Origin: Pseudobdellovibrionaceae bacterium
Lineage (GTDB): Bacteria > Bdellovibrionota > Bdellovibrionia > Bdellovibrionales > Bdellovibrionaceae
Reading direction: 5' to 3'
Assembly: GCA_016785955.1 (NCBI GenBank)
Contig: JAEUWH010000086.1
Coordinates: forward strand, 77,561-111,387
DNA length: 33,827 nucleotides
How positions within the stretch are numbered: position 1 is the stretch's first letter; the number at the start of each line of letters is the position of its first letter. Both the position numbers and the translations under genes were made by a program. Of the stretch, positions 1 through 33,827 are shown piece by piece. Below the pieces are notes generated by a model, which did not search any database, was not told the DNA's origin, and saw only the letters and a program-made list of their open reading frames with translations.

Positions 1-84
1 CCCCGGTCGTGCCGGTTGCGCTTTCGAGTGATCTATATTCTGAGTGCGCACACTTTTGGGCAGAATTGAACTGATCTTTTCCAT
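1..84 (-). CDS. Unknown protein, N-terminal fragment (runs off left edge)
   Basis: An ATG at 84 (minus strand) is preceded by a near-perfect ribosome binding site, AGGAGGTG, five bases upstream. The frame stays open for 28 codons to the window edge. The visible protein starts MEKISSILPKSV and continues polar, with an AQPARPG stretch. No family can be named from so little. It lies downstream of aspS on the same strand with a gap of about 136 bases, and a small inverted repeat in that gap suggests its own leader. The strong start signal makes it very likely a real gene; its function is unknown. Confidence 0.6.
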   Translation of the reverse strand, partial: MEKISSILPKSVRTQNIDHSKAQPARPG

Positions 85-103
85 CTTTCACCTCCTGTGA
101 AAT

Positions 104-120
104 CGTTTCATTCTGAAACG
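104..120 (-). promoter_or_regulatory. Small hairpin in leader of the left-edge gene
   Basis: CGTTTCA and TGAAACG form a 7-bp inverted repeat around a 3-base loop. It ends a few bases upstream of the strong ribosome binding site of the left-edge gene. It has no T-run and so is not an obvious terminator of aspS. It could be an operator or a leader hairpin. Confidence 0.3.
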
Positions 121-220
121 GACGGCACACATTATCTCGGTGATTTTGAAAGAAAGCTAAAGTGTCGAACTTAATTACTGGACTTTAGTTTAAACTAACA
201 ATTAAAAACAAACAGAACGC

Positions 221-2053
221 TTAGTTCTGCTTGTTAGCATCTTCGATAAACTTCTCGGCCTGCGGAGATAACCTCACACCCACCTCGGACAACTGATCAC
301 GATTAACTGGCGTTGGCGCCTCGCTCATTAAATCGGTGGCCTTGGCGGTCTTAGGGAATGCGATCACATCACGAATGGCATCGGTTCCACACAGAAGCAT
401 GATCAGACGATCCATACCCCACGCAATACCCCCATGCGGAGGTGTTCCGTATTTCAAAGCATCCAAGAAATAGCCAAATTTCAATTTGGTTTCAGCTTCA
501 GACATTCCCAGCACCCGGAACATGGCCTGCTGAATTTCATTTCTGTATATACGAATACTACCACCACCCAATTCGTAACCATTACAAACTAAATCATACG
601 CTTTCGCTAACATTTGACCAAAACGCTTTTCGTTATTGTTAATTAAATCATCAAACGATTCGTCTTTGGGGGATGTGAACGGATGATGCCGAGCCACCCA
701 ACGCTTTTCATCCGGTGAGTATTCAAGTAATGGGAAATCGACAACCCATAAAAAGTGGTCTTTTTTACGATCAAGTAAATTAAGTTCGCGACCTAAATGC
801 AAACGCAACGTACTGAGTGTCGCACACGCCGGGTCGTAATCGTCCGCCACGATTAGGCAGGCGTCACCTTTCTGTGATCCCGTCGCCTTGAAAATTCCCT
901 CTAGCACATCTTTGGAAAGAAATTTTGAAATCGGCGTCGATAACTCGCCATTTTCTTCGGATTTGATCCATACCAAACCTTTAGCGCCCGCTTTTTTGGC
1001 AATATCAGTTAATTTATCAAACTGCCCACGTGTGTAACTGCCACCCTTAGGCACCGAGATACCACGAACGATCCCGCCACGCGCCACCACTTCGTCAAAC
1101 ACCTTGAACCCGGACGATGTACCAATCACTTTCGCTAGGTCCTTGATTTCCATTCCAAAACTGATATCTGGCTTATCCGATCCAAAACGATCCATCGCCT
1201 CTTGAAAACTCATGCGAGGAATTTTATCAATATCGACACCTTTGATTTCTTTCCAAATATATTTCACCATATTTTCATTCATGGTGATGATATCCTCGAC
1301 ATCGATGAACGACATCTCGATATCAATTTGCGAAAACTCAGGCTGACGATCCGCCCGTAAATCTTCATCACGGAAACAACGAGCCAATTGGAAATAACGG
1401 TCAAAACCAGATATCATTAACAATTGTTTTAACGTTTGTGGTGATTGAGGAAGAGCATAAAAATGACCCAAATTTACTCGTGACGGAACTAAATAGTCAC
1501 GCGCGCCCTCGGGTGTCGATTTGTATAAAATGGGGGTCTCGACCTCGATAAAGCCGTTGTCTGACAAATACCGTCGCACCAGTTGCGCCACTTTGTGACG
1601 AGTGAACAAATGATTCTGCAGTTTAGGAGATCGCAAGTCCAAGTATCTGTACTTAAGTCGTAGCATTTCATTAACATTCAAATCATCAATTTGAAAAGGG
1701 GGCACGGCCGCCTCATTCAAAATTTCACAATTGATCGCATCGATTTCAATTTCACCAGTCTTAAGTTTAGAATTACGCATGCCTTCTGGACGCACCTTAA
1801 CCGTGCCTTCGACGGCTAAAACATATTCACCACGCAGATCCTTAGCGGATGATGTTTCCGACTTTTTGGGATCAAGTACGACCTGCACAATTCCTTCGCG
1901 ATCACGTAAATCGATAAAAACTAGACTGCCATGGTCACGGCGATTGGATACCCAACCCATAACGACGACTTTTTGTCCGTCCAAGCTTTTGTCTAGCAAT
2001 CCACAGTAATGCGTTCTTTTTTTAGATAATACAAATTTCGACGAATGTTCCAT
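221..2053 (-). CDS. aspS: Aspartyl-tRNA synthetase (possibly Asp/Asn non-discriminating)
   Basis: Class II synthetase that charges tRNA with aspartate in the cytosol. It shows the N-terminal OB-fold anticodon-binding domain (about residues 15-120), class II motif 2 (CFRDEDLRADRQPEFSQ), a bacterial GAD insertion and motif 3 (GGIAWGMDRLI). The start is placed at 2053, where AAGGAA lies about seven bases upstream and the protein is 610 residues. An in-frame ATG at 2095 would add 14 residues with no good ribosome binding site. The anticodon region reads RRDHGS, with His41, and a Gly follows about 50 residues later in RPEGMRN. In Pseudomonas AspRS the equivalent His and Gly are linked to relaxed recognition that also charges tRNA-Asn, so a non-discriminating enzyme is plausible. 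That needs GatCAB, which is not in this window. Confidence 0.97.
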   Translation of the reverse strand: MEHSSKFVLSKKRTHYCGLLDKSLDGQKVVVMGWVSNRRDHGSLVFIDLRDREGIVQVVLDPKKSETSSAKDLRGEYVLAVEGTVKVRPEGMRNSKLKTGEIEIDAINCEILNEAAVPPFQIDDLNVNEMLRLKYRYLDLRSPKLQNHLFTRHKVAQLVRRYLSDNGFIEVETPILYKSTPEGARDYLVPSRVNLGHFYALPQSPQTLKQLLMISGFDRYFQLARCFRDEDLRADRQPEFSQIDIEMSFIDVEDIITMNENMVKYIWKEIKGVDIDKIPRMSFQEAMDRFGSDKPDISFGMEIKDLAKVIGTSSGFKVFDEVVARGGIVRGISVPKGGSYTRGQFDKLTDIAKKAGAKGLVWIKSEENGELSTPISKFLSKDVLEGIFKATGSQKGDACLIVADDYDPACATLSTLRLHLGRELNLLDRKKDHFLWVVDFPLLEYSPDEKRWVARHHPFTSPKDESFDDLINNNEKRFGQMLAKAYDLVCNGYELGGGSIRIYRNEIQQAMFRVLGMSEAETKLKFGYFLDALKYGTPPHGGIAWGMDRLIMLLCGTDAIRDVIAFPKTAKATDLMSEAPTPVNRDQLSEVGVRLSPQAEKFIEDANKQN

Positions 2054-2087
2054 CCGGTGTTCCTTCGAGTTAGAATCGAATCTTAAT

Positions 2088-2103
2088 ACTGACACATGTC
2101 AGT
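2088..2103. promoter_or_regulatory. Inverted repeat in the aspS / small-protein divergent region
   Basis: ACTGACA and TGTCAGT arms flank two bases. The site sits about 35 bases upstream of the aspS start, in the 126-base region shared with the divergent gene at 2180. TGACA/TGTCA half-sites recur in the palindrome at 20313. It may be an operator; no regulator is identified. Confidence 0.35.
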
Positions 2104-2118
2104 GTTGGGGTCAAAAAG

Positions 2119-2148
2119 TTGTTCTTTTCCTGCCGTTTCATCTAGAAT
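2119..2148 (+). promoter_or_regulatory. Probable sigma-70-type promoter for 2180-3676
   Basis: TTGTTC, an 18-base spacer and TAGAAT lie about 30 bases upstream of the start at 2180. There is no other obvious promoter before the sigma factor gene, so this probably serves both genes. Confidence 0.4.
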
Positions 2149-2179
2149 AGGATTTTCAAGTACTAAGTAAGGAGCTCCG

Positions 2180-2485
2180 ATGCCAAAACTAACCATCGAC
2201 TATCCCACTAGCCACGGCGTGACAGATACCTATACTAAACTCAAAGATTTTTTCGAAAAGACGGACGAAATCAAAAAATACGACCCTAAAGTTCAGTGCC
2301 TATTCAATGATTCCAATCGAACGTGTGATTTGAAAGGCTCGCAGTTCAAAGGTGATTTTAAAGTTGCCGAAGCGGCCCAAGGCAGCCAAGTGACGATCAA
2401 CATAGACCTGCCATTTCTTTTAAGTCCACTTAAAGGAAAAATTGAAGAGACTCTTCTGAAGATGTTAAAAAAACATGTAGGCTAA
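2180..2485 (+). CDS. Small PHA-system-like protein (PHA_gran_rgn family)
   Basis: 101 residues with AAGGAG upstream of the ATG. The pattern of an N-terminal beta strand, an amphipathic helix (TKLKDFFEKTDEIKKY), alternating strands (NRTCDLKG, GDFKVAEA, SQVTINIDLPFLL) and a closing helix (PLKGKIEETLLKML) resembles the 'putative polyhydroxyalkanoic acid system protein' family (PF09650, about 90 residues). Proteins of that family are often annotated by association with PHA granules, without a proven biochemical role. No PHA synthase or phasin is visible nearby. The gene ends three bases before the sigma factor start, so the two are almost certainly co-transcribed. A stress-related role is possible from this context but is inference. 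Confidence 0.6.
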   Translation: MPKLTIDYPTSHGVTDTYTKLKDFFEKTDEIKKYDPKVQCLFNDSNRTCDLKGSQFKGDFKVAEAAQGSQVTINIDLPFLLSPLKGKIEETLLKMLKKHVG

Positions 2486-2488
2486 ATC

Positions 2489-3676
2489 ATGACCCAAGAG
2501 AAAAAAACGGCTAAAAAAAAAGCCTCTTCAAAGAAAGAGGTTAAACTGGTTGCTAAAAAAACAACCAAAAAGCATGATTCCGCCGTCAAAACAAAGTCCG
2601 TAGCGGCCGAAATCGTTAATGACCATGATTTGAAGCTGAAGGATGTTTCCGATCGTGGTCACGAATCAGAACTGGACTCTGAATCCACAGAAATGTCCCC
2701 CCTGGACGTTGCGGCCCAGCGCGCAGAGGCCGCCTACCGTGGCACTGACGACGACTTTGATTATGATACTGAGGTTGAAGAACAAACCGAATTAAGTGAA
2801 CGAAAAACTAAATCGTCCTCGAAAGCGGTGGCCATTGCGCCATCGCGATTGCCCCAATCCAGTGATCCACTGGTTATCTATCTGAATGAAATTCGCAAAT
2901 ACCCTCTTTTGTCCCGAGAGCGTGAACGTGAGGTTTCCGAGAAATATTTCGAGACCAAAGATCCCGAAGCCGCGCAGTTGTTAGTGCGTAGCAATTTAAG
3001 ATTCGTTGTTAAAATCGCCGCCGAGTACTCTAAATTTGGGGCCAAACTGATTGATCTGATTCAAGAAGGCAATGTGGGTTTAATGCATGCCGTTCGCGAG
3101 TACAATCCCTACAAAGGCGCCCGCTTGATCACATACGCCGTGTGGTGGATTCGTGGATACATACAAGAATACTTGATGCGACAATATTCCATGGTCCGAA
3201 TCGGCACAACTCAGAATCAACGTAAACTTTTTTATCAATTGCAAAAAGAAAAAAATAATCTGGAAGCTCTTTCCAATGAAAAAAATTTAGCCGAATTGTC
3301 CGAACGCTTGGGAATCCCCGAAGATGAAATTAAAATCATGGCGCAGCGTTTGAGTGGTCGTGACATCAGCCTGGATCGCCCCGTCGGGGATGAGGACGCC
3401 GGAACAACCTTGGGCTCGTTTCAACAATCACCAAATGAGTCGATGGAAGATACCCTGGCCCGCGAAGAAATGCTTAAACTGTTGCAAAGCAAAGTGTCTG
3501 AACTAGAGCCCGATTTGTCGGAAAGAGAAAAAATCATTCTTCACGAACGTCTCTTGAACGATGAACCTCTGACACTGCAAGAGATTGGTGAAAAATACGG
3601 AATCACTCGTGAGGCCGTTCGCCAAATGGAAGCTCGACTCATCAAAAAAATTAAAGACAAGTTTGGTGATTTCTAG
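2489..3676 (+). CDS. rpoH: RpoH-like (sigma-32 type) sigma factor with long N-terminal extension
   Basis: Sigma-70 family factor that directs RNA polymerase to a promoter subset. From about residue 126 it follows the family order: region 1.2 (DPLVIYLNEIRKYPLL), region 2 (LIDLIQEGNVGLMHAV, ITYAVWWIRGYIQEY), the RpoH-box-like QRKLFYQLQ after GTTQN, region 3, and region 4 with a helix-turn-helix (LTLQEIGEKYGITREAVRQ). The core of about 270 residues matches RpoH in size. The first 125 residues are extra: 1-36 are Lys/Ala/Ser-rich and about 50-105 are strongly acidic. An internal ATG at 2693 would remove half of this. RpoH family factors drive heat-shock genes; htpG in this window is a plausible target, although its promoter looks sigma-70-like. 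The start has only a weak ribosome binding site and may be coupled to the upstream gene. Confidence 0.85.
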   Translation: MTQEKKTAKKKASSKKEVKLVAKKTTKKHDSAVKTKSVAAEIVNDHDLKLKDVSDRGHESELDSESTEMSPLDVAAQRAEAAYRGTDDDFDYDTEVEEQTELSERKTKSSSKAVAIAPSRLPQSSDPLVIYLNEIRKYPLLSREREREVSEKYFETKDPEAAQLLVRSNLRFVVKIAAEYSKFGAKLIDLIQEGNVGLMHAVREYNPYKGARLITYAVWWIRGYIQEYLMRQYSMVRIGTTQNQRKLFYQLQKEKNNLEALSNEKNLAELSERLGIPEDEIKIMAQRLSGRDISLDRPVGDEDAGTTLGSFQQSPNESMEDTLAREEMLKLLQSKVSELEPDLSEREKIILHERLLNDEPLTLQEIGEKYGITREAVRQMEARLIKKIKDKFGDF

Positions 3677-3730
3677 CACCTAACTGAACAAGTCCTGCGA
3701 CTATGACCTTTTGTTGACGATCTGACTCTT

Positions 3731-3754
3731 TTTGAGATTTGTGAAAATCTCAAA
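3731..3754. promoter_or_regulatory. Perfect 10-bp inverted repeat, candidate enhancer site
   Basis: TTTGAGATTT and AAATCTCAAA flank GTGA. It lies about 230-250 bases upstream of the predicted sigma-54 start, in the usual range for binding sites of sigma-54 activators. No T-run follows on either strand, so it is a poor intrinsic terminator for the sigma factor gene. Confidence 0.4.
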
Positions 3755-3954
3755 TGAACCCAAATTTCTTCAAACACCTTTTTGAACCTCGTTTCTGAGG
3801 TAAATCCACGTTGGATACAGATCTGACCACACCGCGCTTAAAGCAGGAGAGGCTCCCGAGAGCGATACAGATGTATAACTATCTGCCATCCCTCAGCAAA
3901 TATAGGCTCTTTGATAAAATGTGACTCTCCATAAATACGCAAAGTCCTTAATAT

Positions 3955-3971
3955 TTGGCGAAGAACTTGCA
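3955..3971 (+). promoter_or_regulatory. Sigma-54 (RpoN) promoter
   Basis: TTGGCGAAGAACTTGCA. The invariant GG and GC pairs are separated by exactly 10 bases, with TTGGC at -24 and TTGCA at -12, matching the RpoN consensus. The predicted start is near 3982, leaving a leader of about 62 bases before the ATG at 4045. It was the only site of this quality that I found in the intergenic regions I scanned. Confidence 0.72.
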
Positions 3972-3982
3972 TCCTTTTTATT

Positions 3983-4013
3983 TAAATCGACCTAGATAGG
4001 CTGGTAATGACAG
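3983..4013 (+). repeat. Dispersed element, copy A (31 bases)
   Basis: Begins TAAATCGACCTAGATAGG and ends CTGGTAATGACAG. It matches the copy at 25990-26020 at 29 of 31 positions on the opposite strand, and its last 21 bases match the copy at 31583-31603 exactly. GGCTG pairs with CAGCC (3999-4015) around the loop GTAATGA. The element starts at the predicted first base of the sigma-54 transcript, so here it would be the 5' end of the mRNA of the gene at 4045. Confidence 0.7.
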
Positions 4014-4044
4014 CCGGTAAGGGCATTCAGACAGGAGAAAACTA

Positions 4045-5385
4045 ATGTCATTGGGTCCATTTATTTTAAAAGTGATTTTAGTTTTCCTGATTAACCTTTC
4101 AATACAGGTTCCTGTATCGGCATCTCCACGCAAAGCCACTCGTTCATTTCAAACCCCATCCCCTGAAATAGACTATTTGGAATTTAAAGAAAAAATTTTA
4201 TTAAATCCAAAAGTCAGTACTGTCGCTAAGACCCTGCGCATGTTGCCACAGTCTTATCGCAGCAACTATACACTGATGCACACATCTGGCAGCATCCAAC
4301 CTGGTACGTTCTTGAATCCTCGAGCAATCCTTTTCGGTGAAACGGGATCGCTTATCATCACCTTCAATGGCGATAAGTCTCAGTATGGTTACAATGCCTT
4401 AGAAATTGCCAGCTACGACGAAAACAAAAAAAGAATTTCTTTTCGCAAAATTATTTTTCGTGAAGATTCGGACACAAATCTAGATTGGACGAAAGAAGCG
4501 GTGGCGAAACATGAAAGACTGGACGAAAATATAGAAGATGCCGTTGAATATTTTGATCAGCGCATTTTGATTTCTAAGCCAAACCAAATGGTCTGCATGG
4601 GATGCCATTCTACGAAAACTTTTTCAATTGCCGAAGAAAAATCAAAACGTCCCGAGGACCGATTGGCTCGCTACAATTGGGCAGCATACGACACTTGGCC
4701 CGGAAACTATGGGAAAACTGAGGACGTACTTATAGACGACTCCGAATTTCAAAAGTTCTTAGAAAACCGAAAAACAAACGATCGCTATCAAGCGCTGTAT
4801 CGACCGCCTTTAGATGACTTCTTTCCATATTCAGACGTTCAACAATCAAGTGAAGAAATCGATTTGAACAAAAATCCCAATTCTCGACTGACCATGTTAG
4901 TTGCACTTCGCTATGCGCAGCAATTAGCAAATGTGATTTATAAATCAGATGATTTAAGAAAAAACTATAAAAGCTACATGCAAGCACTTGGGTGTATTGA
5001 AAATATAGACACGCTAAACCAGATCATCAAAAAACATGGTCGATTAAGCTTAGAATTTCCACCCATTGCTGAATTCGAACACTCCTACACTTTACCGACT
5101 CCTGTTTTAGACTTGGTTAAAAATGACCTTGCTGACCTGCTATTTATTCAACTAGCAATACAAGCTAAAGAGTTGAGGCCAAATATCTATACTTTGCTTC
5201 CTAAAACTTCGAACAAAACTGTTCCAATGCCTCTTCAACTCTCTTGGAATTCTAACTATAGATTGCTAGATTTACTGACTAAAAACTTTTGGAATATAGT
5301 ACCCCTATATCATAGTACCATCACAAAAAAATACGACACAAATTTTCGCACTCAAATTTGTGATGAACTCAGCCGTCGGCCTTAA
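4045..5385 (+). CDS. Secreted CxxCH (monohaem cytochrome c-like) protein
   Basis: 446 residues with AGGAG upstream of the ATG. The N-terminus is a signal peptide (hydrophobic 6-22, likely cut after Ala26 in VSA-S). Cys184-Met-Gly-Cys-His188 is a single CxxCH motif of the type that binds c-type haem, followed about 30 residues later by YDTWPGNYG. A CxxCH followed by a Trp-Pro-Gly motif is seen in periplasmic or surface proteins of unknown role in Bdellovibrio relatives (from memory). There are no other recognisable domains; the C-terminal half is helical and more AT-rich. Haem attachment is inferred, and the motif could instead bind a metal. It is transcribed from the sigma-54 promoter at 3955, which implies activator-dependent expression. 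It ends at a TTAATTAA that supplies stop codons for both strands. Confidence 0.75.
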   Translation: MSLGPFILKVILVFLINLSIQVPVSASPRKATRSFQTPSPEIDYLEFKEKILLNPKVSTVAKTLRMLPQSYRSNYTLMHTSGSIQPGTFLNPRAILFGETGSLIITFNGDKSQYGYNALEIASYDENKKRISFRKIIFREDSDTNLDWTKEAVAKHERLDENIEDAVEYFDQRILISKPNQMVCMGCHSTKTFSIAEEKSKRPEDRLARYNWAAYDTWPGNYGKTEDVLIDDSEFQKFLENRKTNDRYQALYRPPLDDFFPYSDVQQSSEEIDLNKNPNSRLTMLVALRYAQQLANVIYKSDDLRKNYKSYMQALGCIENIDTLNQIIKKHGRLSLEFPPIAEFEHSYTLPTPVLDLVKNDLADLLFIQLAIQAKELRPNIYTLLPKTSNKTVPMPLQLSWNSNYRLLDLLTKNFWNIVPLYHSTITKKYDTNFRTQICDELSRRP

Positions 5386-5784
5386 TTAATCTTCGGAATC
5401 GCGTTGAAGAATTTTGTCAATGTCCTCTTTCAAGGCGTTGGATTGAAGACTTTCACGAGGGACACTTTTCTTGTCTAAGGTAAAAATCATTTCCTTAATG
5501 AACGTAGGGTGAAACTCTTTAGCGATTTTTAGAAGCATATTTTTCTTTAGAAAATACATGTGATGCATGACACTTGAATTTTTTACATAGACATACAGCT
5601 TTTTCTGATAGTAACCCACCGGCTCGGAATTTTCAGCGATACCATCACCCATCAACTCTTTCCAACGAGACCATAATTTCCATCGCAGGAAATGTTCGGA
5701 CAATGGACTCTTGCCATCCTCAAACAAGCTCTGTAGAACCTGGCTACTGACTTTGAATTTTGTTTTGTAATCAAGTTCATCCAT
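5386..5784 (-). CDS. dciA: DciA-like protein (DUF721), replicative helicase loader candidate
   Basis: 132 residues. The central part, with LWSRWKELMGDGIAENSEP, then KKLYVYVKNSSVMHHM and a run of hydrophobic and basic residues ending in IKEMIFTL, follows the DUF721 pattern: W..(V/M)G..I...S.P followed by a beta strand and the LyV.v.ss motif. DUF721 includes DciA, which helps load DnaB in bacteria lacking DnaC/DnaI. It abuts the convergent gene at 5385 and diverges from trmFO with only 26 bases between start codons. No good ribosome binding site is visible; a near-leaderless mRNA is possible. Membership in the family is fairly sure; the helicase-loading role is from family knowledge. Confidence 0.75.
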   Translation of the reverse strand: MDELDYKTKFKVSSQVLQSLFEDGKSPLSEHFLRWKLWSRWKELMGDGIAENSEPVGYYQKKLYVYVKNSSVMHHMYFLKKNMLLKIAKEFHPTFIKEMIFTLDKKSVPRESLQSNALKEDIDKILQRDSED

Positions 5785-5796
5785 CTGTTTGACGAG

Positions 5797-5804
5797 GGTA
5801 TAAA
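5797..5804. promoter_or_regulatory. Shared -10-like sequence between dciA and trmFO
   Basis: GGTATAAA reads TATAAA toward trmFO, with TTCATC 17 bases upstream at 5776-5781, and TATACC toward dciA. Expected start points would fall at or within a few bases of each start codon, so both mRNAs could be leaderless or nearly so. The intergenic gap is only 26 bases. Confidence 0.4.
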
Positions 5805-5810
5805 GAATTT

Positions 5811-7160
5811 ATGACGGCTTCAAGTAAAAAAGAAATTTATGTTGTAGGTGGTGGTTTAGCGGGCTCAGAATGTACACTTCAATTGGCCTCTAAAAACTAC
5901 GTTGTACATTTATACGAGATGAAACCCGTCCAATTCTCGGAGGCCCATAAATCCCGGCATTTAGCCGAAATCGTTTGTTCAAACTCGTTTGGCTCGCAAT
6001 CCGAAGGCAGCGCTCCTCATCAATTGAAATGGGAAGCCGATCGCCTGAACTCGTTCATTTTAAATACCGCTAAACTCAACGCGGTACCGGCAGGACAAGC
6101 TCTCAGCGTAGACCGTGAACGATTCGCGGCAGATATGGATCGCTTGGTTCGCTCGCATCCTAATATCATCGTTCACGAAGAAGTCGTAAAAAGCTTGGAT
6201 CAATTGCCTCGTCCTTTAGTCGTGGCAACGGGACCGTTGACAGCTCCCACATTAGCCGCTTCCCTACAAGAACATTTCGGTGGACAATTTTTGTATTTTT
6301 TTGATGCGATTGCGCCCATCATCGATACGGATTCGATCAATATGGACATCTGTTGGAAAGCCGATCGGTATGGCAAAGGATCGGATGATTACATCAATTG
6401 TCCTTTCAACAAAGAACAATATTGGAATTTCGTTCGCGAGATCGAAGCAGCCAAAAAAATCGAACCCAAAGATTTTGAAAAAACCAATTTTTTCGAAGGT
6501 TGCATGCCGATCGAAACAATGGTCGAGCGTGGTTTACAGACACCCCGCTTTGGTCCCATGAAGCCAGTGGGTTTGCCAAATCCAAAAACTCAGCGTGACG
6601 AGTACGCGATCGTGCAACTTCGACAAGACAACAAAGAAGCCACGGCCTATAACATGGTAGGATTTCAAACGCGTATGACCTATTCCGAGCAGGTGCGTGT
6701 ATTTCGTATGATTCCCGGGTTGGAAAATGCCGAATTTTTAAAACTCGGCAGCATACATCGCAATCTTTTTATCAACACTCCGTCGCTGCTAAACAAAGAT
6801 CTTTCTAGTCGCAAAGATCCATGGTTATTTTTTGCTGGGCAAATCACCGGAGTCGAAGGTTACTTCGAGTCGACATGCACTGGAATCATGGTCGCCCGTT
6901 TCTTGGACGACAAACTGAATCAACGTGCCGTCTCTTATCCTCCACGAGCATCGGCGATGGGTTCGATTTTGGAAGCGATTACAGACGAAACCCGTGCGAA
7001 ACACTTTCAACCCACAAATATTAATTTTGGATTACTGCCACCGATTGAGGCGGTTTTTAAGGATAAAAAACTTAAGAAGGACGCCCAAATCCAACGCGCA
7101 CGAAATACGTTCAGCGAGTGGCTTAATCCACAAGCGCCTCAAAACGAAACGTCTTTGTAG
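5811..7160 (+). CDS. trmFO: tRNA (uracil-54-C5)-methyltransferase, folate/FAD-dependent
   Basis: Makes ribothymidine at position 54 of tRNA using methylene-tetrahydrofolate and FAD. 449 residues, the normal TrmFO length. The FAD-binding Rossmann motif VVGGGLAGSE starts the protein, EMKP follows the second strand, and both family cysteines are present: EIVCSNSFGS and GCMPIETMVERG (the catalytic-type Cys before IExM). The C-terminal FAD segment reads GQITGVEGYFEST, as expected. The ATG at 5811 lacks a strong ribosome binding site (GAGG is 13 bases away), matching a leaderless start from the adjacent -10. Confidence 0.96.
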   Translation: MTASSKKEIYVVGGGLAGSECTLQLASKNYVVHLYEMKPVQFSEAHKSRHLAEIVCSNSFGSQSEGSAPHQLKWEADRLNSFILNTAKLNAVPAGQALSVDRERFAADMDRLVRSHPNIIVHEEVVKSLDQLPRPLVVATGPLTAPTLAASLQEHFGGQFLYFFDAIAPIIDTDSINMDICWKADRYGKGSDDYINCPFNKEQYWNFVREIEAAKKIEPKDFEKTNFFEGCMPIETMVERGLQTPRFGPMKPVGLPNPKTQRDEYAIVQLRQDNKEATAYNMVGFQTRMTYSEQVRVFRMIPGLENAEFLKLGSIHRNLFINTPSLLNKDLSSRKDPWLFFAGQITGVEGYFESTCTGIMVARFLDDKLNQRAVSYPPRASAMGSILEAITDETRAKHFQPTNINFGLLPPIEAVFKDKKLKKDAQIQRARNTFSEWLNPQAPQNETSL

Positions 7161-7207
7161 GGTTTGATCGGCGAATGAGAAAAAATTTCCATTCGTTGAT
7201 TCAGATT

Positions 7208-7225
7208 TAGGTAATGCTTTACCTA
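7208..7225. promoter_or_regulatory. Hairpin upstream of the cyclase gene
   Basis: TAGGTAA and TTACCTA flank TGCT, 20 bases upstream of the start at 7246. There is no T-run, so it is not a standard terminator for trmFO. It may be an operator or leader hairpin. It does not fit the TTAC-N3-GTAA LexA site reported for Bdellovibrio. Confidence 0.3.
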
Positions 7226-7245
7226 GGTCTACCGATACAAAGTCC

Positions 7246-8772
7246 ATGCAGACGACTCGTCGGTTCTCGTTGATCAGTTTAATTCTCTTCATCGGTTCGC
7301 ATCTGATGCTGATTCCGGTTCTGTCATTTTTCGGTCTACAAACCTTTCCCATCCTGTACGAAAAGGGCTTTGTTTTTGGGTGCCTGTCCGCCGCTCCATT
7401 TGCACTTACGGTGATTTTACTACAAGGAACTTTTCTATTTTGTTTTTCCCATGCTTTAAAAAAATGGCCTAAATTTTTCCTACGTAAACCACTATTGGCC
7501 CACTGTCTTCCTCTATTGTTTTTATTCACTCACTTTGCCAACTTCTATTTCAATTCCGAAATCTATGCGGACTCATTGATAGAAATCACACCCAATGCAT
7601 CCGCCGTGTATTGGTTCGTATGGATGTGTATGTCGATGATCTCGATTACGACATGGCAATGGCTCGAAACGGAACTGCTATTTCTAACTCGCCACAAAGT
7701 ATTCAAAGACTCGATTTCGCAAAACGATCTATTTCAGCTTTGGTTGATTGAACAAAAAAACAAAATCGTCCCCGCCCTTGGAATGGCGTCATTATTCGGT
7801 GGCTACTTTGCTTTGATGTTTGTTCAACAAACGTCTTGGGACAATCCTCAGCAAATTCTAGCCAAGCAAAAAGAAAATTTTCTGTACCTTGTGGGCGTGG
7901 TCGCAGTCTGGCAAATGGTCATCTATTATTTCGATTTTTATAAGAATCGAGTGCTCTCGCGCGAGGCAGAATCACACTTAAAATGTATTCAGTCGCAAAA
8001 CTTTAAATTTCGATCCAATACATTTAACTCTGGATTTTTTTCAGTGATCTTCAATGTTATGAACGGTCTTTCCGAAGCATTAGCAAAAAAAGGGCGCCTA
8101 CTGAAAGGGTTTTCGGCCTTTGTATCTGATTCAACAACGCAAGGACATTCTCCCCAAGACAACCAATCGTATTCAGGTGACTCTAAAAAAGTGGCGATCA
8201 TGATGACTGAGATTCGAAATTTCACATCGATAGCGGCACTGCTGAAGCCACAAGACGTTGTGGATATGTTGAATATTTACTTTTCGGACATGATCGAGGT
8301 CTTTGTAGAAAACGGAATCGTGGTCGACAAGTTTATTGGCGATGGTATTCTGGCCTATGCTATCGACGAAGGTTCTCCACTTGTTTACGAAAATATGCTG
8401 AAAACCGCGTTCGATATGCAATTGAAATTGGTTAGCACCAACATGAAACTAAGAAGTAAAAAGTTGCCTAAAATTCAGCTAAGTATCGGCCTACATGAAG
8501 GCGCGGTAGTACTAGGAACAATTGGAACAAAAGATAAGTTACAACATACGATCATCGGAGATCCGGTCAACATTACCACTCGCTTGGAAGAACTATGCAA
8601 AGAAAAGTACGTTGGGTTAATCGTCAGCACTCACTTCTTAAACAAAGTAAATCCAAAACATCGCTCTAAATTCACCAATTTTGGCTCACAGAAGATTCGC
8701 GGACTAGATTTACCAATCGAAATTCAAGGCGCATTAGCCTACGAAACCCGTAAAAACTCGACGGCCGCATAA
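7246..8772 (+). CDS. Membrane-bound class III adenylate/guanylate cyclase
   Basis: 508 residues. The first 240 or so hold about six hydrophobic segments (for example LISLILFIGSHLMLIPVLSF and LPLLFLFTHFANFYF) that form a membrane sensor region. The catalytic CYCc domain spans about 312-500. It has the metal-binding Asp366 in DKFIGDG, Lys362 for base recognition, and IIGDPVNITTRLEEL, which carries the transition-state Asn and Arg; the Thr in HTIIGD is the type seen in adenylate cyclases. The first metal position, usually Asp in (A/T)DIRxFT, is Glu322 here (MTEIRNFT), which may lower or alter activity. No strong ribosome binding site precedes the ATG. The product is probably cAMP, made at the inner membrane in response to an unknown signal. 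Confidence 0.88.
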   Translation: MQTTRRFSLISLILFIGSHLMLIPVLSFFGLQTFPILYEKGFVFGCLSAAPFALTVILLQGTFLFCFSHALKKWPKFFLRKPLLAHCLPLLFLFTHFANFYFNSEIYADSLIEITPNASAVYWFVWMCMSMISITTWQWLETELLFLTRHKVFKDSISQNDLFQLWLIEQKNKIVPALGMASLFGGYFALMFVQQTSWDNPQQILAKQKENFLYLVGVVAVWQMVIYYFDFYKNRVLSREAESHLKCIQSQNFKFRSNTFNSGFFSVIFNVMNGLSEALAKKGRLLKGFSAFVSDSTTQGHSPQDNQSYSGDSKKVAIMMTEIRNFTSIAALLKPQDVVDMLNIYFSDMIEVFVENGIVVDKFIGDGILAYAIDEGSPLVYENMLKTAFDMQLKLVSTNMKLRSKKLPKIQLSIGLHEGAVVLGTIGTKDKLQHTIIGDPVNITTRLEELCKEKYVGLIVSTHFLNKVNPKHRSKFTNFGSQKIRGLDLPIEIQGALAYETRKNSTAA

Positions 8773-8780
8773 GGCAAAAA

Positions 8781-8805
8781 AAAAGCCCTCGAGACGAGGG
8801 CTTTT
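8781..8805. terminator. Bidirectional intrinsic terminator
   Basis: AAAAGCCCTCG and CGAGGGCTTTT form an 11-bp stem around AGA, with T-runs in both directions. It lies between the convergent cyclase gene (ends 8772) and the lipoprotein gene (ends 8832) and should stop transcription of both. Confidence 0.9.
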
Positions 8806-8831
8806 CTAATTCAAATTCTCAGATTTAACTA

Positions 8832-11003
8832 TTATTTACTAAGAATTACTTTACGATTTGAAGAAAGCATCATTGGAGCCTCTTGAGTCATAAAGTTTGC
8901 AGGATCTTCAGTAACTTTATCAGAATTCATTCCTACAAAAATTTTGTAACGGTACTTATCGCTCGACAAGATTCCTTTCAAGAAATCATATGGCTGTTGT
9001 CCGCGAACTAACATTTTTAATGGACTTACTGCAGACGAATTTGAATCTGTCACGGCAGTATCACCTGCTACCTTCTTATGATCTAACAAGAAGAAATATT
9101 CAGTGTGAGCACCTTGGTTTGAAGACTTCAAACAAAAGTACTTGTTCGCAGGCAGTTTAACAGACTTCATACGCTCTCTGTATTTGCTATTCGCAACTAC
9201 AAGTAAACATTTTGAAGTTGTCGCATTAAACGTAACTGCGATCGGCTGAACCACTACTGATTCAGAAGACGATACGCTGACTCCTTTAAAATCCTTCTCG
9301 CCTTTTTCAAAAGATTTACCAGTGTACGCTTTACCACCGGCATCTAAATTCACACCAAAACCAACCTCACCTTTTACCGGAGTGCCTGGAATTGCAAAAC
9401 CTTGGCTCGCGCCTAAACCAGCATTAGCTTTTGCACCAACCGAAGCATCCAGTCCATAGCCTGTAACTCGACTAGTAGATTGAGATCGCTCGAAAATCGC
9501 ACTGATATTTAATGTCTCAGTTCTTCCAAACGAAACATCTGTTGGCTGTCCCGTAATATTAACAACAAACTCACGAACGTCTGCACTTAGTACATACTTA
9601 GGATTACTCAAACATGCTTTGTACGCTTGGTCAGCACCAGTTGAGCCAGCAAAGAATGCCGCGCAGATCGCTTGTTCTTCAACGCTGGTCACTTCTTGGT
9701 TATCACGTAAATTCTCGATCACTTTAGAAAGATCAACAGAAGTCTCTTCTGGTTTCGAAAAAACGCCTTTTTTCGCAGCAAATTTAACTGTAGTATCGCT
9801 AATTTCTTTGAAACCATCTGATTCGATAACTTGCTTTGCAGTCAAGTTTTTAACCGGTTTTTGAGCTTTAGCTGTTTCATACTTTTCAACTAATTCACGA
9901 CCGTTGTTCTCATTTGGAATCAAATAGATATCTAAATCTTTATTAGCAGTAATGCCTTTGACAATACCGTCATAGCTTTGATCCGCAAATAATGCCGGTT
10001 GATCTAATGATGTGATCGTTAATAAAACGTTCATTGGACTTGATAAAGCCGCAACGTTCGCGAATTTAACAACTACTGGCACTTCAATTAATCCTGCGTC
10101 ACCACGCGGACGAGCAGACCATTGAACAGCAGCAACGATATCATTAATACCTGGCTTATCTACTTTGGCAGCCTCTTTCAAGAAAACCAGACTAAACTTA
10201 AAGTTACCTCGTTTAATTTTTTCCGAAGTAATATTACCTATATCTTGTCGGATTAAATCCATCGCCAGACTTGTTTTGAACGTATACGGAAACGTCAAAT
10301 TCAATTTATCGTCAACTTCAACACTTCTGTAATCGATATTTCTGAAATCAAGACGTAAAGACGTGATCTCTGCTTGACGACCAATAGGACTCAACACGCT
10401 GTTTGAATCACTGATCTTAACGTAAATATCGTATTCGTAACCAGGAACAGCGCGTGTCTTCATGTCACGACTTAGCATGTAAGTCACGGGACGAGCTTGC
10501 GGTTCGTCACCAACACTGCCGTGGCGGTTGAAATCAAATTCATCTTTGTGTGGGTTGACCATGAGCACCAGTTTCTCGGCGCCCGAATGTGATTCCATCG
10601 CCTCTAGACTACGACCCATAAATATATTTTTCACTTCAGCATCGGGATCAAACTCAAGTATTTCGTACCATACCAGGCAGCCACGAAGATCCGATACTTT
10701 CTCGGCGCGCGCTTCGCCCGCAACAATGTCAAATCGGACATTAGCTACAGAATTTGTCTGCGCATTGTCTTTCAAGCAAGCTTCAAATGAAATTAATTTC
10801 TTGTTTTGCTTGCCCTGAGCATTCGCTTCACCCACCGTTGCAAATTTAGCAGACAAAGTATCAACGTAGAACGTTGCGCTTTTTTCGCCATTTGCACCAG
10901 TTTTAGTTTTCACTTGAGGTGAATTATTCTCGCTGCAAGAGATTAACAACCCCGCACTTAATAAAAAGCCTACTGCGCTTTTTGCCTTTTTAGAAAAGAT
11001 CAT
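8832..11003 (-). CDS. Large lipoprotein of unknown function
   Basis: 723 residues from the ATG at 11003, which has GGAGG six bases upstream; a longer in-frame start at 11036 is less likely. The signal sequence ends in the lipobox LISC with Cys23, and the next residues (SENN) have no Asp at +2, so outer-membrane sorting is plausible. The rest is mainly beta-rich with no domain I recognise. A Gly/Ala-rich stretch around residues 525-570 (ASVGAKANAGLGAS, GEVGFGVNLDAGGKA) stands out and could form amyloid-like or barrel strands. The start overlaps the end of the upstream barrel gene by 14 bases, so the two are translationally coupled and probably work together at the outer membrane. Confidence 0.8.
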   Translation of the reverse strand: MIFSKKAKSAVGFLLSAGLLISCSENNSPQVKTKTGANGEKSATFYVDTLSAKFATVGEANAQGKQNKKLISFEACLKDNAQTNSVANVRFDIVAGEARAEKVSDLRGCLVWYEILEFDPDAEVKNIFMGRSLEAMESHSGAEKLVLMVNPHKDEFDFNRHGSVGDEPQARPVTYMLSRDMKTRAVPGYEYDIYVKISDSNSVLSPIGRQAEITSLRLDFRNIDYRSVEVDDKLNLTFPYTFKTSLAMDLIRQDIGNITSEKIKRGNFKFSLVFLKEAAKVDKPGINDIVAAVQWSARPRGDAGLIEVPVVVKFANVAALSSPMNVLLTITSLDQPALFADQSYDGIVKGITANKDLDIYLIPNENNGRELVEKYETAKAQKPVKNLTAKQVIESDGFKEISDTTVKFAAKKGVFSKPEETSVDLSKVIENLRDNQEVTSVEEQAICAAFFAGSTGADQAYKACLSNPKYVLSADVREFVVNITGQPTDVSFGRTETLNISAIFERSQSTSRVTGYGLDASVGAKANAGLGASQGFAIPGTPVKGEVGFGVNLDAGGKAYTGKSFEKGEKDFKGVSVSSSESVVVQPIAVTFNATTSKCLLVVANSKYRERMKSVKLPANKYFCLKSSNQGAHTEYFFLLDHKKVAGDTAVTDSNSSAVSPLKMLVRGQQPYDFLKGILSSDKYRYKIFVGMNSDKVTEDPANFMTQEAPMMLSSNRKVILSK

Positions 11004-12204
11004 AGTTAACCTCCACCCCAATGTTATATAGTTCACGATCTGTCATATACGGACTGTCTATGATCTCATCCGCCTTTGTGTAGTTTCCAAAAAAACTCAC
11101 TTTTTGTTTCACTAACTCTAGACTTAAACCACCCATTTGACCTTTACGATTATTGTATCGATTAGACAAAATGGTGTAGTTCGCAGGTGTAGTATCCGCT
11201 TCGATTTCAAACACCGTTAAAGATGGCTTCAGCGCAACATTACCAAAAACCATACGGATATCAAAACGCCCCATAAATCCTTCGTTATTTTCGTCAAACG
11301 CGCGATCATTTTTGATTTGAACCGCTTTGAACGTCGTTTTCAAACGAGACGTCCAATCCGTTTCCAAAGCCGCCGCGACTTCAATCCCGCCAAAGCCAAT
11401 CGCGTACTGCATGTTCTCGCCAATGCCTTGAACCGAACCCACAGAATTACCAGCCGTTAATGAATTAACGGCTTGAGATTTTGGCAAGTTTCCAAATCGG
11501 TATTGAGCACCCGCAACTTTTAAAGACGTCTTGATAACTTCCGCTTTGACTTCGCCCATCACTGAATTGGCGAGGAAAAATGGATTCTTATCGTTTTCAA
11601 CAAGACCCTTTGAAACGCCCGTCGAAGGAACAATTTGGCTGCTTTGCAAAGTCAGCTTAAACATCTCGGACGGAGTGGCTAGTTCCAATTTCTCTTCCGC
11701 ACCCAAGCTGGTACCAGACGACATCGTCGTATAAATAGGATTAATTTGATACCCGATCACACCCGCTTTTAAATTCGCTTGCTTGATGGGTTTAATATTC
11801 ATACTTGCATAATCCAAAACCAAAGCGTTGGAACCGCCGCCATCATCAGAAAGATAGTTTTGTCCCGAGCCTTCCCCAAATATACCAACGACACCAATAC
11901 TGAATGCCAACCAATCCGTGTATTCTGTGTCCACACCGGCTTCAACAAATGTCCAGCCCACTCGCGACTTTAAGTTCTTGTCTTGAATACTACGGCCTAA
12001 GGTCGTTACCTTAATCGCCCCACTGAGCTTTTTGTCTTTCTCTTCAGGTTCAACAGGCTTTGCCGTGACCGACGTAACATTGGTGCGAGCAGAAGAGGCC
12101 GTCGTAGGCGCCTGCGCCCACAATGATTGTGATGAAAATATCAAGGCGATCGCTATATTCTTTGTAGAACTAACTAAATCCCTCAATGAACGTTTATTTG
12201 CCAT
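10990..12204 (-). CDS. Putative outer-membrane beta-barrel (porin-like) protein
   Basis: About 404 residues from the ATG at 12204, where GGGGAG is a few bases upstream; the ATG at 12216 overlaps that site and is less likely. It has a signal peptide (hydrophobic IAIALIFSS, cut near SLWAQA) and a Pro/Thr/Glu-rich linker. Many alternating amphipathic strands follow (VGWTFVEAGVDTEY, WLAFSIGVVGIFG, QYAIGFGGIEVAAAL). The last residue is Phe in VEVNYDLF, the standard barrel-assembly signal. No specific porin family is recognised. The overlapping lipoprotein gene downstream is a likely partner. A barrel of 14-18 strands would fit the length; that is an estimate. Confidence 0.75.
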   Translation of the reverse strand: MANKRSLRDLVSSTKNIAIALIFSSQSLWAQAPTTASSARTNVTSVTAKPVEPEEKDKKLSGAIKVTTLGRSIQDKNLKSRVGWTFVEAGVDTEYTDWLAFSIGVVGIFGEGSGQNYLSDDGGGSNALVLDYASMNIKPIKQANLKAGVIGYQINPIYTTMSSGTSLGAEEKLELATPSEMFKLTLQSSQIVPSTGVSKGLVENDKNPFFLANSVMGEVKAEVIKTSLKVAGAQYRFGNLPKSQAVNSLTAGNSVGSVQGIGENMQYAIGFGGIEVAAALETDWTSRLKTTFKAVQIKNDRAFDENNEGFMGRFDIRMVFGNVALKPSLTVFEIEADTTPANYTILSNRYNNRKGQMGGLSLELVKQKVSFFGNYTKADEIIDSPYMTDRELYNIGVEVNYDLF

Positions 12205-12392
12205 AATACTCCCCATAACAATTAGTGTGATAGCTCAAAGCGGGTTTTTTTTCTATGAAAATAAATGGATGCAACCGAAACAAATGTCTATAGATTTTCT
12301 TTTTGAAAGAATTATTGAAAATGAAAAGAAAATGGACGGTAATAATTTCATTTCAAAAATAAAACTTATTTCTTCCATAAGCCGAAACATGC

Positions 12393-12431
12393 AAAAAAAA
12401 TCGCTCGTTAAAATGACTTTTAGTAGCGATT
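12393..12431 (-). terminator. Intrinsic terminator downstream of tdk
   Basis: Read on the minus strand, AATCGCT pairs with AGCGATT around a loop of about 24 bases with further internal A/T pairing. A run of eight T follows. It starts about 45 bases past the tdk stop and separates tdk from the barrel gene. Confidence 0.75.
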
Positions 12432-12474
12432 CCTAATTCCAAGCCTTATAAAAATTTGTTTTACAATTCGCTTC

Positions 12475-13071
12475 TTATATCGATCTGTTAAGGTCTTTCA
12501 TCGAATCCACACGCGGTATAAAATGTTCCCGACAACGAGCCTCATAGGATTCGGTTGCTCCGACTTCGATTAGAGAATCACCGCCTGCAATTTTTTGTGT
12601 GCGACTGGCCGGTGCACCGCAGGTCATGCAAACCGCATGTTGTTTAGTTACATTTTCAGCGATCGCCATCAGCGTCGGCATCGGCTCAAACGCCTGCCCT
12701 TTCCAATCCGTATCAAGACCGGCGATAATCACGCGTAGTCCGCGATCTGCTAGATCTTGCACAATATTGACAATCTGTGGACTGAAAAACTGCCCCTCGT
12801 CGATTCCAACCACTCGTGTTTTAGGACTCAAATGATCCCAAATTTCTTCGATATCTTTTAGCGGTATGGCATTCACAGTATTCTGATTGTGTGACGTTAC
12901 TTCTTTTTCTCGATAGCGATTGTCTATGATAGGCTTAAAAACTTGGACTTTTAATTTTGCAAATTCAGCACGACGCACTCGTCTGATAAGTTCTTCAGTT
13001 TTTCCGCTAAACATAGAACCCACCACAACTTCGATCCATCCCCTCGTCTGAAAATATGAAAATTCGGACAT
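12475..13071 (-). CDS. tdk: Thymidine kinase
   Basis: Type II thymidine kinase, phosphorylating thymidine to dTMP with ATP in the salvage pathway. It has Walker [11 protein letters not shown], the DEGQFF active-site segment, and a zinc site made of CMTC and CREH. 198 residues is the usual size. The start is set at the ATG at 13071 (MSEFSYF), with GAGGGG about seven bases upstream; the ATG at 13086 overlaps that site. Salvage of prey-derived nucleosides would suit a predatory lifestyle, but the gene is widespread and does not itself show predation. Confidence 0.95.
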
Positions 13072-13134
13072 TATTTTTCCCCTCAAAAACGCTCGAGATT
13101 AGTGATAATTCCCTTCAAGATCATGTAATTTTTT

Positions 13135-13163
13135 TTGACGCGCACATTAAGCCCTGCTTAATT
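13135..13163 (+). promoter_or_regulatory. Probable promoter of mltF
   Basis: TTGACG, a 17-base spacer and TTAATT lie about 70 bases upstream of the start at 13233, in the 161-base region shared with divergent tdk. Confidence 0.45.
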
Positions 13164-13232
13164 TTGAATAGACGGAACAAATAACGTCATTCGGCTTGAA
13201 CCCTTTACATCCCTAGGTTAGCAAGCGTTCCT

Positions 13233-14579
13233 ATGCCTTTTTTCCGTACACTATTAATATTGCCTCTCTTCGGACTCATTCATTGTGAAGGTCCACGATA
13301 TTATTCGGATCGGCAGCTTCAAAAGCTCAACGAATTACCGGCGCTGAAAGTTCTCATTTTAAAACATCCACTGTCTTTTTCGACTAAAGCTCGGAATATA
13401 AGCCAAGGCATCGATCATGACCTACTCGTTGATTTCGCTTCCGCGTACGGCAAAAAAATAGAATTCAAATCCTATCGTAACGAAGATGACTTAATTACCG
13501 CTTATAAAAATGGCGAAGGTCACGTGGCCGCTGGTCGCTTTCCCCGAGCCTTTGGTGAAAACCATGCCGCGATCTTAGGACCCGACTACGAGTCGGCCTC
13601 TTTGTCTGTTTTTTGCCGCAAAAAAATTAATGTCATAAACGACCATGATCTTTCCAACTTGGACATTATCTCGTTTGATAGAAACAAAAATGTTGTTTCG
13701 CATCTTGAGCTGGTAAAACAAAATCCCAATGCCCGTATCCAGGTTTGGCTGAACGGCTCCACGGCCCGCGCTTTTTCAGAAATTGATAGTAAAAAAGCGG
13801 ACTGTTTAATTACTAATAACAAAGAGGGTCTTTTTCATTTGAAAGCCTTTAACACGATCGAATTCAAATATAAGTTGAAAGATCACTTTTCACTGAATTG
13901 GCTGATTGCCAGCTCCCAAGCCTATCTTAATCCCCTAATGAGAAGCTGGTTTCAAAAAGCATCTCGTGAAGGGCGTATACAAAAAATTTACGAACAATAC
14001 CGTATCTATTCTGAAGAGCTGAGCCAAAAAGATATTGAAATTTTTAAACTACGTACCCGTTCTCGATTGCCCGAATATATTTCATTGTTCAAGCAGGCCG
14101 GGCTTAAATACGACCTACCCTGGGAGTTAGTGGCTGCCGTCTGCTATCAAGAATCTCATTGGGATGCCTCCGCCCGCAGCTTTACTGGAGTTAAGGGGTT
14201 GATGCAAATCACGAAATCAACGGCCGCCGATTTAGGGATTGATGATATCCACGATCCCGAAGAAAATATTCTGGGTGGGGCGCGCTACTTAAAACAACTC
14301 ATACAATTTTTTCCAAAAGACATTTCATTCAATGATCGCGTTATTTTGGCTCTTGCCGCGTATAATATTGGTATCGGGCATCTTCAAGATGCGTTTAGCC
14401 TAACTCAATCATTTGGTAAAAATCCTTACCATTGGAACCAACTGAAAACGGTGCTTCCTAAACTGGCGCAGAACGAGTTTCATCGCAACACTCAATATGG
14501 TTATGCTCGTGGCTACGAAACCGTCGAGTACGTCGACAAAACTAAAGCCTACTTCCACTATCTTTTAAGCACTCACTAA
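13233..14579 (+). CDS. mltF: Lytic murein transglycosylase F
   Basis: Cleaves the glycan strands of peptidoglycan to 1,6-anhydro products. The MltF order is clear: signal sequence, an ABC-type substrate-binding (SBP_bac_3) domain at about residues 35-260 that acts as a regulator, and a C-terminal SLT domain at about 285-448. Catalytic Glu307 lies in CYQESHWD, followed by GVKGLMQIT and the AAYNIGIGH motif. The N-terminus reads GLIHC with Cys18 at a lipobox-like position. His before the Cys is unusual, so lipidation is likely but not certain. The ribosome binding site is weak. It converges with glmS, which makes wall precursors. Confidence 0.9.
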   Translation: MPFFRTLLILPLFGLIHCEGPRYYSDRQLQKLNELPALKVLILKHPLSFSTKARNISQGIDHDLLVDFASAYGKKIEFKSYRNEDDLITAYKNGEGHVAAGRFPRAFGENHAAILGPDYESASLSVFCRKKINVINDHDLSNLDIISFDRNKNVVSHLELVKQNPNARIQVWLNGSTARAFSEIDSKKADCLITNNKEGLFHLKAFNTIEFKYKLKDHFSLNWLIASSQAYLNPLMRSWFQKASREGRIQKIYEQYRIYSEELSQKDIEIFKLRTRSRLPEYISLFKQAGLKYDLPWELVAAVCYQESHWDASARSFTGVKGLMQITKSTAADLGIDDIHDPEENILGGARYLKQLIQFFPKDISFNDRVILALAAYNIGIGHLQDAFSLTQSFGKNPYHWNQLKTVLPKLAQNEFHRNTQYGYARGYETVEYVDKTKAYFHYLLSTH

Positions 14580-14600
14580 GAAAGCATGCACCTGTTGCGA

Positions 14601-14624
14601 CCGTTTATTCTGCCGTTTATTCTA
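14601..14624 (-). repeat. 12-base tandem duplication across the glmS stop codon
   Basis: Two direct 12-base copies on the plus strand, CCGTTTATTCTG and CCGTTTATTCTA, differ at one base. On the coding strand each carries an in-frame TAA, so glmS is followed by a second in-frame stop four codons later. It looks like a replication-slippage duplication. Confidence 0.75.
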
Positions 14625-16500
14625 CCGTTACCGACTTTGCCAAATTTCTGGGTTGATCGACGTCATAGCCCAAAACCGACGATAAATGATAAGCCATCAA
14701 CTGAAGCGGAATCACAAACAAGATCGGATTTGTTAACCAGTCAGAGGACGGGATAGGCAGATACATTTTACTGATCCGCTTCAGAGCGTGATCATCCCCC
14801 GATCCCAACGAAATGATGTAACCTCCACGCGCCTTAACTTCTTCAATATTACTCACTGTCTTCTCGAAATACGAGTCCCGAGGGGCTACCATAACCACCG
14901 CCATACGCTCGTCGATCAGGGCAATCGGCCCATGTTTCATTTCACCAGCCGCGTAGCCCTCGGCATGCAAGTAGGCTAACTCTTTTAGTTTCAAAGCACC
15001 TTCCATCGCAATGGGAAAGTTCGTTCCACGTCCCATAAATAAAAAGCCACGAAAATCTTTTAACGAGTTCGCTGCGGCCAGAAAGTATTTATCATACGAC
15101 AAAACCACTTCCATCTTGCTGGGAACGGATCGCAAGCTCATCACGAAATTTTTTTCTTCGTCAGGACTCAACGTTTTACGAATTTGACCCAGACCCAGCG
15201 CAAATACGTTCAGCATCGCGATTGTCGCCGTAAAGGCTTTGGTACTGGCCACACCAATTTCGGGGCCGGCATTCATATACAAATGACCATCCGCAAATCG
15301 ATCAATCGACGAATTTTTAACGTTACACAATGACAGCGTCGTCGCCCCCCGCTCTTTGGCCAAGCGAATCGCGGCCAAGGTGTCAGCCGTTTCCCCACTT
15401 TGCGAGATCGTCATCACTAAAGAGTTTTTTGGTACGACGGGATCACGATATCGAAACTCGCTGGCAATATCGATTTCGACCGGCAATTGCGCGATTTTTT
15501 CGATAAAATATTTTGCAATATTGCCGGCATAAAAACTGGTACCGCACGCGATGATGAAAACGCGCTCGATTCCTTGCAAGATACGTTGAGTATTTTCCCA
15601 GTCTTTTTCAACATCGATAGAATCACGATGTTCAAAATAATTTTTATCCAAGAACCCGACGCGGTTCAACACCACGCGGTCACCACAAAGATGCGTTTGC
15701 ACCGCCGTCGCCACCGTTCGGGGTTGCTCATGAATTTCCTTTAGCATAAAATGGGCAAAGCCCTGCTTTTCTGTTAGCTCGGGACTCCAATTCAACGTCA
15801 CGGACTTACGCTCGATAGGCACTCCATGCGATGAAAATAACTGCACCTTGTCGGCCAGAAGTTTCACAATTTCACGGTCATTTAAATAGATGAACTCTTG
15901 AGTGTACTTGATCAATGCTTGAACATCACTAGCGACAAAATTTTCATTTTTACCAAGACCCACCACAAGCGGCGGCCCGTCTTTGAACGCGATCAGCTCG
16001 TTTGGGCTCTGTTCGCATAAAACCACTATTGAAAATGCCCCCACCAATTTCGGCAGAACACGCTCGACGGCTGTTTTTAAGTCTTTCACACGCTCGAATT
16101 CCTCGGCCACCAGATGCGCCACCAGTTCTGAATCCGTATCCGAAGCAATCTGTGCTCCACGTGCCAAAAGTCCTTCTTTAATTTCATGATAATTTTCGAT
16201 GATACCATTGTGAACCAAAGTAATCCCATGCACTTTGTGAGGATGAGCGTTGCGCTCGGATGGAACACCATGGGTCGCCCATCGCGTGTGACCAATTCCC
16301 ACATGACCCGTCCATGTTTCATTTTTAATGCGATCTTCTAAGGCCTGCAGCTTGCCTGTGGCTTTGACCAGCTTCGTATTGCCATCCTGAAGAATGGCTA
16401 AACCGGCGCTGTCATAGCCACGATATTCTAGCTTTTTTAATCCTTGCATGATCACATCTTTAGGATTTAACGGCCCTAAATAACCAACGATTCCACACAT
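14617..16500 (-). CDS. glmS: Glutamine-fructose-6-phosphate aminotransferase
   Basis: Makes glucosamine-6-phosphate from fructose-6-phosphate and glutamine, the first step to UDP-GlcNAc. It begins MCGIVGYLG, so Cys2 is the N-terminal glutaminase nucleophile; HTRWATHG and HNGIIENY follow. Two SIS sugar-isomerase domains cover about residues 300-610 (ACGTSFYAGN, SQSGETADT, GEMKHGPIALI). It ends DQPRNLAKSVTVE, the canonical C-terminus. 627 residues is slightly longer than the usual 609. It follows glmU with a 12-base gap, so they form an operon with the two consecutive pathway genes. No glmS ribozyme or GlcN6P-type leader is present in the short gap. Confidence 0.97.
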   Translation of the reverse strand: MCGIVGYLGPLNPKDVIMQGLKKLEYRGYDSAGLAILQDGNTKLVKATGKLQALEDRIKNETWTGHVGIGHTRWATHGVPSERNAHPHKVHGITLVHNGIIENYHEIKEGLLARGAQIASDTDSELVAHLVAEEFERVKDLKTAVERVLPKLVGAFSIVVLCEQSPNELIAFKDGPPLVVGLGKNENFVASDVQALIKYTQEFIYLNDREIVKLLADKVQLFSSHGVPIERKSVTLNWSPELTEKQGFAHFMLKEIHEQPRTVATAVQTHLCGDRVVLNRVGFLDKNYFEHRDSIDVEKDWENTQRILQGIERVFIIACGTSFYAGNIAKYFIEKIAQLPVEIDIASEFRYRDPVVPKNSLVMTISQSGETADTLAAIRLAKERGATTLSLCNVKNSSIDRFADGHLYMNAGPEIGVASTKAFTATIAMLNVFALGLGQIRKTLSPDEEKNFVMSLRSVPSKMEVVLSYDKYFLAAANSLKDFRGFLFMGRGTNFPIAMEGALKLKELAYLHAEGYAAGEMKHGPIALIDERMAVVMVAPRDSYFEKTVSNIEEVKARGGYIISLGSGDDHALKRISKMYLPIPSSDWLTNPILFVIPLQLMAYHLSSVLGYDVDQPRNLAKSVTVE

Positions 16501-16512
16501 ACTTGTTTCCCT

Positions 16513-17901
16513 TTATGATTTGGGCTTGTAGTTTTCTTTGATGACTTGTGGTGACCGCGTCACCGCTAGTGCATTGGCCGGAACATTTTTAGTGATCACC
16601 GAACCCGCACCAATGGTCGCTCCCGCGCCAATCTCGATCGGCGCGATTAACTGCACATCACTGCCGATAAAGCAATTATCGCCCACTTTGGTTTTATGTT
16701 TTGTCTTGTTTGGCAGGTAATTTACAAAAATAGTTCCACACCCAATATTAGTATTGGCCCCAACGTCAGCATCACCGATATAGGCCAAGTGAGCCGCTTT
16801 TGTGTGTTTACCCAATTTTGATTTTTTCACTTCCACAAAATTTCCAATATGCACTTCTTCCAGAAGCTCGCTGTCTGGTCGCACCCGTGCATACGGTCCG
16901 ACGCTGCACTTTGTACGAATGATCGAAGACTCCAAATAACTTCCTGCACGGATTTGCACACTGTCTTCAATCATCGTATCCACGATAAACGCATTAGGTT
17001 CAATCATACAAAACTTACCTATCTTCGTATGACCTTTGATATAACTGCCAGGATAAATAACCGTTCCCGGCGCCACCTCAACCGTTTCTTCGATGTATGT
17101 ATTTCTGGGATCGATAATCAACACACCCGATTCCATCAACTTTTTCATATGAGATTTAAAAACAATCTTGGTCGCTTTCGCCAATTCGATTTGATTGTTC
17201 ACCCCCATCGAAACATTCTTAGCACCTGTAATCGTTTTCACTTTTTTGCGTTCACTAATCCCCAACGAAATAATATCGGTCAGATAGTATTCTTTTTTTA
17301 AGTTTTGATTTTTGATATCGGGAAGTAACAAGTTCAGAATCGCCGCTCGGGTTAAGTAAATTCCCGTATTCACTTCTTTAATTTTTTTTGCCTCGGCGGA
17401 CGCATCTTTGGCTTCGACAATCGCGTACAACTCTCCACCACTGCGCACGACACGACCAAAATCACCAGGTTCTTTCAAAACCGTGCTGACTAAACCGATG
17501 TCCAATTTTTGTTCTTTGAATTCCCGAATAAAACCTTCGATATCACGAGCTTCGATCAATGGATGATCACCATTTAAAATGATAATGTTGCCCTCAATCG
17601 TTTCGGGTTGTGCCGAACGAACCGCATCGGCGGTTCCCAATTGCTGTTTCTGCTCGAAAAATGAAACGCCTTCGGTTTCAAGCACGTTCTTCACTAATCC
17701 CGCACCATGGCCCACCACGACTCGAATATCGTTAACACCCGCTTTTTTACAGCACGCGATAACCCTTGAAATCATAGGCTTTCCTGCCACGGGATGCAGC
17801 ACTTTGGGAAGCGACGAATTCATTCGCGTTCCTTTGCCAGCAGCTAAAATAATGGCGGTGAAGGGCAAATCTTTACTTTTGATTTCATCTTTTTCAGTCA
17901 T
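16513..17901 (-). CDS. glmU: Bifunctional UDP-GlcNAc pyrophosphorylase / GlcN-1-P acetyltransferase
   Basis: Two-domain enzyme making UDP-GlcNAc for peptidoglycan and LPS. The N-terminal uridyltransferase has LAAGKGTRM, QQLGTADAV and NGDHPLI. The C-terminal left-handed beta-helix has hexapeptide repeats and the acetyltransferase residues in RVRPDS, EVKKSKLG and AHLAYIGDAD. 462 residues is the normal size. One oddity is that the usually conserved NYDG reads NYLP here (FVNYLPNKTKHKT); Asn and Tyr remain, but Asp and Gly are replaced. The start has only a weak, close ribosome binding site (AGGG two bases away). Confidence 0.96.
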   Translation of the reverse strand: MTEKDEIKSKDLPFTAIILAAGKGTRMNSSLPKVLHPVAGKPMISRVIACCKKAGVNDIRVVVGHGAGLVKNVLETEGVSFFEQKQQLGTADAVRSAQPETIEGNIIILNGDHPLIEARDIEGFIREFKEQKLDIGLVSTVLKEPGDFGRVVRSGGELYAIVEAKDASAEAKKIKEVNTGIYLTRAAILNLLLPDIKNQNLKKEYYLTDIISLGISERKKVKTITGAKNVSMGVNNQIELAKATKIVFKSHMKKLMESGVLIIDPRNTYIEETVEVAPGTVIYPGSYIKGHTKIGKFCMIEPNAFIVDTMIEDSVQIRAGSYLESSIIRTKCSVGPYARVRPDSELLEEVHIGNFVEVKKSKLGKHTKAAHLAYIGDADVGANTNIGCGTIFVNYLPNKTKHKTKVGDNCFIGSDVQLIAPIEIGAGATIGAGSVITKNVPANALAVTRSPQVIKENYKPKS

Positions 17902-17909
17902 GACCCTAA

Positions 17910-17932
17910 ATTATCACTCTTTACTTGATAAT
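17910..17932. promoter_or_regulatory. Inverted repeat upstream of glmU
   Basis: ATTATCA and TGATAAT flank nine bases, starting nine bases before the glmU start codon. The position suits an operator for the glmU-glmS operon. The regulator is unknown. Confidence 0.35.
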
Positions 17933-18080
17933 CCAGCGATATTTGCGACAATTAACTAAATCTTCGCCAGATAAGTTTTTTCGAAGTGACCCGATAGAGA
18001 CCCAACTCAGAATCGGTCGACACCGGTTTCACAAAGAAAAACTTATTTGTGGACTTTTTCTCACACGTTAGGAAAATAGA

Positions 18081-18776
18081 ATGACTTATAAGGCGATTGC
18101 CTTCGATCTTGACGATACTCTCATTGATACAACCAATGAGCTGATTCCATTTGCGTGTCGCAAAATACACACCTATCTTTTGTCCGAGGGATATCCGGGC
18201 ACCTTTGAAGAGTTTGATGTTTTGCGAAAAAATTTTGTTAAAACCAAATCACATAAAGAATTTTTTAAAAATTTAGTGTCCACTTTTTCCATTCAGGACT
18301 CGTCTCGACGTCCCGACATTATTTCAAATTTGAATCAACTTTTCTACGAACCAACAATCCCTTCCCATCTGACGATGATGCCAGGTGCAGAAGATAATCT
18401 GATGTATTTGGGATCGAAATATACTCTGTTCGTAGTCACCGCCGGAGTGGTCGCGGCTCAAAAACGTAAATTGGCCCAATTGCGGATCGAACGTTATGTT
18501 AAACATGCTCATGTACTTATTGTTGGCGAGGGGGCCTTCTCGACTAAAAAAACCGCATTTGAAAAAATCCTTCAAGATGAAGACCTAAGACCCCAAGAAC
18601 TTTTGTCGATCGGCAATCGACTTTCTCAAGAAATTCGCATGGCCAAACAATTGGCCTGTGACACGTGCTATTTCCAACATGGCGAACACGCCGAAGACAC
18701 GGCTCAAGATCATTTTGAAATACCCGATTTTACCATTCACTCGCACAAGGAATTGATTTCCACATGTCGGCTATAA
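18081..18776 (+). CDS. HAD-superfamily hydrolase (phosphatase-like)
   Basis: 231 residues with AGGA eight bases before the ATG. HAD motif I is DLDDTL near the start (nucleophile and acid/base Asp), motif II is the Thr in FVVTAG, motif III is Lys in STKKTAFEKIL, and motif IV is IGNRLSQEI, where an Asn-Arg and Glu replace the more common GDxxxD. An alpha-helical cap lies between motifs I and II (about 15-95). Substrate unknown; small HAD proteins of this type hydrolyse sugar phosphates or phosphoglycolate. The next gene starts 13 bases before this stop, so the pair is translationally coupled. This suggests a link to the signalling protein that follows. Confidence 0.85.
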   Translation: MTYKAIAFDLDDTLIDTTNELIPFACRKIHTYLLSEGYPGTFEEFDVLRKNFVKTKSHKEFFKNLVSTFSIQDSSRRPDIISNLNQLFYEPTIPSHLTMMPGAEDNLMYLGSKYTLFVVTAGVVAAQKRKLAQLRIERYVKHAHVLIVGEGAFSTKKTAFEKILQDEDLRPQELLSIGNRLSQEIRMAKQLACDTCYFQHGEHAEDTAQDHFEIPDFTIHSHKELISTCRL

Positions 18777-20128
18777 TTCACAAATTCTTATTGGTGGGCC
18801 CTTGGCCCAAAAGCCTTGCAGAAATTGGCGCCGTCATCGTGAATGATCTTTATGAGGCCAACTATCAATTTGATCGCTCGCAAATAGATGTATTAGGAAT
18901 TAATCTGACGGCGGTCTTAGAGAAACGATTCTTTGACCTTTACACTAAATGGAAACAGAACAATCCTCATTTACAAGTCGTTGTGGTCATCCCGTCCGAT
19001 TTTTCAAAGAAATCGTTGCTGGATCTTCAGTGGAAGTATTCATTCAGTAAGATATTCACGTCCTACAGTGATAAAAATATCGAACAATATTTAAACTTGT
19101 CCTTAGAGAAATCCTATCAAGAAAAGCAATTTGAAAACTATCGAAGCCTTCTGGAAGAACAAAGCAAGAAACTGGAAAAATTAAAATACAGCCTGGACGA
19201 CAAAATAGAAAAACGGACTAAATTTTTGGTCGAGTCTCGACGCAAATTATTTTTGACGAACATTCGGATTGAGTCTTTTCGTAAAGCATTGACGGCGGTC
19301 TACCAATCTCACAATTTAGCAGAGTTGGAAAAAAATTTAAATGAAGAACTTTTGCGAACATTTGAAATTCAGTGGATTAAAATTCTCTTCGCCCCTCAGG
19401 ACGAGCAATTTGTAAAAGAACTCGAGTCCCAATTGCAATACCAACATTTACGCTTTCGTGTTCACAAACAAAACAACGAAATAGGCTCGGTGTTTTTCAT
19501 GCGCTCGCTGCAAAAACCTTTCGCCAAGGAAGAATCCGAGTTCCTGGCGCGCGTTGCAGAAGCTGTCAGCATCGCCACGGAACGTTTTGAAAATCGTGTA
19601 AAGCTGGAACGCATTCATGATTACTGGAAAACTCTTTTTAATGCCATCAAAGACGCCATCATACTGATTGATCCCGAATATAATATCATCCAGACAAATA
19701 TGGAAAAATTTGACGGCCAAAAAAAATGTCATGAATTTCTATTTGGAAAATCAAGCCCCTGCGAAGGTTGTCGCCTGGGTCAAAAATTTGAAATTCAACA
19801 TATCAATGAAAGCTTTGAAGTCGCTGGTCAATTGGTGGTTTTGGAGGGACGGCGATATGCCATACATTATTACCGCAATACCACCAAAAAGCACGAGCTG
19901 GAGAAAGAACTTTTAGAACTGGCGCCTAAAGCCGAACTTGGAATTTTATCCAGTAGTATCGCACATGAAATCAATAATCCTTTGGGCGGACTGCTTTCTT
20001 ATACACAATTATTGCTAATGGATACGAACGAATCCTCCCCCATGCATACTGATTTGAAATCAATGGAAATCGCGATCAAAAAGTGCGCGGAAATCGTAAA
20101 TAATTTATTAGTCAACACTCGCACTTAG
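18764..20128 (+). CDS. Histidine-kinase-like sensor with H-box domain but no ATPase domain
   Basis: 454 residues. In order: an N-terminal receiver-like fold (about 1-120, FLLVGPWPKSL to FTSYSDKNIEQYL), a coiled coil (about 125-170), a GAF-like domain (about 175-285), a PAS domain (about 290-375) and a HisKA dimerisation domain with His401 in SSSIAHEINNPLGG. The protein ends 53 residues after the His, so the HATPase_c domain (N, G1, G2 boxes) is absent. I saw no continuation in any frame before the next gene. The PAS domain carries Cys322, Cys333 and Cys336 (KKCHEFLFG, SPCEGC), a pattern common in PAS sensors and possibly redox- or metal-responsive. It could be a phosphotransfer protein serving another kinase, a dominant partner in a heterodimer, or a truncated gene. 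The sigma-54 activator begins about 300 bases downstream. Confidence 0.82.
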   Translation: MSAIIHKFLLVGPWPKSLAEIGAVIVNDLYEANYQFDRSQIDVLGINLTAVLEKRFFDLYTKWKQNNPHLQVVVVIPSDFSKKSLLDLQWKYSFSKIFTSYSDKNIEQYLNLSLEKSYQEKQFENYRSLLEEQSKKLEKLKYSLDDKIEKRTKFLVESRRKLFLTNIRIESFRKALTAVYQSHNLAELEKNLNEELLRTFEIQWIKILFAPQDEQFVKELESQLQYQHLRFRVHKQNNEIGSVFFMRSLQKPFAKEESEFLARVAEAVSIATERFENRVKLERIHDYWKTLFNAIKDAIILIDPEYNIIQTNMEKFDGQKKCHEFLFGKSSPCEGCRLGQKFEIQHINESFEVAGQLVVLEGRRYAIHYYRNTTKKHELEKELLELAPKAELGILSSSIAHEINNPLGGLLSYTQLLLMDTNESSPMHTDLKSMEIAIKKCAEIVNNLLVNTRT

Positions 20129-20312
20129 TTTGACTTCAAATCGGTCAAACAGCCCCAGGTTCATTGAAAATAGGGCATTTTTAACCCAGACCTCAACTGA
20201 AAAACCTATTTCTTAGTCCTGAACGCCAAGGTTTTTACTGGGCCAAGGCCCTTCCTAAGACCCAACACTAGTCAAGATTTTAGAGAATTTTAAAAAAAAT
20301 AGAGTTGAATTT

Positions 20313-20340
20313 TTGACAGTACTGTCAATTTTTTATAACA
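20313..20340 (+). promoter_or_regulatory. Promoter of the sigma-54 activator gene with a palindrome over the -35
   Basis: TTGACA (20313-20318), a 16-base spacer and TATAAC (20335-20340). The -35 is embedded in a perfect 16-base palindrome, TTGACAGTACTGTCAA (20313-20328), which would block polymerase if bound, so repression or autoregulation is likely. Confidence 0.65.
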
Positions 20341-20387
20341 TAAATTATGTCACGACAGCAGCCAATGAATGGCCGCTAGATACAGAG

Positions 20388-20403
20388 CTTGTTTTAAAAC
20401 AAG
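20388..20403. promoter_or_regulatory. Second perfect 16-base palindrome in the activator leader
   Basis: CTTGTTTTAAAACAAG is a perfect palindrome 18 bases before the ribosome binding site of the gene at 20432. In RNA it would give a CTTGTT/AACAAG hairpin, extended by GAG/CTC with one bulged base. It could act in DNA or RNA form. Confidence 0.5.
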
Positions 20404-20431
20404 TCTCCGGCCTACCAGGAAGGAAGGTTTA

Positions 20432-21841
20432 ATGAAGAATCCAAGAGTGTTGATTCTAGAAGATGACTCTCAACTGCGCACGGTTCTTTCGCGAGCAATT
20501 TCAAAACGAAGTTTAGACGTAGTCACCTCTTCGACACTGCACGAAGCCAAAATGTTTGCTCAAAGTGAAGCTCAGTTTGACTTGGCGATTGTTGATATGA
20601 GTCTGCCAGATGGGAATGGCCTGGACTTTATGGATATCTTGAAAAGAATGAATCCTTCTATCGAAGTCATTGTTCTGACAGGATTCGCAACGATCGAAAC
20701 AGCAATCTCGGCAACGCAACGGGGTGCCTATCATTTTATGACAAAACCCGTAAATGTGGACGAACTCCTGGGACTTGTCGATAAAGCGCTCGAACATAAA
20801 AAACTTCAAGTAGAAAACAAAATTCTTAAGACGGTAGTCAATAAGAAATACAAATTTGATCAAATCATTGGACGCAGCGAAGGCATCCAAAATATTTTAA
20901 ACCTCGTCGAAAAGGTGGCGGACTCGGACGCGACCGTTTTAGTGACTGGTCAAAGTGGCACAGGGAAAGAGCTCATTGCCAAAGCGATCCATTTTAATTC
21001 ATCTCGTTCCAATGGGCCATTCATCGCCATCAACTGCGGCGCAATTCCTTCAGAACTGCTAGAAAGCGAACTGTTTGGACATGTTAAAGGCGCATTTACA
21101 GGCGCCATTAGCAATCGCTTAGGACGTTTTGAAATGGCCGACAGTGGCACTTTATTTCTTGATGAAATTGGTGATTTAGACCCTAGCCTGCAAGTCAAAA
21201 TACTGCGCGCACTGCAAGAGAAATCTTTCGAACCTGTGGGTGGCGTAAAAACGGTACATGTAAACGTTCGAGTGATCGCGGCGACGAACATCAATCTGGA
21301 AAAAGCCGTCGAAGAGGGGCGTTTTCGCGAAGATCTATATTACCGATTGAACGTCATTCCAATGCAACTACCAGCTTTACAAGAGCGCAAACCAGATATT
21401 CCTTTGCTGCTCAATCATTTCCTTGGTCAGTTTAATAAATTCAAAACAAAGCGTCTAGTCGGCTTCAGTGAGGCTGCGTTAGAAAGCCTAACACAATATC
21501 CATGGCCAGGAAATATTCGCGAACTAGAAAATTTAGTAGAACGTTTAAGCATTCTTAAAACCGAAGGCATAGTAGAGATTTCAGACCTTCCCCCTAAATA
21601 CCAAGTCAAAGTCGAAAAAAAGGAAGACTTTCAATTCGAAGATATTCCCGACAATGGCTTAGATTTCAATTCGGCTGTTGATGCATTCGAAAACAGTCTT
21701 ATTTTGAAGGCCCTGGAAAAAACCGGCTGGAACCGCAATCAGGCGGCCGCTTTACTCAGGTTAAACCGCACCACACTGGTAGAGAAAATCAAAAAGAAAG
21801 GGCTACGTCCCTATGGCGCTGGGCCTCAAATGGAAGTATAA
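20432..21841 (+). CDS. NtrC-family sigma-54-dependent response regulator
   Basis: 469 residues from the ATG at 20432, which has GGAAGG just upstream; an earlier in-frame ATG at 20369 lies in the leader. A receiver domain (1-120) has Glu10-Asp11-Asp12, phosphoacceptor Asp55, Thr83 and Lys105. The central AAA+ domain has Walker A GQSGTGKELIAKAIH, the sigma-54 contact GAFTGA inside ESELFGHVKGAFTGA, and Walker B TLFLDEIGDL. The C-terminal Fis-type helix-turn-helix is GWNRNQAAALLRLNRTTL. Phosphorylation should allow it to open sigma-54 promoters. The neighbouring kinase-like protein is a possible partner but lacks an ATPase domain. The sigma-54 promoter at 3955 is one candidate target. Confidence 0.95.
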   Translation: MKNPRVLILEDDSQLRTVLSRAISKRSLDVVTSSTLHEAKMFAQSEAQFDLAIVDMSLPDGNGLDFMDILKRMNPSIEVIVLTGFATIETAISATQRGAYHFMTKPVNVDELLGLVDKALEHKKLQVENKILKTVVNKKYKFDQIIGRSEGIQNILNLVEKVADSDATVLVTGQSGTGKELIAKAIHFNSSRSNGPFIAINCGAIPSELLESELFGHVKGAFTGAISNRLGRFEMADSGTLFLDEIGDLDPSLQVKILRALQEKSFEPVGGVKTVHVNVRVIAATNINLEKAVEEGRFREDLYYRLNVIPMQLPALQERKPDIPLLLNHFLGQFNKFKTKRLVGFSEAALESLTQYPWPGNIRELENLVERLSILKTEGIVEISDLPPKYQVKVEKKEDFQFEDIPDNGLDFNSAVDAFENSLILKALEKTGWNRNQAAALLRLNRTTLVEKIKKKGLRPYGAGPQMEV

Positions 21842-21871
21842 AAGGCACCGCCCGTTCTTTAAAGGGATCTT

Positions 21872-21908
21872 AAAAAGCCAAAAGCCCAAAGCTTTTGGCT
21901 TTTTCTTT
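21872..21908 (+). terminator. Strong intrinsic terminator after the activator gene
   Basis: AAAAAGCCAAAAGC and GCTTTTGGCTTTTT form a 14-bp stem around CCAAA, followed by a T-rich tail. It lies 30 bases after the stop codon. Confidence 0.93.
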
Positions 21909-21945
21909 TAAGAGCTTCAGAGCCTCAAAAAAAGGGTTCTTTAGG

Positions 21946-21975
21946 TTGACAGAGTTCCCCAGCGAATCATATTAA
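21946..21975 (+). promoter_or_regulatory. Probable promoter of htpG
   Basis: A perfect TTGACA, an 18-base spacer and TATTAA lie about 33 bases upstream of the htpG start. This is a housekeeping-type promoter; the RpoH pattern CTTGAA...CCCCAT is not obvious. Confidence 0.6.
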
Positions 21976-22007
21976 ATCTAAATTCGTTTACTTTTAAGGA
22001 GCCTTTA

Positions 22008-23879
22008 ATGAAACAAACTCAGACGTTTAATGCAGAAATTAAGAAACTTTTAGACCTTATGATCCACTCGCTATACTCTCATAAAGAAATCTTTCTTAGA
22101 GAGTTAGTCTCTAATGCCTCGGATGCCCTCGATAAACTACGCTTTGAAACGCTAACCAAGCCTGAACTAACACCTAAAGATCATACGTACCAAATACGCT
22201 TAATTCCCAATAAAGAAAATAAAACTCTTAAAATCCAAGACTCTGGGATTGGGATGACCAAGGAAGAAGTGGTCGAGTACATTGGGACAATTGCCCGTTC
22301 TGGAACGCAATCTTACCAAAAAATTTCACAGGAATTAAAAGATAGACCAGAATTAATTGGTCAATTTGGTGTTGGTTTCTACTCTTCATTTATGGTCGCA
22401 GAAAAAGTGACCCTTCACACTCAAAAAGCGGGCGCAAATAACGGCGTAGTATGGGAATCAAATGGTGATGGCACATATACAATTGATGAGGTCCCCCGCC
22501 CAGAAGGCACAGGAACCACAATTACACTTCATTTAAAAACATTCGAGGCCGATGATAACGTAAGTGATTTTACTGATGAGTGGACGCTTAAATCTTTGGT
22601 TAAAAAATATTCTGATTTTATTTCTCACCCCATCGTAATGAAAACAAAAAATCAGGACAAAGAAGAAGATCAAACTTTAAATTCGATGAAAGCTCTTTGG
22701 CTGCGCTCTGCAAGTGATATTAAACCCGAGGAATACACAGAGTTTTATCATCACCTGTCACATGATTGGAATGATCCTTTAAAAACGGTCCACTATAAAG
22801 CGGAAGGCACGATGGAGTTTAACTGCCTACTGTACATTCCGGCTAAAAAGCCTTTCAATTTCCATTCACGTGATACTGACTATGGCTTAAATCTTTATGT
22901 TAAACGCGTTTTCATCATGAATGATTGCAAAGATTTAATTCCTCAACACCTACGCTTTGTCAAAGGCCTAGTCGACAGCGCTGATTTATCTTTGAATGTC
23001 TCTAGGGAAATTTTGCAGCAAGATCGTCAAGTGCAGTTGATTAAAAAGAACGTCACTCATAAAATCTACACTACACTGAAAGAGCTTCTTACAAATTCAC
23101 GTAAAGAATACGAAGGATTCTGGAAAGAGTTTGGCTCGACCTTGAAAGAAGGAATCGCGATGGATATGTCGGCTAAAGACAAACTTCAAGATTTGCTGCT
23201 TTTCAATAGTTCAATCCAGGAAGGCCCTACGACCTTGGATGAATACATCACGCGCATGAAACCAGAACAAAAGGAAATTTTCTTTATAACTGGCGAAAGT
23301 TTGTCGCAAGTTAAGAATACTCCTTATATGGAAAAGCTAAATGAAAAAGGCTTTGAGGTTTTACTATGCGTAGATCCCGTAGATGAATGGGTAATGTCTT
23401 CGTTGACAACATACAAAGATAAAAAAATACAATCCATCACTCGTGATGATCTAAATTTAGACTCCGAGGAAGACAAAAAGAAAAAAGAAGAAGAAAATAA
23501 ATCACTAAAAGAACGTTTCATGCCTTTGATCGAAACCATGAAGTCTTCACTTGCGGAAAACATCAAAGACGTTGTGATCTCTGACCGATTAAGCACATCT
23601 GCGGCGGTTTTAGTAAATTCGGCAAATGATCCTTCCGCTAATATGGAACGCATCATGCATCGCATGGGTGGGGATTTACAAGCACCCAAAGTCAAACGTA
23701 TTTTGGAACTGAACCTGAAACACCCATTGTTCGAAGCAATGATTGCCAAACCTGAAACTGAACAAAAAACTTGGTCCGAAATTCTGTACAATCAAGCTCT
23801 GTTAAATGAAGGCTCCGAGTTGCCAGATCCAGGAAAGTTCACAAAACAAATCTCTGACTTAATGGCCAGAGTAAACTAA
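22008..23879 (+). CDS. htpG: Chaperone HtpG (Hsp90)
   Basis: ATP-dependent cytosolic chaperone, 623 residues, about the length of E. coli HtpG. The N-terminal GHKL ATPase shows [34 protein letters not shown] and [15 protein letters not shown]. The middle domain has LNVSREILQ, with the Arg that contacts ATP. A charged stretch ([13 protein letters not shown]) precedes the C-terminal dimerisation domain. AAGGAG lies just before the ATG. The stop codon overlaps the ribosome binding site of the thioredoxin gene, so htpG and trx are co-translated. Confidence 0.98.
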
Positions 23880-23889
23880 GGAGTCCATT

Positions 23890-24267
23890 TTGATTGAAAG
23901 CATAGTTAAGCTAAACAAAGAAAATTTTGAAAATACAATTAGTAGTAATAAAATTGTTATGATTGATTTTTGGGCCCCTTGGTGTGGGCCTTGCCGTCAA
24001 TTTGCGCCAGTTTTCGAAGAATTCGCTTCGAAGAATGCGGATATTACCTTTGCAAAGCTGAATACCGACGAGGAACCCGAAATAGCGGCGTCGTTTGGCA
24101 TTCAAAGTATTCCTACGGTTGGTATTTTCAAAGAGAAAACCTTAGTTTATCTGGAGCCCGGCATGCTGCCCGCAGAAGGTCTTGAAGACCTCACGACTCA
24201 GGTTAAAAAACTGGATATGGAAGAAGTTCGTAAAGAAATTGAAAAGCAAGAAAACGGCGACACGTAG
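23890..24267 (+). CDS. Thioredoxin
   Basis: 125 residues, with TTG as the start codon and AAGGAG (23878-23883) six bases upstream; the htpG stop lies inside that site. A thioredoxin fold with active site Trp31-Cys32-Gly-Pro-Cys35 and the cis-Pro loop SIPTVGIF. A charged helical tail of about 20 residues (EEVRKEIEKQENGDT) extends past the usual thioredoxin end. It is probably a cytosolic disulfide reductase, and its tight coupling to htpG suggests a role in protein stress. Whether it is the main TrxA of the cell cannot be told from here. Confidence 0.93.
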   Translation: MIESIVKLNKENFENTISSNKIVMIDFWAPWCGPCRQFAPVFEEFASKNADITFAKLNTDEEPEIAASFGIQSIPTVGIFKEKTLVYLEPGMLPAEGLEDLTTQVKKLDMEEVRKEIEKQENGDT

Positions 24268-24290
24268 TCGTCTAAAAAAAAGGAGCAATA

Positions 24291-24725
24291 TTGCAACCCA
24301 TAAAAAGCGATAGTTGCTCTTTTTATTTTATACGTTTTAAGCCAGGCCAAGACGTCCGCCATTCACTGCTGACGTTCTGCCAAGAAAATAGCATTACTGC
24401 TGGTTCGATTATCAGTGCCGTTGGCAGTTTAAAAAAAGTAAAAATCCGCAAAGCTCGCAGCGACTCTTTTTATGAGTCATCAGACCCACATGAAATTTTG
24501 ACTCTCTCCGGCCTAGTGTCTGCGGAAGGAAATCATATACATATCAGTTTGGCTGATCAAAATGCAATCGTATCTGGTGGACATTTGTCTGAAGGGAATC
24601 TTGTATACACCACACTAGAAATTGTGATTGCTGTGTTTCCCAATATTCGTTTCGATCGTGAAGTTGATCCGGAAACACAATTTAAGGAACTCGTCATTCG
24701 AACAGGGGCCATCGTCTGTAATTAG
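24291..24725 (+). CDS. PPC (DUF296) domain protein
   Basis: 144 residues, with TTG start at 24291 and AGGAG upstream. The sequence follows the plant-and-prokaryote-conserved (PPC) domain: an opening strand ending in RFKPGQDV, a helix, SIISAVGSLKKVKIR, EILTLSGLVS, and the signature GNHIHISLADQNAIVSGGHLS ending in TTLEIVI. Prokaryotic PPC proteins form trimers and the paired His residues may bind metal, but no function is established; in plants the domain accompanies AT-hooks, absent here. It lies 23 bases after the thioredoxin stop, so it is probably the last gene of the htpG operon. Confidence 0.85.
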   Translation: MQPIKSDSCSFYFIRFKPGQDVRHSLLTFCQENSITAGSIISAVGSLKKVKIRKARSDSFYESSDPHEILTLSGLVSAEGNHIHISLADQNAIVSGGHLSEGNLVYTTLEIVIAVFPNIRFDREVDPETQFKELVIRTGAIVCN

Positions 24726-24841
24726 GGTCTGTCCTCATAAAAGCCTTGGGCGAATAGTAAAATCTGGACGTGCGTCTAAGATACATTTCTAAAATAACAA
24801 GTATAATTTCATCTAAAACCACGTCACATGAAAGGAACTGA

Positions 24842-25987
24842 ATGAAGAAACTATTTGTTATCATGCTTCTCTGCTTAACGACCGTATACGGAGTGATTTC
24901 TTGCAATAAAAGTAGCGACTCATCTCCGACCGATAATAGTGGTGCGGCCACTACCTATCAAGGAGCCGGCTCCAAATGGTCCATCGCGATCACGGGCGCC
25001 AACTTTGTTATCAACAAATATGCCTCTGCAGGCGATACAACTCCGGAAATGACAATTAGTGGAACACTCGAAAAATATGCCAATCAATTTGTGAAACTCA
25101 CAGTGGCATCAGCATCAGGATCGAACGCGCCGAGCGCAGGTTCTGTGGCTTACGGCTTAGAAGTTCCAGGATATGCTTTCTTCCTGAAACCTATTGGCGG
25201 AAACTCTGAACCCATTATCATGGTTCAAAGTGGAACATGTCCCACAACCAGTTTCGATGCTAACTGGATCATCGCCAAAACACGATCGGATTTCACACCC
25301 CCAATGACAAGCACTATAGACTTTTTTGGTGGTGCATCTATGAATTTCAATGGCGCTAGCTCATCACTGACCGTGAATCAATATGAACCTATAACTGGTG
25401 CAGTTATATCAACTGGAGGTGGCAATGGTAATGGCACTTCCACAATGCCGTTTAACATAGGCAATTGTTCAAATGGGCTATTACGCGTACACGAAAGTGG
25501 TAACGACTATTTCGACATGTACTTCACTTCTTCCGGTGGCGCTTTAGTTAAATTTCCAGGAGGCCAAATTATTTTCGTCAGTCCTAAACAAAACTCCGCA
25601 GTGACTCAGGCTTCTATCGCCGGAACATACTCGGGCGTCGTATTTAATGACTCTAGTTCAGGCGATTCTGTTTTCCCCGTGAAGCTGTCTATTCCAACTT
25701 CGGGTAATTCAAATGGTATTGAAATCACTGATGTCGCCGCAGATACTGTGTCTTCAGATGGTGTCGTGTTTTCCAATATTGCCTCGACAACGGATTCTTC
25801 TGCAACCCAACTACCGAGCGGTATGTTTCGCGCGGACTTGAATTCTTCAAGCGCTACAACCAATGGCAAAGTATCTTGCGCATATTCGACCATCTCTTCT
25901 ACAAAAATTATCGCATGTACCGGGTTCATGAATAATACTGGAGGCGATGCTCGTCGTCCTTTCTTTATCTTGGCTCGATCTCGATAG
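24842..25987 (+). CDS. Lipoprotein of unknown function
   Basis: 381 residues, with AAGGA before the ATG. The signal sequence ends in the lipobox VISC with Cys21, followed by a Ser/Thr/Asn/Gly-rich linker. The mature part is beta-rich and low in charge, with many Ser, Gly and Thr residues and a GGGNGNGTS stretch near residue 198. It looks like a secreted surface or outer-membrane lipoprotein, but no family is recognised. A TATAAT at 24802-24807 could be its -10; the -35 is poor. Dispersed element copy B and a terminator lie just past its stop codon. Confidence 0.78.
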   Translation: MKKLFVIMLLCLTTVYGVISCNKSSDSSPTDNSGAATTYQGAGSKWSIAITGANFVINKYASAGDTTPEMTISGTLEKYANQFVKLTVASASGSNAPSAGSVAYGLEVPGYAFFLKPIGGNSEPIIMVQSGTCPTTSFDANWIIAKTRSDFTPPMTSTIDFFGGASMNFNGASSSLTVNQYEPITGAVISTGGGNGNGTSTMPFNIGNCSNGLLRVHESGNDYFDMYFTSSGGALVKFPGGQIIFVSPKQNSAVTQASIAGTYSGVVFNDSSSGDSVFPVKLSIPTSGNSNGIEITDVAADTVSSDGVVFSNIASTTDSSATQLPSGMFRADLNSSSATTNGKVSCAYSTISSTKIIACTGFMNNTGGDARRPFFILARSR

Positions 25988-25989
25988 CA

Positions 25990-26020
25990 CTGTTATTACC
26001 AACCTATCTAGGTCGATTTA
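25990..26020 (-). repeat. Dispersed element, copy B (31 bases)
   Basis: On the minus strand this matches copy A (3983-4013) at 29 of 31 positions, with changes at C to T and G to A. The hairpin arms change with it (GGTTG facing CAGTG), so the stem keeps only about four pairs, two of them G-U; the loop is GTAATAA. It sits between the stop codon of the lipoprotein gene and its terminator. I see no sigma-54 site upstream of it on the minus strand. Confidence 0.7.
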
Positions 26021-26027
26021 ATTCTTG

Positions 26028-26069
26028 ATCCGCTAACTTGCCTCGCGGCCTTGTTAGCGGATTTTTTTT
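26028..26069 (+). terminator. Intrinsic terminator after the lipoprotein gene
   Basis: ATCCGCTAAC and GTTAGCGGAT form a 10-bp stem with a 15-base loop that can pair further, followed by a run of T. Confidence 0.9.
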
Positions 26070-26122
26070 GCCTAACAAATATGCGATCGGTCCTGCGTAA
26101 AAACATCTGCGACATTTTAAAG

Positions 26123-26152
26123 TTGTGAAATGAATCGGGCCGGGAGTAGATT
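26123..26152 (+). promoter_or_regulatory. Probable promoter of the alcohol dehydrogenase gene
   Basis: TTGTGA, an 18-base spacer and TAGATT lie 32 bases upstream of the start at 26185. Confidence 0.4.
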
Positions 26153-26184
26153 AAGCCCATTCACCCTTTTACGGCGAGGACTGT

Positions 26185-27225
26185 ATGCAAGCTAAAACAA
26201 TGGCGGTTTTTAACAAAGACGGAAAATTTCAACCTCACACCATCGAACGACGTGATCCTGGTGCCAACGACGTTGTCGTTAAAATCGAGTACTGCGGAAT
26301 TTGCCACTCGGATATTCATACCGCTCGCTCTGAATGGGGCCCAGCAGCCTACCCGTGCGTACCGGGTCATGAAATTGTTGGTAAAGTCATCGCGATCGGA
26401 AAAAAAGTAAAACGATTCAAAGTGGGAGAACCCGTTGGTGTTGGATGTTTTGTTGACTCATGTGGCAAATGCTCACCCTGTAAAAAAAATGAAGAGCAGT
26501 TTTGTGAAGTTAAAACCGTGTTTACATATAACAGCACCGAACTGGATGGAAAAACTCCGACCTATGGCGGGTATGCCTCTCACATCACGGTCAAAGATAA
26601 ATACGTTTTGAAAATTAAAAAGGGACTACCATTGGATAAAATTGCGCCTCTTCTTTGCGCCGGTATTACAACATACTCACCCTTGAAGCGATACAAAACC
26701 AGCAAAGGGAAAAAAATCGGCGTTGTGGGCTTAGGCGGCTTAGGTCACATGGCAGTCAAAATCGCCAAAGCTATGGGTGCCGAAGTCACCGTTTTTAGCA
26801 CCTCTCCAAGCAAAGAATCTGACGCAAAACGACTAGGTGCTAAGCACTTTAAGGTTACAAAAACTCCTGAAGCATTTACTTCAATGATGGGAAAGTTAGA
26901 CTTGATCATCGATACAGTTTCAGCTCCTCACAGTTTTACCCCCTATCTTTCCACTCTAAAGCTGGGGGGAACAATGGTATTAGTCGGAGTTTCTCCAGAT
27001 CCTAACAGTTTAGATGCATTTGGATTAATTGGGGGACGCAAAGTGCTGACTGGATCGCTGATTGGCGGAATCAAAGAGACTCAGGAAATGCTAGACTTTT
27101 GTGCGCGCAAGAAAGTCTTTTCTGACATTGAATTAATTAAACCAGAAAAAATCGACGAGGCCTACAACCGTACCGTAGCCGGCGACGTAAAGTACCGCTT
27201 CGTCGTAGATCTTAATACGCTTTAA
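26185..27225 (+). CDS. Zinc-dependent alcohol/aldehyde dehydrogenase (cinnamyl-type, YahK-like)
   Basis: 346 residues with GAGG before the ATG. Medium-chain dehydrogenase with catalytic-zinc ligands in CGICHSD and GHE, a structural-zinc site CGKCSPCKKNEEQFC, and a Rossmann motif GLGGLGHMAVKIAKAMG. The loop after the second strand reads FSTSPSKE with no acidic residue, which favours NADPH. This matches the YahK/CAD group that reduces a broad range of aldehydes. No operon partner: it has its own promoter and mdh has another. Detoxification of aldehydes is the likely role; the physiological substrate is unknown. Confidence 0.93.
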   Translation: MQAKTMAVFNKDGKFQPHTIERRDPGANDVVVKIEYCGICHSDIHTARSEWGPAAYPCVPGHEIVGKVIAIGKKVKRFKVGEPVGVGCFVDSCGKCSPCKKNEEQFCEVKTVFTYNSTELDGKTPTYGGYASHITVKDKYVLKIKKGLPLDKIAPLLCAGITTYSPLKRYKTSKGKKIGVVGLGGLGHMAVKIAKAMGAEVTVFSTSPSKESDAKRLGAKHFKVTKTPEAFTSMMGKLDLIIDTVSAPHSFTPYLSTLKLGGTMVLVGVSPDPNSLDAFGLIGGRKVLTGSLIGGIKETQEMLDFCARKKVFSDIELIKPEKIDEAYNRTVAGDVKYRFVVDLNTL

Positions 27226-27229
27226 AATA

Positions 27230-27258
27230 TAGACTTAGAATTTTACGTCCTCTATACT
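27230..27258 (+). promoter_or_regulatory. Probable promoter of mdh
   Basis: TAGACT, a 17-base spacer and TATACT lie 25 bases upstream of the mdh start. The -10 is good and the -35 matches four of six. Confidence 0.45.
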
Positions 27259-27283
27259 TTTTTTACTATTTAAGGAGACCATT

Positions 27284-28270
27284 ATGGCAACAAAGACTCC
27301 CGTGAGAGTAGCAGTAACCGGGGCTGCTGGACAAATTGGCTATAGCTTACTTTATCGAATCGCTTCAGGCGAAATGCTTGGAAAAGATCAACCGGTAATT
27401 TTACAACTTCTAGAAGTGACTCCAGCCATGCAAGCACTAAAAGGTGTTGCAATGGAGCTAGACGACTGCGCATTTCCGTTGTTAAAAGAAATCATCCAAA
27501 CTGACGATCCAAAAGTCGCTTTCAAAGATTGTGAAATTGCATTGCTAGTAGGCGCACGCCCTCGCTCGAAAGGCATGGAAAGAAAAGATTTACTTGAAGC
27601 GAATGCACAGATCTTTACAATCCAAGGTAAAGCTTTAAATGAAGTGGCGAACAAAAATGTAAAAGTTCTTGTTGTCGGTAATCCGGCAAACACGAATGCG
27701 TACATTGCGATGAAATCAGCCCCTAACTTGAATCCTAGAAATTTCACTGCGATGATGAGACTAGATCACAACCGTGCGCTTTCTCAATTGTCTGCAAAAA
27801 CTAAAGCTGCCGTTGGGGAAATTCAAAAATTAGTTGTTTGGGGAAATCATTCACCGACCATGTACCCAGACTACCGCTTTGCTGAAGCTGGCGGAAAATC
27901 GATGAAAGCAATGGTAAACGACGAAACTTGGTACAAGGAAACATTTATCCCCACAGTTGGAAAACGTGGTGCTGCAATCATCGAAGCGCGCGGCCTTTCA
28001 AGCGCAGCATCGGCGGCTAATGCAGCGATCGATCACATGCGTGATTGGTGGTTAGGTACTAGTGGTAAATGGGTAACAATGGGTGTACCTTCGGATGGCT
28101 CTTATGGCATTCCAGAAGGAATTATCTACGGATACCCTTGCACCTGTGAAAATGGCGATTACAAAATCGTAAAAGGTTTGGAAGTCGATGCGTTCTCTAA
28201 AGAAAAAATGGATTTCACATTGAAAGAACTTACTGAAGAACGCGATGGCGTTAAGCATCTTTTAGGTTAA
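27284..28270 (+). CDS. mdh: Malate dehydrogenase
   Basis: Oxidises malate to oxaloacetate with NAD in the TCA cycle. 328 residues with AAGGAG before the ATG. The NAD site reads [12 protein letters not shown]. Substrate-binding arginines sit in [13 protein letters not shown] and [17 protein letters not shown] is the nucleotide loop, and the catalytic His is in [11 protein letters not shown]. The sequence belongs to the cytosolic-type (type 2) malate dehydrogenases rather than the LDH-like group. Confidence 0.97.
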
Positions 28271-28277
28271 TTTTTTT

Positions 28278-28323
28278 AAGGCCTCTAGGACACACGCCTA
28301 GAGGCCTTGTCTCAATACGAGAC
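28278..28323. terminator. Tandem hairpins between mdh and the convergent gene
   Basis: AAGGCCTCTAGG and CCTAGAGGCCTT form a 12-bp stem (28278-28308), directly followed by GTCTC/GAGAC (28309-28323). The genes converge here, so termination is expected. However, no T-run follows the big stem on either strand; the run of T precedes it on the plus strand. It may stop transcription by a different mechanism or protect mRNA ends. Confidence 0.55.
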
Positions 28324-28347
28324 ACAGTTACAACCTAAAAATCTAGC

Positions 28348-29175
28348 TTATTCATCCTCTCTTAGATTAGCTTCTGCTAGGATCCTTTTTTTATCTTTGG
28401 CTTTAAAATATTTTACGGATAAGAAAATCTCTTTCAAACTATCAATGTCTTCCTGAGTGTAATTTCTGGGATTGTGAATATAGGCCTGCAGATCTTCATC
28501 AATAGGATAGACACTCATCGGTCTAACAGCACTTAGATAACGAAAGACAAAATTTCTTACTCGCTGTTCACTTCCCCGAGTAATTTTTTTTAGGCACTTC
28601 TGAACATAGAGATCAAATTTATCTACCTCAGTGTTTTCTGAATGGTACACATCACTAGCAACCTTAGTAAGGTCAAAAATCTGAACATTTACATCTTCGT
28701 AAGCAATTTGCAAATATAAATAAAAATATTCCTCTTGCAGACTACGAGGCTTCGGTAGTTTTTTAGACCAAGCAATTGTTCCGGCACTTAGATAACTTTT
28801 AGCATTTTCGATAGTCCATTTTTGTGTTTCTTGAGGTGTACTTTTTGTAACAACGTCGTCATTTATAATTTCTTCCATGTATGCAGAACTTTCGTCAGTT
28901 CTCAGGGAACTATCGACATATTCATCTTCGTTTTCTTTTTCCTGTACAACCAAATCATCATTTTCCTTGAATTTTTTTTCTATGCTCTTTCGGGGCCTGA
29001 CCACAACAACATTTTTTTCCGAACTCGAAGTTGAAATCGACTTAGCTGGGTTGGTAAGGACAACAACTTCTTGAGGTAAGACAGCCAAATCCTGTTTTTT
29101 TATCCAAAAATAACTGCCAAGACCGCCAACGAAAAATCCCAAAGCAAGTCCTAGTGCATAGCTAGCTTTACTCAT
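28348..29175 (-). CDS. Membrane-anchored protein of unknown function
   Basis: 275 residues from the ATG at 29175, where GAGGTG lies eight bases upstream; a GTG at 29184 is an alternative. One N-terminal transmembrane helix (YALGLALGFFVGGLGSYFWI) is followed by a charged, low-complexity linker (about 35-110, rich in Glu, Asp, Lys, Ser). The C-terminal helical region (about 115-275) includes WTIENAKSYLSAGTIAW and long Lys/Glu/Tyr-rich helices. No family is recognised. Topology should be one anchor with the soluble part outside the cytoplasm, by the charge pattern. It lies downstream of flgE on the same strand with a 277-base gap containing a hairpin, so it probably has its own promoter. Confidence 0.72.
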   Translation of the reverse strand: MSKASYALGLALGFFVGGLGSYFWIKKQDLAVLPQEVVVLTNPAKSISTSSSEKNVVVVRPRKSIEKKFKENDDLVVQEKENEDEYVDSSLRTDESSAYMEEIINDDVVTKSTPQETQKWTIENAKSYLSAGTIAWSKKLPKPRSLQEEYFYLYLQIAYEDVNVQIFDLTKVASDVYHSENTEVDKFDLYVQKCLKKITRGSEQRVRNFVFRYLSAVRPMSVYPIDEDLQAYIHNPRNYTQEDIDSLKEIFLSVKYFKAKDKKRILAEANLREDE

Positions 29176-29262
29176 AAAGTTCACCTCAATTTAGTATGAA
29201 TGGCTTTATTTTAACGTAATTTCGTAAAGCATAAGAAAGAAACGCATCGGATGGCTCAATTT

Positions 29263-29276
29263 AGCACAAAAGTGCT
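29263..29276. promoter_or_regulatory. Short inverted repeat upstream of the membrane-anchored gene
   Basis: AGCAC and GTGCT flank AAAA. On the minus strand TTTGACA directly adjoins it, but no good -10 is seen at the right distance. It may be an operator or a small terminator-like hairpin. Confidence 0.25.
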
Positions 29277-29339
29277 GTCAAACTTGCAGTGATTAACAAC
29301 GAACTATCGACAGATACAATGCATGTATAAAATGAGAAT

Positions 29340-29371
29340 GCCCCGGCACGCTCTCTACTTCGCACCAGGGC
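29340..29371 (-). terminator. Hairpin downstream of flgE, stem valid only on the minus strand
   Basis: Read on the minus strand, GCCCTGGTGCG pairs with CGTGCCGGGGC over 11 positions, three of them G-U pairs, around a 10-base loop. On the plus strand the same three positions would be A-C mismatches. So the RNA structure belongs to the minus-strand transcript that leaves flgE. A weak T-rich tail (ATTCTCATTTTAT) follows, making a terminator or 3'-end structure likely. Confidence 0.5.
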
Positions 29372-29452
29372 TGGGTATTATGTATATAACTTGGAGGCCT
29401 GCTGAAAAAAGCCAGACCCTAGATTTTTTCTATTTCAGAATTTATCTAACTA

Positions 29453-30736
29453 TTATCTTTTCAATTGGATAATTTCATTTAGTAACTCGTCCGTTGTCGT
29501 GATTGTCTTCGCATTAGCCTGGAAACCACGTTGATTTTGAATCATATTTACGAACTCTGTCGCTAAATCCACGGTTGATCGCTCTAAAGATTTTGCATAA
29601 ATCTTTCCACGTCCTGCATTCCCTGGCGCCCCCATTGATGGCCCACCGGAATCTCGGGACTCTTTCAAACGATTATTACCAACTTTGAATAGTGCTTCTG
29701 GATTTTCGAATTTTGCTAAAGCAATCTGAGCCAAATCCGCCGCCTGCCCATTTGAGTAAACTGCGGTCAAGACGCCTTCATCATTAAATGACAACCCAGT
29801 GATTGTTCCTGCCGCCGCACCATCTTGATGCCATGAAATTAAGTCTGAACCTTTACCGTACTGTTTAGTTCCGTCTAGACCTTTACCACCACCCTCAATA
29901 TCATCACCAAAGTTCATTTTAATTTTTTGATTTTGAAGTGCGCCACCCATAAAGTTAAACGATGAGTCCGTAACTTCTTGTTTGTTTAATTTTCCGTCTA
30001 CAGTAAATTCTAATTTTCCGCTAACGACTTGAGCCAATTTCCCTTCTTCGCCTCCAGTTACCTCTTTACCATCGCAAAGACCTTTATACTCCCATTTACG
30101 ATCAGCCGTCTTATTGAAGAAGAACTGCACCAAATGCTTATTGCCTTGAGAATCATACATCTCGACACCTGTTGAATAGTGAGATGTTGAATAGGGATCA
30201 TTTATATCAAATTTCTTAGTGGGTTCCACACGAGAATCCAAGTTTAAATCTAGTTTTAATTCTGTAGAACCTTTTGCTGGAATAAGCGCGCGAGGGAACT
30301 TGATATCCGCAAGTTTATTTAAAATATTGCCCTTCTCATCAGTCATGAAGCCTTGCACTTTTTGATTATCATTTGTGACCAAGTAACCTTCGCGATCAAA
30401 GTGGAAAGAGCCATCACGAGTAAATGACTCGCCATCACTGCCTTTTACTTTGTAGTAACCATCACCAGAAATCGCTAAGTCCGTCACTTTTTCCGTAGCA
30501 TCAACATTACCTTGAACCAAAATGGGATTAACCGCACCGATTTTCACCCCACGACCAATTTGATTTCCACCCAAGATCCCTTTTAAATTTTTAGAAATAA
30601 TATCTTGAAACTCTGCACGTGATGCCTTGAAACCAATAGTGTTGGCATTGGCGATATTATCACCAATAACTCCTAACGCTTCACCTTGCGCTGTTAAACC
30701 GGATACACCAGTATAGAGAGAAGAGAGAATACCCAT
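29453..30736 (-). CDS. flgE: Flagellar hook protein FlgE
   Basis: Subunit of the flagellar hook, exported by the flagellar type III system. The start is placed at the ATG at 30736, with GGAGG six bases upstream, giving 427 residues; the frame runs further but without a start signal. The N-terminal D0 region reads GILSSLYTGVSGLTAQG and GDNIANANTIGFK, and the C-terminal D0 region reads NQRGFQANAKTITTTDELLN. The middle (about 130-330) is the variable D1/D2 part. It lies with another flagellar-operon gene just upstream. No FlgD cap gene is present in between or upstream, so flgD must be elsewhere if present. Confidence 0.95.
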   Translation of the reverse strand: MGILSSLYTGVSGLTAQGEALGVIGDNIANANTIGFKASRAEFQDIISKNLKGILGGNQIGRGVKIGAVNPILVQGNVDATEKVTDLAISGDGYYKVKGSDGESFTRDGSFHFDREGYLVTNDNQKVQGFMTDEKGNILNKLADIKFPRALIPAKGSTELKLDLNLDSRVEPTKKFDINDPYSTSHYSTGVEMYDSQGNKHLVQFFFNKTADRKWEYKGLCDGKEVTGGEEGKLAQVVSGKLEFTVDGKLNKQEVTDSSFNFMGGALQNQKIKMNFGDDIEGGGKGLDGTKQYGKGSDLISWHQDGAAAGTITGLSFNDEGVLTAVYSNGQAADLAQIALAKFENPEALFKVGNNRLKESRDSGGPSMGAPGNAGRGKIYAKSLERSTVDLATEFVNMIQNQRGFQANAKTITTTDELLNEIIQLKR

Positions 30737-30878
30737 TATGACCTCCATGTCATGTGTTACTCGACCGAATCTTCGGTTCGAGGAATCCAAGCATCCTGCC
30801 TGAATTCATATTTTCCCAAGCATACAACTCGAGAGTTTTGGAGGGCCCCCTCAAAGAGGACCAGCCCTGTTTTTATCC

Positions 30879-30907
30879 CTAAATTCTATTCGAGAATTTA
30901 GTTTTTT
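30879..30907 (+). terminator. Plus-strand terminator-like hairpin upstream of flgE
   Basis: CTAAATTCT and AGAATTTAG form a 9-bp stem around ATTCG, followed by six T on the plus strand. Both neighbouring genes are on the minus strand, so it would act on antisense transcription entering from flgE. On the minus strand it would be a hairpin in the 5' leader of flgE. Confidence 0.55.
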
Positions 30908-30912
30908 ACCCA

Positions 30913-30987
30913 TTTATCTACTAAGCTAGTTACTATTTACTAACTACTCAGCTAACTACTAATCTATCCACTATCTACCGACCTACC
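30913..30987 (-). repeat. TAG-rich degenerate tract in the flgE leader region
   Basis: On the minus strand about 13 TAG trinucleotides occur in some 70 bases, mostly as TAGTAG, TAGATAG and TTAGTA units about four to eight bases apart. They stop all three frames. At 30968-30977 it contains TAGATAGTGG, close to the core of the dispersed element. It may be a decayed tandem array or a multi-site binding region. Confidence 0.5.
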
Positions 30988-30999
30988 AAAAGCACTACT

Positions 31000-31431
31000 T
31001 TACATCACGATCGTGCTATCGATATTGGTGAACACGTTTTCTTTCAGTGCAGACTGGTCCATCACTGTGACTACGGTTCGATTTTTCACACTCACAATCA
31101 AAGCAGAATTATTCATCAAGATCAAAGAGTCCTTACTGCCCTTGCTGGCCGCGCGGTCAACAGCCTCATTCAGTTTGGTCATATCATCTGCTTTGAATGA
31201 AATTCCCCTAGACTGCATGCGCTCGATCGCGTGATTCGAGAACTTTATCCCCTTCTCGACTAGGCCCGCATCGTTGGCCACTTTTTTCAAGTCAATCGTC
31301 GAAGTTCGATCCAATGTATCTTTAAACGAAGGACCTGTGGACGGAACTGATTTACCTTGACTGACACCAGCGCCAGGAAAACCTGTGCTTTTTATCGCCG
31401 TGTCTAAAGTATTCATTTTTTTTACGTCCAT
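31000..31431 (-). CDS. Flagellar operon protein (TIGR02530 / Flg_new type)
   Basis: 143 residues. The C-terminal two thirds fit the small 'flagellar operon protein' family: IKFSNHAIERMQSRGI, then AVDRAASKGSKDSLILM, NRTVVTVMD and the closing VFTNIDSTIVM. The N-terminal 45 residues are a low-complexity Ser/Thr/Pro-rich segment. The family is usually found beside flgD and flgE and its role is unclear; a regulatory or assembly role is generally assumed. The start is uncertain: ATG at 31431 and ATG at 31416 are both possible and neither has a strong ribosome binding site. It is followed by flgE after 263 bases, so the two may be transcribed separately. Confidence 0.82.
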   Translation of the reverse strand: MDVKKMNTLDTAIKSTGFPGAGVSQGKSVPSTGPSFKDTLDRTSTIDLKKVANDAGLVEKGIKFSNHAIERMQSRGISFKADDMTKLNEAVDRAASKGSKDSLILMNNSALIVSVKNRTVVTVMDQSALKENVFTNIDSTIVM

Positions 31432-31565
31432 ACATTTATTTTCACAGATCTACCGAGCGATTTTCAAGTCCAGCAAGAAAAATTTTTTAAATCTAGTCTA
31501 AAACGTAAAATAAATTATGGCGGTGGCAAATTTTCACTAGACCGAAGTGCATAAACGGCAAAATT

Positions 31566-31603
31566 CCACCTATCTATTCAGACTGTCATTACCAGCCTAT
31601 CTA
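31566..31603 (-). repeat. Dispersed element, copy C, with a second partial unit
   Basis: On the minus strand the 21 bases at 31583-31603 are identical to the last 21 of copy A. The hairpin GGCTG/CAGTC with loop GTAATGA is kept by one G-U pair. About 27 bases further on comes a partial second unit, TAGATAGGTGG (31566-31576). The site lies between the stop of the PF10136 gene and the flagellar-operon protein gene, about 135 bases before the latter. Confidence 0.65.
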
Positions 31604-31612
31604 CTCAGAACA

Positions 31613-33565
31613 TCAATTTTTTCTTTTACGGCGCTCGGGGAATATTAAAACATAAGGATGCCGCACAAGAATTTTTCCTGTCCAACGCAATAATTTTACA
31701 AATGCCCCTCGAGAAGCATCCGAGGCCGCCAATGCCAACGTAAGTGACAATGAAAAACTGACCAACAAATTACAGACTCCCACCAAAATCAAACCACCAA
31801 TAGCATCAACAAAATCAAACCAAGTGTATTCAACATGGCTGAGCACCACGGGTAATGCCGATGAAAATGCTCCTGATGCCAAGGTGACATGCCTTGCTTC
31901 TAGCGGAATGCCAAGAAATTTCAAAAGTTGAGGCACCAAGCCTAGTAAAAATCCCAGCGAAATATTCGCGGCAAGCGCGTTACTATTTTCACGTATAAAC
32001 TGCGAAACTCGCAGTGTTCCCTTCTTTCCAAAAAACGCTGAAATTTTAGAGTTATGCTTTATTCGATCCGGTAAATCAGTCACGATACAAAAGTTTTCAA
32101 ACCATCCGGCAATTAAACTAGACAAAAATAACAATACACCCGTAAAGCATGCAAATAGCAATGTCGGCCCCAGCAAATGGCTTGAAATAAAAACTTGTCG
32201 CGCTTCATCTACACTCATGATAGGCGAGCCGAACCATTGAAATGCCATCGAGATAAAAAAACAAACTGGCACTACGGCAGAAATATTTCCCAATACCGCA
32301 ACGATCTGCGCACGTAAAATATAAAGAATAGCTAGGCCACTTTCCCGTGTCGATGTCGCCAAAGTTTTCGCCAAGAAAGCTGCCGTCGTCGAAGGTTGCT
32401 TTGTCGCCAAGGTAAAGCCCGCTAATTGTATCGATAAAAAGCTTAAGGAATAGTTGATTGACTCCGTTAAGCCTTTAATAAATCCAGAGAAGCCAAGAAA
32501 TGAAAGCACATGCTTAACAAACACCGTCATTGCAGTGATCAAACCACCGCCCAGCGCTGAAAAAAACATGGACCGTATATCCTCACCCGTTTTGGCAATA
32601 TAATGCTCACCAACCACCGAATTTCCCTGAACCACTCGGCGTGACATTAGCTCTAGATTAGTAGAAAGGAATGCTTTGATACCACGACTTTCATGCACAT
32701 CCCGCACGAGCTCTGAAAAAAGTAAACGACATGACAATGCCCTGGGAATTTTGGGATCTAATATATTCAACAACAATTTAAAACGTTTGATTCTTTTAAG
32801 TTGGATTTGCAAAGTATAAACTGTTTCAATTTCAACACCCATTTTACCAATATTATCTTGGATCTGATGTGTCACATTTTCTAACAGCTGAATTGATTCA
32901 GCGATATCCCTAAGATTGACGACTTCTGATTGGCTAGAAAAATCAAACAGAATCCGTTTAGAAATTTTTTCAGCATTTTCCCAATTTACGAAACCACGCT
33001 TAAACATTTTATTGGATAACATCAAAGAGCTATTCGCTAATTGGATACTCATTCGCAACAGCGACTGCTGCAAAGCTCCATTTATCATTTTAAAATCGGT
33101 CTGATCTCGAAATACCTCGTCGACAAATTCATTAATTGCCATTTCATCAATGGCATCAATCATCACGATTTCATTTTCGGTATCAAAATTATTTTTTAAT
33201 ATTGAAACCAAATCATTCTGAAACAAGCCTTCTGGCAAAATTTTTGTTTGCAAACGATTAATGAAATCTTGGAAAAAGCTAGCTTCCTCGGGAAGCCCCG
33301 CGCTGGACAACTGATGGGATGTTATTAAGTCGACTAAAACCTGACGTAAGTTAACTTCGACACCATGTCGCCACTCTGTATTGGCTCTTAACTGGAGAGT
33401 TAAGAATTTCAAACGAGTCGTGTAAATACGCTCCCATTTAATCTCTTTTTCATCACCTGAACGCGCTCGCTGGAACCAATGCAACAATCGCGACAACCAC
33501 TTTGCCCGTCCCTGTTCATCTAAATTAGCGCTTTTTTCCGAGAGTATTGCACTGAGTAGTTCCAA
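31613..33565 (-). CDS. PF10136 ('site-specific recombinase' Gcr family) membrane protein
   Basis: 650 residues from a TTG at 33565 with GGGG five bases upstream; a stop codon lies a few codons upstream in frame. The N-terminal half is helical and soluble (repeated leucine-rich helices, for example LLENVTHQIQDNIG). The C-terminal half has about six transmembrane segments (for example IVAVLGNISAVVPVCFFIS, LLFACFTGVLLFLSSLIAG, ILVGVCNLLVSFSLSLTLA). The pattern matches proteins annotated as Gcr-type site-specific recombinase, but there are no recombinase catalytic motifs, so that name is probably historical. Its true job is unknown; it may be an inner-membrane protein of the cell envelope. It is followed by flagellar genes without an obvious operon link. 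Confidence 0.75.
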   Translation of the reverse strand: MELLSAILSEKSANLDEQGRAKWLSRLLHWFQRARSGDEKEIKWERIYTTRLKFLTLQLRANTEWRHGVEVNLRQVLVDLITSHQLSSAGLPEEASFFQDFINRLQTKILPEGLFQNDLVSILKNNFDTENEIVMIDAIDEMAINEFVDEVFRDQTDFKMINGALQQSLLRMSIQLANSSLMLSNKMFKRGFVNWENAEKISKRILFDFSSQSEVVNLRDIAESIQLLENVTHQIQDNIGKMGVEIETVYTLQIQLKRIKRFKLLLNILDPKIPRALSCRLLFSELVRDVHESRGIKAFLSTNLELMSRRVVQGNSVVGEHYIAKTGEDIRSMFFSALGGGLITAMTVFVKHVLSFLGFSGFIKGLTESINYSLSFLSIQLAGFTLATKQPSTTAAFLAKTLATSTRESGLAILYILRAQIVAVLGNISAVVPVCFFISMAFQWFGSPIMSVDEARQVFISSHLLGPTLLFACFTGVLLFLSSLIAGWFENFCIVTDLPDRIKHNSKISAFFGKKGTLRVSQFIRENSNALAANISLGFLLGLVPQLLKFLGIPLEARHVTLASGAFSSALPVVLSHVEYTWFDFVDAIGGLILVGVCNLLVSFSLSLTLALAASDASRGAFVKLLRWTGKILVRHPYVLIFPERRKRKN

Positions 33566-33637
33566 AAATGCCCCATTTTAATTTGAAAAAACTAGATTAC
33601 TACAAAGATAAAAATTAGACACTTAAAAAAGGAAACT

Positions 33638-33707
33638 GCGCCACTTGGTGGCGCGTATTCGTGTAAGAAACATTTCGATATTCGGAGTGCCTTTAGAGGC
33701 ACCGAAT
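33638..33707 (-). ncRNA. Two tandem hairpins in the leader of the PF10136 gene
   Basis: GCGCCAC/GTGGCGC around three bases (33638-33654) and ATTCG..GTGCCT/AGGCAC..CGAAT with a two-base bulge around TTAG (33680-33707). On the minus strand the first is followed by a T-rich run nine bases later and then, after about 60 bases, by the PF10136 gene start. The layout resembles an attenuator or structured leader. It does not match a riboswitch class I know. Confidence 0.35.
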
Positions 33708-33774
33708 CTCGCTCTTGCGTTTCAGGTGCAAACTCAATTTAAAACTAGTCCTAGGCTTGTAACATGGCCGTCGT

Positions 33775-33827
33775 ATGATTAATTTAAAACCTAAGCGTCA
33801 CTATTCATGCCCCCATTGTCGCAGTTT
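33775..33827 (+). CDS. Start of an unknown gene with a CPHC motif (runs off right edge)
   Basis: ATG at 33775 opens a frame reading MINLKPKRHYSCPHCRS to the window end. CPHC suggests the first half of a zinc ribbon. No clear ribosome binding site is present, so the start is tentative, and nothing more can be said of its function. Confidence 0.4.
   Translation, partial: MINLKPKRHYSCPHCRS

Follow-up and report, generated by a model that had tools for sequence, protein, structure and literature searches.

A conserved histidine kinase-like sensor without an ATPase domain as a possible phospho-acceptor subunit of a two-gene kinase

Histidine kinases are nearly always regarded as homodimers that work without a partner, and a HisKA protein lacking an ATPase (CA) domain counts as broken to gene callers. 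In the FasB/FasC heterodimer of Streptococcus, FasC can do without its own kinase domain, and phosphorylation probably takes place on its His246 (PMC12675982). Acceptor and catalytic domains are likewise found on separate proteins in the CheA3/CheA4 split kinase of Rhodobacter, where the acceptor protein doubles as a phosphatase (PMC3591291). PhyT, Spo0B and ChpT are degenerate histidine kinases that serve as phosphotransferases (PMC5898713), and CA-truncated ChrS of Corynebacterium enhances signalling through its paralogue HrrS with no need of its own His (PMC9491836). Within the HisKA domain, the Glu directly after the His was needed for autophosphorylation but dispensable for phosphatase activity in four tested kinases, and the same source describes the His-containing dimerisation domain (DHp) of NtrB or EnvZ alone as sufficient for a constitutive phosphatase phenotype (PMC3510030). 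Our literature search for papers joining Bdellovibrio, histidine kinase and pseudokinase found none, and the papers it turned up that name Bdellovibrio with sigma54 regulators concerned other topics. Here we describe a CA-less sensor and, from sequence comparisons across its order, give an even chance to the reading that it serves a two-gene kinase as phospho-acceptor and phosphatase, in function akin to FasBC.

The sensor gene lies in the window, by which we mean the whole stretch of 33,827 nucleotides that was analysed, and its features are collected in Table 1. Its H-box, SSSIAHEINNPLGG, contains His401, and the protein stops 53 residues beyond this His, at residue 454, which places its end at the DHp/CA boundary. 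The sole Pfam match in the sensor is HisKA (PF00512; residues 395-449, E=1.5e-8, above the gathering cut-off), and HATPase_c, with its N, G1, F and G2 boxes, is absent by the same search. When the 306 bp between the sensor and the next gene were searched in all frames by tblastn with seven orthologous CA domains, no CA remnant was found (best E no better than 0.1). Such an arrangement is rare in the window's genome, where 51 of the 53 HisKA matches, compared by hand, have an adjoining HATPase_c and those without one are the sensor and a single weak 79-aa frame. A few HATPase_c matches of this genome do fall in short frames (C68, 224 aa, is an example); the idea that the CA has moved elsewhere as a separate fragment was set aside, since the CA persists beside the DHp in outgroups.

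Upstream of the H-box, the N-terminus of the sensor aligns with the receivers of the neighbouring NtrC-type proteins (hhalign P=3.9e-6, probability 87%), and none of the residues of this receiver-like domain is invariant across 29 orthologues. Pfam calls a GAF domain in 17 of 56 orthologues and a PAS domain in 10, the boundaries of both being approximate. Cys322, Cys333 and Cys336 are invariant in all 56 orthologues, CA-less ones included, and the CX10CxxC motif of the PAS-like domain to which they belong (19727-19771) suggests a bound metal, a cluster or a thiol switch as the input. An AlphaFold2 model of the sensor, made from an alignment of the window and three loci only, reached a pLDDT of 44 and a pTM of 0.25, values too low for the model to be of use. 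The initial annotation of the window had already described an intact H-box with no ATPase domain, an end 53 residues past His401, no CA boxes before the next gene, a receiver-like N-terminus, GAF and PAS domains and the three cysteines, and all of this was borne out.

Table 1. Positions in the window of the sensor, its domains and the neighbouring features.
Feature	Position	Strand	Basis or remark
HAD hydrolase, 13-bp overlap with sensor start	18081..18776	+	Pfam Hydrolase/HAD_2; synteny
CA-less sensor protein, 454 aa: pseudo-receiver, coiled coil, GAF, PAS, DHp	18764..20128	+	
Receiver-like N-terminal domain, residues 1-118, boundary approximate	18764..19117	+	hhalign to NtrC receivers
PAS-like domain, residues ~285-380, with Cys322, Cys333 and Cys336	19616..19903	+	Boundary approximate
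DHp (HisKA), residues 385-453, with Glu402 and Asn405; His401 codon at 19964-19966	19916..20122	+	Pfam HisKA
Perfect palindrome TTGACAGTACTGTCAA covering the -35 element of a promoter-like site that precedes the regulator gene	20313..20328	.	
NtrC-type response regulator: receiver, sigma-54 AAA+, Fis HTH	20432..21841	+	Pfam; synteny across the order

The locus is syntenic across the GTDB order, with glmS and glmU on the opposite strand, usually a HAD gene, then the sensor and the NtrC-type regulator, and the glmS-glmU-sensor-regulator synteny holds in most families of the order examined. In the window, the sensor is preceded by genes for an SLT transglycosylase, GlmS, GlmU and the HAD protein (13233-18776), and htpG (22008-23879) follows downstream. 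The initial annotation had coupled the sensor to the HAD gene. This stands as a physical statement, in that the two genes overlap and are translationally coupled. HAD divergence, however, is uncorrelated with sensor divergence, so the HAD protein is probably not a functional partner of the sensor. The regulator of the window has an intact pocket of phospho-Asp, Thr and Lys and an intact GAFTGA motif, and in a survey of its orthologues the acidic pair, phospho-Asp, Thr/Ser and Lys were kept in every copy with a complete receiver. In G031 (L067) and G041 (L070) the regulator directly downstream lacks a receiver and consists only of AAA+ and HTH domains, and the decayed sensor beside it retains its H-box; in G030 and G058 the regulator lies elsewhere in the genome and not beside the sensor. 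The promoter-like site before the regulator gene spans 20313-20341, and the palindrome within it is kept in all four CA-less congeners and has no second exact copy in the genome, so it is likely to be an operator for a local regulator.

A missing CA might suggest a decaying pseudogene or an assembly artefact. However, orthologues from three other species, all public metagenome assemblies of Bdellovibrionaceae or Bdellovibrio, are 83-85% identical to the sensor and stop at the same terminal residue. Most pairs are saturated at synonymous sites; the pair least affected by this gave a dN/dS of 0.015 for the whole gene and 0.004 for the DHp, and by this measure the CA-less sensor is under strong purifying selection. 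Ends common to four species, together with this dN/dS, exclude a recent truncation. With an identical end in four independent assemblies and a conserved operon, we regard the chance of a pseudogene or artefact as negligible. The initial annotation had taken a common end in several species as the mark of a real architecture, and close orthologues running on into an HATPase domain as that of a recent truncation; the closest orthologues end alike, and the two congeners at 53-56% identity carry only a degenerate C-terminal stretch where the CA would be.

Other families of the order have orthologues whose N, G1, F and G2 boxes are all present. Among the orthologues examined from the window's own family, the F-box and ATP lid are missing throughout and G1 is in most cases broken, and every orthologue checked besides the sensor has a decayed CA or none. 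If genus g4 is Bdellovibrio, the orthologue in Bdellovibrio bacteriovorus is one of those with a decayed CA. The CA is entirely gone, with the protein ending 53-72 residues past the His, in the window clade, G042, G030, G122 and G126. We counted CA losses on a tree of the regulator, GlmU and GlmS, three genes of the locus other than the sensor, and found at least five independent complete losses, all of them forced by well-supported branches. Further DHp-only orthologues directly upstream of the regulator (G092, G095, G096, G102-G105 and G124, with family f9 among these lineages) came from genomes that the protein search had missed; some of these are fast evolving, so events beyond five are uncertain. 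Many of the genomes compared are metagenome assemblies.

The residues on which DHp chemistry depends have been retained. The His and the Asn at +4 are each present in 94 of 94 orthologues, all of which have an acidic residue, Glu or Asp, directly after the His. Among the 56 family members His, Glu and Asn do not vary, and no orthologue of the window sensor without the His was found. Identity in DHp helix 1 is 0.71 in the CA-less family compared with 0.75 in full-CA lineages, and CA identity falls from 0.36 in full-CA lineages to 0.24 in the CA-less family. HisKA phosphatases have Thr or Asn at His+4, the position taken by the invariant Asn405, and its retention predicts phosphatase activity. 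The invariant Glu402, in turn, predicts that His401 is still phosphorylated, though the sensor cannot bind ATP.

Phosphatase activity might also be all that the sensor has. As a dedicated phosphatase, which is the main rival of the two-gene kinase, it would only dephosphorylate the adjoining regulator, itself charged by another kinase or by acetyl phosphate, and the CA would have decayed since kinase activity was unneeded. We consider this rather unlikely, for all that HisKA phosphatase activity requires the Asn+4, which is invariant, the phosphorylation pocket of the regulator is preserved, the isolated DHp domains of NtrB and EnvZ are described in the source noted above as constitutive phosphatases, and DrBphP provides an example of a kinase-dead phosphatase (PMC8292422). 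Glu402, needed for kinase but not for phosphatase activity, is invariant throughout the CA-less family, and thus a pure phosphatase does not account for the pattern; it also leaves unexplained the reciprocal H-box damage and the co-divergence with a paralogue that are described below. A change of Glu to Gln in one clade of family f7 does fit a phosphatase. In this clade (G081, G089, G079 and G083; L132, L133, L263 and L264), which is additional to the 94 orthologues above, the motif reads HQLNNP, with the His kept and the CA decayed, which points to the pattern expected of a phosphatase-only form and, there, counts against a two-gene kinase.

The same residues bear on the proposal that the DHp is a scaffold or allosteric pseudokinase, like DivL or ChrS, that only binds a kinase or regulator and leaves the chemistry of His401 unused. 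Truncated ChrS, which acts on HrrS signalling without its own His, offers a precedent, but His, Glu and Asn are conserved in CA-less proteins over the entire order, and we hold this proposal to be highly improbable.

The closest full-length relative of the sensor in the window's genome is a 669-aa paralogue (G000:C5:32142-34148) with an equal domain order and a complete CA. It is unlinked to the sensor, neither protein has obvious membrane segments, and a single-domain receiver and rsmD lie downstream of it. The receiver gene (L002:675-1028, minus strand) overlaps the end of the paralogue gene and precedes rsmD, and this kinase-receiver pair recurs across the order. A profile of the paralogue found matches in 133 of 141 genomes of the order (E<=1e-55). 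In a survey of 83 genomes its N, G1, F and G2 motifs were intact with few exceptions, and CA motifs are present in every DHp-only lineage where the paralogue was recovered, G105 being the one where it was not. A 97% complete genome, G140 (L300), yielded no sensor orthologue, and its rsmD locus has no paralogue kinase, a possible joint loss of both proteins.

Comparing the H-boxes of the two proteins brings out a reciprocal pattern of damage. Among genomes in which the window orthologue has a full CA, only G121 (Glu to Ala) has a paralogue with a damaged H-box. Where the orthologue is DHp-only, the paralogue has lost its His in G030 (to Ser) and in G095 and G096 (to Asn), and its Glu in G122 (to Arg), G126 (to Leu) and G124, G102, G103 and G092 (to Gln); the His is also lost in G058 and G113, where the orthologue's CA is decayed. 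G030 and G095/G096 accordingly hold a paralogue with an intact CA and no His together with an orthologue that has the His and no CA. Counted by genus, 7 of 9 DHp-only genera have a paralogue without the His or the Glu, versus 1 of 22 full-CA genera (Fisher p=1e-4), in a table that was counted by hand and in which genera are not fully independent. Phylogenetically independent lineage pairs gave 2.4 for and 0 against, which is the expected direction, but there are at most 5-6 such pairs, too sparse to reach significance. In the window clade and G042, the paralogue H-box is intact.

The initial annotation had offered two roles for the sensor, a phosphorelay intermediate or a pseudokinase partner. 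The second fits better, the candidate partner being the paralogue with its intact CA. In a relay like those of Spo0B, ChpT and PhyT, a single-domain receiver, for example the neighbour of the paralogue, would pass phosphate to His401 and from there to the NtrC-type regulator. The sensor does have a His-containing dimerisation domain without a functional ATPase, as do the degenerate kinases that serve as phosphotransferases in those systems, and a single-domain receiver adjoins the paralogue in most genomes examined. However, in G030, G058, G095/G096 and G113 the paralogue has no His and cannot alone charge the receiver, which makes a relay less likely, and in G030 and G058 the receiver is absent from the paralogue locus; we find such a relay quite improbable. 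Our first working idea, a relay from the paralogue through the receiver to the DHp, was demoted when the paralogue His proved to be missing in some lineages, and in those lineages a relay starting at that His is ruled out.

The sensor and the paralogue also resemble one another in how they have diverged. The lengths upstream of the His correlate between the two proteins with r=0.85 over 80 genomes, and about two out of three independent lineage pairs are concordant in N-terminal length, the right direction but from too few pairs for significance. Once GlmU and GlmS had been corrected for linearly, distances in the sensor region of the orthologue and of the paralogue showed a correlation of 0.71; with a quadratic correction that also included the regulator, the partial r was 0.62 for the full set of genomes and ranged from 0.41 to 0.68 in subsets. 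The HAD gene, a control that is nearly as divergent, gave 0.02 and -0.07, and this comparison with a single fast gene shows that the co-divergence of the two sequences is not just fast evolution.

In the two-gene kinase that we propose, the intact CA of the paralogue would phosphorylate His401 in trans, most simply within a DHp heterodimer of sensor and paralogue, and the phosphate would then pass from His401 to the adjoining NtrC-type regulator. When not being phosphorylated, the sensor DHp with its Asn405 would instead dephosphorylate the regulator. We infer the physical pairing, the direction of phosphate transfer, the phosphatase activity and the identity of the regulator from the comparisons above. 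In the window clade the pairing would be one-sided, the sensor depending on the paralogue and not the reverse, because the paralogue H-box is intact there.

Several observations weigh against this proposal. With its H-box intact, the paralogue could act alone in the window clade and in G042, and in G121 the Glu of the paralogue has become Ala although the orthologue has a full CA. The adjoining regulator has no receiver to be phosphorylated in G031 and G041. Fifty-odd other kinases in the genome could be alternative donors, and the co-divergence was judged against a single fast control, the HAD gene. Extended to the whole order, the proposal is that two unlinked paralogous sensor kinases work as a heterodimer whose labour has been split several times, each time the same way: one subunit keeps the His and loses the ATPase and the other, in several lineages, keeps the ATPase and loses its His or catalytic Glu. 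We put this broader claim a shade below an even chance. If it is true, then the order preserves natural stages on the way from two kinases that each suffice alone to a single kinase that needs both genes.

The CA-less form described here is conserved, has arisen repeatedly and has a predicted partner. Natural pairs with complementary defects, such as that of G096, make the splitting of kinase and acceptor testable by mixing, and control of the conserved NtrC-type regulator in Bdellovibrio and its relatives may have to be reassigned.

Set beside known systems, the locus resembles in layout that of NtrB/NtrC, in which a cytoplasmic PAS-HisKA sensor stands next to an NtrC-type sigma-54 activator and the NtrB DHp alone acts as a phosphatase; NtrB, however, has a full CA, whereas the window sensor lacks one and adds a pseudo-receiver and a GAF domain. 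PhyT/PhyP, Spo0B and ChpT share with it an origin as a histidine kinase whose ATPase decayed and whose His-containing dimerisation domain was kept, but they are described as retaining the degenerate domain, which several lineages here have lost entirely, and phosphate here would probably come from a kinase paralogue and not from a receiver. ChrS has also lost its CA beside a retained paralogous kinase, with an interaction between the paralogues implicated, but it is a laboratory-selected form that does not need its His and for which, once truncated, no heterodimer was seen. CheA3/CheA4 is similar in dividing acceptor from catalytic domains and in having an acceptor that is also a phosphatase, a role that for our sensor is a prediction; its domains are of the CheA type (P1, P3 and P4), encoded in a chemotaxis cluster, with no HisKA DHp. 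FasB/FasC resembles our proposal in that one of two sensor proteins gives the kinase domain and the other bears the key His. Those, however, are membrane proteins from one co-transcribed operon, and FasC still has a CA-like domain, whereas here the genes are unlinked, membrane segments are not obvious and the CA is physically absent. What appears to be new, in comparison with all of these, is a putative HisKA acceptor subunit whose CA has disappeared completely and whose gene is unlinked to that of the presumed partner, with losses that are repeated and partly reciprocal over an order.
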